From positions 1-64,000 of the forward strand of contig NZ_CP047292.1 of NCBI RefSeq assembly GCF_018279165.1: DNA of 64,000 nucleotides, given 5' to 3'. Each line of letters begins with the position of its first letter. The stretch's first letter is position 1. The notes beneath the pieces are model-generated. The model saw nothing but the letters and a program-made list of their open reading frames with translations, did no database searches and was not told the origin of the DNA. Both the position numbers and the translations under genes were made by a program. This DNA comes from Falsirhodobacter algicola (GTDB taxonomy: Bacteria; Pseudomonadota; Alphaproteobacteria; Rhodobacterales; Rhodobacteraceae). Below, piece by piece: positions 1 to 64,000 of the stretch.

Positions 1-596
1 ATCAGGGGGTCGTGGGGCAGCGGCCGCACCGCGTGGCCAGCTTCGGCGGGCGCAAGAAGTACATCCCGTCGCGGCGTCCCTCCGGTCGTCCGGCCTTCCT
101 CGATCAGAAGCTGCCCCGCTGGAACAGCATCGAAGACGCATTCTCGGGCGAGGCGGACATCATCGACTATCAGACCGCGATCGTGGATTACGAAGGCGGC
201 GCGACGATGGCGTTCCACACGAATTTGAACGTGCCCGATCAGTTCCGCCGCTTTGCCGTCATCGGCACCGATGGCATGGCCGAGGGGGATTTCATCCGCA
301 ACACGTTCCGCGTCACCCTGTCGGAAACCGGATCGCGCGTGGTCGATGAGATCGCGGTCGGATCAGGGGTGGAGCATGGCCATTACGGGGCCGATGCCGC
401 CATGGCCCGCGACATCGTGGACCATATCGACGGGCGGATGCCCAAACTGCCGCTGTCGGTGATCGATGCGCTGGAATCGGGCCTGACGGCGCTGGCCATA
501 GATCAGGCCCGCAACGAAGGCCGCATCGTCGATATGCGCCCCATATGGGAACGGTTCGACCGGGAACTGTCGGGCCTTGCGGCGGAGGTGAACTGA
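1..596 (+). CDS. Gfo/Idh/MocA-family oxidoreductase, C-terminal part (5' end outside window)
   Basis: This frame is open from the window edge, so only the last ~197 residues are present and the NAD-binding Rossmann half is missing. What remains fits the C-terminal substrate-binding domain of Gfo/Idh/MocA dehydrogenases: an exposed strand with [17 protein letters not shown], followed by [12 protein letters not shown] and a final helix typical of the family. These enzymes oxidise or reduce sugars and sugar derivatives with NAD(P). The stop codon overlaps the start of the ABC ATPase (TGATG), so the gene belongs to the amino-sugar operon, and a sugar-derivative substrate is inferred from that. 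The exact substrate cannot be read from the fragment. Confidence 0.8.
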
Positions 597-1693
597 TGGG
601 CGCGCTCGATCTTGTCAATGTGACGAAATCCTACGGGACGGCGAAGGTCATCCGCGATACCAGCCTGACGATCGAAAAGGGCGAATTCGTCGTCTTCGTC
701 GGTCCGTCGGGATGCGGCAAATCCACGATGCTGCGCATGATCGCGGGGCTGTCGGACATCACCTCGGGCGAGATGCGGATCGACGGGCGCGTGGTGAACG
801 ATCTCGAACCGTCGGAGCGGGGCATCGCGATGGTGTTCCAGTCCTACGCGCTCTATCCGCATCTGACGGTGTTCGAGAACATCGCCTTCCCGCTGCGCGT
901 CGAGCGTCTGCCCGAGGCCGACATCCGCCGCCGGGTGGACGAAGCGGCGGCGGTCCTGAAGCTGACGGACCGGTTGCAGCACCGCCCCGCCTCCCTGTCG
1001 GGGGGGCAGCGCCAGCGGGTGGCGATCGGCCGCGCCATCGTTCGCGATCCGGCAGTCTTTCTGTTCGACGAGCCGCTGTCGAACCTCGATGCCGCGCTGC
1101 GCACCGAAATGCGGGTCGAGTTGAAGCAGCTTCATGCCCGGCTAGGCAAGACGATGGTCTATGTCACCCACGATCAGGTGGAGGCGATGACCATGGCCGA
1201 CAAGATCGTGGTGCTGCGCGATGGGCGCATCGAACAGGTCGGATCGCCGCTGGAACTGTTCCATCACCCGGACAACCGTTTCGTCGCGGGCTTCCTCGGC
1301 AGCCCGAAGATGAACTTCATTCCGGCCACGGTGGTGCAGGCCGGCGCATCGGGCATCACCGTCGCGGTGGAGGGCGGGGCGCCGATGCGGCTTCCGGTTC
1401 ATGGCATTGCCCAACCCGGCGAGGTGGTGGAGATCGGCCTGCGCCCGGACGATCTGTTCCTGGGCGGGCCCCTGCGCGTCGTCAGCGACGCGGTGGAGCA
1501 TCTGGGCAACGAGACCGTCGTCTATGGCCGCACCCCGGCGGGATCGTCGGTCTGCGCCGTGGTGCGCGGCGGGGCTGCGCTGAAGGCCGGTCAGACCGCC
1601 GATTACGGTTTCGATCCGGCCGATGCGCATCTGTTCCGCAGCGATGGCCGCGCCTTCCACCGCGACGCGCGACGCGAAACGCCCACCCCATGA
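596..1693 (+). CDS. Carbohydrate ABC transporter ATP-binding protein (UgpC/MsmK type)
   Basis: Cytoplasmic ATPase, 365 aa, the usual length for MalK/UgpC-type subunits that power sugar importers. Walker A GPSGCGKS is near residue 36, the signature [14 protein letters not shown] near 133, Walker [14 protein letters not shown] near 155 and the H-loop VTHDQ near 190. A TOBE-like C-terminal regulatory domain fills the last third. The start is the ATG that overlaps the preceding stop (TGATG); an upstream in-frame GTG would add 17 residues without family support. The permease and binding-protein genes are not here and presumably lie upstream of the window. From context the cargo is probably an amino sugar or an oligomer of one. 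Confidence 0.93.
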
Positions 1694-2568
1694 ACCCGAG
1701 GCTCGACCCGATGCCCCCACCCGTGATCGCCGTAGATGGCGGCGGAACCCGATGCCGCCTGTCCTATGACGGCCGGACCGAGATAGAGATCGGACCGACC
1801 AATGTGGTGTCGGACCGCGCCGGTTCCATCCGGCGGCTGACGGCGGGGCTGTCGGACCTGATCGCCCGCGCGGGCGGAAGGGTGGCGCCGGTCTATCTCG
1901 GTCTTGCGGGCTGCATCGCCGATACGATCGCGCAGGATGTCGCGCGGTCGCTGCCTTTCCCGATCCTCGCCGTGGAGGATGACCGCAAGGCCGCGTTGCG
2001 CGGTGCCCTTGGGCAGGGCGACGGGGCGGTGGTCCATTGCGGCACGGGATCGTTCTTTGGCCTGTGCCGGGACGGTGCGGTGCGGCTTGCGGGGGGCTGG
2101 GGGTCCATCCTCGGCGACGAGGCTTCGGCCCATTGGGTGGCCCGCCGCGCCCTGAGCCTGACGCTGGAATGCGAGGATGGGCTGCGGACGCATAGCGATC
2201 TGAGCCGCGATCTTCTGGAACGTCTTGGCGGATCGTCCGGCATCGTGGCCTTTGCGATGACCGCGGGCGCCGCGCGGACGGCCGAACTTGCGCCCTTTGT
2301 CACCGCGGCGGCGGCGGCGGGCGATTCCGGGGGAACGGCGGTGATGCGCGAAGGCGCGGCCCATATCGCCGCCACCCTTGCGCAAATGGGATACCGCCCG
2401 CCGATGGCGCTGTGTCTGACGGGGGGGATCGGCGCGCAATTCGCCGCGTTCCTTCCGCCCGAGATTGCCGCCCGTCTGCGCCCCGCCGCGGGCCGTCCGA
2501 TCGACGGTGCGCTGGCGCTGGCGCGCGGGATCGCGGCCGACGACCGGGAGGCCCGCCATGTCCGATAA
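1690..2568 (+). CDS. BadF/BadG-family amino-sugar kinase (probable N-acetylglucosamine or glucosamine kinase)
   Basis: 292-residue cytoplasmic kinase of the ASKHA fold. It shows the phosphate-1 loop VDGGGTRCR near residue 10, a GLAG turn, the phosphate-2 loop HCGTGSFFG and the [13 protein letters not shown] segment typical of BadF/BadG N-acetylglucosamine and glucosamine kinases. It would phosphorylate the imported sugar at C6, providing the substrate for NagA or NagB encoded further along the operon. The start ATG overlaps the upstream stop by four bases (ATGA), which indicates translational coupling; a second ATG seven codons in (1711) is possible. Choosing GlcNAc over glucosamine as substrate is inference. 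Confidence 0.85.
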
Positions 2569-3784
2569 CGCCAGACCCGTACCGATGCTGCGCCAGATCT
2601 CCACCCATGCGATGATGCGCCATCTGGTGCGGGGCCCGCGGTCGCGCGCGGATCTGGCGCGCGATACGGGCCTGTCCAAACAGACGACCTCGGATGTGAT
2701 CCGCATACTGGATGCCGCCGGATGGGTGCGCGAGCTTGGCCTACAGTCCACGGGCGTCGGTCGGTCGCCGCTGCTGTATTGCGTCAACCCGGATGCGGGG
2801 GCGGTGCTCGGCGCGGATATCGGGGCCTCCCGCGTCGTGATGGAGCTGAGCGATGCGTCCGGCGCCCGCCTTGCTTCGCACGAGGCGCGTATCGACAGCA
2901 TTCCTCCGGGGCGGCTGATCGACACGCTGCTGGATGGGTGCAGCCGGTTCGTGGCCGAAGCCGCCGGCGACAGGCCGCTGCGGTTCGCCTGCTTTTCCAC
3001 CCCCGGCATCGTGGAGCCGGGAACGGGGCGGCTGTCCAATGTCCGCAACCTTCCCGATCTGACGGGCGCGGACCTGCCGGGCCGTTTCTCCGCCGCGCTT
3101 GGATGCAGCGTCGTGGTGGAGAATGACGTGAACTCCGCCCTCGTCGGGGAAAGCTGGTGCGGCGCGGCCAATCTGATCGACGATGTCGCCTATGTCGGCC
3201 TCGGGACCGGCGTCGGCATGGGGCTGATGATGCAGGGGCGCGTGCTGCGCGGGGCGAATGGCGCAGCCGGCGAAATCGCGAGCCTGCCCATCGGTGCCGA
3301 CAGCCGCGATGCCGAAGCGCCAAGCCGCGGCACGCTGGAACGGGTGCTGGGCGTGCGGGCCATCCTTGCGCCCCTTGCGGCCTCGGACCGGCCGAGCGAG
3401 CTGATCGCCGAATTCGGCCGCCAGCTGGATGCGGGCGATCCCGAGGCGCGGGCGATCCTAGAGCGCATCGGTTCCCTTTGTGCGCAGCTGGTGTTGTCGA
3501 TACAGGCCATCGTCGATCCGCAGGCGGTGATCATGGGCGGGATGCTGGGCCTCGTGCCGGGCGTGGTGGAGGCGACCGAGGCCGAGCTTGCGGTGCGCAC
3601 CGCGCGGCCGGTCCGTATCCTGCGCGCGGGTCTGGGGCTGCGCTCCACGATCACGGGCGCGGGCTATATAGCGTTGACGGGGATGTACAACTCGGTCTTC
3701 TCGCCGCATCTGGAGGCGAAGCAGCATGACAGCCCGTGGCCCATCGCACCGCCGCCCCGGCGGATGCCGGGGGCCGGATCGTGA
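2558..3784 (+). CDS. ROK-family transcriptional regulator (NagC/XylR type)
   Basis: 408 aa. The N-terminal winged helix-turn-helix (about residues 20-70, SRADLARDTGLSKQTTSDV) is followed by a ROK sugar-kinase-like domain with DIGASRVVMEL, the catalytic-type VENDVNSAL and GTGVGMGLMMQGRVLRGANG. The cysteine zinc motif (CxCGxxGCxE) seen in most ROK proteins is not recognisable; the matching region reads ADSRDAEAPSRGTLE. The protein is therefore best read as a sugar-responsive repressor rather than a working kinase. It overlaps the kinase gene by 11 bp and sits inside the operon, so it probably autoregulates it in response to an amino sugar or its phosphate. Confidence 0.88.
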   Translation: MSDNARPVPMLRQISTHAMMRHLVRGPRSRADLARDTGLSKQTTSDVIRILDAAGWVRELGLQSTGVGRSPLLYCVNPDAGAVLGADIGASRVVMELSDASGARLASHEARIDSIPPGRLIDTLLDGCSRFVAEAAGDRPLRFACFSTPGIVEPGTGRLSNVRNLPDLTGADLPGRFSAALGCSVVVENDVNSALVGESWCGAANLIDDVAYVGLGTGVGMGLMMQGRVLRGANGAAGEIASLPIGADSRDAEAPSRGTLERVLGVRAILAPLAASDRPSELIAEFGRQLDAGDPEARAILERIGSLCAQLVLSIQAIVDPQAVIMGGMLGLVPGVVEATEAELAVRTARPVRILRAGLGLRSTITGAGYIALTGMYNSVFSPHLEAKQHDSPWPIAPPPRRMPGAGS

Positions 3785-4701
3785 CCGCCGCCATGCGCCT
3801 GCCGATCACCGATCTGAAGGTCGGCGCGCTGCTGATGATGGGCGCGGTATCGACCTTCGCCTTCCTCGACAGCTTTGCCAAGCTGGCAGGTCAGCGCGTC
3901 GCGGTGTTCGACGTGATCTGGATGCGCTTTCTGGTGCAGTTCGCCCTCAGCGCCGTGATCTTCAACCCCGTGCGCCATCCCGGTGCGTGGCGGGTGAACC
4001 GCAAGGGACCGCAGATCCTGCGCGCCCTGATCCAGATCTTTGCAACGGGGCTGAACTTCGCGGCGCTCGGCTATCTTCAGATCACGCAGACCTTGTCGAT
4101 CCAGTTTTCGACGCCGATCTTCGTCACCCTCCTGTCGATCGTTTTCCTCGGCGAACGGGTGGGGCGGCACCGCTGGCTTGGAATTGTCCTTGGGCTGCTG
4201 GGGGTTCTGGTCGTCACGCGGCCGGGGATGGAGGGGTTTCACTGGGCGTTCCTCCTCAGCCTTGCCGGGGTGGTGATCGGATCGGGATACAACATCCTGA
4301 CGCGGATGCTGTCCACGACGGAAACGTCCTCGTCGATGCTGCTGATGATGTCGGCCGTTCCGGCGCTGGTTCTGGCGCCGCTCGCCCCCGCCTTCTGGCA
4401 CATGCCCGAGGATGCGGGGACATGGGCGCTGCTGATCGGCACCGGCTGCTTCGGCACGCTGGGCCATTATCTGATGATCCTCGCCCATCGCAGCGCGCCG
4501 GCGTCGTTCCTTGCGCCGTTCCAATATGTCCAGTTCCTCGCGGTGCTGGTCCTGGGCTTTGCGATCTTCGGCTCGGTTCCCGATGGCTATACCTATCTCG
4601 GCGCGCTGATCGTGATCGGCTCCGGCATCCATATCTGGCGGCGCGAGCGTCTGCTGGGCCGCCGAAACGCCGCCGCCCTCGCAACAGGAGATATCCCATG
4701 A
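3781..4701 (+). CDS. DMT-superfamily EamA transporter
   Basis: About 306 aa inner-membrane protein with ten predicted hydrophobic helices in two EamA repeats. The first repeat includes IQFSTPIFVTLLSIVFLGERVG and the second ends in LGALIVIGSGIHIW before a basic tail. The start is chosen at the GTG that overlaps the regulator stop by four bases (GTGA); an ATG four codons later (3793) and an in-frame GTG at 3736 are alternatives. Membership in the amino-sugar operon suggests transport of a sugar, amino sugar or related metabolite, but EamA proteins have very varied substrates, so this is only inference. Confidence 0.85.
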   Translation: MTAAMRLPITDLKVGALLMMGAVSTFAFLDSFAKLAGQRVAVFDVIWMRFLVQFALSAVIFNPVRHPGAWRVNRKGPQILRALIQIFATGLNFAALGYLQITQTLSIQFSTPIFVTLLSIVFLGERVGRHRWLGIVLGLLGVLVVTRPGMEGFHWAFLLSLAGVVIGSGYNILTRMLSTTETSSSMLLMMSAVPALVLAPLAPAFWHMPEDAGTWALLIGTGCFGTLGHYLMILAHRSAPASFLAPFQYVQFLAVLVLGFAIFGSVPDGYTYLGALIVIGSGIHIWRRERLLGRRNAAALATGDIP

Positions 4702-5309
4702 CCAAGGCGCATATTCGCCTCGCCACCCCCGCCGATCTTCCCCGGATCTACGAGATCTGTCTGCTGACGGCGGGGGCGGGCGGTGATGGCACGCATCTTT
4801 ATTCCGACCCGAAGGGGCCAGGCTACATGCATGCCGCCCCCTATGCGGTTTTGGAGCCGGAATGCGCCTTCGTCTTGGATGACGGCACCGGGCGCGCCGT
4901 GGGGTACATCGTCGGCACCCCCGACACCGCCGCCTTCGAAGATCGTCTGGATGCCGAATGGTGGCCCGATGTGCGCGCGGCCATCGCCGAAATGCCGGTC
5001 GCCTGCGACAAGGATGCGGTGCTGATCGAACGGGCCAAGGGCGGGCATCGCCGGGACCCGAGCCTTCTGGCCTCCTATCCGGCCCACCTGCATATCAACA
5101 TCCTGCCCCCGGCGCAGGGCGGCGGCTGGGGTCGGCGCATGATCCAGACCCAGCTCGATGCCATGCGCGCGCGGGGGGTGACCGGGCTGCATCTGGGGCT
5201 CGATCCGCGGAACGTGACGGCCATCGCCTTCTACACCCATCTCGGTTTCCGCGATGTCAGCGTGGATTCCGATCTGGTCTATGGCATGGACCTGCGGACC
5301 CCGGCATAA
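4698..5309 (+). CDS. GNAT-fold protein resembling the acetyltransferase-like domain of O-GlcNAcase
   Basis: 203 aa with a GNAT fold: HLHINILPPAQGGGWGRRMI is the strand and pyrophosphate-loop region (GGGWGRR standing in for the RxxGxG/A loop), followed by GLHLGLDPRNVTAIAFYTHLGF. The preceding DPSLLASYPAHLHI stretch resembles, from memory of the family, the 'LP..FL..FPS.I.M.I' run in the C-terminal HAT-like domain of human O-GlcNAcase and its bacterial stand-alone relatives. The ATG overlaps the transporter stop (ATGA) and a good ribosome-binding site (aggag, 4686-4690) sits eight bases upstream. Lying directly before nagB and nagA, it may act on an amino sugar or its phosphate; the substrate is unknown. 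Confidence 0.82.
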   Translation: MTKAHIRLATPADLPRIYEICLLTAGAGGDGTHLYSDPKGPGYMHAAPYAVLEPECAFVLDDGTGRAVGYIVGTPDTAAFEDRLDAEWWPDVRAAIAEMPVACDKDAVLIERAKGGHRRDPSLLASYPAHLHINILPPAQGGGWGRRMIQTQLDAMRARGVTGLHLGLDPRNVTAIAFYTHLGFRDVSVDSDLVYGMDLRTPA

Positions 5310-5319
5310 GGCGGCAGCG

Positions 5320-6108
5320 ATGAAAATCCTCATCCATCCCACATCCGAGGGCGCGGTGAAGGCCGCCGCCCTGCAGATCGCGGATCTGCTGGCGGCGCGC
5401 CCCGAGGCGGTCCTTGGCCTTGCGACCGGCGGCACGATGGAGCCGGTCTATGCCGCGCTGATCGACCTCGTGGCCGAAGGGCAATGCCGGGGGGACCGGT
5501 TCACCAGCTTCAATCTGGACGAATATGTCGGCCTTTCGGCGGATCATCCGCAGAGCTATCACCATTACATGCGCCGCCACCTGTTCGACGCGCTTGGCGT
5601 GCCCGCCGCGCAGACCCATCTGCCCGCCGGCGATGCCCCCGACCTTGCCGCCGAGGCGCAGCGCTATGAGGCGCGGATCGCGGCTGCGGGGGGGATCGAT
5701 CTGCAACTTCTGGGGATCGGGGCGAACGGGCATATCGGGTTCAACGAACCAAGCTCCTCGCTGGCGTCGCGCACTCGGGTCAAGACGCTGACCCGCAGCA
5801 CCGTCGAAGCCAACCGCCGTTTCTTTGCCGAAGGGGAGGCGGTGCCCGTCCACGCCCTGACGATGGGGATCGGCACGGTGATGGATGCGCGGCACATCTT
5901 GCTGCTTGCGACGGGGGCGGGCAAGGCCCGCGCCGTGGCGGGCATGGCCGAAGGGCCGGTCAGCGCGGCATGCCCGGCCTCGATCTTGCAGATGCACCCC
6001 TCGGTGGTGCTCGTCTGCGACCGGGCGGCCGCGGCGGATCTGCGCATGACCGATTATTACGAAACGGTCCATCCCGACGGGGCCGAGAGGACGGGGGAGC
6101 CGGCATGA
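5320..6108 (+). CDS. nagB: Glucosamine-6-phosphate deaminase
   Basis: 262 aa, the normal size. It converts glucosamine-6-phosphate to fructose-6-phosphate and ammonia in the cytoplasm. The GLATGGTMEP phosphate-binding loop is near residue 35, TSFNLDEYVGLS carries the catalytic Asp, and LGIGANGHIGFNEPSSSLASRTR carries the active-site His and Glu. The residue matching E. coli Asp141 is Asn here, a variation that I recall in many family members. The start ATG lies ten bases after the acetyltransferase stop. It feeds glycolysis at the end of the operon's kinase, NagA and NagB route. Confidence 0.96.
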   Translation: MKILIHPTSEGAVKAAALQIADLLAARPEAVLGLATGGTMEPVYAALIDLVAEGQCRGDRFTSFNLDEYVGLSADHPQSYHHYMRRHLFDALGVPAAQTHLPAGDAPDLAAEAQRYEARIAAAGGIDLQLLGIGANGHIGFNEPSSSLASRTRVKTLTRSTVEANRRFFAEGEAVPVHALTMGIGTVMDARHILLLATGAGKARAVAGMAEGPVSAACPASILQMHPSVVLVCDRAAAADLRMTDYYETVHPDGAERTGEPA

Positions 6109-7202
6109 TCGACGGAACCATCGCGGCGGCGCATCTGTGGTCCGGGGGGCGGCTTTTGCCGGATCGGGAGATTACGGTGAAGGATGGGCGCGTCTGGTCG
6201 GTGCGTCCGGGGACGACGGGGGCGTTTCGGGCGCATCTCGTTTCCGTGCCGTTCACGGATCTTCAGGTGAATGGCGGGGGCGGGGTGATGTTGAACTCCG
6301 ATCCGACGCCAGAGGGCGTGCGCCGCATCGCCGCCGCCCATCGCCGGCTTGGGACCGGGGACATCCTGCCCACGGTCATCACCGACCGCCCCGAGGTGAC
6401 GGAGGCTGCCGCCCATGCCGTCGCCGCCGTGGCGGGGGAGAGCGGCGTCATCGGCCTGCATATCGAAGGGCCGCATCTGTCCCCCGCGCGGCGGGGCACG
6501 CACCGGGCCGAGGATATCCGCCCCCTCGACCGGCGGATGGTCGATCTGGTGGCGGGCCTGCGCGCCCGGAACCTGCGCGTGATGATCACGCTGGCCCCCG
6601 AACGGGCCGATCCGGCGCTTCTGGCGGAGCTCGTCGCCTCGGGGGCGGTGGTGTCGGCGGGGCATAGCAGCGCGACCGCCGCCGAGGCGCGGGCCGCCTT
6701 TGCGCGCGGCATCGGCTGCGTCACCCATCTCTATAACGCGATGGACCCGATGACCTCGCGCGAGCCGGGGCTGCTGGGGGTGGCGATCACCTCGGATGTC
6801 GCGATCGGGTTGATCTGCGACGGCGTCCATGTCGCGTGGGAGATGCTGCGCCTTGCGATGGATGCGCATCCGCCGGGCGCGCCGATCTTTGCGGTCAGCG
6901 ATGCGATGGCGACGGTGGGCGGGCCGGATCACTTCACGCTCTACGGTCGGCGGATCGACCTGCGCGACGGGCGTTTGGTGAACGGCGAAGGCGCGCTGGC
7001 CGGCGCCCATATCGATCTGCGCCAGACGCTGGCCAATCTGTGCACCCATGTCGGGCTGCCGCTGGAGCGTGCCTTGCCGATGGTGACGGATGCGCCGCGC
7101 CGCGTCATGGGCCTGCCCCCCCGCCGGATCGAGGAGGGAACGGCGTCGTCGGACATGATCCTGATGGATGACGCGTTTCGGATCATCCCGGCGCATCCCT
7201 GA
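6105..7202 (+). CDS. nagA: N-acetylglucosamine-6-phosphate deacetylase
   Basis: 365-residue amidohydrolase that removes acetate from GlcNAc-6-phosphate to give the NagB substrate. Family marks include DLQVNGGGGV near the N terminus, the metal-ligand Glu in GLHIEGPHLSPARRGTH, ligand histidines in SAGHSS and THLYNAM, the substrate His in ICDGVHVAWEML, and the catalytic Asp in AVSDAMATVGG. Its ATG overlaps the nagB stop (ATGA) with a gggag ribosome site just upstream, so the two enzymes are translationally coupled. It is the last gene of the operon and is followed by a strong hairpin. Confidence 0.96.
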   Translation: MIDGTIAAAHLWSGGRLLPDREITVKDGRVWSVRPGTTGAFRAHLVSVPFTDLQVNGGGGVMLNSDPTPEGVRRIAAAHRRLGTGDILPTVITDRPEVTEAAAHAVAAVAGESGVIGLHIEGPHLSPARRGTHRAEDIRPLDRRMVDLVAGLRARNLRVMITLAPERADPALLAELVASGAVVSAGHSSATAAEARAAFARGIGCVTHLYNAMDPMTSREPGLLGVAITSDVAIGLICDGVHVAWEMLRLAMDAHPPGAPIFAVSDAMATVGGPDHFTLYGRRIDLRDGRLVNGEGALAGAHIDLRQTLANLCTHVGLPLERALPMVTDAPRRVMGLPPRRIEEGTASSDMILMDDAFRIIPAHP

Positions 7203-7213
7203 CGCCGAACGAA

Positions 7214-7237
7214 CAGCGGCCCCCTAAGGGGCCGCTG
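7214..7237. terminator. Bidirectional hairpin terminator between nagA and the BCCT gene
   Basis: A perfect 10-bp inverted repeat (cagcggcccc / ggggccgctg) with a 4-base loop (ctaa) sits between two converging genes. There is no long T-run on either side, but the position and symmetry fit a shared terminator. Confidence 0.8.
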
Positions 7238-7243
7238 CGTGGA

Positions 7244-8905
7244 TCAGGGTTCGGCGGTCTCGATAGTGCCGACGGTGCGCGGAATGTCGGCGCGCTTGCG
7301 CAGGTTGTCCATGAAGATCGCCTTGATCAGCGACAGTCCCATCAGGACCATCACGAACGAGAACGGAAGCGCCCCCACGATCATCGCCGTCTGGATCGCC
7401 GACAGGCCGCCCACGATCAGCAGCGCGCCCACGACCAGCGCCAGCGCCGATCCCCAGAACACGATATGCGGACGGGCTTTCGGGCCTTCGTCACCGGCGG
7501 CGTTGATGGTGTTGATGATCAGCACCGCCGAGTCCACCGAGGTCACAAGGTAGGTCAGCAGCAGCACCACGATCACCAGCGACATCAGCGTGGCAAGGCC
7601 GGGCGACAGCATCACCGCCAGCACGGCATAGAGCTGATCGGACAGGCCCGTGCCGAGGATGGCGCCCTGCGCCTGACCCGACAGCTCCAGCTGGATGGCG
7701 GTGCCGCCCACCAGCGCGAACCACACGAAGCAGACCACGGCCGGGATGATCATCGCGCCAAGGATGTATTCGCGGATCGTCCGCCCACGCGAGATGCGGG
7801 CAAGGAACAGACCGACGAAGGGCGCGAAGGCGATCCACCATGCCCAGTAGAAGATGGTCCACCCCCCCTGCCATGCGGCCAGCGCGTCGCCCGTCTCGGT
7901 CCCGTCGGTGTGCCAGACGGTGAACAGCGTCGAGGGCAGCGCGGCGAGGTAATCGGCGATGCCGGTGAACAGCGCGGCGATGCTGAACAGCGTGCTGCCG
8001 AACACGAGGAAGAACAGCAGAACGAAGATGCTGAGGACCGTGTTGATGTTGGACAGCCACTTGATGCCCTTGCCCACGCCCGACAGCGCCGACAGCGTGG
8101 AGGCCCCAACGATGATCACGAGCGACAGGATGATACCAAGGGTGGACGCGGTGCCCGCATCGTTCATCAGCCATTCGCTGCCCGAAACGCGGGCGATCCC
8201 GGCGATGAACTGCTCCACCCCATAGCCCAGCGTCTGTGCAACGCCCAGCACGGTCGCGACCACGGCCACGATATCGACCACATGGCCCAGCGGCCCCGAC
8301 AGACGCGCGCCGAACAGCGAGGTCAGCCCCGAGCGGATCGTCAGCGGCAGCCCGCGGCGATAGGAGAAATAGGCCAGCGACAGGCCGGTCAGCGCATAGC
8401 AGGCCCATGGGGTGAGACCCCAGTGCAGGAACGACCATTCATAGGCCGAACGCACGGTCTCCTCCGATGTGCCTGCGACGAAGCCGCGGATCACGTCCGG
8501 GTTGTTCTTGAAATGCGACATCGGCTCACCCGTGGCATAGGTCAGCATGCCGACGCCGATACCGGCCCCGAACATCATGGAGAACCACGAGAAATTGTCG
8601 AATTCGGGGCGATCGCCTGGCTCTCCGAGGCGCAGACGGCCCGAGGCGGGGATCAGCGCCAGTGCGATGCACAGGATCACGAAGAAGGCGCTGGAATAGA
8701 TGTACCACGAGCCGAACATCGTCAGGATCGCGGAGTTCAGCGAGTTCAGGAGCGAGCCGGCATTGTCCGGGAACAGGACCGCCCACAGGATCAGTAGGCC
8801 GATGATGACCTTGCCCGTCACGGCCACGGTGCGCGTGAAGCCGTCGTAGAAGCCGCCATTGGCGGTCGCGATGTTCAATTCTGTCAATGGAGGTTTCAGA
8901 TTCAT
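7244..8905 (-). CDS. BCCT-family betaine/choline/carnitine-type transporter
   Basis: 553 aa, about twelve membrane helices, inner membrane. The BCCT core is clear: GIGVGMLTYATGEPMSHF in the glycine-rich helix and WTIFYWAWWIAFAPFVGLFLARISRGRTIREYILG in the helix carrying the aromatic box. Where BetP-type carriers read WWISW this one reads WWIAF, so the final tryptophan of the box is replaced. The start is the ATG at 8905, preceded by AAGGA eleven bases upstream. Substrate is a quaternary ammonium or dimethylsulfonio compound by family; the altered box and the divergent urate hydroxylase neighbour do not settle which. Confidence 0.92.
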   Translation of the reverse strand: MNLKPPLTELNIATANGGFYDGFTRTVAVTGKVIIGLLILWAVLFPDNAGSLLNSLNSAILTMFGSWYIYSSAFFVILCIALALIPASGRLRLGEPGDRPEFDNFSWFSMMFGAGIGVGMLTYATGEPMSHFKNNPDVIRGFVAGTSEETVRSAYEWSFLHWGLTPWACYALTGLSLAYFSYRRGLPLTIRSGLTSLFGARLSGPLGHVVDIVAVVATVLGVAQTLGYGVEQFIAGIARVSGSEWLMNDAGTASTLGIILSLVIIVGASTLSALSGVGKGIKWLSNINTVLSIFVLLFFLVFGSTLFSIAALFTGIADYLAALPSTLFTVWHTDGTETGDALAAWQGGWTIFYWAWWIAFAPFVGLFLARISRGRTIREYILGAMIIPAVVCFVWFALVGGTAIQLELSGQAQGAILGTGLSDQLYAVLAVMLSPGLATLMSLVIVVLLLTYLVTSVDSAVLIINTINAAGDEGPKARPHIVFWGSALALVVGALLIVGGLSAIQTAMIVGALPFSFVMVLMGLSLIKAIFMDNLRKRADIPRTVGTIETAEP

Positions 8906-9366
8906 CTGCGGTCCTTGGTGGGGTGAACGCCCGGCGCGGGGACGCCGGTCGCAAGGCCGCGCATCGCGGCATGAGTGATCGTTTCCCATGCGTCATCGCT
9001 TCCCCGCGCGGGGGAAGAGATGGGCGGCTTGGGCCAAAGGATCATCCCCCGTGCGGGCGATGGTCCGGTATCGTCATTCTGTCACGTCCATGTCGATCCG
9101 CTGCGCATTCGCGCGGCGACATCGCCTTCCGTTGGGGGCGCGGAACACAGGTCCTGCACCTTGGACATCCCGCCCGGCGCCAAGCATCGGCAGGGGCGGA
9201 TCCGGCCGCGCATCGGCCGGTCTTCGGATTGGATCATACCGCAAAACCCCGAAAAAGCAACCGCGGCGCCCCCGGCGGGTTCCCTCGGGGCGCTGATCCC
9301 TTTCCCAGACGGCCCCGATCGGTGATCCTTCGGGCGGAAAACAACGATTCGGACGGGGCAGCGGGC
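8906..9366. other. 461-bp divergent intergenic region (BCCT carrier / hpxO)
   Basis: No convincing gene is visible here. It must hold the promoters of both divergent genes, but I see no clear -35/-10 pair. The only structure noted is a 7-bp inverted repeat, cttcccc / ggggaag (8999-9005 and 9011-9017), and an A-rich patch near 9240-9262. GC content is as high as in the flanking genes. Confidence 0.4.
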
Positions 9367-10542
9367 ATGAAGGTCATCATCATCGGGGCGGGGATCGGCG
9401 GGCTCTGTGCGGGCATCGCGCTGACGCGGCAGGGCCATGACGTCACCGTCTTCGAGAAGGTGGCCGACATCCGGCCGGTCGGGGCGGGGCTGTCGCTGTG
9501 GCCGAACGGGATTTCGTGCCTCGAACATCTGGGGCTCGGCGCGGATGTGGCGGCGATGGGCGGGCGCATGGACCGCATGGCCTATGCCGACGGGCTGGGC
9601 GGGCAGGTGCTGACCGATTTCCCGCTGGACCCGCTTTATGAGCAATCGGGCACGCGGGCCTATCCGGTGTCGCGGGCCGAACTTCAGGCGATGCTGATGG
9701 ACCGTTTCGGGCGGGACCGCATCCGCCTTGGAACGGCATTGACCGGGATGACCCTGCACGAAGGCGGGGTGGAGGCCGCGTTTTCGGATGGCAGCACGCA
9801 GGCGGCGGATCTGCTGATCGGCGCGGATGGCGCGCATTCGCTGGTCCGGGCCGAGGTGGTGGGCGCGCGGCTGGATAGGCGCAGCGCGGGCTATACCAAC
9901 TGGAACGGCATCATCCCCGCCGATCCCGCCATCGCCCCCGTCACCGGCTGGACCACCTTCGTCGCCGAGGGCAAGCGCGCCTCGGTGATGCCGATCGGGG
10001 CGGGGCGGTTCTATGTGTTCTTCGACGTGCCGCAGCCGCCGGACATGGCCGGGCCGGACCGTCTGGCCGAACTGCGCGGCCATTTCGCCCATTGGGCCCC
10101 GCCGGTGATCCGCATGATGGACAGCCTCGATCCGCAGGCCGTCAACCGCGTGGACATCCACGACATCGACCCGTTCGAGCCGTGGGTGAAGGGGCGGCTC
10201 GTGCTCTTGGGCGATTCCGCGCACAACACCACGCCCGATCTGGGGCAGGGCGCCTGCATGGCGATGGAGGATGCGGTCGTCTTGGAACGCCTCTTGGCGG
10301 ATGCGGCGGATGCGGCGGATGTCGATGGCGCGCTCGCCGCCTATCAGGCGGAACGCGCGGTGCGCACGCGCGATCTGGTGCTGCGCGCGCGCGATCGCAG
10401 CGATGTCACCCATGGGGCCGATCCGGCCGCGACGGCCGAATGGTATGACAGCCTCGCCGTCGAAACCGGCGAGGGCATCCTGCGCGGCATCCTGAAAACG
10501 GTGGCGGGGGGCCCGCTGGCGGATCAGGCGATGGCGGGCTGA
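9367..10542 (+). CDS. hpxO: FAD-dependent urate hydroxylase (HpxO type)
   Basis: 391-residue flavoprotein monooxygenase of the PHBH fold. It has the FAD dinucleotide motif [17 protein letters not shown] at the N terminus, LIGADGAHS in the middle, and [24 protein letters not shown] (about residues 280-303) for FAD binding. The match to Klebsiella HpxO as I remember it is strong over the whole length, including [39 protein letters not shown] and the tail [13 protein letters not shown]. It would hydroxylate urate to 5-hydroxyisourate with NADH and O2. No other purine genes lie nearby. Its 3' end overlaps the converging ugpC by 19 bp. Confidence 0.88.
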
Positions 10543-11594
10543 CGCAGCGCCGCCACCAGCCGCTGCCCCGACACCGCATCGAAGAGATGCAGCCGGTCCG
10601 CCGGAAGCGCCACGCGCAGCGTGTCCTGAAGCGGCCGTTCGGGCGAAAGCGCGATCGTCAGCGGTTGATCCCCGACGAGGCCATGGACCAGACGCTGCGC
10701 GCCCAGTTCCTCGACATGTTCGGGGCGCAGGATCACGGCATCCTCGGACGGGCCGGCAAGGCGCAGATCCTCGGCCCGCAGGCCCAGCGTCACCGGCCCG
10801 TCCGGCGCCGCGACCGGCAGCGCCACCCCGCCGAAGGATAGCCGCCCCCCATCCACCCGCGCATCCACGAGGTTCATCGCCGGCGCGCCGATGAAGCTCG
10901 CGACGAAGGTGGAGGCCGGCGCGTGATAGATGTCGAGCGGGCGGCCCACCTGTTCGATCCGCCCGCCATTCAGCACCACCAGCCGGTCGGCGAGGGTCAT
11001 CGCCTCCAGCTGATCGTGCGTCACATAGAGCGAGGTGGTCCCCAGACGCTTTTGCAGCTTGCGGATCTCGGCGCGCATGGTCACGCGCAGCCGCGCATCG
11101 AGGTTCGACAAGGGTTCGTCGAAGAGGAAGGCAGCGGGCTTGCGCACGATGGCGCGGCCCATGGCCACCCGCTGACGCTGCCCGCCCGACAGGGCGCGGG
11201 GCTTGCGGTCGAGGTACTGGCCGATCTCCAGCATGCGGGCGGCTTCGGCGACGCGGGCCTCGATCTCGGCCTTGGGGGTGCCGCGGTTCTTCAGGCCATA
11301 GGCGAGGTTCTCGCGCACCGTCATATGCGGATAGAGGGCGTAGTTCTGGAACACCATCGCGATGTCGCGGTCGGCGGGGTCGAGGTCGTTGACCCGCCGC
11401 TCGCCGATCCGAACCTCGCCGCCGGTGATCGCCTCCAGCCCCGCGACCATGCGCAAGAGCGTGGACTTGCCGCAGCCCGACGGGCCGACCAGCACGATGA
11501 ATTCGCCGTCGCGGATGTCGAGGCTGATGCCCTGCACCGCCGTCGTGCCGCCGGCATAGGTCTTTTGCACGTTGTCGAGCGTTATGGTCGCCAT
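10524..11594 (-). CDS. ugpC: sn-Glycerol-3-phosphate ABC transporter ATP-binding protein
   Basis: 356 aa cytoplasmic ATPase for the UgpB-A-E importer. Walker A GPSGCGKS, Walker [15 protein letters not shown], signature [14 protein letters not shown] and H-loop VTHDQ are all present, with a C-terminal TOBE-like domain. The N terminus [15 protein letters not shown] is the form usual for UgpC. The ATG at 11594 is preferred; an in-frame GTG at 11606 would overlap ugpE by eleven bases. It is the last gene of ugpBAEC and converges on the hpxO-like gene with overlapping 3' ends. Confidence 0.92.
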
Positions 11595-11595
11595 G

Positions 11596-12438
11596 TCACT
11601 TGTCACTTTCCGTCAGGCCCTTGATGAACCAGCGCTGGAAGATCACCACCACCGCCACGGGCGGCAGGATGGCCAGCACGGCCAAGGCAAGGGCCTGGTT
11701 GTAGTCGGGGATCTGGCTGCCGACCCAGACCTGAAGGATGGATTTGATGCCGCGCATCAGGGTGAAGAAACGTTCATCCGTCGTCATCAGCATGGGCCAG
11801 AGGTACTGGTTCCAGCCATAGACGAACATGATGATGAAGATCGCCGCGATCATGGTGCGCGACAGCGGCACGATCACGTCGATGAAGAAGCGGATCGGCC
11901 CCGCCCCGTCGATGCGCGCGGCCTCCAGCAATTCGTCCGGGATGGATTTGAAGAACTGGCGGAAATAGAACGTCCCCGTGGCCGAGGCCAGAAGCGGCAC
12001 GATCAGCCCGGTATAGCTGTTGAGCAGCCCCAGATCGGACATCACGCCATAGGTCGGCATGATCCGAACCTCCAGCGGCAGCAGGAGCGTGGTGAAGATC
12101 ACCCAGAACATGAACGTGGCGGCGCGGAAGCGGAAATAGACCAGCGCATAGGCCGCCAGCATCGACAGCACGATCTTGCCCACCGCGAATCCGATGCCGA
12201 GGATCATGGAGTTCATCAGCATCCGCGCCCCCGTCACCTGCCCGGTGAAGCCGCCGCGCTGCGTCAGCACGGTGCCGTAGGTCTCGGCGAAATTGGCGCC
12301 CGGCAGGATCTGAAGGCCGTGGATGTGGATGTCCGCCGCCGTATGGGTGGAGGTGGTGAAGGCCACGAGCACCGGCAGCACCAGAAACAGCGCGCCGAGG
12401 ATCAGGACGATATGATCGAGGGGTCGGGTGCGATGCAT
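11596..12438 (-). CDS. ugpE: sn-Glycerol-3-phosphate ABC transporter permease
   Basis: 280 aa, six membrane helices. It carries the MalG-type inner-membrane loop [23 protein letters not shown] (EAA motif, about residues 183-205) that docks on the ATPase, and the C-terminal GLTESDK typical of UgpE. With UgpA it forms the membrane channel for sn-glycerol-3-phosphate and glycerophosphodiesters. The gene is four bases from ugpA and one base from ugpC, consistent with a single transcript. Confidence 0.93.
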
Positions 12439-12442
12439 GGGA

Positions 12443-13411
12443 TCAACCGTAATGGATGCGCTTCTCGAGGAAGCGGAACTGGACGATGGTCAGTACGAAG
12501 ACGACGACCATCAGGATCACCGACTGCGCCGAGGAGCCGCCGATGTCGTTGCCCCGGAACCCGTCGTTGTAGACCTTGTAGACCAGCGTGATCGGGTTGT
12601 TGGCGGGCTTGTCCTTCACCATCACGTCGATCACCGCGAAAGTGTCGAAGAGCGCATAGGTGATGTCGATGATGAGCAGGAAGAACGCGGTCGGGGCCAG
12701 AAGCGGCAGCACCACGGTGCGGAACCGCGTCCAGCCGTTGCGGCAGTCGATCGCGGCGGCCTCGCGGATGGACATGGGCACGGCCTGAAGGCCCGACAGG
12801 AAGAAGATGAAGTTGTAGGGGATCTGCTTCCACACCGACACGGTGATCATGGCGAAGGCGGTGTCGAAATAATCGAGGCCCACGCGCATGTCCCAGCCGA
12901 AGAAGGCCGCCAGCCGCACGAAGGGGCCGATATGCATGTCGAAGAACATCATCCCGACCAGCCCCGCCACCGGCGGCGCGATCGCATAGACCGAAATCAG
13001 CAGCGTCTTGTAGGTGGCCGCGCCGCGGATCACTGCATCCGCCTTCACCGCCAGCAACAGCCCCAGCACCAGCGACAACGCCGTGACCAGAACCGTGAAC
13101 ACCGCCGTGAACGAGGCGACGCGCCGATATTCCCGGCTCGTCAGCGCATCGACATAGTTGGATAGCCCGACGAAGGCGGAGCCGAAGCCGAACGGATCCT
13201 CGATGTAGAACGAGGATTGGACCGCCTGCACCGACGGCCAGTAGAAGAAGATCACGATCACCGCGAGCTGCGGCGCAAGGAACATCCAAGGCAGGGTCTT
13301 GTGATCGAACTGCACACGCTTGGCGGGTTCGGCGGTGGAGCCTTTGCGCAGGCGGGCGCCGATGCGCGCCATCATGCCCGTCGTGGCGGGGGTGGAGGTG
13401 AGGTCGGCCAA
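12443..13411 (-). CDS. ugpA: sn-Glycerol-3-phosphate ABC transporter permease
   Basis: 322 aa, six core membrane helices plus a cytoplasmic N-terminal extension. The EAA loop REAAAIDCRNGWTRFRTVVLP lies in the last third, and LPWMFLAPQLAVIVIFFYWPSVQAV is the first helix, as in UgpA. The start is taken as TTG at 13411 because a clear ribosome site (gggag) lies six bases upstream; ATG codons 12 and 13 residues later (13375, 13372) lack one. It is separated from ugpB by 67 bp containing a small hairpin. Confidence 0.92.
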   Translation of the reverse strand: MADLTSTPATTGMMARIGARLRKGSTAEPAKRVQFDHKTLPWMFLAPQLAVIVIFFYWPSVQAVQSSFYIEDPFGFGSAFVGLSNYVDALTSREYRRVASFTAVFTVLVTALSLVLGLLLAVKADAVIRGAATYKTLLISVYAIAPPVAGLVGMMFFDMHIGPFVRLAAFFGWDMRVGLDYFDTAFAMITVSVWKQIPYNFIFFLSGLQAVPMSIREAAAIDCRNGWTRFRTVVLPLLAPTAFFLLIIDITYALFDTFAVIDVMVKDKPANNPITLVYKVYNDGFRGNDIGGSSAQSVILMVVVFVLTIVQFRFLEKRIHYG

Positions 13412-13440
13412 GCGTCGCTCCCGCAGGGAAGGGAAGGGGG

Positions 13441-13458
13441 CGGCCCCGCTGGGGACCG
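13441..13458 (-). other. Intercistronic hairpin between ugpB and ugpA
   Basis: An imperfect stem (cggcccc / ggggaccg, one bulged base, 3-base loop) lies in the 67-bp gap after the binding-protein gene. Such stems often protect the upstream binding-protein message or reduce read-through, giving more UgpB than permease. That role is inferred. Confidence 0.4.
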
Positions 13459-13478
13459 CCGATGTTCGGGCGGGCCGA

Positions 13479-14783
13479 TCAGCCGGCCGTCTGGGCGAAG
13501 CGCGCCAGCAGGGCGTCGCCCTCGGATTTGATCGCCTCGAAGGCGTCCGGAACCGTCGTCTCGCCGGAGAAGATGCGGTTGAACTCCCGCTCCATGATCG
13601 ACCGGATCTGCGGGTAGAAACCGAGGCGGTAGCCGCGCGACCACTCGCCGCCGTCCAGCATCAGCTGCTGGATCCCGACTTCGGCGACCGGCTGTTCGTC
13701 ATAGTAGCCTTCGGATTTGGCCAGATCGTAGGCCGCCGTGGTCACGGGGACATAGCCCGTCGCCTCGTGCCAGTATTTCTGCACCTCGGGCGAGGTGAGG
13801 TACTGGAAGAAGGCCGCGGTGCAGGCATTCTCCGCTTCCGATTTGCCGGACATGGCGAAGAGGGCCGCGCCGCCGATGAAGGTGTTGGTGCCCGCACCCT
13901 CGATATCGCCCCAATAGGGCAGGAACTCGGCCGAGAAGGGCATCTGCGCGGTCTGTTGCAGCCCGCCGAACGAGCCGGAGGAGCCGATCCACATCGCCAC
14001 CTTGTTCTGTTCGAACGGGGTCTGGTTGTCGGCCCAGCCGGCGCCGTAGAAGGCGTAGTAGCCTTCGTCCTGCCATTCCTTCAGCTTCTCGAACATGCGG
14101 ACCAGCTGGGGATCGGTGACGTTGATCTCGGTGCCCTTGATCGAGTCGTAACCGTTGTTGTTCGTCGCGAACTGGATGTTGTTGCGGGAGAAGAAGTTCT
14201 CCACCATCATCCATGTCAGCTGGCTGGCGGTCATCGGGATGTAGCCGGCCTCTTTCAGGGCGGGGGCGACGTCCTCGAACTCTTCCCACGTCTTGGGCGG
14301 CTCCACACCGGCGGCCTCGAAGGCTTCGGTGTTGATGTACATGATCGGCGCGGAGGAGTTGAAGGGCATGCCCACGAACTTGCCGTCCGCATCGGCGTAG
14401 AAGTAGCGCACGCCTTGGATGAAGGCCTCGCGGTCGAAGTCGTAGCCGGCCTGCTTGATCAGGTCCTCGGCGGGGATGACGGCGCCGGGGGCGTTGATGA
14501 TCGTGGCCGCGCCCGCATCGAACACCTGAAGGATGTTCGGCTGTTCGCCCGAACGGAAGGCGGCGATGCCGGCCGACAGCGCCTCTTCGTAGGTGCCGCG
14601 CGACACCGGGGTCAGGTTGCACTGATCCTGGCTGTCGTTGAACTGCGAAGAGATCTGATTGATCACCTCTTGGTTCTTGCCGCCCATCCCGTGCCACCAC
14701 GTGATGTCGGTGACGCCTTGGGCCGCCGCAGCGACCGGAGAGATGCCGAGCGCCAGAAGCGCGATCGTCGAAGTCAGTTTCAT
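13479..14783 (-). CDS. ugpB: sn-Glycerol-3-phosphate ABC transporter substrate-binding protein
   Basis: 434 aa periplasmic protein. A signal peptide ends at VAAAAQG (about residue 22); the mature start VTDITWWHGMGGKNQEVI and the segments FRSGEQPNILQVFDAGAATI and MPFNSSAPIMYINTEAF are characteristic of UgpB. It captures sn-glycerol-3-phosphate or glycerophosphodiesters for UgpAE. First gene of ugpBAEC. A three-repeat Pho box lies 57-85 bp upstream of its start, so phosphate-starvation induction through PhoB is likely. Confidence 0.95.
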   Translation of the reverse strand: MKLTSTIALLALGISPVAAAAQGVTDITWWHGMGGKNQEVINQISSQFNDSQDQCNLTPVSRGTYEEALSAGIAAFRSGEQPNILQVFDAGAATIINAPGAVIPAEDLIKQAGYDFDREAFIQGVRYFYADADGKFVGMPFNSSAPIMYINTEAFEAAGVEPPKTWEEFEDVAPALKEAGYIPMTASQLTWMMVENFFSRNNIQFATNNNGYDSIKGTEINVTDPQLVRMFEKLKEWQDEGYYAFYGAGWADNQTPFEQNKVAMWIGSSGSFGGLQQTAQMPFSAEFLPYWGDIEGAGTNTFIGGAALFAMSGKSEAENACTAAFFQYLTSPEVQKYWHEATGYVPVTTAAYDLAKSEGYYDEQPVAEVGIQQLMLDGGEWSRGYRLGFYPQIRSIMEREFNRIFSGETTVPDAFEAIKSEGDALLARFAQTAG

Positions 14784-14839
14784 GGTCCGTCCTCATCGTT
14801 CGGGATGGCGCACGCCTATGGTATGGGTACGACGCCCAT

Positions 14840-14868
14840 GTGACGGGTTCATGACAGCGATATGACGG
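14840..14868 (-). promoter_or_regulatory. Triple Pho box upstream of ugpB
   Basis: Read on the minus strand, three 7-mers CCGTCAT, CTGTCAT and CCGTCAC are spaced by exactly four bases (11-bp period), matching the PhoB box CTGTCAT-N4-CTGTCAT with one extra half-site. In + coordinates the half-sites are 14862-14868, 14851-14857 and 14840-14846. A possible -10 region (catacc/taccat) lies around 14815-14829. Orientation points to ugpBAEC, the classic PhoB target. The lactonase on the other strand starts 62 bp away and could also be affected. Confidence 0.85.
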
Positions 14869-14930
14869 GCCGCCCCCCGCGCTTGCCCCGCGCCCGCCGC
14901 GCACTACGCTGCGAAGGATGGGAGGACGGC

Positions 14931-15791
14931 ATGATCTTTGATGATACGCGCTGCGAATTGGGCGAAGGCGCCCTGTGGCATCCCGTCCGGGAGGCCCTTT
15001 TCTGGTTCGACATTCACGGCCACCGCCTGCATGGCGAAGGGCGGACATGGCAATGGCACGAAGCCGTCTCCTCGGCCGGGTGGATCGACCGGGACCGCCT
15101 CTTCGTCGCATCGGGCAGCGGGCTGTGGGAGATGGACTTGCGCCATGACACCCGCCGCCGCGTCGTCGCATTGGAGGAGGAGGATACCGGAACCCGGTCC
15201 AACGACGGCAAGGCCGATCCGTGGGGCGGGTTCTGGATCGGCACCATGGGCCGCAACGGCGAAGAGGATCGCGGCGCGCTCTATCGTTATTACGACGGCG
15301 AATTGCGCCGATTGCGCGCGCCGATGACCGTGCCGAACGGGCTGTGTTTCGACCGGGCGCGGGGGGTGGGCTATGTCTCGGACACGCCGCGCCACAAGGT
15401 CTGGCGGCACCGGCTGGACCCGGCCACGGGCTGGCCCATCGGCGAGGAGGAGCTGTTCCTCGATCTGTCGGACGGGCCGCACGGCCCCGACGGCGCCACG
15501 CTGGACAGCGAGGGCCGGTTCTGGAGCGCGCAATGGGGATCGTCGCGCGTCGCCTGCTATTCCCCCGAGGGGCATTTTCTGGGCGAGATCCCGTTTCCCG
15601 CCAGCCTGACGACCTGCCCGGCCTTCGGCGGGCCGGGGCTGGACGAATTGTTCGTGACCACGGGGCAGGAGGATTTCACCGACCGCCAGCGCGATGCCGA
15701 ACCCCATGCCGGCAAGACCTTCTGCGTGCCGGCGATGCTGAACGGGCAGCGCGTGCAGGGTGTGCCGGAACCGGCGGTCCGCCTGCCCTAA
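14931..15791 (+). CDS. SMP-30/gluconolactonase/LRE-family lactonase
   Basis: 286 aa six-bladed beta-propeller hydrolase. Metal-ligand positions are recognisable: Glu in CELGEGALWHP near residue 10, Asn in SNDGKADPWGGFWIGTMG near 95, Asn in PNGLCFD, and Asp in HGPDGATLDSEGRFWSAQWG. Family members hydrolyse sugar-acid lactones such as gluconolactone, arabinonolactone or xylonolactone. The ATG at 14931 is chosen for the ggagg six bases upstream; an ATG at 14862 would begin inside the Pho box. No sugar-acid pathway surrounds it, so the substrate stays open. Confidence 0.88.
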   Translation: MIFDDTRCELGEGALWHPVREALFWFDIHGHRLHGEGRTWQWHEAVSSAGWIDRDRLFVASGSGLWEMDLRHDTRRRVVALEEEDTGTRSNDGKADPWGGFWIGTMGRNGEEDRGALYRYYDGELRRLRAPMTVPNGLCFDRARGVGYVSDTPRHKVWRHRLDPATGWPIGEEELFLDLSDGPHGPDGATLDSEGRFWSAQWGSSRVACYSPEGHFLGEIPFPASLTTCPAFGGPGLDELFVTTGQEDFTDRQRDAEPHAGKTFCVPAMLNGQRVQGVPEPAVRLP

Positions 15792-16078
15792 CAGGGGGCC
15801 ATCCACAGGATGCCGGAAAAGCACAGCGCCACCGCCGCGCTGGCGGCGATGCCCGTCAGCGTGGCCGTGCGGCGCAGGAACGGATCGGCGCTGCGCCGCG
15901 CCAGCGCCAGCGGCACCAGCGACAAGAGCGCGAACCCCGCCAGCATCGCGATCAGCACCGCGCGCAGAACGCCGCGCGGCCAACCGAGGCTGCACCCCGT
16001 CGCCTGCGTGGCGTAAAGCGCCAGAAACGCCGCCGACCAGACGAGGAACCCCCCCAGAAGCGCGATCAGAACCCTCAT
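15788..16078 (-). CDS. Small membrane protein at the end of the oxidase operon
   Basis: 96 aa with three hydrophobic helices (LIALLGGFLVWSAAFLALY, AVLIAMLAGFALLSLVPLAL and the C-terminal TGIAASAAVALCFSGILW). Not recognised as a named family. Its ATG overlaps the stop of the subunit I-III gene (ATGA), so it is probably co-translated and may be an accessory or small oxidase subunit. The 3' end overlaps the lactonase gene by four bases. GC and codon use match the neighbours. Confidence 0.75.
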   Translation of the reverse strand: MRVLIALLGGFLVWSAAFLALYATQATGCSLGWPRGVLRAVLIAMLAGFALLSLVPLALARRSADPFLRRTATLTGIAASAAVALCFSGILWMAPC

Positions 16079-18477
16079 GCCGGAGCCCCCGTCAGAAGGG
16101 ACAGCGCCGGCGGGAACAGCGCGGCCAGCATGCCCGAGAGGCCCGCATAGCGGTGCCATGTGGCCGCGATGGCCCCATCGCGGCCAAAGCCGCGCAGCGC
16201 CACCGCGCCGAGGATCAGCCCGATCCCGGCATGGACCGCCGCAAAGGACAGCACCGCCATCACCGTCGCCGGGGCGGCATGGGCGGTGGCATCGCCCACG
16301 CGCATCAGCGCCGCCGCCAGCCCCGCCAGCACCGCCGCCTGCAACGCCACCGCCGCCCATCCGCGCGCCAGCACCATCAGCGCGGCATTGGCCAGAAACG
16401 GTAGCGCCAGAATCCCGCCGATGCGCACCGGATCCTCGGGCGGCCATCCGGGCGCGGACATCCACAGGAACCCCGCCCCGAACAGCAGCGAGGCGAAGGC
16501 CGTCGCATCCGCCACCACCAGAAGCCGGATCGCCCAGAGCGAGGGCGGATCGTCGCTGCTGCGATGCTGCGGCAAGGACAGCCCCATCCCCGCATCGAGC
16601 ACACCCGGCGCCTTGCGCCCCCGCGTCCAGCACAGCAAAAGGCCCACCGTCAGCGCGGCAAAGGCGATGGCCAGCGGATAGACCTTGAACAGCATCCCCG
16701 CAAAGACCCCCATCGTCGCCAGCGCCGACCACAGCGGCAGATAGGTCGGATGCGGCAGGAAGATGATCTGTCGCGGCGCGCCGGTGATGGGATCGACGCC
16801 CAGCGTCTCCAGCTCTCCGCGCGGGGTGGCCAGCAGGCCGCGCCCGGCGGCGAGGTCCGCACCCATACGCTCCACCTCGAGGCGGTCGGCGCGCCGGTCG
16901 ATCACCGGGATCGCCCCGAACGCATAGGAGGGCGGCGGCGTCGGGGTCGTCCATTCCAGCGTTCCGGCCCCCCACGGGTTACGGCGGAACGGCCGACCGA
17001 AGCGCATCAGCAGCACCAGATCCAGCGCCAGCAGCGCAAAGCCGATCGTGGTCACGAATCCCCCGATGGAGGAGACGAGGTTCAGCACCTCCCACAGCGG
17101 ATCGGAATAGCGGTAGGACCGCCGCGTCATGCCCAGAAGGCCCGTCAGGTGCATGTGCAAAAAGGTCAGGTTGAACCCGGCGAAGATGGTCCAGAAGGCG
17201 GCCTGCGACATCTGATGCACCGGCATCCGCCCGCAGATATGGGGCAGCCAGTAATAGGCCCCCGCCATCATGGGAAAGACGAAACCGCCGACCAGAACGT
17301 AATGCAGATGCGCCACCACGAAATGGGTGTCATGGACCTGCATGTCGAAGGGCACCATCGCCAGCATCACCCCCGACAACCCGCCGCAGACGAACACGAA
17401 GAAGAACCCGAACACATGCAGCATCGGGATCGACAGGCGCGGCCGCCCCGTCCCCATCGTGCCCAGCCAAGCAAAGACCTGCACCGCCGTCGGCAGCGCC
17501 ACCAGCGCGCTGGAGATGGAGAAGAAGGACAAGGACAGATGCGGGATGCCCGTGGTGTACATGTGATGCACCCACAGCCCGAACGAGAGGAAGGCCATCG
17601 CCACCAACGCCGCCACCACCACCCGGTACCCGGCCAGCTGCGTGCCCGAAAAGACCGGGATCACCGTGGACAGCACCCCCGCCGCCGGCAGGAAGATGAT
17701 ATAGACCTCCGGGTGGCCGAACAGCCAGAACAGATGCTGCCATAGAAGCGGATCGCCCCCGCGCAACGGATCGAAGAAGGGCAGGCCGAAGGCGCGCTCG
17801 GCCTCCAAGAGGAGCGAGCCGAGGATCAGCGGCGGAAAGCCCACCAGCATCATCCCCCCCACGATCAGCATGTACCACGCAAAGATCGGCAACCGATCGA
17901 GCGACATGCCCGCGCCCCGCAGCTTCAGGATGGTGACGACGATCTCCACCGCCGCGGACATGGCGGAGATTTCGACGAAGGTGATGCCCAGAAGCCATAT
18001 GTCGGACTGGATGCCCGGCGTGAACGTGGCCGAGGAGAGCGGCGGATAGAGGAACCAGCCCGCATTCGGCGCAACGCCCAGCAAAAGCGCCACCACCAGC
18101 GTCGCCCCGCCGAAGGCATAGCACCAGAAGCCATAGGCCGACAGGCGCGGGAACGCCATGTCCCGCGCGCCCAGCATCTTGGGCAGAAGATACATCGCCA
18201 GCCCCTCGAAGAAGGGGATCGCGAAGAGGAACATCATCACCACGCCGTGCATGGTGAAGACCTGCGCATAGGTCTCGGCCTCCATGAACGGGCTCTCGGC
18301 CGAGGCGAGCTGCGTGCGGATCAGCATCGCAAGGATGCCGCCGATGGCGAAGAACACGAGCGCCGCGATCATGAAGCGCCGCCCCATGATCGTATGGTTC
18401 ACCGCCGAAAGGCGCTGAAGCCCCGGCCCCGTGCCCCAGATCCGTTCCAGCGCGTGATGGCGTTCGATGGGGGTCAT
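16075..18477 (-). CDS. Cytochrome c oxidase subunits I and III fused (haem-copper oxidase)
   Basis: 800 aa. Residues 1-~560 are subunit I: low-spin haem His in FTMHGVVMMF near 77, the CuB His-Tyr pair and Glu in WLFGHPEVYIIFLP near 254, CuB histidines in VHHMYTTG near 302, and haem ligands in HDTHFVVAHLHYV near 382-393. The last ~200 residues form a subunit III-like helical domain. The D-channel Asp is kept (ARDMAFPR), but the usual channel asparagines are absent (GLAMYLLP, RLSAYGFW) and the K-channel Lys of FKTPM is Ser (LSIPM, near 349). ATGA overlaps couple it to the subunit II gene upstream and to the small gene downstream. Inner-membrane terminal oxidase. Confidence 0.93.
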   Translation of the reverse strand: MTPIERHHALERIWGTGPGLQRLSAVNHTIMGRRFMIAALVFFAIGGILAMLIRTQLASAESPFMEAETYAQVFTMHGVVMMFLFAIPFFEGLAMYLLPKMLGARDMAFPRLSAYGFWCYAFGGATLVVALLLGVAPNAGWFLYPPLSSATFTPGIQSDIWLLGITFVEISAMSAAVEIVVTILKLRGAGMSLDRLPIFAWYMLIVGGMMLVGFPPLILGSLLLEAERAFGLPFFDPLRGGDPLLWQHLFWLFGHPEVYIIFLPAAGVLSTVIPVFSGTQLAGYRVVVAALVAMAFLSFGLWVHHMYTTGIPHLSLSFFSISSALVALPTAVQVFAWLGTMGTGRPRLSIPMLHVFGFFFVFVCGGLSGVMLAMVPFDMQVHDTHFVVAHLHYVLVGGFVFPMMAGAYYWLPHICGRMPVHQMSQAAFWTIFAGFNLTFLHMHLTGLLGMTRRSYRYSDPLWEVLNLVSSIGGFVTTIGFALLALDLVLLMRFGRPFRRNPWGAGTLEWTTPTPPPSYAFGAIPVIDRRADRLEVERMGADLAAGRGLLATPRGELETLGVDPITGAPRQIIFLPHPTYLPLWSALATMGVFAGMLFKVYPLAIAFAALTVGLLLCWTRGRKAPGVLDAGMGLSLPQHRSSDDPPSLWAIRLLVVADATAFASLLFGAGFLWMSAPGWPPEDPVRIGGILALPFLANAALMVLARGWAAVALQAAVLAGLAAALMRVGDATAHAAPATVMAVLSFAAVHAGIGLILGAVALRGFGRDGAIAATWHRYAGLSGMLAALFPPALSLLTGAPA

Positions 18478-19172
18478 GGCAGATCCTCGGGGGGCCAGAT
18501 GGCATGGGCGCGGGCGGTGAAGCTCATATCCACATGGCCGATGCCGCAATATTCGGCGCAGACGCCGCCATAGTCGCCCGGCGCATCGGCGCGCAGGCGC
18601 AGGGTGTTGGCATGGCCGGGAATGGCGTCGATCTTGCCGCCGAGGCGCGGGATCCAGAAGCTGTGGATCACATCGGGGCTGGTCACCACCATCTCCACCT
18701 CTTGTCCGGCGGGCAGATGCAGGACGCCCTCGGTCGGGGGCAAGCCGGTGGCGGGGGGATAGGCGAAGCGCCAGCCCCACATATAGGCCTCCGCCTCGAT
18801 GCGCAGGGCAGGCGGGCCGGCGCGCAGCGCCTCGCCCTGCCATAGGGCGGTGCCGGTGACGGCAAGGATCACCGGCAGCGGCAGCGCGATCCCGCCCCAG
18901 ACGATCCAGCGGCGGGCGGGGATGCGGCGGCCCGCCTCGGGGCGCAGCATCAGCACCGCAAAGAGCGTCAGCACCACCGCGAAGATCAGCGACGAGCCTG
19001 CCAGCATCGCCCACCACAGCCGCGCGATGCCCAAGGCGGCGGGGCCCGCCGGGTCCAAAGTGGACAGCCGCCCCCCGCATCCGGCAAGAAGAAACGGGAA
19101 CCCGAGCGCCCCCGCCGCGCTTGACCGACGAAGGAGGCGCCGATGACCGACACCGCCGAAGACCTGAGCCAT
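18474..19172 (-). CDS. Cytochrome c oxidase subunit II, lipoprotein-like
   Basis: About 232 aa. The CuA site is intact: His in DVIHSFWIPRLGGKIDAIPGH, and CAEYCGIGHVDM supplies two Cys, a His and a Met. No cytochrome c domain follows. Two membrane helices precede the cupredoxin domain. The N terminus has an arginine-rich stretch then FLLAGC, a good lipobox, so the mature protein may be lipid-anchored. No in-frame start exists between that region and the ATG at 19172, so the start lies 30 bp inside the divergent DUF2231 gene and has no clear ribosome site; start confidence is modest. It precedes the subunit I-III gene by an ATGA overlap. Confidence 0.87.
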   Translation of the reverse strand: MAQVFGGVGHRRLLRRSSAAGALGFPFLLAGCGGRLSTLDPAGPAALGIARLWWAMLAGSSLIFAVVLTLFAVLMLRPEAGRRIPARRWIVWGGIALPLPVILAVTGTALWQGEALRAGPPALRIEAEAYMWGWRFAYPPATGLPPTEGVLHLPAGQEVEMVVTSPDVIHSFWIPRLGGKIDAIPGHANTLRLRADAPGDYGGVCAEYCGIGHVDMSFTARAHAIWPPEDLP

Positions 19173-19676
19173 GCCCACGAGACGCAGGGCGCCGCCGACA
19201 ACCCCGTCATTCAGGCGGTGGAGGAGAAGAGCACCGAATCCGCCATCGCCTTCGCGGGCCATCCGCTGCACGCCATGGCCGTGCATTTCCCCATCGCGCT
19301 GGTGGTCTGCACCTTCGGGATCGACCTCATCTATTGGTTCACGGGCGATGCGTTCTGGCACCGGGTCGGGGTCTGGTCCTCGGGCGGGGCGTTTCTGGCG
19401 GGGGTGGGGGCGGGCCTCATCGGCACGGTCGAACTGCTGGCCGTGCCCGGCATCCGCGCCCGCGCCGCAAGCTGGGCGCATGCCATCGCCGCCATGGTGC
19501 TGCTGGCGATCATCGGCACCAACTGGGGCGGTCGCCTGACCGAGCGGATGGATGTCCTGCCCCATGGCATGATCCTTTCGCTTCTGGGCTGCGTGATGGC
19601 GGGCCTTGCGGGCTGGCATGGCGGCAAGCTGATCTTCGATCACGGCATCGGCCTCATGGTTTCGCCCAAGGATTGA
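19143..19676 (+). CDS. DUF2231 membrane protein
   Basis: 177 aa with four membrane helices. HAMAVHFPIALVVCTFGIDL contains the conserved His-Phe-Pro of DUF2231 proteins, whose function is unknown. The ATG at 19143 has an excellent ribosome site (aaggagg, 19131-19137). Divergent from, and overlapping at the 5' end with, the oxidase subunit II gene; DUF2231 genes often accompany oxidases or redox proteins, so a membrane redox role is possible. Its 3' end overlaps the converging CopD-like gene by 23 bp. Confidence 0.85.
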   Translation: MTDTAEDLSHAHETQGAADNPVIQAVEEKSTESAIAFAGHPLHAMAVHFPIALVVCTFGIDLIYWFTGDAFWHRVGVWSSGGAFLAGVGAGLIGTVELLAVPGIRARAASWAHAIAAMVLLAIIGTNWGGRLTERMDVLPHGMILSLLGCVMAGLAGWHGGKLIFDHGIGLMVSPKD

Positions 19677-20196
19677 AGGGGGCGAGCATCTCGCCAAGGG
19701 CGCCGGGCCGGAAGATGTCCGCCGGCAGGGCGGGCGGGCTCGGCTTGGCCAGCACCAGAAACAGGATCGCAAGGATGATCCCCCCCGTCGCCACCATCAC
19801 CACCGCAAAGCGCCACAGCGGATAGGTCTGCCCCTCGCGGAAGAGGCGGATGACCACGAGGCCGCTGAGGACATGGACGATGGCCAGCAGCGCCACCAGC
19901 GTCATCTTGGCCGAAAACCACGCCTCGAACGTGCCCTGAAGGAAGATCAGCGCGATGCCGCTGCCGATCGCCACGAACGCCGCCGGAGAGATCACGGCGA
20001 CATAGGCGAAGCGCACGATCGTCTGAAGCTGCAGCAGGGTCTTCGTATCCGCGATGCCCGCGCGCTTCAGATAGAGGCCGGGCAGGCTGACGAGGCCCGC
20101 CGCCCAAAGGGCGATGGCGGCGATATGAAGGCTTTTCGCAATCTCGATCACGCGCGGTCCGGATTCCGTGATGGGGTGGCCATGGCTCCGGAACAT
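19654..20196 (-). CDS. CopD/HemJ-superfamily-like four-helix membrane protein
   Basis: 180 aa with about four or five membrane helices. EIAKSLHIAAIALWAAGLVSLPGLYLKR at the N terminus resembles the first helix of CopD-like and HemJ-like membrane proteins, including the conserved His. Possible roles are copper handling or haem-related redox chemistry, either of which would suit the adjacent oxidase, but the sequence does not decide. It converges on the DUF2231 gene with overlapping ends. The first ATG in frame is used. Confidence 0.7.
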   Translation of the reverse strand: MFRSHGHPITESGPRVIEIAKSLHIAAIALWAAGLVSLPGLYLKRAGIADTKTLLQLQTIVRFAYVAVISPAAFVAIGSGIALIFLQGTFEAWFSAKMTLVALLAIVHVLSGLVVIRLFREGQTYPLWRFAVVMVATGGIILAILFLVLAKPSPPALPADIFRPGALGEMLAPFNPWAKP

Positions 20197-20274
20197 AGCG
20201 GTCGCGGCCCGCGCATCACGCCCGCGCGCGATATGTCGCAGGGGGCAAGGGCACGGGGATGGGCGTTTTCACCG

Positions 20275-20303
20275 TTGTGTGATCCGGGGCTTCTGCCTAA
20301 ACT
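20275..20303 (+). promoter_or_regulatory. Sigma-70-like promoter for the TAXI-TRAP operon
   Basis: TTGTGT (20275-20280) and TAAACT (20298-20303) are separated by 17 bases, 28 bp upstream of the receptor gene start. The fit to TTGACA/TATAAT is moderate but the spacing is ideal. Confidence 0.55.
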
Positions 20304-20330
20304 TAGGGCAGCTTATTCGTGGAGGAAGCA

Positions 20331-21338
20331 ATGGCGATCCGTTTCAAACCCCTTCTGGGCCTTGCCCTCGCGGCGGGCGTGCTGTCCTCGGCTGCTGCGG
20401 CGCAGGACATGGCCTTCTTCCGCATCGGCACGGGCGGCACGGCGGGCACCTATTATCCGATCGGCGGGCTGATCGCGAACGCCATCTCCAACCCGCCCGG
20501 CTCGCGCGCCTGCGAAGACGGCGGCTCCTGCGGGGTGCCGGGGCTGATCGCCACGGCCGTCGCCTCCAACGGCTCGGTCGGGAACATCAACGCGATCAAT
20601 TCGGGCGCGATGGAAAGCGGCTTCAGCCAGGCCGACGTCGCCACTTGGGCGCAGACGGGCACCGGCCTCTGGGAAGGCCAGCCGGCGGTCGAGAACCTGC
20701 GCATGATTGCCAACCTCTATCCCGAAAGCATCCACCTCGTGGCCCGCGCCGATGCCGGGATCGAGGGGATTGCCGATCTGGCGGGCAAACGCGTGTCGCT
20801 GGATGAACCGGGTTCGGGCACGCTGGTGGATGCGCGCATCATCCTCGGGGCCTATGGCCTGTCGGAATCGGATGTGGATGCCGAATACCTCAAGCCCGAT
20901 CAGGCGGCCGACCGTATGCGCGACGGCGCGATGGACGCGTTCTTCTTCGTCGGCGGTTTCCCGGCGGGCGCGATCGCCGAACTGGCCAGCCAGCATGACG
21001 TGACGCTGATCCCGATCGACGGCGAGGGTGCGGAGGCGATCCGCGCCGAATACGGCTTCTTCTCGGCGAACACGGTTCCGGCCGGCACCTACGAGGGGCA
21101 GGACACCGACGTGACGACGCTCTCGGTCGGCGCCCAATGGGTGACGAACGCGAACCAGCCCGAAGAGCTGATCTACAACATCACCAAGGCGATGTGGAAC
21201 GACAACACCCGCCGCATGTTCGATGCGGGCCACGCCAAGGGCAAGGAAATCGTGCTGGAGAACGCCGTGAACGGCGTCGGCATTCCGTTCCACCCCGGCG
21301 CGGAACGCTTCTACCGCGAAGCGGGCGTGCTGCAGTAA
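20331..21338 (+). CDS. TRAP transporter substrate-binding protein, TAXI family
   Basis: 335 aa periplasmic receptor. A signal peptide ends near VLSSAAAAQDM (about residue 24). FRIGTGGTAGTYYPIGGLIANAIS and NINAINSGAMESGFSQADVA are the hallmarks of TAXI-type TRAP receptors, which bind small organic acids or amino acids such as glutamate. The ATG at 20331 follows ggagg by six bases. The fused TRAP permease lies 69 bp downstream, so the pair forms a complete Na+- or H+-driven importer. The ligand is unknown. Confidence 0.93.
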   Translation: MAIRFKPLLGLALAAGVLSSAAAAQDMAFFRIGTGGTAGTYYPIGGLIANAISNPPGSRACEDGGSCGVPGLIATAVASNGSVGNINAINSGAMESGFSQADVATWAQTGTGLWEGQPAVENLRMIANLYPESIHLVARADAGIEGIADLAGKRVSLDEPGSGTLVDARIILGAYGLSESDVDAEYLKPDQAADRMRDGAMDAFFFVGGFPAGAIAELASQHDVTLIPIDGEGAEAIRAEYGFFSANTVPAGTYEGQDTDVTTLSVGAQWVTNANQPEELIYNITKAMWNDNTRRMFDAGHAKGKEIVLENAVNGVGIPFHPGAERFYREAGVLQ

Positions 21339-21407
21339 GCCGCGCGACACCGATGGGACGGGGTGGCATGCGTGCCGCCCCGTTTTGCATATTCTGAGGA
21401 CGGACAC

Positions 21408-23465
21408 ATGACCACGCCCGACACCCGCACCGAACCGCTCAGCGCGGATGAGCTGAAGGCCTTGGAGGAGAAGTTCGACCCCGAACTGCGCTTCCGCGCG
21501 CTTGGACCGGCGCTTGCGATCCTGTCGGGGCTGCTGCTGTTCCTGCTGTCCTGCTATCACTTCTACACCGCCGGTTTCGGCATCCCGCGCGCCACGACGC
21601 ATCGCGGGCTGCATATGGCGGTGACGCTGTTCCTCGTCTTCGTCAGCTTCTCGGCCTTCGGGCGGCGGGACCGGCCGTCGGGGCTGCTGGCCCCGCTGGG
21701 CCTACCGCTGGCCGATTGGGTGCTGGGGATCGCGGCGGCGGTCGCCTCGCTCTATGTGCCGTGGATCTATGACCAGCTGGCCTTCCGCGTCGGCAATCCG
21801 AATACGCTGGATGTGGCGATGGGCACGATCCTGATCGTGACCTTGCTGGAGGCGGTGCGCCGGTCCATGGGCTGGCCGCTGCCGGTGATCGCGATCCTGT
21901 TCATGTGCTATGCCTATTTCGGACAGTCGATGCCGGGCATCTTCGTGCATCCGGGCGCAACCTGGCCGGTGATCGTGAACCACCTCTACCTCACCTCGCA
22001 GGGGATCTACGGCACGGCGCTCGGCGTGATCGCCACCTATGTGTTCCACTTCGTGCTGTTCGGGGTGATGGCGACGCGGATCGGGCTGGGGCAGCTCTTC
22101 ATCGACGTCGCCTCGGCGCTGACGGGGCGGTTCGCGGGCGGTCCGGCCAAGGTGTCGGTGGTGTCCTCGGCGCTGCTCGGCTCGATCTCCGGCTCGTCCA
22201 TCGCGAACACGGTGACGACGGGGGCGCTGACGATCCCGGCCATGGTGCGCGTCGGATACCAGCGCCATTTCGCAGCGGCGGTGGAGGCCGCATCCTCCAC
22301 CGGCGGGCAGATCACGCCGCCGGTGATGGGGGCGGTGGCCTTCCTGATGATCGAATATCTGGGCGTTCCGCTGACCACGATCCTGCTGGCGGCGATCGTT
22401 CCGGCCTTCATGCATTTCTTCGGGGTGCTGCTGCAGGTCCATCTGGAGGCCCGCCGCCTCGGCCTGCGCGGCCTGACCAAGGAAGAGCTTCCGAACGCGC
22501 TGAAGGTGATCCGCGAAGGGTGGCTGTCGATCCTGCCGCTGATCCTGCTGATCGCCATGCTGATGAGCGGGCGGACCCCGTTCCTTGCCGCCTTCTGGGC
22601 CATCGTCGCCTGCATCGGGGTGATGATCGTGCAATCGGTCATGCGCCTCGGCGTGACCGAGGGGATGAAGGACGCGGCCCGCGGCCTGTGGGACGGGTTC
22701 GTGCTGGGCGCCAAGCAGTCGCTGTCGGTGACGGCGGCGGCGGCGCTGGTGGGCATCATCATCGGCATCGTCACCCTGACGGGCGTCGGGTTCAAGATCG
22801 CCTACATGGTCACGGGTCTGGCCTCGGGCTGGGCGCAGGATGTGCATGGCCTGCTGTCGGTCCTGCCGTTCGAGTTGATGGGCATTCCGGCGCTGACGCT
22901 GCTCTTCACGCTGATGATGACGGCGGTCGTCTGCATCCTGATGGGCTGCGGCATCCCGACCACGGCGAACTACATCATCATGGTGGCGGTGGCGGCCCCG
23001 ATCCTCGGCCTTCTGGGCGTGCAGCCGATCGTCGCGCATTTCTTCGTCTTCTATTACGGCGTGCTGGCGGATGTGACACCGCCCGTGGCGCTGGCGGCCT
23101 ATGCCGCGTCGGGGATCGCGGGGGCGAACGCGTTTCAGGCGGGCAACACCGCGTTCCGCCTGTCGATGGGCAAGGCGCTGGTGCCGTTCGTCTTCGTCTT
23201 CTCGCCCGCGCTGCTGCTGGTGACGCCGGAATTCACGGTGCCGGCCTTCCTGCTGGCGGCGGGCGGGGCGATGCTGGGCATCTTCGCGCTGTCGGCGGCG
23301 ATCACCAACTGGATGCTCGCGCCGCTTCATGCGTGGGAACGGGCGCTCTTGGTGGTGGCGGCGCTTCTGCTGATCGCGCCTGCGCTGGTGCCGACGGTGA
23401 TCGGCTGCGTCTTCCTCGCGGTGCCGCTGCTGCGCCAGCTCATGGCCCGCCGCGCCGCAGCCTGA
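21408..23465 (+). CDS. TRAP transporter fused small/large permease (TAXI-associated)
   Basis: 685 aa with many membrane helices. The N-terminal part corresponds to the DctQ-like small subunit, and the rest to DctM, with conserved segments SSALLGSISGSSIANTVTTGALTIP, SSTGGQITPPVMGAVAFLM and CGIPTTANYIIMV. It works with the TAXI receptor encoded just upstream. The ATG at 21408 lies nine bases after 'gagga'. A strong terminator follows directly, so the operon is two genes long. Confidence 0.95.
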   Translation: MTTPDTRTEPLSADELKALEEKFDPELRFRALGPALAILSGLLLFLLSCYHFYTAGFGIPRATTHRGLHMAVTLFLVFVSFSAFGRRDRPSGLLAPLGLPLADWVLGIAAAVASLYVPWIYDQLAFRVGNPNTLDVAMGTILIVTLLEAVRRSMGWPLPVIAILFMCYAYFGQSMPGIFVHPGATWPVIVNHLYLTSQGIYGTALGVIATYVFHFVLFGVMATRIGLGQLFIDVASALTGRFAGGPAKVSVVSSALLGSISGSSIANTVTTGALTIPAMVRVGYQRHFAAAVEAASSTGGQITPPVMGAVAFLMIEYLGVPLTTILLAAIVPAFMHFFGVLLQVHLEARRLGLRGLTKEELPNALKVIREGWLSILPLILLIAMLMSGRTPFLAAFWAIVACIGVMIVQSVMRLGVTEGMKDAARGLWDGFVLGAKQSLSVTAAAALVGIIIGIVTLTGVGFKIAYMVTGLASGWAQDVHGLLSVLPFELMGIPALTLLFTLMMTAVVCILMGCGIPTTANYIIMVAVAAPILGLLGVQPIVAHFFVFYYGVLADVTPPVALAAYAASGIAGANAFQAGNTAFRLSMGKALVPFVFVFSPALLLVTPEFTVPAFLLAAGGAMLGIFALSAAITNWMLAPLHAWERALLVVAALLLIAPALVPTVIGCVFLAVPLLRQLMARRAAA

Positions 23466-23472
23466 GGCGGCG

Positions 23473-23505
23473 GCCCCCGCCGGGTGCGGCGGGGGCACGA
23501 CTTTT
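23473..23505 (+). terminator. Intrinsic terminator of the TAXI-TRAP operon
   Basis: A 9-bp perfect stem (gcccccgcc / ggcgggggc, 6-base loop) is followed by acgactttt, starting eight bases after the permease stop codon. Confidence 0.8.
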
Positions 23506-23571
23506 GCGCCGCGGACGGAACGGGTTCCGCCGCACCGGTGTTTCCCCAAGGACCTGCGGACAGGAGGGGTG

Positions 23572-23907
23572 ATGGAACGGCAGCGCGAACTCGAACGGCT
23601 CGACCGGTTGGCGAAGGGGCTGGATGCGCAATTCCGCATTCTGGGCATCCGCTTCGGCTGGGACGCGATCCTCGGCCTGCTTCCGGGCGTGGGCGATGTG
23701 GCGACGACGATTCCCTCGGCGCTGATCATCCACCGGGCATGGCGTTTGGGCGTGCCGCGCCATGTGCTGCTGCATATGTGCGCCAATACCGGGGTGGATA
23801 TGCTCGTCGGGTCCATCCCGCTGCTGGGCAGCGTGTTCGACGTGGCCTTCCGCGCCAATCTGCGCAACATTGCCCTCATCCGCCGCCATCTGAATGATCT
23901 CCCCTGA
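23572..23907 (+). CDS. DUF4112 domain protein
   Basis: 111 aa. The segment GLDAQFRILGIRFGWDAILGLLPGVGDVATTIPS and the later VDMLVGSIPLLGSVFDVAFRANLRN are characteristic of DUF4112, a small membrane-associated family without assigned function; two moderately hydrophobic helices flank Gly-Asp turns. The ATG at 23572 follows ggagggg; an in-frame GTG one codon earlier is equally close. It precedes the phospholipase D family gene by ten bases, suggesting co-expression and perhaps a shared membrane-lipid role. Confidence 0.82.
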   Translation: MERQRELERLDRLAKGLDAQFRILGIRFGWDAILGLLPGVGDVATTIPSALIIHRAWRLGVPRHVLLHMCANTGVDMLVGSIPLLGSVFDVAFRANLRNIALIRRHLNDLP

Positions 23908-23917
23908 GGTGCAAGGA

Positions 23918-25372
23918 ATGTCTGAGGTGCTCGTTCCCGGTCGCAATTGCTGGACCATCGCCGAGGCGCAGCGCTTCGCCGTCCTGATCGACGCAGAGAA
24001 CTATTTCCACATCGCGCGGGATGCGATGATGCGGGCCGAGCGGACGATCACCATGATCGGCTGGGATTTCGACGCGCGCATCCGTCTGGACCACCCGCAG
24101 GACCCGGACGGCACCCCCGAAACGCTGGGCGAGTTCATCCTGTGGCTGGTGAACCGCAAGCCCGATCTGGAGATCCGCCTGCTTCAGTGGAATTCGGGGA
24201 TGCTTCAGAACTGGATGCGCGGGATCAACGCCTATTACCTGATGCGGTGGAAGGCCCATAAGCGCATCACCGCTCGGTTCGACGGGGTGCATCCGCCCGC
24301 CGGATCGCATCATCAAAAGCTCTTGGTGGTGGATGACAGCCTTGCCTTTTGCGGCGGCATCGACATGACGGTGAAACGCTGGGACACCCGCGCCCACCGC
24401 GACGACGAACCGGAGCGGACCTCCCCCTCGGGGCGGGCGCTTGGCCCGTGGCACGATTGCGCGACGCTCTGCGACGGAGAGGCCGCCGAGGCGCTGGCCG
24501 AGGTGACGCGCCGCCGCTGGGAACGCGCGACGGGGCAAAAGATCGCGCCCTCGGGCGCGGCGCCGCTCGCATGGCCCGAAGGGCTGGAGCCGCTGACCGG
24601 CCCCGTCCGCATCGCCGTGGCCCGCAGCCGCCCGAAGATGGCCGATCAGACCCCGATCCGCGAGATCGAGGCGCTGTATCTCGACCTCGTGGCCTCGGCC
24701 AAGGATGTGATCTATGCCGAAAGCCAGTATTTCGCCTCGCGCCGGGTGGCGGCGGCGATGGCCCGGCGGCTGGAGGAGCCGGACGGCCCCGAGATCATCA
24801 TCGTCAATCCCGACAGCGCCGAAGGCTGGCTGGAGCCGATCGCGATGGACACCGCCCGCGCCCGGCTGGTGGAATCGCTGCGCCGCCATGACCGATATGG
24901 CCGCTTTGCGATCTACCGCCCCGTGACGGAGGGGGAGAATCCGATCTACGTCCATGCCAAGGTGGTGCTGGTGGATGATCGGTTCCTGCGGATCGGCTCG
25001 TCCAATTTCAACAACCGCTCCATGCGGCTGGATTCGGAATGCGACGTGGCGCTGGATGCCGCGCAGGATCCGACGGGGGCGATGTCGCGCCGCCTTCTGG
25101 ATCTGCGCCACGACCTTCTGGGCGAGCATCTGGGCCGCCCCCCCGAAGAGGTGGCGGCCGCCGTCGCGGAGCATGGCTCCGTCCTGCGCGCGATCGAGGC
25201 GCTGCGGGGCCGGGGGCGCAGCCTCGTGCCCTATGAGGTGCCGGACCTGAACGCCGTCGAGGAATGGCTTGCGGATAACGAGATCCTAGACCCCGATGGC
25301 CCCGAAGAGATGTTCGAGGCGCTGTCGCATCGGGGTCTGTTCCGGGGCCGCCTGCGCGCACCGCGCCCTTAA
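23918..25372 (+). CDS. Phospholipase D family protein (two HKD motifs)
   Basis: 484 aa. Two HxKxxxxD catalytic motifs are present: SHHQKLLVVDD near residue 135 and VHAKVVLVDDRFLRIGSSNFNNRS near 345, each followed by the expected GG or GS/N residues, so one bilobed active site is likely. There are no membrane helices or signal peptide, unlike cardiolipin synthases. Members hydrolyse or transfer phosphatidyl groups. The ATG at 23918 directly abuts an aagga; an in-frame GTG at 23927, nine bases from that site, or an ATG at 23894 are alternatives. Its end overlaps the converging PCu(A)C gene by four bases. Confidence 0.88.
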   Translation: MSEVLVPGRNCWTIAEAQRFAVLIDAENYFHIARDAMMRAERTITMIGWDFDARIRLDHPQDPDGTPETLGEFILWLVNRKPDLEIRLLQWNSGMLQNWMRGINAYYLMRWKAHKRITARFDGVHPPAGSHHQKLLVVDDSLAFCGGIDMTVKRWDTRAHRDDEPERTSPSGRALGPWHDCATLCDGEAAEALAEVTRRRWERATGQKIAPSGAAPLAWPEGLEPLTGPVRIAVARSRPKMADQTPIREIEALYLDLVASAKDVIYAESQYFASRRVAAAMARRLEEPDGPEIIIVNPDSAEGWLEPIAMDTARARLVESLRRHDRYGRFAIYRPVTEGENPIYVHAKVVLVDDRFLRIGSSNFNNRSMRLDSECDVALDAAQDPTGAMSRRLLDLRHDLLGEHLGRPPEEVAAAVAEHGSVLRAIEALRGRGRSLVPYEVPDLNAVEEWLADNEILDPDGPEEMFEALSHRGLFRGRLRAPRP

Positions 25373-25839
25373 TGCATGTGGTGCATCGGCGCTTCGTCGG
25401 CGTTCGGGGCAAGGATCGGCAGGTCCACCGTCACCGGGGCGGCATGTTCGAAATGCAATTCCAGCGTCAGCGTCTCCCCCTCGCGCAGCGGGGCGGCGAG
25501 GTCCTGAAGCATCAGGTGCATCCCCGAGGGGGAGAGGGACACCGTCTCTCCGGCCGGAAGGGGCAGGCCATCCCGCATCGGGGCCATGCGCATCGTATCG
25601 CCCGACATCTCCATCCGGTGCAGGTCGACGCGGCCCGCGGCGGCGCTTTCCACCGAGGTCAGGCGGTCGTCGCTGTCCGATCGGTTGATGAGGTCGAGAT
25701 AGGCCCCCCCCACCGGCGCGCCGGGCAGGGTGGCGCGGGCGAAGCCATGCGCCACCTCCACCATGGCATGGGGCCCGTCATGGGCGAAGGCCGGGGCGGC
25801 CAGAAGCAGGGCGGCGGCGGTCAGGATCGTGCGGAACAT
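25369..25839 (-). CDS. Periplasmic copper chaperone PCu(A)C
   Basis: 156 aa with a signal peptide ending at APAFAHD (about residue 19). The Cu(I) ligands fit the family pattern H-x-M ... M with a downstream H-x-M: DLHRMEMSGDTMRMAP and SPSGMHLMLQDL. A His/Met tail (APMHHMH) ends the protein. PCu(A)C proteins deliver copper to the CuA or CuB site of cytochrome oxidases. One base of overlap (TGATG) links it to the PepSY gene upstream. It may serve the oxidase encoded 6 kb away. Confidence 0.9.
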   Translation of the reverse strand: MFRTILTAAALLLAAPAFAHDGPHAMVEVAHGFARATLPGAPVGGAYLDLINRSDSDDRLTSVESAAAGRVDLHRMEMSGDTMRMAPMRDGLPLPAGETVSLSPSGMHLMLQDLAAPLREGETLTLELHFEHAAPVTVDLPILAPNADEAPMHHMH

Positions 25840-27185
25840 CAAAGCTCTCCTTGGGGAATGATGGCGCGGGGCGTGCGGGCCCAACGCAGGATGTCGATCA
25901 AAAGGAACAGCGCAAGGCTGATCCCCAGAACGGGAAGCGCCCAGCCGAGGGCGAGGGCGAAGGCCAGCGCCGCGAGCCGCCCAAGGGCGGGCAGCGCGAG
26001 GATGGCGGGGATCAACGGCATCGGTGCGGCGACGGGCCGGCGCGCCCACCACATGCGATAGCCAAGGACGATCATCACCAGAAGCCCGCTGGCGACGGCG
26101 GCCATCAGCATCTGGTTCGGCAGGCCGAAGAGGATGCCCATATGCATGTCGATCCCCCAGCGGATCATCTTGGCGACCGGGCCGAAGCTGGCGAACATCG
26201 CGCGGTCCGTCACGGCCAGCGTCGCCGGATCGAGCGCCACCGTATCCACCTGCGACGGCCAGCGGCGGTCGTATTCGCGCACCATCCACGCTTGGCCCGG
26301 ACGGGGCAGGCGGATTTCAAAGCGGGGGCTGTCGATCCCGCCGGCCTTGGCGGCGGCGGCGGCGGCATCGAGCTGGTCAAGCCGATCCTCGCGCAGGGCG
26401 GGATCTTGGGCGTGGTGCAGGGCATGTTCGCCCCCCGCCGCGCCTGCGGCAAGGCTGACCGAGGGCGTCGTCCAACCCATCGCCTGACGCAGCATGTCGA
26501 TCCGCCCGCCCGCCGCCTGCGACCATGTCAGCCCCGTGGCCGAGACGAAGATCAGCACCACCGCCAGCGACACCCCGAGCGTGCCGTGAATCCAGCGGCG
26601 GCGCTGCGCCGGCGGCATCGCCCGCAGCGCCTGCGTCCGCTTCGGCGCCGTCGCCCAAAGCGCGACACCGCCCAGCGTCACCAGCCACAGCCACGAGGCC
26701 GCAAGCTCGCTGTAATAGCGGCCCCAATCGCCGAGGTGCAGATTGCGGTGCAGATCGTCGAGGAAGATCCGCAGCGGCAGCACCCCGCTGGTGCCATAGG
26801 TCGTCAGATCGCCGCGGATCGCCAACGTCACGGGATCGACGAAGACGGTGCGGTTCTGCGACGCGCCGAGCGCGGGATCGGAAAAGAGGATTCGCGTCGT
26901 CTGCCCCGGCCCCGGCGCGGGGCGCACGGCCGACACGGCGAGCGGCGTGTCCAGATAGGCGCGGGCGGCCTCGGCCTGATCGGTCAGGCTGCGGGCGGGG
27001 CCGGAGCTGTCGGTGGTCAGCGCCCCGCGATAGAGGAACGCCTCCAGTTGCGGGGTCGCGACATAGAGAAGCCCGGTCAGGGCGGCGACGAACAGGAACG
27101 GACCGATGAACAGCCCGGCGTAGAAATGAAGGCGCAGCAAAAGCGCGCGCAGGGCCCCCGGGCCCGCGGATACGGAATGCGACAT
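25839..27185 (-). CDS. PepSY-associated membrane protein (PiuB/iron-uptake type)
   Basis: 448 aa with about five to six membrane helices and periplasmic PepSY-like segments. RLHFYAGLFIGPFLFVAALTGLLY is the standard first helix, LRIFLDDLHRNLHLGDWGRYYSELAASW carries the conserved histidines, and WGIDMHMGILFGLPNQ precedes the last helices. Such proteins are membrane reductases or partners for siderophore and TonB-linked iron uptake. It lies between a copper chaperone and a DUF2946 gene, and a FepA-type receptor lies 3 kb downstream. The ATG at 27185 is the first in frame. Confidence 0.88.
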   Translation of the reverse strand: MSHSVSAGPGALRALLLRLHFYAGLFIGPFLFVAALTGLLYVATPQLEAFLYRGALTTDSSGPARSLTDQAEAARAYLDTPLAVSAVRPAPGPGQTTRILFSDPALGASQNRTVFVDPVTLAIRGDLTTYGTSGVLPLRIFLDDLHRNLHLGDWGRYYSELAASWLWLVTLGGVALWATAPKRTQALRAMPPAQRRRWIHGTLGVSLAVVLIFVSATGLTWSQAAGGRIDMLRQAMGWTTPSVSLAAGAAGGEHALHHAQDPALREDRLDQLDAAAAAAKAGGIDSPRFEIRLPRPGQAWMVREYDRRWPSQVDTVALDPATLAVTDRAMFASFGPVAKMIRWGIDMHMGILFGLPNQMLMAAVASGLLVMIVLGYRMWWARRPVAAPMPLIPAILALPALGRLAALAFALALGWALPVLGISLALFLLIDILRWARTPRAIIPQGEL

Positions 27186-27237
27186 GACATGACCTTGAAT
27201 GCGCCGGCGGCGCGTATGGAAACTGGATTTCGACGGG

Positions 27238-27603
27238 TCAGGTCAGGGCCGGGGGGCCGCGCGGGGGAACGGCGGGATCGCGCGCGCGGCCGAAGGCGCG
27301 CTGCGTACGCGGCAGGATCACGGTGGCCGCGATATGCCGCTCGGTCGGGATCAGGGCGGGGATGCGCGCCGGAAGATCGCCGCTGGCCAGCAGATGGCAG
27401 AGCGAGCAGGTCGCCGTATGCACATGGTCCGGGCCGTCATGGTTGCACAGATCGGCGCGGGTGTTGCCCTCCAGCAGCCACGCCTCCAGCCGCACCTCCG
27501 ACGCCGAGGGCGCCGCGCGCAGCGCCGTGCCGGCCGCGAAGGCGACCGACAGGAGCATCAGCAGCACTAGCCCCGGCAGAAACTGGAACGAACGGTCGCG
27601 CAT
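27238..27603 (-). CDS. DUF2946-like small exported protein
   Basis: 121 aa. An N-terminal hydrophobic segment ([18 protein letters not shown]) is a signal or anchor. The mature part has [20 protein letters not shown], the Cys/His pattern of DUF2946-type proteins thought to bind metal. The ATG at 27603 follows several arginine codons. It is the first gene of the - strand DUF2946, PepSY, PCu(A)C group, so a role in copper or iron handling is inferred. Confidence 0.72.
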
Positions 27604-27664
27604 GCGGTGGAGAATGCGCGGCCCCCCGTGCACGATCAAGTGACATTTCGCCCCACCCCCTCCC

Positions 27665-27693
27665 TTGACAGAAGGGGCGTCTTCGGGCATCAC
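27665..27693 (+). promoter_or_regulatory. Promoter of tRNA-Ala
   Basis: A perfect -35 TTGACA (27665-27670), 17-base spacer and weak -10 CATCAC (27688-27693) place the start about ten bases before the tRNA. A strong -35 with a weak -10 is common for alphaproteobacterial stable-RNA promoters. Confidence 0.65.
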
Positions 27694-27703
27694 CCTGCCC
27701 GTT

Positions 27704-27780
<77 letters not shown>

Positions 27781-27831
27781 ATTCCTTCTGGAACGGCGTT
27801 GTCATCGTCTGGGGCGTGGGTTAGCCCTTGG

Positions 27832-30165
27832 ATGGTCCTATGCAATCCAGAGGTTCATGTGCCGCAGCCCGGTCCCCCGTCATCGCCGATCGTTCCCGTT
27901 CTGGCCCGGCAGATCGCCGCGATCCGCCTTGGGGACGATCTGCTGTTCGAGGCGGTGATCGACGCGGACCGCCCCACGCGGCGCGAGGTGTTCGTCTATC
28001 AGCCGCGCCAAGACCGCCCCGCCTTTGCGCATTCGCCGACCGCCGGGATGATCGCCTGCCGCCATGTGCCCCATGCCACTGTTTTCGTGCACGAGGATGA
28101 GGTGCCGGTTCCCGGCCCCCTTGGGGTGCGGGTGAATGGGCAGGCGGCGGCGCTGCCCTCGGTTCCGGCCGAAACCGCGCTCTTTGCGGGGCGGCGCACG
28201 CTGATCGCCCAGTGCAACGGCGAGACGGCGGCGAATGCGCAGGACTGGCTTGCTTGGCACGCGGTGCATCACCGGGCCGACGCGGCGCTGATCGTGCATC
28301 GCGGCACGCCGGACGCGGCCGCCGCCTTCCGCACCGAACTTGCGGCGCGGATCGGGGGGGATGGGCGGCTGGCGGCAATGGGGCCGGTGATGGTGCTGGG
28401 CTTCGACGCCCCCCTCGGCCGCGCCGGGGCCGGGCCGGAGGCCGATCCCATGTACGCCCCCGACGCCCCCGGCAAGGACCGGATGACCGCGCCCGAACCC
28501 GACCCGTGGAGCGCGCCTTTGGGGTTCACGCTGCTTTATGATCTGCTGCGCGCGCGCTTTCTGGGCCGGGCGGCGGCGGTGGCGCGGCTGGAACTGGCCG
28601 ATCTGCTGCATCCCGGCGCCGAGGGGCGGACGGTGTTCGACGCGCTGACCGCGCAGGACGAGGCGGTGATCCTGCTGGTCGGAGAGCGCGCCTACCCATG
28701 GGCGCAGCGGCGGGAGGAAACGGACTTCGGCGATCATAGCTGCCTGCGCTTCGATGCCTCCGAATACGATCGAAGCTGGTGCCTGCAGCCCGACCGCCTG
28801 CCGCAGGGGGTGATCTGGATGCCCTATCGCATCGTTGGGGCCAAGCCGCGCGTGGTGCATCGCTGGGGCTTCTGGCGGTGCATGGCGCTGCGATACGGTT
28901 CGGGCAAGGTGTCGCGCATCGTCGCCCGCTCGGCCTTGCAAGAGGATGCGGGCCTTCTGGCAATGGGCCGCTTTTTCGGGGCCGAGCCGGAACGGATTTC
29001 GGCCGATACGGGCAATGCCAAGCACCTTCCGGCGCGCGAGGTGACGGGCCGCCGCACCGCCGTCGTCACCACGATGAAGAACGAAGGGCCATTCATCCTC
29101 GAATGGATCGCTTATCACCGCGCGATCGGGGTGGAGGATTTCCTCGTCTATACCAACGATTGCACGGATGGGACGGATGGGTTGCTGCAACTCCTGATGC
29201 GCAAGGGCATCGTGGAATGGCGCGAGAACCCCTATCGCGAAAGCGGCATGAAGCCCCAGCACGCCGCCCTCGATGCCGCCAATTCTGAGGATGTGATCCG
29301 AAACGCCGATTGGGCGATTTGCATGGATGTGGACGAATATATCGCCGTCCATACAGGGGACGGCACGCTGAACGCGCTGTTTGATGCGGTGCCGGATGCG
29401 AACATGATCGCGCTGACATGGCGGCTGTTCGGCAATGCCGACATCCACGCCTATCGCGATGGTTTCATCACCCAGCAATTCACGCAGGCCGCGCGGGAGA
29501 TGTCGCCCTTGCCGCATCAGGCATGGGGGTTCAAGACGCTGTTCAAGAATGTGGGCCTGTTCAAAAAGCTGGGCGTGCACCGGCCCAAGGGGCTGCGCCC
29601 GCAGGCGGTGCGGCGGATCCAGTGGGTCAACGGCTCGGGCCGTCCCATGCCCGAAGGCGAATGGCGCAGCGCATGGCGGTCGAATACGGACACCTATGGC
29701 TACGATCTCGTGTCGTTGAACCACTACGCCGTGCGGTCCGCCGACAGCTTTCTGGTGAAGCGCGACCGGGGCCGGGTGAACCATGTGGACCGCGATCAGG
29801 GCATGGCCTACTGGTTCCGCATGAACCACAACGTCGTGGAGGATCGCCGGATGGAGCGTGCCCTGCCGCGCCTTCGGGCCGAATACGACCGCCTGATGGC
29901 CGATCCCGAGATCGCGGCCGCCCATGCCGCCTGCGTGGCCGCGCACCGGGCCAAGATCGCCGAGCTGAAGGCCGAGCCGGACCCCGCCGCCTTTCACGCC
30001 GCCATCACGGCCCCCCGCGCGCAGCGTCTGGCGCGGCTGCACGGGCATTTCGGCCTGAACGTCTATCTTGCCGGGCCGGAGGTCATCCCCGAAGAGATCG
30101 CGCTTCTGCCGCCCGAGGCGCCGTTCCATTTCAACGTGGATCGCGTGGCCGAAACCCAGCACTGA
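27832..30165 (+). CDS. Glycosyltransferase family 2/92-type protein with degenerate N-terminal unit
   Basis: 777 aa, cytoplasmic, no membrane helices. The C-terminal half (from about residue 406) is a GT-A glycosyltransferase: AVVTTMKNEGPFILEWIAYHR, LVYTNDCTDGTD, and the DxD-type MDVDEYIAVH near 498. The N-terminal half contains TLIAQCNGETAANAQDWLAWHA near residue 123, which looks like a decayed copy of the same start, suggesting duplication. It lies 52 bp after tRNA-Ala and converges on the FepA-type gene. The start is uncertain: ATG at 27832 has no clear ribosome site, and a GTG at 27859 is possible. Probable role in surface polysaccharide; substrate unknown. Confidence 0.82.
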   Translation: MVLCNPEVHVPQPGPPSSPIVPVLARQIAAIRLGDDLLFEAVIDADRPTRREVFVYQPRQDRPAFAHSPTAGMIACRHVPHATVFVHEDEVPVPGPLGVRVNGQAAALPSVPAETALFAGRRTLIAQCNGETAANAQDWLAWHAVHHRADAALIVHRGTPDAAAAFRTELAARIGGDGRLAAMGPVMVLGFDAPLGRAGAGPEADPMYAPDAPGKDRMTAPEPDPWSAPLGFTLLYDLLRARFLGRAAAVARLELADLLHPGAEGRTVFDALTAQDEAVILLVGERAYPWAQRREETDFGDHSCLRFDASEYDRSWCLQPDRLPQGVIWMPYRIVGAKPRVVHRWGFWRCMALRYGSGKVSRIVARSALQEDAGLLAMGRFFGAEPERISADTGNAKHLPAREVTGRRTAVVTTMKNEGPFILEWIAYHRAIGVEDFLVYTNDCTDGTDGLLQLLMRKGIVEWRENPYRESGMKPQHAALDAANSEDVIRNADWAICMDVDEYIAVHTGDGTLNALFDAVPDANMIALTWRLFGNADIHAYRDGFITQQFTQAAREMSPLPHQAWGFKTLFKNVGLFKKLGVHRPKGLRPQAVRRIQWVNGSGRPMPEGEWRSAWRSNTDTYGYDLVSLNHYAVRSADSFLVKRDRGRVNHVDRDQGMAYWFRMNHNVVEDRRMERALPRLRAEYDRLMADPEIAAAHAACVAAHRAKIAELKAEPDPAAFHAAITAPRAQRLARLHGHFGLNVYLAGPEVIPEEIALLPPEAPFHFNVDRVAETQH

Positions 30166-30167
30166 AC

Positions 30168-30192
30168 GGCGGGCACCCATCGGGCGCCCGCC
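30168..30192. terminator. Hairpin between converging glycosyltransferase and receptor genes
   Basis: ggcgggc / gcccgcc (7 bp) encloses a further ccc/ggg pairing with an atc loop. It sits two bases after one stop codon and six before the other. No T-run, but the position fits a shared terminator. Confidence 0.65.
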
Positions 30193-30198
30193 CTCTCG

Positions 30199-32439
30199 TC
30201 AGAAGGTCTTCGTCAGCCCGACATAATAGGCGCGGCCCGGTTCGTTGAACGTGTTCGCGCCGATGCCGGTGCGGCTCACATCCTTGTCTAAGAGGTTCGT
30301 GATGCCGCCGGTGATGAAGAAGCTGTCATCCACCGCATAGCGCGTCGCGATATTGGCGATGGTGTAGGGGTCGCGATCCTCGGCATCCTCGATCTCGGCA
30401 TTGGTCAGCGCGTTGTACTGCGCCGCCTCGATCCGCCCGTAATGCGTGAGCGACGGCGTGATCGTCAGATCGTCCGTCGCGCGCCATTCCAGCCACGCAT
30501 TCACCGTGTATTCCGGCACGAGGCTCAGCGGATCGCCCGTCTCCTTGTTCTCGGATTTGAGGATATAGGTGAGGTTCGTCGTCAGGGTCAGACGCTCGGA
30601 CAGGGGGGTGGCGTAGCTGCCCTCCAGCCCGGAGATGACGGCGCGGGGGATGTTCTCCCACTGGAAGATCTTGCAGCTGGAGGCCGCCCCATCATAGGTG
30701 CAGTCCGCCGCCGCCATCAGCGTATCGCCCGACTGGATACGGTTGCGATAGTCGTTGTGGAACGCGGTCAGCGTCGCCGCCGTGCCGAAATCGTCGCGAT
30801 AGGCGATCCCGATCTCGGAATTGACCGAGGTTTCCGGCTCCAGATCCGGGTTGCCAAGGACATAGCACGGCCCGTCCACGCCTTCGGGGCAACCATTGCC
30901 GCGCGTGACGTAGATGTAGTTGGAGCTGAGTTGATAGAGGTTCGGCGCCTTGAACGCCCGCGCCACGCCGCCCTTCACCGTCCAGCGATCGCTGATCTCG
31001 TAGGAGGCGTTCATCGCGCCGCTGATGTTCACGCCGAAGCTTTCGCCCCAATCGGCGCGCAGGCTCGGCGACAGGGTCAGCCGGTCGGAGATCTCGATAT
31101 TGCCCTCGCCATAGATGCCGACCAGCGTCTGATCGAGGACGGGATCGCGGTCGGCGCTGTCGGCCTCCACGTCGCCGTAATCGAAGCCGACATCCACCGC
31201 GCCGTCCACGATCACCGAATCGTTCAGCCGCTCGTGCCGCACCTCGGAGCCGACGGTCCATGTCGCCAGATGGCTGCCGATCTGGCCGGGCAGCACCCAT
31301 TCGGTCTTGGCCGCGATGTTGCGCAGGTTCACCGTGCCGAAATCGGTGGCGTTGATCTGCCCCTCGCCGCCGCCGGCGGTGCCTTCCAGAAGGCGGGTGT
31401 TGTCCGTCGTCTCGAATTGCAGATAGCTGGTGGAGGAGGCCAGCCCGTAGATCCCATGGTGCGTGATCGCGGCGGTGCGGCGGCGCATGATGTTGGTTTC
31501 CGAACCGATCAGGCTCTGGATCAGGGGATCGTCATCGCCGCTCGAAAGCTGGGTGTCGCCGGCATAGATGTTGCCCTGCCGCGAATAGCCCAGCTCGAAG
31601 TCGATGCGATGCGCGTCGGTCGGGGTCCAGCGCAGAAGGCCGGTGAAATCGCGGTTGCGCACCCCTTCGTTGCCCGCCGGAACGCTGCATTCGGTGACGG
31701 CGCCGCGGAAATAGCACGTCTCCCCCTTCAGGGCATCGGCGTTGATGTCGGCATCGTCGGCATCGGTCTTGTTCAGGTTGGCCGTGAAGCGCAGCGCGAG
31801 TTGATCGCTCAGCGGTTTCGTCCATGTCAGGTTGAGGCGCTTGGTATCCCCTTCCTTGGAGGATTCCGGCGCGTCGTACTGGGTGCTGACGGTCACGCTT
31901 TCGGTGTCCGGCACCTTGGTGATGATGTTGACCACACCGCCCGCCGCGCCCGATCCGTAGCGTGCGGCGGCCGGGCCGCGGATCACTTCCACTCGCTCGA
32001 TCAGTTCGGGGGCGACCCAGTTCGAATCGCCGCGCGTGTCCCGCTCGCCGCCCCGGCCCATCTTGACCGAATTGCGCGACAGCACCGGGCGGCCGTCGAT
32101 CAGGATCAGCGTGTTCTCCGGCCCCATGCCGCGGATGTCGATCTGCCGCTGGTTGCCGCGCTGCCCCGTGGAGGAGGAGCCGGTGAGGTTCACCCCCGGC
32201 TGCTTGCGCACCAGTTCGGCGATGTCGTTGGTGACGGGGCCGTTGGCGATATCCTCGGCCGTGATCTCGGACACGCCGAGCGATTGGAGCACCTCCTCCT
32301 CGTAGGAGCGTACGAGGATCTCGTCGAGGGCGATCGCCTCGTCCGAGGTGCTGGGAAGGGCCACATCCTGCGCCGCCAGCGGCATCGCCGCCGAGCACAG
32401 GATCAGGGTCAATGTGGACATAGGGATGGAACGCGCCAT
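30199..32439 (-). CDS. TonB-dependent catecholate siderophore receptor (FepA/PfeA type)
   Basis: 746 aa outer-membrane beta-barrel with a signal peptide ending at MPLAAQD (about residue 25). The plug domain is very close to FepA as I recall it: ELVRKQPGVNLTGSSSTGQRGNQRQIDIRGMGPENTLILIDGRPV then RGERDTRGDSNWV and RGPAAARYGSGAAGGVVNIITK (broken up here). The TonB-box region and the terminal Phe of the barrel (YYVGLTKTF) are present. It imports ferric enterobactin-like chelates. No siderophore biosynthesis or ABC genes adjoin, so it probably scavenges foreign siderophores. No clear Fur or Irr site is seen in the 126 bp of upstream DNA. Confidence 0.93.
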   Translation of the reverse strand: MARSIPMSTLTLILCSAAMPLAAQDVALPSTSDEAIALDEILVRSYEEEVLQSLGVSEITAEDIANGPVTNDIAELVRKQPGVNLTGSSSTGQRGNQRQIDIRGMGPENTLILIDGRPVLSRNSVKMGRGGERDTRGDSNWVAPELIERVEVIRGPAAARYGSGAAGGVVNIITKVPDTESVTVSTQYDAPESSKEGDTKRLNLTWTKPLSDQLALRFTANLNKTDADDADINADALKGETCYFRGAVTECSVPAGNEGVRNRDFTGLLRWTPTDAHRIDFELGYSRQGNIYAGDTQLSSGDDDPLIQSLIGSETNIMRRRTAAITHHGIYGLASSTSYLQFETTDNTRLLEGTAGGGEGQINATDFGTVNLRNIAAKTEWVLPGQIGSHLATWTVGSEVRHERLNDSVIVDGAVDVGFDYGDVEADSADRDPVLDQTLVGIYGEGNIEISDRLTLSPSLRADWGESFGVNISGAMNASYEISDRWTVKGGVARAFKAPNLYQLSSNYIYVTRGNGCPEGVDGPCYVLGNPDLEPETSVNSEIGIAYRDDFGTAATLTAFHNDYRNRIQSGDTLMAAADCTYDGAASSCKIFQWENIPRAVISGLEGSYATPLSERLTLTTNLTYILKSENKETGDPLSLVPEYTVNAWLEWRATDDLTITPSLTHYGRIEAAQYNALTNAEIEDAEDRDPYTIANIATRYAVDDSFFITGGITNLLDKDVSRTGIGANTFNEPGRAYYVGLTKTF

Positions 32440-32565
32440 GCCGGTCTCCTGATGAAAGGGATCAAGGGATGGCTGGCGTTCTTGCGACGTGGTGCAAAGA
32501 AGGGTCAGGGACCCGATGCTGGCATCACGGGTGCGTTACATTCTGTGATCGCAGCGTGCAACCCC

Positions 32566-34020
32566 TTATCCGCCCGAGGTACTTTTTGCCGCAGCAAGGC
32601 GTGTCGGCCGAAGCACGATCGCCGCCACGAGGCCCACCACCGCAATGCAAGCCGCCGTCAGATAGATGGCGGTGAAGGCCGCCGCATAGCGGTGCGGCGT
32701 GTCCAGCCCCTGAAGCGCGGGCGCGGCGAGCCGCCCCGACAGGATCGCGCCATAGGCCGAGATGGCGAGCGCCGCCCCCGCCATGCGCATCAGCGTGACG
32801 GCCCCCGTCGCCGCCCCCACATCGCCCCGCGGCGCCGAGGCCTGCGCCCCGAGGATCGGTGCCTGCTGGCCCATGCCGATGCCGATGCCCTGAAGCAGCA
32901 GCACCGCCGCGATCACCGCGCGGGGCGTCTCCGGCCCCATGCGCGACAGCAGCACCAGCATCACCGTGCACAGCGTCAGCCCCGCCAAAAGGAAGCTGCG
33001 GTAATCGCCGCTGCGCGAGATGTAGCGCCCCGCCGTGATGGAGCCGGTGGCGATCCCGCCGGTGATGGCGATGAAGAACAGCCCGGCATGGGCGGGCGAC
33101 AGTCCCGTCGTCGTCTGCAGAAACAGCGCGTGGAAGTTGACCATCCCGATCGCGATCCCGCCCGAGGTGAGCGCGACGAGCAGCATCAGCGGAAAGACCG
33201 GATCGCGGAACAGCGTCAGCGGGATGATCGGTTCGGGCGCACGCCGTTCGATCCGCACCCATGCGATCAGCGCCAGCACGGCGATCGCCACCAGCCCCAG
33301 CGAGGGCCACGAGATCAGCGCCCCGAACAGCTGTGCCCCATCCGCCAGCAGCACGATCGCCGCGATCGCCGCCGCCAGCGTCAGCGCCCCGGCCCAGTCG
33401 ATGCGCGGCTGGCGCGCCGGGCGCAGATAGGGCAGCAGCAGATGCAGCCCCAAGAGCGCCGCCGCCGCCACCGGCACGTTGATGAGGAAGATCGATCGCC
33501 ACCCGAAGGTGGAGGTCAGCACCCCGCCGATCGTCGGCCCCAGACTGCCCGAGGCCACGAGCACGAGGCTGGAGAAACTCTGATAGCGCGCCCGCTCGCG
33601 CGGTTCGAACAGGTCGCTGTTGATGGCGAAGATGGACACCATGATCCCGCCGCCGCCAAGGCCCTGAAGCGCCCGCGCCGCGATCAAGAGCGGCATGGTC
33701 GGCGCCAGCGCGCAGGCCAGCGATCCCGCGATGAAGATCGCCACCGCCGCCATCATGACGTATTTGCGGCCAAAGAGATCGCCGAGCTTGCCGTAGATCG
33801 GCATCACCGTGCTTTGCGCCAGAAGGTAGCTGGCGGCGACCCAGCCGAACTGCTCCATCCCGCCCAGATCGCCGACGATGGAGGGAAGCGCCGTCGCGAC
33901 CACCTGATTGTCCAGCGTCGCCATGAACATGGACAGCATCAGGAAGGCGAATATGACCTGACGGCGCCCACGGGACAGGCCCAGCCCGTGCGGGGCTTCG
34001 GCCGGCATGCTGATGGCCAT
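32566..34020 (-). CDS. MFS drug efflux transporter, DHA2 (EmrB/QacA) family
   Basis: 484 aa with about fourteen membrane helices. The first helix FMATLDNQVVATALPSIVGDLGG is motif D1 of DHA2 pumps, followed by the MFS motif A GKLGDLFGRKYVMM and motif C GPTIGGVLTSTFGWRSIFLINVP. It exports drugs or other lipophilic compounds with protons. The ATG at 34020 begins MAISMPAEAP. Overlapping palindromes upstream (34067-34082) suggest a dedicated repressor, but no regulator gene is next to it. Confidence 0.92.
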   Translation of the reverse strand: MAISMPAEAPHGLGLSRGRRQVIFAFLMLSMFMATLDNQVVATALPSIVGDLGGMEQFGWVAASYLLAQSTVMPIYGKLGDLFGRKYVMMAAVAIFIAGSLACALAPTMPLLIAARALQGLGGGGIMVSIFAINSDLFEPRERARYQSFSSLVLVASGSLGPTIGGVLTSTFGWRSIFLINVPVAAAALLGLHLLLPYLRPARQPRIDWAGALTLAAAIAAIVLLADGAQLFGALISWPSLGLVAIAVLALIAWVRIERRAPEPIIPLTLFRDPVFPLMLLVALTSGGIAIGMVNFHALFLQTTTGLSPAHAGLFFIAITGGIATGSITAGRYISRSGDYRSFLLAGLTLCTVMLVLLSRMGPETPRAVIAAVLLLQGIGIGMGQQAPILGAQASAPRGDVGAATGAVTLMRMAGAALAISAYGAILSGRLAAPALQGLDTPHRYAAAFTAIYLTAACIAVVGLVAAIVLRPTRLAAAKSTSGG

Positions 34021-34066
34021 CGACGGCGCTCCTATACGGTTCCCGGATGATCGGGACATATGGCCA

Positions 34067-34082
34067 CCGTATACGGCCGTAT
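34067..34082. promoter_or_regulatory. Palindromic putative operator upstream of the DHA2 pump
   Basis: The 16 bases contain two overlapping perfect palindromes, ccgtatacgg (34067-34076) and atacggccgtat (34071-34082), and a third half-site tatacgg lies at 34033-34039. They occupy the 92-bp gap between suhB and the efflux gene. TetR-type repressors of multidrug pumps use such sites; assignment is inferred. Confidence 0.5.
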
Positions 34083-34112
34083 GCAAGGGGGCTCCGCGCC
34101 CCCCTTACCGGA

Positions 34113-34901
34113 TCAGGCGCCGCGGATGATCTTGCGGAAGGGTTCGAACAGCCCTTCGTTGCCGACGATGACCGAACCGCTTTCCAGCGGGTCCTGCCCC
34201 TCGCGGATGCCGGAGATGAGGCCGCCCGCTTCGCGCACGATCACGAGGCCCGCCGCCATGTCCCACGCGTTGATCCCGCGCTCCCAGTAGCCGTCGTACC
34301 GACCGGCCGCGACATAGGCCAGATCCAGCGCCGCCGCGCCCCAGCGGCGCACCCCGGCGCAGACCGGCATCAGACGCGCCAGATCCTGCAGCGTGGCCGG
34401 CAGCGGCCCGCGCCCGGCAAAGGGCACGCCGGTGGCGAAGATGCCCTCGATCATCTGGCGACGGCCCGACACGCGCAGGCGGCTGTCGTTCATCCATGCC
34501 CCGGCGCCCTTTTCGGCCCAGAACATCTCGTCCTTGGCAGCGTCGTAGACGACACCGGAAACGATCTCCCCCTTATGCTCCAGCGCGATGGAGACGGCCC
34601 AATGCGGCAGGCCGTGCAGGAAGTTCGTCGTGCCGTCCAGCGGATCGACGATCCAGCGGCGGGTGGGGTCCTGACCGTCGGTCTCGCCCGTTTCCTCGCC
34701 CAGCCAGCCATAGGTGGGGCGGGCGGTCATCAGTTCTTCCTTGATGATCCGTTCGGCTTCGCGGTCGGCGCGCGAAACGAAGTCGCCCGGCCCCTTGGAG
34801 GAGACCTGAAGGTTCTCCACCTCGCGGAAGTCCTTCACCAGCGAGCGGCCGGCCTTGCGGGCCGCCTTGATCATGACGTTGAGGTTCGCGCTGCCTTGCA
34901 T
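34113..34901 (-). CDS. suhB: Inositol-1-monophosphatase family protein (SuhB type)
   Basis: 262 aa. The Mg2+-binding motifs of the family are complete: GWLGEETGE near residue 66, WIVDPLDGTTNFLHGLPHWAVSI near 83, and INAWDMAAGLVIVREAGG near 210. It hydrolyses inositol-1-phosphate and related monoesters. The ATG at 34901 has a clear aggag nine bases upstream. SuhB orthologues can also affect rRNA transcription complexes, but no such role can be read from sequence. It is followed by the efflux pump on the same strand. Confidence 0.92.
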   Translation of the reverse strand: MQGSANLNVMIKAARKAGRSLVKDFREVENLQVSSKGPGDFVSRADREAERIIKEELMTARPTYGWLGEETGETDGQDPTRRWIVDPLDGTTNFLHGLPHWAVSIALEHKGEIVSGVVYDAAKDEMFWAEKGAGAWMNDSRLRVSGRRQMIEGIFATGVPFAGRGPLPATLQDLARLMPVCAGVRRWGAAALDLAYVAAGRYDGYWERGINAWDMAAGLVIVREAGGLISGIREGQDPLESGSVIVGNEGLFEPFRKIIRGA

Positions 34902-34962
34902 GGGACGGACTCCTGTTTTCAAGGGCGGGGGTATAGCCAACCGTCCGCGCGAAGGGAAGGGG

Positions 34963-36174
34963 TCAGCGGGCGAACTCGTGCCGCCGCGGCAGCAGGATCG
35001 TCAGCACCCCCAAGGCGGGCAGCCATGCGCAGGCGTGATAGACCGCGCGGATGCCATGTGCATCGGCCGCCAGACCGAGCGCCGCCGCCGCCAGCCCCCC
35101 CATCCCGAAGGCCAGCCCGAAGAAGATCCCGGCCACCATCCCGACCCGTCCGGGCAGGAGTTCCTGCGCCGTCACCACGATCGCGGGGAAGGAAGATGCG
35201 ATGATGAACCCGATGATCATCGTCAGCACCGCCGACCCTGCCAGCCCCACATGCGGCAGCGCCAGCGTGAAGGGCAGCGCCCCGAGGATGGAGAACCAGA
35301 TCACCGCCGTCGTGCCGAAGCGGTCGCCGATCGGCCCGCCCAGAAGCGTGCCCGCCGCCACCGCCCCGAGGAACAGGAACAGCATTACCTGCGAGGTCTG
35401 CGTGGAGACGCCGAAACTCTCGATCAGATAGAAGGTGTAGTAGCTGGAGAGCGAGGCCATATAGGCGTTCTTGGAGAAGGTGAGGAAGGCCAGCACCGTC
35501 AGCGCGAGGATGATGCGCTTGCGCGGCAAGGGCAGGGTGCGGTCGGCCAGAACCTTGCCGCGCGTGCGGGCATACTCGCCATACCAGCGGCCCACGCGGT
35601 AGAGGATGGCGATCCCCGCCGCCGCCAGCACGCAGAACGCCGCGACCGAGGGGCGCCCCAGCGGCACCACGACGAACGCCGCCAGCAGCGGCCCCGCCGC
35701 CTGCCCGGCATTGCCGCCCACCTGAAAGATCGACTGCGCCACCCCGAACCGCCCGCCCGAGGCCATCCGCGCCACGCGGCTGGCTTCGGGATGGAAGACC
35801 GCGCTGCCGATCCCGATCAGCGCCGCCCCCGCCAGCAGCACGCCGTATCCGGGCGCGAAGGCCAGCACCAAGAGCCCGACGAAGCTGGCGGCCATGCCGA
35901 TCGGCAGCGACATCGGCGCGGGGCGGCGGTCGGTGGCGATCCCCACCACCGGCTGCAAGAGCGAGGCCGTGCATTGGAAGATCAGCGTCAGCATCCCGAT
36001 CTGCCAGTAATCCAACGCGAAATCGGCCTTCAACACCGGATAGATCGCCGAGAGCAGCGATTGCAGCACGTCGTTGACGAAATGGCACAGGCTGATGGCC
36101 AGAATCACGGAATAGGTGGTCACCTCGGCGCGCCGGTCCGGCACGGGGGTCGCGGCGGTCTGGACATCGGCCAT
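34963..36174 (-). CDS. MFS transporter, fosmidomycin-resistance (Fsr) type
   Basis: 403 aa with twelve membrane helices. The first helix region SLCHFVNDVLQSLLSAIYPVLKADFALDYWQIG closely matches Fsr proteins, and GIGSAVFHPEASRVARMASGGRFGVAQS is the family's conserved inter-helix motif. Fsr pumps export fosmidomycin and related compounds. The ATG at 36174 begins MADVQTA. It is divergent from the glycine riboswitch and gcv operon, with about 105 bp between its start and the first aptamer. Confidence 0.9.
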   Translation of the reverse strand: MADVQTAATPVPDRRAEVTTYSVILAISLCHFVNDVLQSLLSAIYPVLKADFALDYWQIGMLTLIFQCTASLLQPVVGIATDRRPAPMSLPIGMAASFVGLLVLAFAPGYGVLLAGAALIGIGSAVFHPEASRVARMASGGRFGVAQSIFQVGGNAGQAAGPLLAAFVVVPLGRPSVAAFCVLAAAGIAILYRVGRWYGEYARTRGKVLADRTLPLPRKRIILALTVLAFLTFSKNAYMASLSSYYTFYLIESFGVSTQTSQVMLFLFLGAVAAGTLLGGPIGDRFGTTAVIWFSILGALPFTLALPHVGLAGSAVLTMIIGFIIASSFPAIVVTAQELLPGRVGMVAGIFFGLAFGMGGLAAAALGLAADAHGIRAVYHACAWLPALGVLTILLPRRHEFAR

Positions 36175-36280
36175 GACGAATCCTCTGATGCTTCGGCCGT
36201 CATACGCCGGGCCGCATGGCATCACCAGAGTCATCTTCGGCGGGGCTTGCCAGCCGATGGGCCCCGCGCTAGAGATCGAA

Positions 36281-36440
36281 GCATCAGGTCAGGGAGAAGC
36301 CGGTTCGCGCCGGTGCCGAAGGAGCAACCGCCCCGGTAAACTCTCAGGCAAAAGGACCGGCCTGATGCGAAGCTCTGGAGAGAGGCCGCGTGCGGCCCGC
36401 CGACGGGATAACGATCTCAGGCGCAAGGGACAGAGGGGGC
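36281..36440 (+). promoter_or_regulatory. Tandem glycine riboswitch
   Basis: Two successive glycine aptamers precede gcvT. Aptamer 1 is closed by the perfect stem gcatcagg/cctgatgc (36281-36288 and 36361-36368) and contains the conserved ggagaag, gccgaaggagcaa and aaactctcaggcaaaaggac blocks. Aptamer 2 (about 36369-36440) repeats the pattern with ctggagag, gccgacgggataa and atctcaggcgcaagggacag. Binding of glycine by both aptamers usually switches on gcv expression. A gccgg-gatt-ccggc hairpin (36471-36484) between the second aptamer and gcvT is a candidate expression platform. Confidence 0.95.
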
Positions 36441-36503
36441 ATCGCGGAACGGGGATCGGCCCGTTCGGATGCCGGGATTCCGGCCTGATGACGGGGGAAC
36501 CCC

Positions 36504-37598
36504 ATGGACCTGCAACGCCTGCCGCTGCATGATCTTCACGTGGAACTTGGGGGGCGCATGGTGCCCTTCGCGGGCTGGCACATGCCCGTGCAGTTCGAAG
36601 GCGTGATGGCCGAACACCTGCACACCCGCCGCGCCGCCGGCCTGTTCGATGTCAGCCATATGGGGCAGGTAATCCTGCGCCCGCGCACCGACATGGCCGC
36701 CCTTTGCGCCGAGATGGAGGCGCTGATGCCCGTCGCCGCCGCCGCGCTGCCCGAAGGGCGCCAGCGCTATGGCCTGCTGACGAATGCGCAGGGCGGCATC
36801 CTCGACGATCTGATGTTCGCCAACCGGGGGGATCATCTCCTCCTGGTCGTCAATGCCGGCCGCGCCGCCGAGGACATCGCCCATCTGCGCGCCCATCTGG
36901 GCGATCAGGTAGAGCCCGTGACGGACCGCGCGCTTCTGGCGCTGCAGGGCCCGCAGGCCGAAGATGCGCTGGCCCGCCTCGTGCCCGCCGTCATGGCGAT
37001 GCGCTTCATGGATGTGATCACCGCCGACACGCTGTTCGGCGCGCTCTGGATCTCCCGCTCGGGCTATACCGGCGAGGATGGGTTCGAGATTTCGGTCCCC
37101 GTGCCGGGCGCCGAGGGGCTGGCCCGCGCGCTTCTGGCGATGGCGGAGGTGGCCCCCATCGGCCTTGGCGCGCGCGACAGCCTGCGGCTGGAGGCGGGGC
37201 TGTGCCTGCATGGCCATGACATCGACGCCTCCACCACCCCGGTCGAGGCGGCGCTCTCTTGGGCGATCCCGAAATCGCGGCGCGGCGGAGGATTCCCCGG
37301 CGCGGAGCGCATCCTTGCCGAACTGGCGGACGGCCCCGAACGCCTGCGCGTCGGCCTTGCCCCCGAAGGCCGCGCCCCGATGCGCGAGGGCACGGCCCTC
37401 TTCGCCGCCGATGGCACCCCCGTCGGCACCGTCACCTCGGGCGGGTTCGGCCCCAGCGTCGGCGCGCCCGTCGCGATGGGCTATGTCGCCGCCGCCCATG
37501 CCGCCCCCGGCACCCCCCTGTTCGGCGAGGTGCGGGGCAAACGCCTGCCCGTCCTCGTCGCCGCGCTTCCCTTCATCCCCGCATCCTTCAAACGCTGA
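36504..37598 (+). CDS. gcvT: Glycine cleavage system T protein (aminomethyltransferase)
   Basis: 364 aa. It transfers the aminomethyl carbon from lipoylated GcvH to tetrahydrofolate, releasing ammonia. RMVPFAGWHMPVQFEGVMAEHLHTR, FDVSHMGQV, and SRSGYTGEDGFEI with the catalytic-site Asp are all standard for GcvT, and GLGARDSLRLEAGLCLHGHDID is the conserved folate-side region. It is the first gene of gcvTHP, under a tandem glycine riboswitch. gcvH follows after eleven bases. Confidence 0.96.
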   Translation: MDLQRLPLHDLHVELGGRMVPFAGWHMPVQFEGVMAEHLHTRRAAGLFDVSHMGQVILRPRTDMAALCAEMEALMPVAAAALPEGRQRYGLLTNAQGGILDDLMFANRGDHLLLVVNAGRAAEDIAHLRAHLGDQVEPVTDRALLALQGPQAEDALARLVPAVMAMRFMDVITADTLFGALWISRSGYTGEDGFEISVPVPGAEGLARALLAMAEVAPIGLGARDSLRLEAGLCLHGHDIDASTTPVEAALSWAIPKSRRGGGFPGAERILAELADGPERLRVGLAPEGRAPMREGTALFAADGTPVGTVTSGGFGPSVGAPVAMGYVAAAHAAPGTPLFGEVRGKRLPVLVAALPFIPASFKR

Positions 37599-37609
37599 GG
37601 AGACGTCCC

Positions 37610-37969
37610 ATGAAATACACTGAAGAGCACGAATGGCTGCGCGTCGAAGGCGATTATGTCGTCGTCGGCATCACCGAACACGCCGCCGCCCAATTGGGGG
37701 ATGTGGTGTTCGTCGAACTGCCCGAGGTGGAGACGCAGGTCGCCACCGGCGATGAGGTGGTCGTGATCGAAAGCGTCAAGGCCGCGTCCGACATCCTCGC
37801 CCCCGTCGACGGCGAGGTCGTGGAGGTCAATGACGAGCTGGCCTCCAACCCCGGCCTCGTGAACGAGGACCCGACCGGCCGGGCGTGGTTCTTCAAGCTG
37901 AAGGTCGAGGATCTGTCCGTCGTGGATCAGTTCATGGACGAAGACGAATACGCCGATCTGATCGGCTGA
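37610..37969 (+). CDS. gcvH: Glycine cleavage system H protein
   Basis: 119 aa lipoyl carrier that shuttles the aminomethyl group between GcvP, GcvT and the lipoamide dehydrogenase. The start MKYTEEHEWL is typical, and the lipoylated lysine lies in VVIESVKAASDILAPVDGEV near residue 62. The ATG has a gaggagacg ribosome site. It sits between gcvT and gcvP, which follows after 24 bases. Confidence 0.97.
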   Translation: MKYTEEHEWLRVEGDYVVVGITEHAAAQLGDVVFVELPEVETQVATGDEVVVIESVKAASDILAPVDGEVVEVNDELASNPGLVNEDPTGRAWFFKLKVEDLSVVDQFMDEDEYADLIG

Positions 37970-37993
37970 CCCCCTCCCATACGGCAGGACATC

Positions 37994-40834
37994 ATGGCCT
38001 ATACGCCCGTCGCCTACGACCCCTACGACTTCGCCAATCGCCGCCATATCGGCCCCTCTCCGGCCGAGATGGAGGAGATGCTGGCCGTCTGCGGCGTCCG
38101 CACCCTCGATCAACTGATCGAGGAAACGATCCCCGCCTCCATCCGGCAGGACCGCCCGCTGGATTGGGCGCCCTTGGCCGAGCATGAGCTGCTGGCCAAG
38201 ATGCGCGAGGTGGCGGGCCGCAACCGCGTGATGACCCAGCTGATCGGGCAGGGCTATCACGGGACGGTCACGCCCCCGGCGATCCAGCGCAACATTCTGG
38301 AAAACCCGGCTTGGTACACCGCCTACACCCCCTATCAGCCCGAGATCGCGCAGGGCCGTCTGGAGGCGCTGCTGAACTTCCAGACGATGGTGTCGGATCT
38401 GACGGGTCTGCCGGTGGCGAATGCCTCGCTCCTCGACGAATCCACCGCGGCGGCCGAGGCGATGGCGATGGCCGAACGCGCATCGAAGTCGAAGGCGCGC
38501 GCCTTCTTCGTCGATGAGGCCTGCCATCCCCAGACGATCGAGGTGATCCGCACCCGCGCCCTGCCGCTGGGCATCGAGGTGATCACCGGCCCCGCCGATA
38601 CGCTGGACGCCGCCGCCGTGTTCGGCGCGATCTTCCAATATCCCGGCACCTTCGGCGAGGTGCGCGATTTCACCCCCGAAATCGAGGCCCTGCACGCCGC
38701 CGGCGCGCTTGCGGTGGTCGCGACCGACCTTCTGGCGCTCTGCCTTCTGAAGGAGCCGGGGGCGATGGGCGCGGATATCGCGGTCGGCAGTTCGCAACGC
38801 TTCGGCGTGCCGATGGGCTATGGCGGCCCGCATGCCGCCTTCATGTCCTGCCGCGACGCGCTGAAACGCTCCATGCCGGGGCGGATCGTGGGCGTGTCAG
38901 TGGATGCGCGCGGCAACAAGGCCTACCGCCTTGCGCTGCAAACGCGCGAGCAGCATATCCGCCGCGAAAAGGCCACCTCCAACGTCTGCACGGCGCAGGC
39001 GCTTCTGGCGGTGATGGCGGGCTTCTATGCCGTGTTCCACGGGCCGAAGGGCCTGCGCGCCATCGCCGAGCGCGTGCATTTCCACACCGTGCGCGTGGCC
39101 GAGGCGCTGCGCGCCGCCGGGGCGGATGTGCAGCCCGCCGCCTTCTTCGACACGATCACCGTGCGGGTGGGCGTGGGCCAGCAGGGCATCATGGCCGCCG
39201 CGCGCCATCGCGGCATCAACCTGCGCCGCGTGGGCCGCGACCGCGTGGGCATCAGCCTTGACGAGACGACCGATGAGGGCGTGATCGCCCGCCTTCTGGA
39301 CGCCTTCGGCATCGCCGAGGTGCCCGCCACCGCCGCCGCCCCCGCCGTGCCGGACGCGATGCTGCGCCGCTCCGAGTACCTGACCCATCCGGTATTCCAC
39401 ATGAACCGGGCGGAGTCGGAGATGATGCGGTACATGCGCCGTCTGGCCGACCGCGATCTGGCGCTGGACCGGGCGATGATCCCCCTCGGCTCCTGCACGA
39501 TGAAGCTGAACGCCGCGGCCGAGATGATGCCGATCACATGGCCGGAATTCGGCTCGCTCCATCCCTTCGCGCCGGCCAATCAGGCGCAGGGCTATGCCGA
39601 GGCGATCGCCGATCTGTCGGAAAAGCTCTGCACGATCACCGGCTATGATGCCTTTTCCATGCAGCCCAATTCGGGCGCGCAGGGGGAATATGCGGGGCTT
39701 CTGACCATTCAGGCCTATCACCGCGCCCGCGGCGAAGGGGAGCGGGACATCTGCCTGATCCCGATGTCGGCGCATGGCACGAATCCGGCCTCGGCGCAGA
39801 TGGTGGGGATGAAGGTGGTGGTGGTGAAATCCGCCCCCAACGGCGATGTGGACATCGAGGATTTCCGCGCCAAGGCCGAAGCCGCCGGAACGCGCCTTGC
39901 CGCCTGCATGATCACCTACCCCTCCACCCATGGCGTCTTCGAAGAGGCCGTGCGCGAGGTGTGCGACATCACGCATCGCCATGGCGGGCAGGTCTATATC
40001 GACGGGGCGAACATGAACGCGATGGTCGGGCTGGTGAAGCCCGGCGCGATCGGCGGGGATGTCAGCCACCTGAACCTGCACAAGACCTTCGCGATCCCGC
40101 ATGGCGGCGGCGGGCCCGGCATGGGGCCGATCGGGGTGAAGGCGCATCTGGCGCCCTTCCTGCCCGGCCATCCCGAAACCGGGGGCGAGGAGGGGCCGGT
40201 ATCCGCCGCGCCCTATGGCTCGGCCTCCATCCTGCTGATCTCGTGGGCCTATTGCCTGATGATGGGCGGCGAGGGGCTGGCGCAGGCGACGCGCGTGGCC
40301 ATCCTGAACGCCAACTACATCGCGGCGCGGCTGCGCGGGGCCTATCAGGTGCTGTTCATGGGCAATCGCGGACGGGTGGCGCATGAATGCATCCTCGACA
40401 CCCGCCCCTTCGCCGAGGCGGGCGTGACGGTGGACGACATCGCCAAGCGCCTGATCGACAACGGCTTCCACCCCCCGACCATGAGCTTCCCGGTCCCCGG
40501 CACGCTGATGGTCGAGCCCACGGAATCCGAGACCAAGGCCGAGATCGACCGTTTCGTCACAGCGCTTTTGTCGATCCGCGAAGAGATCCGCGCCGTGGAG
40601 GACGGGCGCATCGCGGCCGATGCCTCGCCCCTGCGCCACGCCCCCCACACGGTGGAGGATCTGGTGGCCGAGTGGACGCGCCCCTATGCCCGCGAGGAAG
40701 GCTGCTTCCCCGCCGGCAGCTTCCGGGTGGACAAGTACTGGCCCCCCGTGGGCCGCGTGGACAACGCCTATGGCGATCGCAACCTGATCTGCACCTGCCC
40801 GCCGATCGAGACGTATCAGGACGCCGCCGAATGA
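37994..40834 (+). CDS. gcvP: Glycine dehydrogenase (decarboxylating), P protein
   Basis: 946 aa, the single-chain form in which both homologous halves (P1-like and P2-like) are fused. It is PLP-dependent and decarboxylates glycine, passing the aminomethyl group to GcvH. The PLP lysine is in [20 protein letters not shown] near residue 696, and RHIGPSP at the N terminus and [21 protein letters not shown] at the start of the C-terminal half are diagnostic. It ends the operon and is followed at once by a strong terminator. Confidence 0.97.
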
Positions 40835-40838
40835 CGAA

Positions 40839-40867
40839 AAAGGCCCCCGGCATAACCGGGGGCCTTT
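40839..40867 (+). terminator. Intrinsic terminator of gcvTHP
   Basis: A perfect 12-bp stem (aaaggcccccgg / ccgggggccttt) with a 5-base loop starts four bases after the gcvP stop. A-rich before and T-ending after, it can work in both directions and also serves the converging PRC-barrel gene. Confidence 0.93.
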
Positions 40868-40897
40868 CGCATTGCGCCTAGGCGCGCGATCCGAGGA

Positions 40898-41461
40898 TCA
40901 CTTCATCCCGCCGAGCCAGGATTCGTCCAGCTGGGGCTTGGCCTCCAGTTCGTCCTGCGTCAGACGCGTCACGACGGAGAAGTCGTCGCCGTCCTTGACG
41001 AAACGCACGTCCTTGAGGCTCAGCAGCACGGTGTCGTCACCGATGTCCAGCCAGCCGCCGGTTTCGACCGCAAGGCCCACCAGCTTGCCATCCGGCGACA
41101 TCACGATGTCGTCCACCTCGCCGATGTCGTTCCAGTCGTCGCTGACGGCATCGTAGCTCGGCGTGGCGTTCCAGTCTTCGTCGCTGACCTCTTCGGCGAC
41201 GGAGTAGATGTCGGCACCCAGCAGCTCATCGGCGCTGATCATCGAGGCATAGTTGTCCTCGGTGGCCACGCCGCTGTTGCCCATCATCATGCCGCCATGA
41301 TGCATGTCGCCATGCATGCCGTCATGATGCATCCCGTCGTGCTGCATCGGCGCTTCGGTGGTGGCCGTCGTGCCCGGTTCGGCTTGCGTCGTCTGTGCGC
41401 CGGCAAAGGCGGTGGACAGGGCGAGAACCGAAGCGGCGAAGGGAATGGCTTTGAGTTTCAT
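40898..41461 (-). CDS. Exported PRC-barrel domain protein with His/Met-rich linker
   Basis: 187 aa. A signal peptide ends near STAFAGAQT (about residue 23). Residues ~35-60 form a low-complexity His/Met/Gly/Asp stretch (for example MQHDGMHHDGMHGDMHHGG) that could bind copper or another metal. The C-terminal part is a PRC-barrel: DDWNDIGEVDDIVMSPDGKLVGLAVETGGWLDIGDDTVLL. Function of exported PRC-barrel proteins is poorly known, with links to stress and envelope. The ATG at 41461 has an excellent ggagga. The gene converges on gcvP across the shared terminator. Confidence 0.8.
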   Translation of the reverse strand: MKLKAIPFAASVLALSTAFAGAQTTQAEPGTTATTEAPMQHDGMHHDGMHGDMHHGGMMMGNSGVATEDNYASMISADELLGADIYSVAEEVSDEDWNATPSYDAVSDDWNDIGEVDDIVMSPDGKLVGLAVETGGWLDIGDDTVLLSLKDVRFVKDGDDFSVVTRLTQDELEAKPQLDESWLGGMK

Positions 41462-41776
41462 GGATTCCTCCAGTTTATTCTGCAGTGCGGCATGGCCGCG
41501 ATCTGCGCAGGGTGTCACAGCCGTGGGGGCTGCGGGCGGGACCGGCGGAGCGATTGCCGCCCCGGCCCGCCTGTCGACGGCGAGAGCGTCGGATGCGCCG
41601 GGCGTCGTATCGTCTGGCGTGTCGCGTTCTCTCGTCTCATCATGGCGAACCAACACGCAGACCGCGGCGAGGTTCCGCCGATGCGCGGTATTTTTGGGCA
41701 AAGCGCGAATTTCTGCGTGTGCGGACAGTGGATTGACCCATGGACGTGCGCCATCTTCCTGTCATAAAGGAAGCAC
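41462..41776. other. 315-bp divergent intergenic region (PRC-barrel gene / opgC-like gene)
   Basis: No gene is convincing here. It should hold promoters for both divergent genes. The clearest compositional feature is an AT-richer patch at about 41685-41715 (tatttttggg ... gaatttct), nearer the opgC-like side. No clear -35/-10 pair or operator is visible. Confidence 0.4.
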
Positions 41777-43030
41777 ATGATGCGCATGACCGCTCTTGAC
41801 GGCCTTCGGGGCTGGTTTCTGATCACCATGACCCTGAGTCATGTGGTGTTGCAGCAGGGCGTCTGGCTCGACTGGCTGCATTTCCGCAACCTGATGTTCG
41901 TCGAAAGCGCGCAGGGCTTCGTGTTCCTGTCGGGGCTTTTGTTCGGCATGGTGCAATATCGCCGCCTGATCAAACAGGGGCCGCAGGCGCTGTGGCAATC
42001 GGCCGGGCGGCGCGTGCTGGAACTGTGGTGCTGGGCCGTGGGGCTGCTGATCCTCGTGCTGATGGCGCGCAACCATCTGCCGAACGGCGCGTGGATCTAC
42101 CGCAACTGGCTGGGACAGAGCGGCCTCGAGGATCCGATCCGCGTGGCCGCGATCGCCACCACGATCTTTCAGCCCACCTTCATGGATATCCTGCCGCAAT
42201 ACATGATCTACATTGCGGTGGCGCCCGCCGTCCTGCTTCTGGTCCGGCGCGAGCTCTGGCCGCTGGCGGCAGCGCTGTCGATCATCGTGTGGATGTCGGC
42301 GCAGCTCGGCCTCGTGCTGCCGCTGTCGCGCGGCGTCGATCTTCTGGCCGAGGCGCGGGACGGGCAGGGGCTGCGCATGGCCTTCGATCCGATGGGCTGG
42401 CAGCTTTTGTTCATGGGCGGGGTGATCGTCGGCAGCCTGTGGCAACGCGGCACCCTACGGGCCGAGCATCTGTTCCCCGCCGGCCCCGCATGGCCGCTGG
42501 CGGCGCTGGCGGTGATGCTGTTCTTCCTGCCGCTGCGGGTGCTGACGGCGCATGGCTGGCTCGATCCGCAGACGCTCGGCCTCTTTGCGCAGATGGAGCG
42601 GCGCTCCAATCTCGGGCCGGTCTATGTGATGAACTTCGTCGCGGCGGCGTGGCTGATGGGCTGGCTGCTGCATCGCGGGGCCGAGGCCGCGCCCGTCATT
42701 CAGCGCATCGCGGCGGGCCTGCGCCGTCTGGTGGGCTGGGAGTGGGCGGCGCTGCTGGGCCGCCATTCGCTTCAGACCTATGTCTGGCATGTGGTGCTGG
42801 TCTATGCGCTGCGCTATGCCGATGCGGCGCATGGGCCGCTGGGTCCGGTGCAGGCAACGCTGGGCGTGGCGGTGGCGCTGCTGCTGCTGCCCCTACCTGC
42901 CTGCCTGCTGGAGGGGCGCTTCATCCGCCGCCCCGTCGCCCCCGCCCGCCAAGAACCGCGGCTGAGCGCGCAGGACCTTCCCACCATCACCCCCAGCGTT
43001 CGCCAGCCCCCGGTGATGCGGCGGCCCTAG
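41777..43030 (+). CDS. OpgC-family membrane acyltransferase
   Basis: 417 aa with about ten membrane helices. MTALDGLRGWFLITMTLSHV at the N terminus and FRNLMFVESAQGFVFLSGLLFGMVQ match OpgC proteins, which add succinyl groups to osmoregulated periplasmic glucans; GRHSLQTYVWHVVLVYAL near residue 330 is the conserved late helix with His. Two adjacent ATG codons (41777, 41780) follow aaggaag. No opgG or opgH is near. The end overlaps the converging response regulator by four bases. Confidence 0.85.
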   Translation: MMRMTALDGLRGWFLITMTLSHVVLQQGVWLDWLHFRNLMFVESAQGFVFLSGLLFGMVQYRRLIKQGPQALWQSAGRRVLELWCWAVGLLILVLMARNHLPNGAWIYRNWLGQSGLEDPIRVAAIATTIFQPTFMDILPQYMIYIAVAPAVLLLVRRELWPLAAALSIIVWMSAQLGLVLPLSRGVDLLAEARDGQGLRMAFDPMGWQLLFMGGVIVGSLWQRGTLRAEHLFPAGPAWPLAALAVMLFFLPLRVLTAHGWLDPQTLGLFAQMERRSNLGPVYVMNFVAAAWLMGWLLHRGAEAAPVIQRIAAGLRRLVGWEWAALLGRHSLQTYVWHVVLVYALRYADAAHGPLGPVQATLGVAVALLLLPLPACLLEGRFIRRPVAPARQEPRLSAQDLPTITPSVRQPPVMRRP

Positions 43031-43401
43031 ACCGGAACCGCCGCGAAGTGGCGCGATAGGAAATCGGCCACCGCATCGGCGCCCACGGGCTTTTCCATGA
43101 AGGCCAGCGGCTGCGCCTCGGCCGCGCGGGCGCGTGTGGCGGGATCGAGGCTGGCGCTAACGAAGATGCACGGGATGGCGTGGCGTTCGCGCAGCATCAG
43201 CGCCGTTTCCACCCCATCGGAATCCATCGCCAGATGCACATCCATGGTGGCAAGGTCGATGTCATGCGCCTCGGCCAGCTTCAGTGCCGCCGACTGATCC
43301 CGCGCGATGCCCACCGTCTCGAACCCCGCATCTTCCAAGGTACAGGCAAGGTCGAGGCCGATCAGGGCCTCATCCTCGACGATCAGGATCTTGCGGGGCA
43401 T
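43027..43401 (-). CDS. Receiver-only response regulator
   Basis: 124 aa CheY-like domain. ILIVEDEALIGLDLACTLEDAGFE carries the acidic pocket, DIDLATMDVHLAMDSDGVE holds the phospho-acceptor Asp (about residue 54), and PCIFVSASLD plus LAFMEKP give the conserved Thr/Ser and Lys positions. There is no output domain. This style of receiver commonly partners HWE/HisKA_2 histidine kinases; one is encoded 13.6 kb away. The ATG at 43401 is used; an upstream ATG at 43455 would add 18 basic residues. Confidence 0.88.
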   Translation of the reverse strand: MPRKILIVEDEALIGLDLACTLEDAGFETVGIARDQSAALKLAEAHDIDLATMDVHLAMDSDGVETALMLRERHAIPCIFVSASLDPATRARAAEAQPLAFMEKPVGADAVADFLSRHFAAVPV

Positions 43402-43495
43402 GCGGACAACCTTACTTCCAACGCGGGGGAGACGCGCGATTTGGAAAGAACGCATGGGCGTGGCTTTGGTTCCGCGTACCCGCGCCTTTTTCGGC

Positions 43496-44230
43496 CTATC
43501 CGCTGACGCGGCGCAGGAAGGCGCGGGTGCGCGGATCGCGCGGGGCTTCGAAGATCTGGGCCGGGGGGCCTTCCTCCACGATGCGGCCGCCTTCCATGAA
43601 CAGCACCCGGTCCGCGATCTCGCGGGCGAACTGCATCTCATGGGTGACGATCAGCATGGTCTGGCGGCGTTCGGCGACGCGGCGCAGAAGGTCCAGCACC
43701 TCGCCCACCCATTCGGGATCGAGCGCCGAGGTCGGTTCGTCCAGCAGCATCAGATCGGCGTCCAGCGCCATGGCGCGGCCGATGCCGACGCGCTGCTGCT
43801 GCCCGCCCGACAGGGCGGCGGGAAAGCTGCCCGCCTTATCGGCAAGGCCCGTTTCGCGCAGGATCGCATCGGCGCGGGCCTCGGCCTCGGCGCGGGGGCG
43901 GCGCTGAACGGTGCGCAGCGCCTCGGTGATGTTCTGGCGCGCCGTGCGGTTGGCAAAGAGCGCGTAGTTCTGAAACACGAAGGCCGTCCGCCGCCGCAGC
44001 GCCAGAACCTGCGCCTTGCTGACGCGGGCCGCATCCACCGACAGATCGCCGATCTCGATCCGGCCGGCATCGGGGCGGTCCAGAAAGTTGATGCAGCGCA
44101 GCAGCGTCGATTTCCCCGTGCCCGACGGGCCGATGATCGCCACACGCTCGCCCGGCTGAATGGTCAGGTCGATCCCGTCCAGCACCACCGTATCGCCGAA
44201 ACGCTTCGTCAGTCCTTCCAGCCGGATCAT
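43496..44230 (-). CDS. Polar amino-acid ABC transporter ATP-binding protein (cystine type)
   Basis: 244 aa. Walker A IGPSGTGKST, signature LSGGQQQRVGIGRAMALD, Walker B LMLLDEPTSALDP and H-loop VTHEM are complete. GlnQ/TcyN-type subunits have this length and sequence. It powers the permease and binding protein encoded directly upstream (ATGA overlap with the permease). The binding protein points to cystine or a related amino acid. Confidence 0.93.
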   Translation of the reverse strand: MIRLEGLTKRFGDTVVLDGIDLTIQPGERVAIIGPSGTGKSTLLRCINFLDRPDAGRIEIGDLSVDAARVSKAQVLALRRRTAFVFQNYALFANRTARQNITEALRTVQRRPRAEAEARADAILRETGLADKAGSFPAALSGGQQQRVGIGRAMALDADLMLLDEPTSALDPEWVGEVLDLLRRVAERRQTMLIVTHEMQFAREIADRVLFMEGGRIVEEGPPAQIFEAPRDPRTRAFLRRVSG

Positions 44231-44901
44231 CGTGTGAACGCCTTGTTCAGGGAAAATTCGATGCGCCGCTGCACGACCGACAGCGCCTCCACCACGATCC
44301 AATAGATCACCGCGACGACGATGAACGCCTCGAAATAGAGGAAGCTGCCGGCGGCGGCCTTTTGCGTCGCGCCCATCATCTCCGTCACGCCCAGCGTGAA
44401 GGCGAGCGAGGTGCTCTTGATCATGTCGATAAAGTAATTGACCAGCGTCGGCGCCGCCACGCGGGCGGCCTGCGGCAGGATGATGCGGCCCATCATCTGG
44501 ATGCGGGTCATGCCGACGGCCTCGGCGGCCTCCCACTGGCTACGGTCCACGCCCAGAACGGCGGCGCGGATGCTTTCGGCCATATAGGCGCTGAAATGCA
44601 GCGTGAGGCCGATGATCGCAGCCTCGACCCCGGTGATGCCGCGCAGCACCGGCATCACCTGCGGCAGCCCGTAATAGAAGAGGAACAGCTGCACCAGCAG
44701 CGGCGTGCCGCGGAAGAAGCTGATGAACAGCACCACCACCGCATCCAAGACGGGGATGCGGGCCACCCGCTCCATCGCCAGAAGGCAGCCGAGGATCAGC
44801 GCGCAGACCATCCCCGCCGCCGCCATGAACAGCGTCAGCGGCAGATAGCCCAGCAGGATGGGCACCAGACCCAGCATGAAATCGAGGTCCAGCGCCCGCA
44901 T
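44227..44901 (-). CDS. Polar amino-acid ABC transporter permease (cystine type)
   Basis: 224 aa with about five membrane helices. SFFRGTPLLVQLFLFYYGLPQ is the HisM/GlnP family signature, and WEAAEAVGMTRIQMMGRIILPQA is the EAA loop that contacts the ATPase. It probably forms a homodimeric channel, since only one permease gene is present. It is placed between the binding-protein gene (one base apart) and the ATPase gene. Confidence 0.93.
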   Translation of the reverse strand: MRALDLDFMLGLVPILLGYLPLTLFMAAAGMVCALILGCLLAMERVARIPVLDAVVVLFISFFRGTPLLVQLFLFYYGLPQVMPVLRGITGVEAAIIGLTLHFSAYMAESIRAAVLGVDRSQWEAAEAVGMTRIQMMGRIILPQAARVAAPTLVNYFIDMIKSTSLAFTLGVTEMMGATQKAAAGSFLYFEAFIVVAVIYWIVVEALSVVQRRIEFSLNKAFTR

Positions 44902-44902
44902 G

Positions 44903-45652
44903 TCAGTCGTCCAGCGGCTGGGTCACGTCGGCATCGAGCCATTTTTCGGAAATGGCGCTCAGCGTGCCATCCGCCTTCATCGCGGTGATCGCCTCGTCCA
45001 CGCGGTCGCGCAGCGCCTCGGCATCCTGACGGAAGGGCAGGGCGTTGCGGATCTCCGAGAAGGGCTGCCCGGCAAGCGCCAGCGGCAGCGGGCTTTCCGC
45101 GATCACCTGCGCCGAGGAAACGCGGTCCATCACGAAGGCATCGACGCGGCCAAGGGCGGTGTCCTGCTCGATGTTGGATTCGTAGGTGCGGATGTCGATC
45201 TCGTCGGCATAGGGCAGGGCGCGCAGAAGCTGTTCGAAGTTCGACCCGAGGCTGACGGCCACGCTGCGGCCCTTCAGGGATTCGGGGCCGGTGATCTCAT
45301 CCTCGTTGCCGCTGCGCACGACGACCTGCGCCCCGTCATAGACATAGGGCTGGGTGAAGAGGAACTTCGCCTCGCGCTCGGGGGTGATGGTGATCTGGTT
45401 TGCCACGGTGTCGATGCGGCCCGCATCCAGCGCCCCGATCAGACCCGAGAAGGACATGGTGACGAAGCTGACATCCATGCCGAGCCGCGCGCCAACCTCG
45501 TTCAGGAAATCGACCTCGAAGCCCTGAAGCGTATCGTCGCGGGTGAAGGTGAAGGGGAAGTATCCGCCCGACATGCCGACGCGCAGCGTGTCCGCCATGG
45601 CCGGGGCGGCCAGCGCGCCGAGCGCCGTCGCGAGGGTGAGTGCCTTGAGCAT
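44903..45652 (-). CDS. Amino-acid ABC transporter substrate-binding protein (TcyJ/FliY-like)
   Basis: 249 aa periplasmic protein. A signal peptide ends at LAAPAMAD (about residue 20). TLRVGMSGGYFPFTF and GFEVDFLNEVGARLG are the general amino-acid binding-protein marks, and IDTVANQITITPEREAKFLFTQPYV, SLGSNFEQLL and SEKWLDADVTQ resemble the E. coli cystine-binding protein TcyJ as I remember it. The ATG at 45652 is preceded by agga. An imperfect repeat acaag-N6-cttgt (45746-45761) lies about 95 bp upstream, function unknown. First gene of the importer operon. Confidence 0.9.
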   Translation of the reverse strand: MLKALTLATALGALAAPAMADTLRVGMSGGYFPFTFTRDDTLQGFEVDFLNEVGARLGMDVSFVTMSFSGLIGALDAGRIDTVANQITITPEREAKFLFTQPYVYDGAQVVVRSGNEDEITGPESLKGRSVAVSLGSNFEQLLRALPYADEIDIRTYESNIEQDTALGRVDAFVMDRVSSAQVIAESPLPLALAGQPFSEIRNALPFRQDAEALRDRVDEAITAMKADGTLSAISEKWLDADVTQPLDD

Positions 45653-45760
45653 GCGCTGTCCTTTCAAAATCGACATCCGGGCCAATCATCGGGCCGGAAC
45701 GGGGACATGACGCCTTCCGGCGCGCCCCGCAATGGCCTTGAGGAAACAAGAATGATCTTG

Positions 45761-46606
45761 TCAGGTTCCGTCCGGGGCGCAACCCGCTGTTCCGTCCGAA
45801 TGCGGCGGCGCGGGACGTTGTTTCGCCCGCGCGCGCCCTTCGGCGGCATCCAGACGCAGTTCGGCGGCCAGAAGGCGGCGCGTATGGGGGTGTGCGGGGC
45901 TGTCCAGCACGCGGCGCACGGGGCCCTCCTCGACGATGCGGCCCTCGTGCAGGACGGCGACGCGGTCGCAAACCTCGTCCACCACGGCGATGTCATGGGT
46001 GATGAACAGCACCGCCAGCCCCTGCGCCGCCCGCAGATCGAGGATCAGGCGCAGGATCTGCCGCTGCACCGCCGCATCCAGCGCCGAGGTCGCCTCGTCG
46101 GCGATCAGAAGGCGCGGGCGCGGCATCAGCGCGCGGGCGATGGCGATGCGCTGGCGCTGCCCGCCCGAGAATTGGTGCGGAAAGCGCGTGGCGGCATCGG
46201 CGGGAAGGCCGACCTCCTCCAGCGCGGCGGCGATGCGGGCGCGGCGCGCGGCCCCGCGCAAGGCGGCCGGGTCCAGATGCAGCGGCTCGGCCACGATGCG
46301 CCCCACCCGCCAGCGCGGATCGAGCGAGCCGAGCGGGTCCTGAAACACCATCTGCACCGCCCGCCGCGCGGCCCGAAGCGCTGCGGGCGAGGCGTGGATG
46401 TCCTGCCCCTCCAGCCGGACCTGCCCGGCCTCGGGGCGGTGAAGGCCCGCCGCGACGCGGGCCAGCGTCGATTTGCCCGACCCGCTCTCGCCGACGATGC
46501 CCAGCACCTCGCCCGGCGCAAGATGCAACGAGACATCCCGCAGCGCAGGCGCGGGCGCGCCCGGATGGTGGCGCGTCACGCCGTCGATCTGCAAAAGCAC
46601 GCTCAT
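45761..46606 (-). CDS. Peptide/Opp-type ABC transporter ATP-binding protein (OppF-like)
   Basis: 281 aa. Walker A GESGSGKSTLA, the OppF-type QMVFQDPLGSLDPRW, signature FSGGQRQRIAIARALM, Walker B LLIADEATSALD and H-loop ITHDIAVV are present. The tail is shorter and more basic than usual OppF. It pairs with the OppD-like ATPase upstream (ATGA overlap) to drive the OppBC channel. It is the final gene of the five-gene system. Confidence 0.9.
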   Translation of the reverse strand: MSVLLQIDGVTRHHPGAPAPALRDVSLHLAPGEVLGIVGESGSGKSTLARVAAGLHRPEAGQVRLEGQDIHASPAALRAARRAVQMVFQDPLGSLDPRWRVGRIVAEPLHLDPAALRGAARRARIAAALEEVGLPADAATRFPHQFSGGQRQRIAIARALMPRPRLLIADEATSALDAAVQRQILRLILDLRAAQGLAVLFITHDIAVVDEVCDRVAVLHEGRIVEEGPVRRVLDSPAHPHTRRLLAAELRLDAAEGRARAKQRPAPPHSDGTAGCAPDGT

Positions 46607-47382
46607 TCCCGCGCCCCCAACGTGGCGCGGCTGCGGCGGGGCAACGCCTCGATCAGGGCGCGGGTGGCGGCATGGGCGGGGCGGGCCAGCACCTCGGCGG
46701 TGGGGCCGGTTTCGACGACATGCCCGCCCGACAGCACCAGCATCCGGTCCGCCATCCGCGCGATCACCCCCAGATCGTGCGAGACGATCAGAAGCCCGAT
46801 CCCGCGCGCGGCCACCAGATCCTCCAGCAGGGTCAGGATCTCGGCCTGCACGGTCAGATCGAGCGCGGTCGTCGGCTCGTCCGCGATCAGAAGATCGGGG
46901 CGCAGCGCCAGCGCGATGGCGATGCCGATGCGCTGGCGCTGCCCGCCCGACAGCTCGTGCGGGTAGGCGTCGATCCGGGCGGCGGCTTGGGGGATGCGCA
47001 CGGCCTCCATCAGGGCAAGCGCCTCGGCGCGGGCGGCGGCGGCCGAAAGCCCGCGCAGCCCTTCGGCGATCTGGGCCCCAACGCGCATCACCGGATTCAG
47101 CGCGGCCATCGGGTCCTGAAAGATCATGCCGATGCGCCGCCCGCGCAGCCCCCTCATCGCGCGTTCCGGCAGCGGCAGAAGATCCTGCCCATCCAGCCGC
47201 ACCTGCCCCGACAGGGCGGCCCCGCGCGGCAGTAGCCTCGGAATGGCCAATGACAGCGTGGATTTGCCCGAGCCGCTGGCCCCGACCACGCCCAGCACCT
47301 CGCCGCGCGCGAGATCGAGGTCGATGCCCCGCAGCACCTCCGCCCCGCCCAGCCGAACCGACAATCCGCGCACCTGCAGCAT
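46603..47382 (-). CDS. Peptide/Opp-type ABC transporter ATP-binding protein (OppD-like)
   Basis: 259 aa. Walker A GASGSGKSTLS, GMIFQDPMAALNP, signature [17 protein letters not shown], Walker B LLIADEPTTALDLT and H-loop VSHDLGVI identify an OppD/DppD-type ATPase, although its C-terminal oligopeptide extension with the iron-sulfur cysteines found in many OppD proteins is absent. The start ATG overlaps the OppC-like stop by one base. Confidence 0.9.
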   Translation of the reverse strand: MLQVRGLSVRLGGAEVLRGIDLDLARGEVLGVVGASGSGKSTLSLAIPRLLPRGAALSGQVRLDGQDLLPLPERAMRGLRGRRIGMIFQDPMAALNPVMRVGAQIAEGLRGLSAAAARAEALALMEAVRIPQAAARIDAYPHELSGGQRQRIGIAIALALRPDLLIADEPTTALDLTVQAEILTLLEDLVAARGIGLLIVSHDLGVIARMADRMLVLSGGHVVETGPTAEVLARPAHAATRALIEALPRRSRATLGARE

Positions 47383-48197
47383 CAGCGCCCCCGTCGGCGC
47401 GGATCGGCCAGCGTGCGCAGCCCGTCGCCCAGAAGGTTCAGCCCCAGAACCGCCAGCGCGATCGCCCCGCCCGGCGCCAGCACCAGATGCGGCGCGGCGG
47501 CCAGCCATGTCTGGCTGTCGGCCAGCATCCGGCCCCAACTGGGCAAGGGGGGCGCCACGCTCATACCCAGAAAGCCGAGGCCCGCTTCGGCAAGGATCGC
47601 AAGGCCCATCTGAATGGCGATCTGCACCACGATCTGCGGCGCGATATTGGGCAGCACATGATCCAGCGTGATGCGTGTGCGGCCCTTGCCCGCCATGCGC
47701 GCCGCCAGCACGAAATCCCGCGTCCAGATCTGAAGCGCCGCGCCCCGGCTGATCCGCGCGAAGACCGGCACCATGAAGAGCGCGATGGCCGCGATGGCCG
47801 TCACCGCCCCCGGACCAAGGGCCGCGCCCAGCAGCACCGCCGACAGGATCGGCGGAAAGGCGAAGAGAACGCCGCAGGCCGCCATCACCGCCGCCCCGAT
47901 CCGCCCGCCGCGCGCTGCCGCCAGCGTTCCGGCCGCGACCCCCGCCGCCCCGCCCAAGAGCACCGCCGCCCCCGCGATCCCGAGCGAGGTCCACGCCCCC
48001 GCCATCAGGAGCGAGGCGACATCCCGCCCGAAGGCGTCCGTTCCCAGAAGCCCGCCGTCACCGGGGGGACGCAACCGCGCGAGGATGTTCATCGCCGCCG
48101 GATCGGCGGGCGTCCACACCCGGCCGATCAGCGCCGCCAGCACCAGCGCCGCCGTGATCGTGCCGCCTACGATCAGGGTCAGGGGCGGGCGCGTCAT
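47382..48197 (-). CDS. Peptide/Opp-type ABC transporter permease (OppC-like)
   Basis: 271 aa with about six membrane helices. GLLGTDAFGRDVASLLMAGAWTSLGIA is the standard OppC/DppC entry segment, and FVLAARMAGKGRTRITLDHVLPNI is the EAA loop. Length is slightly below the family norm because the N-terminal tail is short. Its ATG overlaps the OppB-like stop (ATGA). Confidence 0.91.
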   Translation of the reverse strand: MTRPPLTLIVGGTITAALVLAALIGRVWTPADPAAMNILARLRPPGDGGLLGTDAFGRDVASLLMAGAWTSLGIAGAAVLLGGAAGVAAGTLAAARGGRIGAAVMAACGVLFAFPPILSAVLLGAALGPGAVTAIAAIALFMVPVFARISRGAALQIWTRDFVLAARMAGKGRTRITLDHVLPNIAPQIVVQIAIQMGLAILAEAGLGFLGMSVAPPLPSWGRMLADSQTWLAAAPHLVLAPGGAIALAVLGLNLLGDGLRTLADPRRRGR

Positions 48198-49123
48198 TCC
48201 CGGCCCCGCAGCCGCGGATCGAGCCGCGCATAAAGCGCATCCGTCACCGCCTGCGCCACCAGCACGATGGCCGCGAACATCAGCACCACATTCTGCACCA
48301 CGATCAGATCGCGCTGCGCCAGCGCCTGATAGGCCAGCGTTCCGATGCCGGGCAGGGTGAACACCGCCTCCACCAGAACCGCGCCGGAAATCAGGAACGG
48401 GATCTGAAGCCCCAGCATCGTGACCACCGGCAACAGCGCGTTCGGCAGCACATGGCGCCACAGCACGCGGCCGCGGCCAAGGCCTTTGGCTCGGGCGGTG
48501 CGGATGAAATCCTCCTCCGCAAGGTCGATCACGGCGGCGCGGGTCACGCGCGTCAGCACCGCCGCCTGCGGCACCGCCAGCGCCACCGCCGGCAGCACCA
48601 GCGCCCCCGCCGCGCGCCAGCCCGCCTGCCAGCCCGGAAACCCGCCCGAGGGGAACCAGCCCAGCCCCAGCGACAGCCCCAGTATCAGCAAGAGCCCGAT
48701 CCAGAAATTCGGCAGCGCGATCCCGGCCTGCGCCAGCACCGTCGCCAGCCCGTCCGCCACGGCGCCCGGTCGCGCCCCCGCCAGCACCCCCAGCGGCACC
48801 GCCACCGCCACGGCCATCGCCGTCGCCATCGCCGTCAGCGGCAGCGTCACGGCCAAACGCTCGGCCATGAGGCCCGCCACCGGCACGCCATAGGTCAGCG
48901 ATTGGCCCAGATCCCCGTGCAGCAGCCCGCCGATCCATGCCAGATACCGCACCGCCATCGGCCGATCGAGGCCCATCTGCGCGCGCAGCGCAGCCACCGT
49001 ATCGTCGGCGGCGGACATGCCCAGCATGATGCGCGCAGGATCGCCCGGTGCCGCCTCCACCAAGAGGAAGATCAGCACCGAGGCCGCCAGAAGCACCCCC
49101 GCCAGCCGGATCAGAAACCTCAC
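48194..49123 (-). CDS. Peptide/Opp-type ABC transporter permease (OppB-like)
   Basis: 309 aa with six membrane helices. The N terminus RFLIRLAGVLLAASVLIFLLVEAAPGDPAR and HGDLGQSLTYGVPV are family hallmarks; EEDFIRTARAKGLGRGRVLWRHVLPNAL is the EAA loop. The start is GTG at 49123, overlapping the binding-protein stop as GTGA, which fits a coupled operon better than any upstream codon. Confidence 0.92.
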   Translation of the reverse strand: MRFLIRLAGVLLAASVLIFLLVEAAPGDPARIMLGMSAADDTVAALRAQMGLDRPMAVRYLAWIGGLLHGDLGQSLTYGVPVAGLMAERLAVTLPLTAMATAMAVAVAVPLGVLAGARPGAVADGLATVLAQAGIALPNFWIGLLLILGLSLGLGWFPSGGFPGWQAGWRAAGALVLPAVALAVPQAAVLTRVTRAAVIDLAEEDFIRTARAKGLGRGRVLWRHVLPNALLPVVTMLGLQIPFLISGAVLVEAVFTLPGIGTLAYQALAQRDLIVVQNVVLMFAAIVLVAQAVTDALYARLDPRLRGRE

Positions 49124-50607
49124 TCCGCCCAATACGCGTCCGTCAGATCGTTGGCGGGCACGGGGCCGTTTTCCCACACGCCATGCAGGCCCGCCTTCCA
49201 CACGCCCAGCTTCGGCTCGGAATAGAGGAAGAGGGCGGGCAGGTCTTGGGCGATGATCTCCTGCGCGCGGGCGAAGCCGTCCGCCCGGGCCTCTTCGGTG
49301 CGGGCATCGGCAAGACCCGCGATCACCGCGTCGAATGCGGGATTGTCATAGTTGAAGTAGTAGGGATGGCGGGCATAGATGTCGATGTCGAGCGGTTCGG
49401 CATGGCCGATGATGGTCATGTCGTAATCGCGGTCGGTCATCACCTGCTGCACCCATGCGGCAGGGAAATCCACCGTCTCGATCTTCGCCGTCACGCCGAT
49501 CTGCTGGAAGAAGGCCTGCATGATCTCGGCCGCGCGCTGCGTATAGGTGCGGTTCGGCACCTTGAAGGTGAAGGTGAAACCGTTCGGATGCCCCGCCTCG
49601 GCCAAAAGCGCCTTCGCGCGGGCCGGATCGTAGGGGTAAAGGCCGGTCAGATCCTTGTAATAGGGGCTGGCGGGCGAGAAATGCGTGCCGATCGGCGTGC
49701 CGAAGCCCGATTTCGCCGCCTGCACCAGAAGGTTGCGGTCGATGGAAAGCATCAGCGCCTGCCGCACCCGCGGATCGTCGAAGGGCGGCCGGGCCGAGTT
49801 CATGCCCGCCACGACCTCCATCTCGCCGGTGCCGACATGGGTGGTGAAGGCCGGATCCCCCTCGAACGGGGTGAACAGCTCCGGCGCGCCGAGTTCGGAG
49901 GCCAGATCCACCTGACCCGAGCGCAGCGCCGCCGCCTGCGCCTGCGGATCGGCGATGATGCGCGCGGTGATGCCCGACAGGCGCGGAGCCTCGCCCCAGT
50001 AATCGGGAACTGCGGTCATCACGATCCGGTCGCCGCGGCGCCATTCCTGCACGCGGAAGGGGCCGGTGCCGACGGGGTCGGTTGCGTTGGTGGCCGCGCT
50101 GGTCGGTTCCACCATCACGGCGGCGGGAAAGCCGAGGCGGTAGATCAGCTGCGCATCGGGGTGGGACAGATGCACCACAAGACGGTCCGGCTCCGGCGCC
50201 TCCACCGAGGCGATGGCGGCATAGAGCGCCTTCTGCCCGTTGGTGGACCCCTCCGCCCCAATCCGATCGAGCGAGAATTTGGCCGTCGCGCTGTCGAACG
50301 CCGCGCCGTTGTGGAAATGCACCCCTTCGCGCAGCGCGAAGGTCAGCGTCGTGCCGTCGTCGGACAGCGTCCAGCCGGTGGCAAGCTGCGGCTGGACCGC
50401 ACCGTCCGCGTCGATGCGCACCAGCCCTTCGAACACGTTCTGCCATGTGACCTGCCCCGCCGCCACCGGAGAGCCGGAGGTCGGGTCCAGTCCCGGCGGT
50501 TCCACCGACTGGATGAAACTGACCGTGTCCGGCGGTGCCGCAGCGGCCGGCATCGCGGCCCAGATCAGGGCGGCAAGACCACCGGCAAGGATTGGATGCA
50601 GCTTCAT
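49120..50607 (-). CDS. Peptide/Opp-type ABC transporter substrate-binding protein (family 5)
   Basis: 495 aa periplasmic protein. A signal peptide ends at AMPAAAAPPD (about residue 24). EPPGLDPTSGSPVAAGQVTWQNVFEGLVRID and WTLSDDGTTLTFALREGVHFHNGAAFD are the SBP_bac_5 signature, and DPVGTGPFRVQEWRRGDRIV is the conserved inner strand. Ligands of this family include oligopeptides, dipeptides, nickel and opines; none can be assigned here. It heads the five-gene Opp-type operon. Confidence 0.93.
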   Translation of the reverse strand: MKLHPILAGGLAALIWAAMPAAAAPPDTVSFIQSVEPPGLDPTSGSPVAAGQVTWQNVFEGLVRIDADGAVQPQLATGWTLSDDGTTLTFALREGVHFHNGAAFDSATAKFSLDRIGAEGSTNGQKALYAAIASVEAPEPDRLVVHLSHPDAQLIYRLGFPAAVMVEPTSAATNATDPVGTGPFRVQEWRRGDRIVMTAVPDYWGEAPRLSGITARIIADPQAQAAALRSGQVDLASELGAPELFTPFEGDPAFTTHVGTGEMEVVAGMNSARPPFDDPRVRQALMLSIDRNLLVQAAKSGFGTPIGTHFSPASPYYKDLTGLYPYDPARAKALLAEAGHPNGFTFTFKVPNRTYTQRAAEIMQAFFQQIGVTAKIETVDFPAAWVQQVMTDRDYDMTIIGHAEPLDIDIYARHPYYFNYDNPAFDAVIAGLADARTEEARADGFARAQEIIAQDLPALFLYSEPKLGVWKAGLHGVWENGPVPANDLTDAYWAE

Positions 50608-50763
50608 CGTCGTTCTTCCCCCTCGGGCCGGGTCCCGCGCCGCCCGCGTCTGGCGCACACATTGCCCAGAAACGGCGGCGAATGTCGATGGTTTTGCTGC
50701 GCGGCACCATTGATCCGGAAGGGGAAAGCCATCGGAGAACATCCGGTGATCCGGCGTGAGTAA

Positions 50764-51459
50764 TCAGGGGGAAGTCGGTACGTTGCAGTCGTAGAAGACT
50801 TGGTAAAGCGTGGAGTCCCCCGTCTTGGGGCTGACCGTTGCCGAAACGTTTCCGATCGTCAAAGCTCGACCATCTGCATTTCCTGTCTTAGTCCTTCCAT
50901 TGACATTCAAACTCACAGGAGAGATGCGTGTTCCAGAATTGTAAGATATGGTACCACCACCACATATTTGCGCGGAAAGTTTCGGCGACGAAGCATTCGT
51001 GTCGAAATAGAACGACCCATTACCGGTATACGGGCCGTCGGATACCTTCGCCCCATTGACATATTCTTTCGAAGCAGTCGCGAGAAGGGCGGCGGCGGGC
51101 ACAATGGTCGCAGCCTTGGCGTCAATACCTTCGAGCATGTTGATGATTTCCGCATACTGATCGGTTGGTACGCTATCTTTGATGCTCTTGAGCGTGTCCG
51201 ACACCGATTGCGCCGTTTCGCGAATACTGGATGCGTCTTGCCCGATCTGTTCGACATACACTTTCGTCGGATCGCCTGTTATGGCGGTCCAGATCATATC
51301 CAACCCTTTGGAAGCCAGCCAAGGCACAAGGAAGGCGACAACGGCGACGATCAGAAAGACGCTGTTGCTTCGACTTTCGGAATGCCTAAGGAACCCGACT
51401 GTCGAGGAAGCATATCGGCGCAATTTGCTTCGTTGATTTGGAACAGTTGTTTCAGCCAT
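50764..51459 (-). CDS. Orphan single-pass membrane protein of unknown function, AT-richer than its surroundings
   Basis: 231 aa, not recognised. A basic N terminus (about residues 1-33) precedes one membrane helix (NSVFLIVAVVAFLVPWLAS, about 33-51). Residues ~65-135 look helical with possible coiled coil (SSIRETAQSVSDTLKSIKDS), and the C-terminal part is Ser/Thr/Gly-rich and probably beta, with two Cys (AQICGGG and FYDCNVP) that could pair outside the membrane. Base composition is visibly lower in GC than every neighbour and codon use is freer, suggesting recent acquisition. A near-consensus promoter lies directly upstream (51488-51515). It is monocistronic. Confidence 0.75.
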   Translation of the reverse strand: MAETTVPNQRSKLRRYASSTVGFLRHSESRSNSVFLIVAVVAFLVPWLASKGLDMIWTAITGDPTKVYVEQIGQDASSIRETAQSVSDTLKSIKDSVPTDQYAEIINMLEGIDAKAATIVPAAALLATASKEYVNGAKVSDGPYTGNGSFYFDTNASSPKLSAQICGGGTISYNSGTRISPVSLNVNGRTKTGNADGRALTIGNVSATVSPKTGDSTLYQVFYDCNVPTSP

Positions 51460-51487
51460 GAATCACAGACCCCATAAGATGGTTTCG

Positions 51488-51515
51488 TTTATACGATCAC
51501 GGAAATGTTAATCAA
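51488..51515 (-). promoter_or_regulatory. Near-consensus sigma-70 promoter for the orphan gene
   Basis: On the minus strand, TTGATT (51510-51515) and TATAAA (51488-51493) are separated by 16 bases, giving a transcript start near 51481, about 20 bases before the ATG. This is closer to the E. coli consensus than any other promoter seen in the window. Confidence 0.72.
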
Positions 51516-51670
51516 ATCCTCAGACTGGATCATTGACCTGTATGCTGAGAAATTCGGCATCATGTGCCGTAGTCAGGCTTATGTGATGCACCATTCCGCC
51601 CATCAAGTTCCGCCTCGACACCGTCCGTCCAAGGCGTAAAAGCGGAGCACGCCCACCACGGAATGGCTCC

Positions 51671-52303
51671 ATGACCGATACCCTCCTTGCGCTCGACCTG
51701 TCCACGCTGTTGCAGGTGCTGTTCATCGATGTCGTGCTGGCGGGGGATAACGCGGTCGTCGTCGGGATGGTCGCGGCGGGGGTGGACCCGTCGATCCGCC
51801 GCAAGGTGATCGTCTGGGGCATCGCAGGCGCGGTTGTGCTGCGCATCCTTCTGGCCCTCGTCGCGGTGGAGCTTCTGGACATCGTGGGGCTGACGCTTGC
51901 GGGCGGTCTGCTGCTGCTTTGGGTCTGCTGGAAGATGTACCGCGAGATCCGGGGCGCCGATGACGACAGCGATGCCGAGGACGCCGCCCGCAAGATGCGC
52001 GGCAAGAGCTTTGGGCAGGCCATCGTTCAGATCGTGATCGCGGACCTGTCGATGTCGCTCGACAATGTGCTGGCGGTGGCGGGGGCCGCGCGCGACCATG
52101 CCGAGGTGCTGGTGATCGGGCTGCTGATCTCGGTCGTGCTGATGGGCGCGGCGGCGACGCTGATCGCGCGCGTGCTGCACAAATACCGCTTCATCGCATG
52201 GGCCGGGCTGGCGGTGATCCTGTTCGTCGCGCTGCGGATGATCTTCGACGGCGGCGAGGAAGTGGCCTGCGCCGGGCTCGTGCCCGCGCTCTGCCTGCGC
52301 TAG
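51671..52303 (+). CDS. TerC/YjbE-family membrane protein (probable metal exporter)
   Basis: 210 aa with about seven membrane helices. The two family motifs each hold an acidic membrane pair: FIDVVLAGDNAVVVGM near residue 18 and IADLSMSLDNVLAVAG near 123. Related TerC-fold proteins export Mn2+ (and serve metalation of exported enzymes) or give tellurite tolerance. The ATG at 51671 is the first in frame; no manganese riboswitch-like element is seen upstream. It ends three bases from the converging exoD gene. Confidence 0.88.
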   Translation: MTDTLLALDLSTLLQVLFIDVVLAGDNAVVVGMVAAGVDPSIRRKVIVWGIAGAVVLRILLALVAVELLDIVGLTLAGGLLLLWVCWKMYREIRGADDDSDAEDAARKMRGKSFGQAIVQIVIADLSMSLDNVLAVAGAARDHAEVLVIGLLISVVLMGAAATLIARVLHKYRFIAWAGLAVILFVALRMIFDGGEEVACAGLVPALCLR

Positions 52304-52306
52304 CGC

Positions 52307-52897
52307 TCAGCCGGAAAAGCCGAACTGCCAGACGGCCACCGGCACCGCCGCCATCAGGCACAGCGCGATCAGCACCAGCACCCCGTCCCGCATCAGATAG
52401 CCCGCCGCGAACAGCGCGATCACCGCCGAGGCGATGGAGCCGGAAGCGGGCACCACCTCCATCAGCGGCATCATCAGCGCAAGGCATAGGATCAGCGTCA
52501 GCGGCAGCAGCAACAGCGGGCGATGCACCAGCGCGGGCAGACGCCGCTTCAGCACCCGTTCCGCCAGCCCGACCGGGCGGCGCATCCAGCCGATCGCGGT
52601 CTTCAGCCGCCGCCCCGCAAGGCGGCGGCGCATCAGGATGCCCGGCAGCCACAGGCTGCGCTTACCGATCATCAACTGGATCACCAGCATCGCCACGATG
52701 ATCCCGACCGTCGCCGTCACCCCCGGAATGGCGCTGGCCGGAGAGGCGGAGATCAGCGTGAAGATCAGCATCACCGAGGCGAAGGACTGCGTGCCCAGCT
52801 TGTCCACGATGTCGCCGATCGCCACCTCGTCCCGATCCGTCAGCTCCTCTAGTTGATCGAGCACCTCGGTCAGTTGTCCGCCATCCCCGTCGCTCAT
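52307..52897 (-). CDS. exoD: ExoD-family exopolysaccharide synthesis protein
   Basis: 196 aa. DEVAIGDIVDKLGTQSFASVMLIFTLISASPASAIPGVTA is the diagnostic N-terminal half of ExoD, and four hydrophobic helices follow (for example PLLLLPLTLILCLALMMPLMEVVP). In rhizobia exoD mutants are affected in exopolysaccharide and alkaline tolerance; the biochemical role is not known. The ATG at 52897 is preferred, with another three codons upstream (52906). Confidence 0.87.
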   Translation of the reverse strand: MSDGDGGQLTEVLDQLEELTDRDEVAIGDIVDKLGTQSFASVMLIFTLISASPASAIPGVTATVGIIVAMLVIQLMIGKRSLWLPGILMRRRLAGRRLKTAIGWMRRPVGLAERVLKRRLPALVHRPLLLLPLTLILCLALMMPLMEVVPASGSIASAVIALFAAGYLMRDGVLVLIALCLMAAVPVAVWQFGFSG

Positions 52898-52969
52898 CCC
52901 GCCCATCCGTTCGGCCCCGCCTGCCCGACAGCTATGCCCGGCGCGGCGGATGTCCATGGGGGCCGCCCG

Positions 52970-55207
52970 TCAGGGGGCGGGATCGCCAGTCACGAGCACC
53001 ACATCCCGCGTCTTGGTGGACGGCGGCACCAGTTGCGACAGAACGCCGTACCGGGCCTCGCATCGGCCGGTCTCGGTCTGGAAGGCGGCATAGTCGATGC
53101 CCTTGATCTGTTGATCGGTCTGGGTCAGGCGCTGGCCGCCGCAGGTCACCGTGGTCAGCCGCGCCGCGCCGAAAGCCCGCGGCAGCAGGATCGTCGCATG
53201 CTCCGCCCCCGGCCGGATGTCCACGGTGAAGCGCAGGGTCGAGCCGTCCCACTCCCCCGCCCGCAGGTCCGAGGCGTTGCGCCCGTCCAGCCATTCCAGC
53301 ATCTGCTCGGACGATACGAGCGCCACGCCCCGCGCCTCGGCGGCGTCGATGATCCGGTCGGCATAGCTGTCGGTGTAATCGACATGGGCCGCGAAGGCGC
53401 CGAAATACTGATCCGATCCAAGGGCGCGGTCCAGAAGGCTCGCGATGCCGAAATCCTGCGGCACGCCGTCTTCGTTCACCAGATGCGTCGCGGTCTGATA
53501 GATGTCGAGGACGCGGCCATCGTAATCCACGAAGGGCATGGGGAAGCCCGACCCCGTCATGAAGCCCGGCCGCTGCTGCAACCAGTTCGGCGGCCACGAA
53601 TAATAGTTGAGATCGAAGCGCACGCCCCGCGCACGCTCGAACTCCGGCACGTCGGTCCAGCCGTTCCAGACGATGCAATGCAGACGCTCGCTCCGCTGGG
53701 CGGGCAGATCGGGATAGCGGTCTTGGAACTCGTCGAATTGCTCGCCGATGATGTGGTCGAGCTCGGGGCTGGGCACGTCGTGGCATCCGCTGTCCACATG
53801 CACGCCGAGTTCGAACCCCTGTTCGGAATAGGCGGCGGCGCGCGCGGGATCGAGATAGGTCGCCAGCGTCAGATAGGAACTGGCGCGCAGGCATTCCCAC
53901 GCCGCCAGATCGCAGTCCTTGGGGCTGTCGGCCAGCAGCCGGTCGAACATCTGGCCCGTCCCGTCGGGCGTGGCGTGATCGTCGCCCGTCAGCACCACCA
54001 CCGCACGGCGGTCATCGGGCAGATACCAGAAGCGCGGCACCGGCATCGGCGCGGCCGTCACGATCAGGTTCGCCATCAGGCGCTGCAATTCGTCGGCCTG
54101 CGGCACATGCATCCGGTCCAGATCGACGAAATCGGGATAGAAGAGGTCGTTCGGGCGGCGCGGCGCGGAGCCGTCGCGTTCTTGGTTGATCCAGAAAGGG
54201 TTGCCCTGACGGGTCAGCACGACCGTCTCGGCAAGGCTGAAGGGGAAGATCGCGACGGTGCCGCGCCCGCGCCGCAGCGTCACCCCCGCCGGATAGGGCA
54301 GCGGCGTGCTATGCGTGTCGAACAGCTGTCCAAGCGCGCGGGGCGCCGTGGGCGCCGCCCCCGCCGTTCCCGCCACGAGCGAGGGCGCATCCCCCGGCCC
54401 CGTGCCCCCCGGCATGCGGAACAGTTCGACCGGCCCATGCAGACCCAGCTTCACCCCGCTCAGCGCGCGGGTCGCCTCCTGATCGGCCGCCGGCTCCAGC
54501 GAGGCGCCGTGGATCGTCCCCGCCGCCAGCGTCTGCGCCCCGAGCGCGGTCATCAGCCCGCCCTCCGGCTTCATCGCGATCAAGAGACCGCCCTGCTGCA
54601 CCCAATCGTTCAGCGCGGCGATCTGATCCTCGTCCAGATGGCGGCTGGCAAGGATCAGCACCGCGCGGCCCTTCAGCGCGTCGCGGTCCAGATCCTCGGC
54701 GGGGATGCTGCGCCCGGTGAACCCTTCGGCCCGCAGGATCGGCAGATAGGCGCTGCCATAGGCCGCGTCGGCCCCGAGCGCGACGAGAACCGGCGCGTCC
54801 TTCGGCCCCTCGGCGGCGGGTTCCGCCTGCGTGCGGAATGCGGTGCAGGTGACGCGCGGCCCCACCACGCGCTGCACGATCGCCCGCCGCTGGCGCGTGA
54901 TGCACAGACGGTAGGGCGTGTCCCAATGCAGCGGCCCCGCCGCCTGCGCCATAAGCATCCGCCGATCCCCCGGCAGGCGCCATGCCACCGTGTCCACCGC
55001 GCCCTCCGGGCCGGTCAGGGTGGCGGTGGTGTTCCACGGCACCTCTTCCTGAAAGGCGACCTGAAAGGCCCGGGCGGGATGGATCGCCTCCTCCCCCGCG
55101 ACCAGTCCGATGAACCGGACCGAACGTGCGGTTTCGTGGCGCCACATGCCGAAGGCCAGAGACGCGGCGACGGCGATCAGGGCGACGGCGAGAATCAATC
55201 GCTTCAT
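52970..55207 (-). CDS. Large exported protein: Ig-like, ThuA-like and NodB-like regions
   Basis: 745 aa with an N-terminal signal or anchor (LILAVALIAVAASLAFG). Residues ~35-115 look like a bacterial Ig (SbsA-type) domain, ~140-330 like a ThuA/GATase-like domain (APVLVALGADAAYGSAYLPILRAEGF, LKGRAVLILAS), and ~395-640 like a divergent polysaccharide-deacetylase (NodB) barrel, with AVVVLTGDDHATPDG standing for motif 1 (Asp pair) and FELGVHVDSGCHD for motif 2 (His). The domain calls are inferences from motifs. It may act on surface or wall polysaccharide outside the cytoplasm. Divergent from glyoxalase I. Not a recognised named gene. Confidence 0.7.
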   Translation of the reverse strand: MKRLILAVALIAVAASLAFGMWRHETARSVRFIGLVAGEEAIHPARAFQVAFQEEVPWNTTATLTGPEGAVDTVAWRLPGDRRMLMAQAAGPLHWDTPYRLCITRQRRAIVQRVVGPRVTCTAFRTQAEPAAEGPKDAPVLVALGADAAYGSAYLPILRAEGFTGRSIPAEDLDRDALKGRAVLILASRHLDEDQIAALNDWVQQGGLLIAMKPEGGLMTALGAQTLAAGTIHGASLEPAADQEATRALSGVKLGLHGPVELFRMPGGTGPGDAPSLVAGTAGAAPTAPRALGQLFDTHSTPLPYPAGVTLRRGRGTVAIFPFSLAETVVLTRQGNPFWINQERDGSAPRRPNDLFYPDFVDLDRMHVPQADELQRLMANLIVTAAPMPVPRFWYLPDDRRAVVVLTGDDHATPDGTGQMFDRLLADSPKDCDLAAWECLRASSYLTLATYLDPARAAAYSEQGFELGVHVDSGCHDVPSPELDHIIGEQFDEFQDRYPDLPAQRSERLHCIVWNGWTDVPEFERARGVRFDLNYYSWPPNWLQQRPGFMTGSGFPMPFVDYDGRVLDIYQTATHLVNEDGVPQDFGIASLLDRALGSDQYFGAFAAHVDYTDSYADRIIDAAEARGVALVSSEQMLEWLDGRNASDLRAGEWDGSTLRFTVDIRPGAEHATILLPRAFGAARLTTVTCGGQRLTQTDQQIKGIDYAAFQTETGRCEARYGVLSQLVPPSTKTRDVVLVTGDPAP

Positions 55208-55293
55208 GATGGGGTCCTTGCAGGCGTGTCGGGAACCTTGCCAAACGACCACCCCCGCCCCCGCACCGCAACCGGGCCCTTAGGTCAGTCGCG

Positions 55294-55307
55294 CTGATCC
55301 AAATCAG
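55294..55307. promoter_or_regulatory. Possible Crp/Fnr-type site upstream of gloA
   Basis: The perfect inverted repeat CTGAT-ccaa-ATCAG differs from the FNR/FnrL consensus TTGAT-N4-ATCAA only at its outermost symmetric pair. It lies 86 bp upstream of the large exported protein and 89 bp upstream of gloA, so it could act on either. Confidence 0.4.
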
Positions 55308-55396
55308 ACAGCGCGCGCATCCCCATGGCGGTATCCAGTACCACCGCCGCGCCTTTCGCCCTATGTTGCCCCCGGCCGATGATGCAGGAGGATACC

Positions 55397-55798
55397 TTGG
55401 CGAAACTGGTGCACAGCATGATCCGCGTTCTGGACGAAGCGCGGTCGGTGGCGTTCTACGATCGGGCCTTTGGGCTGAAGGTCGCGGACCGTTTGGATTT
55501 CGAGGGCTTCACCCTCGTCTATCTGTCGAACCCCGAGGCCGCGTTCGAATTGGAGCTGACGGTGAACAAGGGCCGGACCGAGCCCTACGACATCGGCGAC
55601 GGCTATGGCCACATCGCCGTCGTGGTGGAGGATCTGGACGCCGAACATGCCCGCCTGACGGCCGCAGGCTTCGCCCCGCGCCGGATCGTGGATTTCCGCA
55701 ACGACGGCGCCCCCGTGGCGCGGTTCTTCTTCATCGCCGATCCGGATGGATACGAGATCGAGGTGATCGCCCGCGGCGGCCGCTTCGGCGGCAACTGA
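55397..55798 (+). CDS. gloA: Lactoylglutathione lyase (glyoxalase I)
   Basis: 133 aa from the TTG start at 55397. It converts the methylglyoxal-glutathione adduct to S-lactoylglutathione. The metal ligands are in place: His in LVHSMIRVLD near residue 5, Glu in FELELTVNKG, His in DGYGHIAVVVED and Glu in YEIEVIARGG. The TTG is chosen because aggagg lies five bases before it and the resulting start AKLVHSMIRV matches the usual glyoxalase I N terminus; two upstream ATG codons (55379, 55382) precede that ribosome site. galM follows after 32 bases. Confidence 0.93.
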   Translation: MAKLVHSMIRVLDEARSVAFYDRAFGLKVADRLDFEGFTLVYLSNPEAAFELELTVNKGRTEPYDIGDGYGHIAVVVEDLDAEHARLTAAGFAPRRIVDFRNDGAPVARFFFIADPDGYEIEVIARGGRFGGN

Positions 55799-55830
55799 CC
55801 CCCTGCCCCCGGCTCGAAAGGGAGACGACC

Positions 55831-56886
55831 ATGACCGGCACCACCCACCGCGACCCGTTCGGCCAGCAGATGGAGCGGGTGATCCTGCGCCTGCCCTCGG
55901 GGGCGGAGGCGCGGATCATCACGTTCGGCGCGGCACTTCAGGCGCTGATCGTGCCGGACCGGGATGGGCGGCTCGACGACGTGGTGCTGGGCCATGATGG
56001 GCCGGAGGGCTATCTGGCGCAGCGCGACCTCTATGGCGCGACGGTCGGGCGCTATGCCAACCGGCTGGCGGGCGGGCGGTTTCCCGGCGGGCGCGTTCCC
56101 CCGAACGAAGGCCCCCATGCCCTGCATGGCGGGGCCGAAGGGTTCGACCGCCGCCTCTGGACGGTGGAGGATGCGGCGGCGGGTGCCGTTACGCTCTCGC
56201 TGATCAGTCCGGACGGCGATCAGGGCTTTCCGGGGCGGATGCAGGTCCGCACCACCTATGCCCTGAGCGAGGAAGGCGGCACCGTCACCCTGCGCATCGC
56301 CTTCGAGGCGACGAGCGACCGCGACACCCCGATCAGCCTGACGAACCATTCCTATTGGAACCTCGGCGGGCATCTGGCCGATGCGGCGCGGATGCGCGAT
56401 GCGATGGGCCACCGGGTGCAGGTCCGCGCCGCGCGCTATCTGCCCATCGACGACGGCATGATCCCCGAAGGCGCCCCGGCCCCGGTGGCGGGCACGCCCT
56501 TCGATTTCCGCGATCCCATGCCGCTGGGTGCGCGCATCCGGCAGGGCGATGCGCAGCTTCTGCGCGCGGGGGGCTACGATCACACCCTCTGCCTCGACGA
56601 CGACTGCGCAGAGGGCGCGCGGGCGGCGGTGGTGGAGGATCCGGTGACGGGGCGGCGGATGGAGATGTGGACCGATCAGCCCGGCCTGCAACTCTATTCC
56701 GCGAACCGCCTGCCGGTGCACCGCACGGGCAAGGGCGGCATCGCCCCCCGCCCCGGCGACGCCCTCTGCCTCGAGGCGCAGGCATGGCCCGACGCCCCGA
56801 ACCGCCCCGATTTCCCCCCCGCGATCCTGCGGGCCGGCGCGCCGTGGCGGCGCAGCATCCGCTACCGCTTCAGCGCGGCACCCTAG
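55831..56886 (+). CDS. galM: Aldose 1-epimerase (galactose mutarotase)
   Basis: 351 aa beta-supersandwich enzyme that interconverts alpha and beta anomers of aldoses. ATVGRYANRLAGGRF and NEGPHALHGGAEGFDRRLW carry the first conserved His, SLTNHSYWNLGGH the catalytic His near residue 175, and CLEAQAWPDAPN the catalytic Glu near the C terminus. The ATG has a gggag six bases upstream. It is grouped with gloA, and the two may share a transcript. Sugar specificity cannot be read. Confidence 0.94.
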   Translation: MTGTTHRDPFGQQMERVILRLPSGAEARIITFGAALQALIVPDRDGRLDDVVLGHDGPEGYLAQRDLYGATVGRYANRLAGGRFPGGRVPPNEGPHALHGGAEGFDRRLWTVEDAAAGAVTLSLISPDGDQGFPGRMQVRTTYALSEEGGTVTLRIAFEATSDRDTPISLTNHSYWNLGGHLADAARMRDAMGHRVQVRAARYLPIDDGMIPEGAPAPVAGTPFDFRDPMPLGARIRQGDAQLLRAGGYDHTLCLDDDCAEGARAAVVEDPVTGRRMEMWTDQPGLQLYSANRLPVHRTGKGGIAPRPGDALCLEAQAWPDAPNRPDFPPAILRAGAPWRRSIRYRFSAAP

Positions 56887-56983
56887 GCGGGGGACGCGGA
56901 AGATGACGTAACGGCACAACTTGTCCTTGTTCCGGGCAAAAGCGGATGCGACAAAGGGCTTAACGGTATTCAGAGGGAATTGC

Positions 56984-59815
56984 GTGCCATCGCCCGAGAC
57001 CACATCTTCGATGATGACTGAGGAACAGGCGCGCTCGGCCGCGCTGCATCGCTTCGACATCCTCGACACCCCGAGGGAGGCCGATTTCGATGACATCGCC
57101 GCCCTTGCGGCGGAGGTGTGCCAGACACCCATCGCGGTCGTGAACTTGGTCGATACGGATCGGCAATTCTTCAAGGCGGAGGTCGGCCTCGGCGTGCGGG
57201 AAACCCCGCTCGACACCTCGTTCTGCGGGCAGGCGATCCTGAGCGAGGACATCATGATCGTCCCCGACGCCATGCTCGATCCGCGCTTTTCGTGCAACCC
57301 GCTCGTCACGCAGGCGGGGGGGCTGCGCTTCTATGCCGGGGCGCTGCTGCGCACGCGGGAGGGGCATGCGATCGGCACGGTTTGCGTGCTCGATACCCAG
57401 CCGCGCACCCTCGACGATCATCAGGTCCGCACCCTGCGCCTTCTGGCGCGGCAGGCGATGACGCAACTCGATCTGCGGGTGGCGCTGCGCAAGGCGCAGG
57501 ACGCCGAGGCCCGCCGCCAGCAGGTGCTCGACAGCGCGGTGGATCACGCGATCATCTCGCTCGATCTGGACGGGCGGGTGACGGGCTGGAACCTCGGCGC
57601 GTGCAACGTTCTGGGATGGAGCGCGGAGGACATGCTCGCGCGGCCCATCGACACCATCTTCACCCCCGAGGACTGCGAGGCCGGCATCCCCGCCCGCGAG
57701 ATGGAGGCCGCGCGCATCGACGGGCGCGGCGCCGACGAACGCTGGCACCTGCGCCGCGACGGCACCCGTTTCTTCGCCTTGGGCGAGATGATGCCCCTGC
57801 GCGACGGTCAGGGCCAGCATGTCGGCTATGTGAAGATCCTGCGCGACCGGACGCGGGCGCGGCGGCAGACGCAGCGGCTGGCGCTCTTGGGGCAGGCTTC
57901 GGCGCGGCTGCTGTCGTCGGACGATCCGGCGCGGGCGCTGCATCCCATCCTCAGCGGCGGGGCCGAGGCGATCGGCTTCGATCAGTTCTGCCTCTTCGAC
58001 CTTGCCCCCGACGGGCAGACGCTGATCCTGCAACAATCGGGCGGCCTGCCCCCCGACCATCGCGACCTCCTCGAGGAGGCGACGCTCGACGTTCCCCTCT
58101 GCGGCATCGTCGCCGAAACGGGGCGGCCGCTGATCCTGACCGATCTCGACGGGCCGGTGACGCAGCGGTTCCGCATCGCGCAGGATTTCGGGATGAAGGC
58201 CTATGCCGGGATGCCGATCTGCGTGCGCGGGCGGCTGGTGGGCGTCATCTCCTTCGCCAGCAACCGCGCCACCTCGTTCGACGACGAGGCGCTGTCCTTC
58301 TTCGGCACCATCGCCCGTTTCCTGTCCATCGCCCATGAACGGGCCGAGGATGCGCGCCAGATCCGCGACGCCGAACAACGCTCGCGCCTTGCGCAGGAGG
58401 CGGGGCGCATCGGCACGTTCCAAGTGGATGTGCACACCGACACCGTCCTTGCCTCGCCGCAGTTCTGCCGCATCTTCGGCCTGCCCGAGGCGACGGCGCT
58501 GAAGGCCGCCGATCTGGAGGCGCTGGTGCTGAACGAGGACGGCGCGCAGCCGTCGAACCGCGCCGGGCGGCAGGAGGGCCGCGACAGCGGCGATGTCGAA
58601 TACCGCATCCTGCGGGCCGATGACGGCACGCAATGCTGGATCCAGCGGCGGGCCGAATATCTGCGCGACGACGAAGGGCGCGTGCGCTGGATGGTCGGCA
58701 CCGTGCAGGACATCACCCACCGCAAGCTGGCCGCCCTGCGCCAAGAGGCGCTGCTGACGCTGGGCGTGCGCCTGCGGCAGGCCACCGCCCGCCAAGCGAT
58801 GATCGACATCGCCTGCGAAACCCTGCACGAGGTCTTGGAGGTGACGCGCGCCGGCTATGCCAGCGTCGATCGCCGCGCGGGGATCTATGTCGTCTCCGGC
58901 CTCAGCGGCGACGGGGCGGAGGGGCTGCATGCCAGCTACTCCCTCGGAGATTTCGCGGCGAGCACGTCCCATCTCGTGGCCGGGGACACGCTGGTGCTGC
59001 GCGACATCGAACACGAACCGGCGCTGGCCCGCGACCGGGACAGCTATCGCGCGGCGGCGGTCGCGGCGCAGATCAGCGTGCCGCAGATCGAACGCGGCGA
59101 TCTGGTGGGCGCGCTGTTCGTGCATCAGACCCGCCCCCGCGACTGGACGAGCGAAGAGGTCGATTTCGTCCGCCGCCTTGCCGACCGTTTCTATGCCGCG
59201 CTGGCCACCGCCGCCGCCGAGGAACGCCAGAACGTGCTGAACCACGAACTCTCGCACCGGCTGAAGAACAGCCTGTCGATGGTGCAGGCCATCGCCAGCC
59301 AGACGCTGCGCAGCGCCACCAGCCGCACCGCGCTGGAGGATTTCCTGCACCGCATCCGCGCCCTTTCGGCCGCCCATGACGTGCTGCTGGACCACAAATG
59401 GGAGGCGGGGGCGATCCATGACATCATCCGCTCCACCGCCGCCACGCTGGCGCAGGCCGACCGCATCCGCGCCGAGGGGCCGGACCTGTCACTCGGCCCG
59501 CGCAGCGCGCTGACGCTGTCGATGCTGCTGCACGAACTGGCGACGAATGCGGTGAAATACGGCGCCCTCTCCACCGAGGCGGGCGTGGTGGAGATCCGCT
59601 GGACGCTGGAGGAGATCGGCCCCGGCGACCGGGATTTCGTGCTGCGCTGGCACGAGGAGGGCGGCCCCCCCGTCGCCCCGCCCCTGCGCCACGGCTTCGG
59701 CTCGCGGTTGATCCGGCTGGGGCTGACCGGCGCGGGCGGGGTCGAGCAGCAGTTCGACGCCGAGGGCCTGCGGGTCAGCATGCGCGCGCCGCTGTTCTCG
59801 CTGGTGCAGGACTGA
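56984..59815 (+). CDS. Multi-sensor histidine kinase, HWE family
   Basis: About 943 aa, no membrane helices. Domains in order: GAF (about 20-175, FDDIAALAAEVCQTPIAVVNLVD), PAS (about 190-300, DHAIISLDLDGRVTGWNLGA), GAF (about 310-460), PAS/PAC (about 480-590), GAF (about 600-745) and an HWE-type kinase domain. The phospho-acceptor is in NHELSHRLKNSLSMVQAIASQTLR and the ATPase region in LLHELATNAVKYGAL. No receiver is attached; the stand-alone receiver at 43.0 kb is a candidate partner. A GTG at 56984, five bases after gaggga, is chosen; an ATG at 57011 fits the conserved start TEEQARSAALHRFDILDTP equally well. Likely light, redox or small-molecule sensing. Confidence 0.88.
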   Translation: MPSPETTSSMMTEEQARSAALHRFDILDTPREADFDDIAALAAEVCQTPIAVVNLVDTDRQFFKAEVGLGVRETPLDTSFCGQAILSEDIMIVPDAMLDPRFSCNPLVTQAGGLRFYAGALLRTREGHAIGTVCVLDTQPRTLDDHQVRTLRLLARQAMTQLDLRVALRKAQDAEARRQQVLDSAVDHAIISLDLDGRVTGWNLGACNVLGWSAEDMLARPIDTIFTPEDCEAGIPAREMEAARIDGRGADERWHLRRDGTRFFALGEMMPLRDGQGQHVGYVKILRDRTRARRQTQRLALLGQASARLLSSDDPARALHPILSGGAEAIGFDQFCLFDLAPDGQTLILQQSGGLPPDHRDLLEEATLDVPLCGIVAETGRPLILTDLDGPVTQRFRIAQDFGMKAYAGMPICVRGRLVGVISFASNRATSFDDEALSFFGTIARFLSIAHERAEDARQIRDAEQRSRLAQEAGRIGTFQVDVHTDTVLASPQFCRIFGLPEATALKAADLEALVLNEDGAQPSNRAGRQEGRDSGDVEYRILRADDGTQCWIQRRAEYLRDDEGRVRWMVGTVQDITHRKLAALRQEALLTLGVRLRQATARQAMIDIACETLHEVLEVTRAGYASVDRRAGIYVVSGLSGDGAEGLHASYSLGDFAASTSHLVAGDTLVLRDIEHEPALARDRDSYRAAAVAAQISVPQIERGDLVGALFVHQTRPRDWTSEEVDFVRRLADRFYAALATAAAEERQNVLNHELSHRLKNSLSMVQAIASQTLRSATSRTALEDFLHRIRALSAAHDVLLDHKWEAGAIHDIIRSTAATLAQADRIRAEGPDLSLGPRSALTLSMLLHELATNAVKYGALSTEAGVVEIRWTLEEIGPGDRDFVLRWHEEGGPPVAPPLRHGFGSRLIRLGLTGAGGVEQQFDAEGLRVSMRAPLFSLVQD

Positions 59816-59816
59816 C

Positions 59817-60773
59817 ATGAACCTTGGCGCGGCGATCCCGGCGACCGACGGCGCAGCCCGCGCGCGGGGAATCGCGGCGGTGCTCGTGGCCTCGGCGCTG
59901 TGGGGCACGACCGGCACCGTCGCGGCGCTGGCGCCCGGGGTGGCGGCGGCCACGATGGGCGCGGCGGCGATGGGCGTCGGCGGGCTGCTTCAGGCGCTGC
60001 GCGCGGCCCCGGACATGGCGCGGTCGGCCCCGCAGCTGCGCCGCCATGCCGGGATTCTGCCGCTGGCGGCGCTGGCGGTCGCGGTCTATCCCCTCGCCTT
60101 CTACAGCTCCATGCGGGCGGCGGGGGTGATCGTGGGAACGGCCGTCAGCATCGGGTCCGCCCCGCTCTTTTCCGCGCTGGTGGAGATGGTGGCCGACGGG
60201 CTGCGCCCCGGACGCCGCTGGCTGGCGGGGGCGCTGATGGGCATCGCCGGGATCACGCTGCTGACGGCGGGCGGCCATGGCACCGCCGGGGCCGGGACCG
60301 GCCATGCCGCGCTCGGCGTCGGGCTGGGGCTGGTGGCGGGGCTGACCTATGCGCTCTATTCGTGGATCGCGGGGCGCGCGATGCGGGCGGGCCTGCCGGG
60401 CGGGGCCACGATGGGCACGATCTTCGGCGGCGGCGGGCTCTTGCTGATGCCGGTCCTGCTGCTGACGGGCGGGCCGCTGCTGGCAAGCTGGGGCAATGCG
60501 GCGGCGGGGCTGTGGATGGCGCTCGGCCCGATGTTTCTCGGCTATGTCTGCTTCGGGCACGGCCTTGCCCGCATCCGCGCCAGCGAGGCGACGACCCTGA
60601 CCCTGACCGAACCCGTCATCGCGGCGCTGCTGGCGATGGCGGTGCTGCACGAACGTCTGAGCGGCCCGGCTTGGGTCGGTGTCGCGCTCGTGGCGGGCTG
60701 CATGCTGTGCATCGCGCTGCCGCAGCGGCGTTTGGCCGCAGGAAATGTGCGACATCCCGCGCCCCGGCCCTAG
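59817..60773 (+). CDS. DMT-superfamily EamA transporter (carboxylate/amino acid exporter-like)
   Basis: 318 aa with ten membrane helices in two EamA repeats. VLVASALWGTTGTVAALAPG begins the first, and FLGYVCFGHGLARIRASEATTLTLTEPVIAALLAMAVLHERL is the conserved end of the second. The ATG follows the kinase stop by one base, so it is probably translated from the same message. Substrate unknown; coupling to the kinase is inferred from spacing alone. Confidence 0.87.
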   Translation: MNLGAAIPATDGAARARGIAAVLVASALWGTTGTVAALAPGVAAATMGAAAMGVGGLLQALRAAPDMARSAPQLRRHAGILPLAALAVAVYPLAFYSSMRAAGVIVGTAVSIGSAPLFSALVEMVADGLRPGRRWLAGALMGIAGITLLTAGGHGTAGAGTGHAALGVGLGLVAGLTYALYSWIAGRAMRAGLPGGATMGTIFGGGGLLLMPVLLLTGGPLLASWGNAAAGLWMALGPMFLGYVCFGHGLARIRASEATTLTLTEPVIAALLAMAVLHERLSGPAWVGVALVAGCMLCIALPQRRLAAGNVRHPAPRP

Positions 60774-60813
60774 GTTCCGGCATCACACGCCGAAACCATC
60801 CCGGAGAAATGCT

Positions 60814-62424
60814 TTGCACGAACTTGCCCGTCGTCTTGGTCTGAGGACCGACCCGGTCATCTTTTTCGTATCCGCCGCGCTGACGGTGGTCTTCGTCCTT
60901 GCCCTCGTGATCGCCCCCGAACCGATCGGCGCGGCCTTTGCCGCGGGCCGCGCGTGGATCGTCACCAAGCTGGGCTGGTTCTTCATCCTCGGCGTGAATG
61001 TCTGGCTCGGCTTTCTGATCTGGGCCGCGATGAGCAAGCACGGCCATATCCGCCTTGGCCGCCGCAACACGCGCCCGGAATATACGAACCTTTCATGGTT
61101 CACGATGCTGTTCGCGGGCGGGATCGGCACGGTGCTGATGTTCTGGGGCGTGGCCGAACCGATCAGCCATTTCTCCAAACCGCCGCTGCCGGGGGTCGAA
61201 CCCTTCAGCGCCGAGGCCGCCGACGACGCCATCGCCATCGCCCTTTACCATCTGGCGCTGCACACTTGGACGATCTTCGCGCTGCCGGGTCTGGCCTTTG
61301 CCTATTTCATCAACCGCTACGATCTGCCGCTGCGGGTCAGTTCGGTGTTCTATCCCCTGCTGAAGGAGGGGATCCACGGCCCGATCGGGCGCGTGATCGA
61401 CATCGTTTCGGTGCTGGGCACGCTCTTTGGGGTGGCGGTGTCGCTGGGCCTCGGATCGTCGCAGATCGCAGCGGGGCTGTCGGCGCTGACCGGGGTCGAT
61501 CCGGGCACCGGCACGCAGATCGGCATCCTCGTGGTGCTGACGGGGGTGGCGGTCATCTCCATCTCCGCCGGCCTCGACAAGGGGGTGAAGCTGCTGTCGA
61601 ACATCAATATCGGCATGGCGGTGGGGCTGATGGTCTTCGTGCTCGTCACCGGATCGACGCTGTTCCTGCTGCGCGGCATGGTGGAAACGATGGGCATCTA
61701 CCTGTCGAACCTGCCGCGCCTCGCGTTCTGGAACGACATGCTGGCCGATGTGATGCCGAACCGGCCCGACTGGGGCTGGCAGGGCAACTGGACGGTGTTC
61801 TATTGGGCATGGACGGTCACATGGTCGCCCTTCATCGGGCTGTTCGTCGCCCGCATCTCGCGCGGGCGGACGATCCGTGAATTCGTGGCGGGCGTGCTGC
61901 TCGCGCCGTCGCTGTTCACGGTGATCTGGTTCTCGGTCTTCGGCTGGCAGGCGATGGAGCTTGATGGCATCGGCGCGGGCGCGCGCGCCCAGATGGGCGA
62001 GGCCGCGGGCCAGATCAGCGCCGCCGTCGCCGACAGCGTGCCGCTGGCGATGTTCGCCTTCTTCGAGCATTTCCCGCTGGTGAATGTGATGCAGGGGCTG
62101 GCGGTGATCGTGGTCGCGATCTTCTTCGCGACCTCGGCCGATTCCGCCTCGCTCGTGGTGGATATGCAATGCACGGGCGAAGGCCGCCCCGGCCCGGTGC
62201 GCCAGCGCGTGTTCTGGGGCATCACGCAGGGGCTGGTGGCCGCGATGCTGGTGCTCTTGGCGGGCGAAGCGGGCCTGACGGCGCTTCAGCAGGTGATCAC
62301 CGTGGTGGGCCTGCCGGTCTTCTGCCTCGTGTTCATGATGATCCCCTCGTTGCTGAAGGGATTCCAGGCCGAGGATATCGACAACGTCACCGTCGGCTCC
62401 CGCCCCGATCTGGACGATCTCTAG
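60814..62424 (+). CDS. BCCT-family transporter (second paralogue)
   Basis: 536 aa from the TTG start, with twelve membrane helices. GIGTVLMFWGVAEPISHFSKPP is the glycine-rich substrate helix and NWTVFYWAWTVTWSPFIGLFVARISRGRTIREF the aromatic-box helix. Here the box reads WAWTVTW, so one tryptophan found in betaine carriers is Thr. The TTG at 60814 has ggaga six bases upstream and gives the start HELARRLGLRTDPVIFF; the only ATG upstream (60809) is out of frame. Probably choline, betaine or a related solute. Its end overlaps the converging ygiB-like gene by four bases. Confidence 0.92.
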   Translation: MHELARRLGLRTDPVIFFVSAALTVVFVLALVIAPEPIGAAFAAGRAWIVTKLGWFFILGVNVWLGFLIWAAMSKHGHIRLGRRNTRPEYTNLSWFTMLFAGGIGTVLMFWGVAEPISHFSKPPLPGVEPFSAEAADDAIAIALYHLALHTWTIFALPGLAFAYFINRYDLPLRVSSVFYPLLKEGIHGPIGRVIDIVSVLGTLFGVAVSLGLGSSQIAAGLSALTGVDPGTGTQIGILVVLTGVAVISISAGLDKGVKLLSNINIGMAVGLMVFVLVTGSTLFLLRGMVETMGIYLSNLPRLAFWNDMLADVMPNRPDWGWQGNWTVFYWAWTVTWSPFIGLFVARISRGRTIREFVAGVLLAPSLFTVIWFSVFGWQAMELDGIGAGARAQMGEAAGQISAAVADSVPLAMFAFFEHFPLVNVMQGLAVIVVAIFFATSADSASLVVDMQCTGEGRPGPVRQRVFWGITQGLVAAMLVLLAGEAGLTALQQVITVVGLPVFCLVFMMIPSLLKGFQAEDIDNVTVGSRPDLDDL

Positions 62425-62984
62425 CCCCCGAACGAGGTGCGGGCGGCACCGGAGGAACCGAAGCCGCCCCGCCGCATCACATCGGCCTGCGACATCGGCG
62501 GGCGGCCCACCGTGGCAGGGGCCTTCTGGAAGGCCGACGCGTTCATCGCGCCCCGCCCGTTGTTGGAGGCGACCGAGGTGCCGCCGGGCGTGGCGAAGCG
62601 GCCATTGGCGGTGTTCACCAGCGGCTGGCTCATGATGCCGCGCCCGCCCAGCATCTGCCCGATCATCATCCCCGCCAGCAGCGGCATGAAGGAAAAGCCG
62701 CCGCCCGCCTCGGCCTGCTGCTCGCAATTGCCGACGCCATGCTCCTCTTCGCAGACGGCCAGCGCGTCGTAGCGGGGGGCCGTCTCCTCGTGGTCGGCCT
62801 GCGCTTGGGCAAAGGCCGCGTCGCAATCGGCGGGGGTGAAGTTCAGGCTGCCCGCCTCCGCCTCGGCCCGGCACGAGGCGAGGTCGGGGAAGGACGAGGC
62901 CTCGGTCCGGTCCTCGCGGCAGCCGGACAGGGCGAAGGCCGCGCCCATCAGCGTCAGGGCCACGGTGGCGGAACGTTTGCGCAT
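62421..62984 (-). CDS. DUF1190 (YgiB/YjfM-type) lipoprotein
   Basis: 187 aa. A lipobox (AFALSGC, Cys about residue 22) marks it as a lipoprotein. PDLASCRAEAEAGSLNFTPADCDAAFAQAQADHEETAPRYDALAVCEEEHG holds the spaced cysteines typical of DUF1190, and a Gly/Ser-rich low-complexity tail follows. In enterobacteria ygiB stands beside ygiC, encoding a glutathionylspermidine-synthase-like enzyme, and the same pairing is seen here (gene at 63010). Function is not established. Confidence 0.83.
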   Translation of the reverse strand: MRKRSATVALTLMGAAFALSGCREDRTEASSFPDLASCRAEAEAGSLNFTPADCDAAFAQAQADHEETAPRYDALAVCEEEHGVGNCEQQAEAGGGFSFMPLLAGMMIGQMLGGRGIMSQPLVNTANGRFATPGGTSVASNNGRGAMNASAFQKAPATVGRPPMSQADVMRRGGFGSSGAARTSFGG

Positions 62985-63009
62985 GAAGGTCTTCCTTGTC
63001 AGGGCGATG

Positions 63010-64000
63010 TCAGGGTGCGATGAAATGAGGCTTGAAGCGCGACAGATCCTGTGTGATCCGGGCGCGATCCTCGCGGATGCCCAAGGCGACGCACTCCTCC
63101 CCCACGATCCATGCCCCCAGCACCGGGCGGAATCCGTCGAAGACCGGAAGCGGCGCATAGGCCTGCACGATCTTCGCCCCCTGATCATAGGCGCGATCAT
63201 GGGCGGTTTCCAGCGGCCGCCCGCCTTCGATGATGTCGACAGAGGCGCCTTCGCGCGAAAAGAACGGTTTGACCACATGGGTGCGCAGCGCATCGCGCGA
63301 CCGATCGAGCAGCGCCGAGCCGCCCGTCCCATCCCGCAGCGCGCCCGCCACATCATCAAGGAAGAAGGCCGGCAGAAGGTTCGGATGGCCCTCGAACATC
63401 TCCCACAGCACGGGCAGGATCGCCTTGTTCGACACCAGCGCCTTCCAGGCCGGTTCGATCATCCGGCAGCCCGAGGGGACGATGGCGGCCCCGAATTCGT
63501 CCGCGAAGATGTCCTCCCACGGATAGAGCTTGAAGAGCGTGCCGATCACCCGATCCTCGGCATCGGTGAACTGCCCCTCGGCGGACAGGCCGATTTGGCC
63601 GAGGTCGGTGTAATGCGCGCCCATCCCGCCCTCGCGCGCGGCCCAAGCCAGCGCCTCCACGGTGGCGTAATCCTCGGCATGGCCGGCGGCGGCGGCGAAA
63701 TGGATGTCGTGATCGGGCGGGAACATCGCGGCGAAGCGTTCGGCCAGCGCCTCGTGCAGGCGGTTGAACTGATCCGCCCCCGCCGGCAACGCACCGGCCG
63801 CGATCTGATCCTCCAGCCACTGCCACTGGAAGGCCGCCGTTTCATAGAGCGAGGTCGGCGTGTCGGCATTGTATTCCAGGAGTTTCGCATCCCCCCCGTC
63901 ATAGGCGAGGTCCATGCGGCCATAGAGCTCGCCCTCCTGCCGCTGCCAGCTCGTGGCCACCAGATCGCGGAAACCGGGCGGGATGCCCATCCGGTCCATC
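63010..64000 (-). CDS. Glutathionylspermidine synthase-family ATP-grasp protein (YgiC/YjfC type), partial
   Basis: 329 residues are present; the frame stays open to the window edge, so a short N-terminal part (perhaps 40-60 residues) is missing. LAYDGGDAKLLEYNADTPTSLYETAAFQWQWLED is the GSP-synthase substrate-side motif, FKLYPWEDIFADEFG and EPAWKALVSNKAILPVLWEMFEGHPNLLPAF are diagnostic for the YgiC/YjfC group, and the ATP-grasp core continues through HVVKPFFSREGASVDI. It probably ligates an amine to a glutathione-like peptide or to another carboxylate. It lies 25 bases upstream of the DUF1190 lipoprotein gene on the same strand. Confidence 0.87.
   Translation of the reverse strand, partial: MDRMGIPPGFRDLVATSWQRQEGELYGRMDLAYDGGDAKLLEYNADTPTSLYETAAFQWQWLEDQIAAGALPAGADQFNRLHEALAERFAAMFPPDHDIHFAAAAGHAEDYATVEALAWAAREGGMGAHYTDLGQIGLSAEGQFTDAEDRVIGTLFKLYPWEDIFADEFGAAIVPSGCRMIEPAWKALVSNKAILPVLWEMFEGHPNLLPAFFLDDVAGALRDGTGGSALLDRSRDALRTHVVKPFFSREGASVDIIEGGRPLETAHDRAYDQGAKIVQAYAPLPVFDGFRPVLGAWIVGEECVALGIREDRARITQDLSRFKPHFIAP

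Follow-up and report, generated by a model that had tools for sequence, protein, structure and literature searches.

By what route do protons reach the active site of an aa3-type oxidase whose channel residues differ from those of the model enzymes? The question is raised by a gene for a fused subunit I-III oxidase in 64,000 nucleotides of Falsirhodobacter algicola DNA (contig NZ_CP047292.1, positions 1 to 64,000), the whole of which is here called the window. A preliminary description of this DNA had stated that the K-channel lysine and the D-channel asparagines are absent, and had proposed that the enzyme may use another proton path, pump differently, or have a role other than main respiration.

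A fused subunit I-III oxidase of family A

The two genes considered here are:

16075..18477, minus strand: ctaD-ctaE fusion, cytochrome c oxidase subunits I and III, 800 amino acids, a single intact reading frame
18474..19172, minus strand: coxB, subunit II, with the CuA motif CAEYCGIGHVDM and a lipobox-like LLAGC (profile and motif)

The COX1 domain of the fusion protein scores above the Pfam cut-off. The AlphaFold model (pLDDT 84, pTM 0.90) was compared by fold with the fused I+III chain of Thermus caa3 (2yev), its longest match and the first in Foldseek, with 728 residues aligned (Z 36.8, model residues 17-792). Pfam detected no COX3 domain toward the C-terminus of the 800-residue chain; in the structure comparison of the model, this C-terminal part matches the fold of the fused Thermus chain. 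The claim of a fused I-III aa3-type oxidase agrees with both the Pfam COX1 match and the fold.

The NCBIfam model TIGR02891 (CtaD_CoxA) gave 673.9 bits, barely over its curated cut-off of 670.75, and CoxB fell just under the cut-off of TIGR02866 (142.8 versus 147.7). The sequence is no closer to the B family than to the A family: A-family profiles rank first, the SoxB quinol-oxidase model reaching 90 bits against 674, and in a 55-row tree the window sequence clusters with the A-family rows and away from L160 and L164, two distant rows. Histidines occupy all six sites of the heme a, heme a3, and CuB ligands (H102, H284, H333, H334, H419, and H421). The GHPEVY motif, as defined in the available part of PMC8361435, is present with E286 and the cross-link Tyr. 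By fold and descent, as judged from sequence and model, the enzyme belongs to family A; its set of channel residues is not that of a canonical A1 oxidase.

Sampling of related oxidases

Related stretches number at least 591, and the loci analyzed are the 80 closest among them. Counts of fused rows refer to 98 fused Q-type sequences, window included, which were compared with 56 K362 oxidases; the 98 rows lean to near relatives because only those closest 80 stretches were kept. Since the Q and K groups are defined by residue 362 (Rhodobacter sphaeroides numbering), Gln362 in 98/98 rows holds by construction, while the residues linked to it and the trees are independent of the grouping. A COX1 row was obtained from 49 of 52 new loci (none from L161, L163, or L165). 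Two window copies (L002 and L086) and the C-family-like L005 were omitted from the wide alignment, and the partial L096 was excluded from the counts. L168 and L169 were counted in the unfused branch described below; the two genes recur there as L175 and L176, and L191 is the gene of L090 again.

Both ionizable groups of the K path are replaced

Two sites of the fusion protein bear on the K-channel lysine:

17479..17481, minus strand: Gln333, at the site of R. sphaeroides K362, the K-channel lysine (alignments; Gln in all 98 fused rows)
17431..17433, minus strand: Ser349, at the site of K378, which is not the K-channel lysine (alignment)

The role of K362 as the K-channel lysine is described in the available part of PMC8239185, and the consensus given in the accessible text of PMC10341450 is that proton delivery through the K channel requires it. 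The preliminary description had taken the Lys of FKTPM for this residue and had found Ser in its place (LSIPM). The serine is indeed there, but the lysine of FKTPM is K378, a variable site at which canonical oxidases have K, R, D, E, or T. The loss of the K-channel lysine nevertheless stands, by accident, because the true K362 site is occupied by Gln333: PTGIKIF of R. sphaeroides, which holds K362, corresponds to PTAVQVF in the window.

Misalignment at 362 was ruled out, as the alignment with R. sphaeroides has no gap anywhere between the His-His pair and the LSIPM segment. When solved actinobacterial chains are aligned instead, a gap of two residues follows the His-His pair, and the remainder is ungapped up to and including PTAVQ. 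A lysine at the channel position, the counter-case named in the preliminary description, was looked for, and no alignment places one there. A substitute lysine elsewhere in helix VIII was likewise ruled out, the segment equivalent to R. sphaeroides 343-371 having no Lys in any of the 98 fused rows; it carries no charge at all in 93 of them (Glu in four, Arg in one). Among the Lys-less A-family-like rows of the wide alignment the replacement is Gln in 101 of 103, the remaining two having Ser and Leu. As the replacement is nearly always the same, site 362 looks constrained.

Several other residues of the K path are kept in the fused rows, namely, T359 (97/98), S299 (92/98), and Y288 (98/98). S327 is Ser in all 98 and also in 22 of the 56 K362 rows, and the S365 site is mostly Ala (82/98).

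The Glu at the K-channel entry, E101 of subunit II, is absent from the window CoxB. The residue opposite it is Val or Trp depending on the alignment, and neither is acidic. This Glu is found in 40/40 readable canonical sequences (41 rows, one gap) and in 0/80 readable relatives (81 rows, one gap). Fifteen of the 81 CoxB rows have an acidic residue a few positions N-terminal to the lost Glu, and it might act as a substitute.

Asparagines lost and glutamates gained in the D path

The D-channel sites were located as follows:

18193..18195, minus strand: Met95, at the N121 site, the Asn of GFGNYFMP (alignment)
18139..18141, minus strand: Ser113, at the N139 site, the first Asn of RMNNLS (alignment)
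17944..17946, minus strand: Glu178, at the site of N207 in the D-channel wall (Glu in all 98 fused Q-type rows, as against Asn in all 56 K362 rows)
18205..18207, minus strand: Glu91, preceding the N121 site by one helical turn (Glu in all 98 fused rows)
17971..17973, minus strand: Glu169, at the site of G198 in helix IV (Glu in all 98 fused rows and in all nine unfused Q-type genes)
18160..18162, minus strand: Asp106, at the site of D132, the D-channel entry, retained (alignment)
17707..17709, minus strand: Glu257, at the site of E286, the end of the D channel, retained (alignment)

The second Asn of RMNNLS is Ala114 in the window, so that the asparagines of both motifs are missing, as had been claimed. 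The D-channel Asp, the Glu of GHPEVY, and the His-Tyr pair (His255/Tyr259) were also correctly reported as kept. In the fused rows the D132 site is Asp in 97/98, the E286 site is Glu in 84 and Asp in 14, and S200 is kept in 94. The N139 and N207 sites are both altered in all 98, the former being Ser, Thr, Gly, or Ala.

The position four before 121 is G, T, V, or Q in 56/56 K362 rows; it was counted without gaps, and the canonical enzymes vary there by one residue, which shifts the G117 column. Reckoned by helical phase, Glu169 would border the D-channel face and not fall squarely within it. The positions of the new glutamates in their helices suggest that they may line one water path. Glu178, the two further glutamates Glu91 and Glu169 in the D-channel helices, and the loss of the subunit II Glu had escaped the first reading.

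One clade with an unfused sister branch

Gln362 is accompanied by Glu207, Glu198, and the Glu at -4 from 121, each in 98/98 fused rows; such identity indicates that the linked substitutions are not due to chance. When 41 chosen rows were used and the trait columns were removed, the 24 Q-type rows formed one clade (100/99) with a single change at 362. In the 55-row tree, the first of chosen rows, two unfused Q-type rows were separate from the fused ones and 362 changed four times; L098 (Ser362), L162 (Leu362), and the distant L160 and L164 are found only in that tree.

The unfused oxidases resemble the window enzyme in Gln362, in Glu198 (9/9 genes), in the loss of the subunit II Glu, and in falling into the same clade, and Glu207 is present in 7/9. 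They differ in being unfused, in having D132 replaced by N or H in 8/9, and in keeping N139 in 8/9. An enzyme encoded on a Mesorhizobium plasmid (L193) is one such unfused relative with no Asp at the D132 site. Their T359 site is S, N, or A in 9/9. They may be of operon type a-II or Bradyrhizobium CoxMNOP-like. Their pattern looks as if a carboxylate had moved from D132. At each of the four annotated loci, the unfused genes have c-type cytochromes and an oxidoreductase of the PQQ or FdhF/YdeP kind as neighbors.

Neighboring genes and other oxidases of the genome

Three further genes flank the oxidase genes:

15788..16078, minus strand: small membrane-protein ORF of 95 to 96 amino acids, following ctaD (relatives in 41 of the closest 80 loci)
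19143..19676, plus strand: divergent DUF2231 membrane protein in a conserved cluster (Pfam PF09990; relatives in 79 of the closest 80 loci)
19654..20196, minus strand: HemJ/CopD-like membrane protein (UPF0093) in a conserved cluster (Pfam PF03653; relatives in 78 of the closest 80 loci)

The small ORF, which has no significant match to a Pfam or NCBIfam family, may encode an extra oxidase subunit. The HemJ/CopD-like protein scores over the Pfam PF03653 cut-off and under that of the NCBIfam HemJ model, and is a possible copper or heme helper. A possible coxB start, the ATG at 19172, would overlap the start of the DUF2231 gene. Near-universal synteny over the 80 loci suggests selection. A Caa3_CtaG cluster lies near 71 of the closest 80 relatives and a PQQ-dehydrogenase cluster in 14 of the closest 80 loci (each cluster named from one member); PQQ-type genes occur at L171 and L183, and a GMC oxidoreductase with a cytochrome c occurs at L172. 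No dehydrogenase was noted beside the window copy, and most of the closest 80 loci are without such clusters in the stretch examined.

The genome has one heme A synthase, CtaA (G000:C2:118093). Two CuA-type A-family oxidases were found in it, both Q-type, and the other two A-family enzymes adjoin subunit II genes without a CuA motif. Since the only CuA-type A-family oxidases found here are Q-type, the window enzyme may be a main cytochrome c oxidase of this genome.

How the enzyme may work

We propose, with about even chances of being right, that the gene pair encodes a working cytochrome c:O2 oxidoreductase of the A family (aa3 type, COX1-3/operon type a), which would take its protons mainly through a carboxylate-lined D-type path and whose pumping would be altered or weaker. 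The intact ligands suggest the electron route of other aa3 oxidases, from CuA in CoxB through heme a to the site formed by heme a3, CuB, and the tyrosine. The proton supply would have been rebuilt as one unit. In the K path both ionizable groups are gone, the subunit II Glu and, by its change to Gln, K362; in the D path the Asn/Ser gate (N121, N139, S142, and N207) has given way to apolar or small residues and Glu178, and the helices concerned also carry Glu91 and Glu169. Most of the substrate protons, if not all, most likely travel along a D-type path with these extra carboxylates; compared with canonical enzymes, pumping would be gated differently or be weaker. The suggestion of another proton path is supported at the level of sequence, and that the enzyme pumps differently is plausible; according to the available part of PMC8361435, pumping is reduced or lost when single residues close to the mouth of the D path are altered.

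A stronger version, which we offer tentatively and consider rather less probable than even, treats the Q-type clade as a third channel design: the K path would be shut for good, all substrate protons and any pumped ones would pass through one D-type path, and the entry carboxylate would have moved from D132 to Glu198/Glu207, leaving D132 dispensable in the unfused branch. The opposite possibility, somewhat unlikely in our judgment, is that the K path works without its lysine, Gln333, T330, S270, and S298 relaying protons with waters to the tyrosine; pumping would then be essentially normal and the D-path changes compensatory tuning. B-family oxidases are held to relay K-path protons with Thr and without lysine. 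B- and C-type oxidases have the K channel only (PMC8239185, in its available part). As T359, S299, Y288, and S327 of the K path are kept, together with S200 of the D path, a lysine-free K path may still conduct, and the near-uniform Gln at 362 speaks for it too. Set against this are the loss of the subunit II Glu, the Ala at most S365 sites, the varied T359 site of all nine unfused genes, and the consensus in PMC10341450, as far as its available text goes, that the channel needs K362.

Asp at the N207 site is reported to decouple the R. sphaeroides enzyme. The Paracoccus denitrificans variant 3ehb, which by alignment has Asp at the N139 site, is described in its title as carrying a D-pathway mutation that decouples. 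With N139 and N207 both altered throughout the fused rows, the enzyme could be a decoupled, weakly or non-pumping oxidase, an electron sink for periplasmic dehydrogenases fed via small c-type cytochromes, in which flux would count for more than pumping. We consider this unlikely. The PQQ-type and GMC genes of some loci and the oxidoreductase and cytochrome neighbors of the unfused branch fit it, but the window copy and most of the closest 80 loci have no such neighbor, the residues found are Ser, Thr, Gly, or Ala at N139 and Glu at N207, the Asp of the tested mutants being at neither, and the changes affect many sites at once; moreover, were its role pure overflow, cytochrome c oxidation would fall to the C-family-like enzyme of this genome. 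That NO or another substrate is reduced instead of O2 is very improbable: altered channels recall non-pumping enzymes, and nothing else points that way, while GHPEVY, the cross-link Tyr, the CuB histidines, and those of both hemes are kept in the window and the Caa3_CtaG cluster accompanies most of the closest 80 loci. Least credible of all is a decaying or structural remnant without catalysis, to which the loss of residues critical in model enzymes might point, since the frame and metal ligands are intact, relatives share the same changes, and synteny is conserved.

Relation to known oxidases and significance

By its fusion the I-III oxidase is placed in an already known family, COX1-3 or COX operon type a, fused oxidases that the available part of PMC4013037 describes, using the Rhodopseudomonas palustris COX1-3, and that PMC6431628, in the portion at hand, renames A1 oxidases, subtype a. 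Like the window enzyme these are I-III fusions in Proteobacteria, and two R. palustris loci, L040 and L050, are among its close relatives. The available parts of both papers do not describe the joint K-path loss and D-path Glu gain. With the canonical aa3 enzymes of R. sphaeroides (1m56) and P. denitrificans (1ar1) the window enzyme shares the fold, active-site residues, D132, E286, and a CuA subunit II; it differs from them in the replacement of K362, subunit II E101, N121, N139, S142, and N207, in having Glu at three D-path helix sites, in the I-III fusion, and in the Caa3_CtaG cluster near its relatives.

K-channel loss within family A is also known from archaeal oxidases (PMC8239418), the available part of which counts seven losses under a hypothesis that it later rejects; the clade of the window enzyme is bacterial, and its loss is coupled to the D-path Glu changes. 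The window enzyme would resemble the B family (ba3) in relying on a single input path without the lysine, although in that family it is the K-type path that is retained and the D path that is missing (PMC8239185, in its available part) and the reverse is proposed here; by sequence and motifs the window enzyme is of family A. Literature searches on N139D/N207D mutants, DUF2231 with CopD, and K-channel variants gave no direct account of the Q-type family, and none was found of the joint remodeling, with which the variants in Supplementary Figure 7 of PMC8239418 possibly overlap.

The Q-type oxidases are a natural test of proton movement, a combined change made by evolution and kept in 98 fused sequences, with which a sister branch that has lost D132 in 8/9 genes can be paired. 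Why family A needs two inputs and how the Asn gate of the D channel links chemistry to pumping are old questions, studied largely by mutating two-input enzymes. If the Q-type enzymes turn over, either the K362 rule, as given in the available text of PMC10341450, fails to extend to them or K-channel delivery is absent. If they pump, the Asn gate would not be essential for pumping.

The fused oxidase gene and its neighbors

The oxidase gene of the window stands in a group of genes:

18477 down to 16075, minus strand: fused subunit I-III oxidase gene, a single uninterrupted frame of 800 aa
Upstream of the oxidase gene: coxB, bearing the CuA motif
Downstream of the oxidase gene: membrane ORF of 95-96 aa
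Beyond coxB: divergent DUF2231 gene
Beyond coxB: HemJ/CopD-like gene

Residues 23-525 of the oxidase scored well above the Pfam cut-off for COX1 and barely above the NCBIfam cut-off for CtaD/CoxA. In a fold comparison, residues 17-792 of the AlphaFold model of the 800-aa protein (pLDDT 84, pTM 0.90) matched the fused Thermus caa3 I+III chain (728 aligned, Z 36.8), within 1 Z of the top row, the E. coli bo3 chain, and Foldseek ranked the same Thermus chain first. The nearest named homologues, among the best 80 of at least 591 relatives, are those of Paracoccus sediminis and P. yeei (69% identity). The gene lies on a contig of 97,617 bases (C4) in a genome of 2.78 Mb (G000). Flanking genes at window positions 10524-15791 and 20319-23465 encode, on one side, sugar ABC transporter components and an SMP-30/gluconolactonase-like protein and, on the other, a transporter pair of the TAXI/TRAP type; the transporter names were assigned by eye, and only the gluconolactonase-like gene was named from a Pfam search.

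The K-channel lysine is replaced by glutamine

The preliminary description placed the K-channel lysine in FKTPM and read it as replaced by Ser. That residue corresponds to K378 in the Rhodobacter sphaeroides chain (LKTPM there), which is not the channel lysine and whose column contains K, R, D, E, or T among canonical rows. The channel lysine, K362, sits in PTGIKIF, and the window counterpart is PTAVQVF. Because the alignment to R. sphaeroides is ungapped from the His-His pair through LSIPM, and four solved actinobacterial chains pair PTAVQ identically (a gap of two residues follows the His-His pair there), we assign the site to Gln333. The lysine is lost as claimed, at another residue than the one named.

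The opening Glu of the K-path is E101 of R. sphaeroides subunit II (PMC8239185). A Glu at this site was present in 40/40 readable canonical CoxB rows versus 0/80 readable rows of the window enzyme's family, and was likewise absent from eight spot-checked CoxB proteins of a related branch without subunit III fusion (the unfused branch). No acidic residue occurs from six before to eight after the E101 column in 66 of the 81 family CoxB rows; the other 15 have one a few positions ahead of that column. The CuA ligands are complete by a strict pattern in 72/81 family rows. The axial Met of CuA (CxEYCGxGHxxM) is His in eight (L070, L072, L074, L075, L076, L079, L082, and L085) and Val in L084, a natural variation in a CuA ligand.

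The D-channel is altered together with the K-channel

The asparagines reported missing from the D-channel are indeed replaced in the alignment (N121 by Met95, N139 by Ser113, N140 by Ala114), as is S142 (Gly116), and the reported retention of D132 and E286 was borne out. Overlooked was the replacement of N207 by Glu178. Two further new glutamates are Glu91, one turn ahead of position 121, and Glu169, at G198; all three lie within predicted helices of the structure model (67-102 and 156-185).

The nearest 80 of at least 591 encoded relatives and loci from further searches were brought into a 163-row alignment, in which 99 rows have Gln362/Glu207 and 56 have Lys362/Asn207; the other eight are four distant rows and single rows with Gln/Ala, Gln and a gap (partial), Ser/Asn, and Leu/Asn. 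Rows with Gln362 are termed Q-type. Of these, 98 fused rows were counted, the window protein included and the partial L096 and two unfused rows excluded. Glu207, Glu198, and a Glu four before 121 occur in 98/98, with Asn at 139 or 121 in none, and Asn207, Asn121, and Asn139 are all present in 56/56 Lys362 rows; as rows were grouped by the residue at 362, its constancy is by construction, and the linkage to 121, 139, 198, and 207 is independent. Helix VIII is free of any charged residue in 93/98 fused rows. Five additional fused Q-type genes conform at the positions listed above.

Seven of the 17 residues used to outline the D-channel (PMC10341450), namely T24, Y33, N121, N139, S142, S201, and N207, separate the two groups: 47 to 56 of the 56 K362 rows conserve each of them, and 93 to 98 of the 98 fused Q-type rows have a replacement. 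Of the others, S197 is variable in both, and S200 is retained in 94/98 fused rows. E286 is Asp (GHPDVY) in 14/98 fused rows (L042, L043, L046, L067, and Burkholderiales, e.g., L054 and L061). Other oddly channelled oxidases include a COX1-like ORF with Ser362, Trp286, and Asn207 (L098, in genome G015 of the same family); the COX1 of L162 (genome G148) has Leu362, Ala286, Val359, and Tyr299, and forms a long branch in the tree.

Descent of the Q-type oxidases

Both trees were built with the trait columns removed. The first (55 rows) united 24 fused Q-type rows (100/99), left two unfused Q-type rows near the base without placement, and implied four changes at position 362. The second (41 rows) included eight unfused Q-type genes and omitted the odd rows L098 and L162; here all 24 Q-type rows, 16 fused and eight unfused, formed one group (100/99), and position 362 changed once.

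All nine unfused genes read have Gln362 and Glu198, and seven have Glu207; the two with Ala207 carry Gln four before 121, and a third combines this Gln with Glu207. D132 is replaced in 8/9 (Asn in seven, His in one), and N139 is retained in 8/9. Since Asn at the D132 site of canonical enzymes blocks proton uptake (PMC8361435), the unfused branch has either a different proton donor or no turnover. Four copies annotated on plasmids of Mesorhizobium, Ensifer, and Rhizobium (L193-L196) encode oxidases lacking D132 and lie in operons that also contain coxB, a cytochrome oxidase assembly gene, c-type cytochromes, and a PQQ or FdhF/YdeP oxidoreductase; three of the four operons have subunit 3 annotated as well. 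This setting argues against decay.

Genomic setting

The genome has five PF00115 matches. Two are fused Q-type genes (the window gene and L003), two are K362 enzymes, and the fifth, a weak match, is C-family-like. Its four COX2 matches bear the CuA motif in the two adjoining Q-type genes and lack it in the two adjoining K362 enzymes, which we therefore take to be quinol oxidases; the CuA-less subunits retain the E101-site Glu. Both CuA-type A-family oxidases found in this genome are thus Q-type. The genome also encodes one heme A synthase, and the Caa3_CtaG match lies on contig C1 beside L003, not by the window copy. Each of the seven same-genus genomes searched, G000 included, has a Q-type gene, that of G003 being split across both ends of a contig.

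Among 80 loci of relatives, counterparts of CoxB were found at 80, of DUF2231 at 79, of the HemJ/CopD-like gene at 78, the Caa3_CtaG cluster (one member identified) at 71, and counterparts of the small ORF at 41. The DUF2231 and HemJ/CopD-like genes (window 19143-20196) are candidate uncharacterised assembly factors. As an actinobacterial protein joins CopD-like and Caa3_CtaG domains for oxidase assembly (PMC9145763), copper delivery by the CopD-like gene product is a reasonable suggestion. A PQQ-dehydrogenase cluster (one member identified) is near a minority of loci (14/80), PQQ-type genes also occur at L171 and L183, and a GMC oxidoreductase adjoins the oxidase at L172. The homologue at L183 6001-8025, on a P. 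yeei plasmid, carries the annotation "cbb3-type cytochrome c oxidase subunit I"; this looks wrong, because the window protein and L007, a close relative of that homologue, align as A-family enzymes.

A proposed proton supply

Since the residues of the active site and of electron entry are intact, the enzyme would be expected to use electrons from cytochrome c to reduce O2. The K-path has lost its two ionisable groups, in most rows with nothing ionisable nearby instead, and the D-path has kept both ends and gained carboxylates; on these grounds we infer that most substrate protons travel a D-type path. A serious rival is that the lysine-free K-path still relays protons through Gln, Thr, and Ser. 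Pumping would also be expected to differ from that of canonical enzymes, since it is altered by single substitutions close to the mouth of the D-path (PMC8361435), although the effect of changing the whole gate cannot be read from single mutants.

COX1-3 proteins and their operon type a have been described (PMC4013037) and renamed A1 subtype a (PMC6431628). K-channel variants and losses are known from archaeal family A oxidases (PMC8239418, which points to its own supplement and a 2020 paper for a list of such variants). The accessible text of the open-licence literature searched yielded no account of K-path loss combined with Glu gain in the D-path. The channel change is genuine and common to the relatives read; it is also more coherent than first supposed, with one residue misassigned. 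The window enzyme belongs to an already described protein family, and its proton supply appears to have been remodelled.
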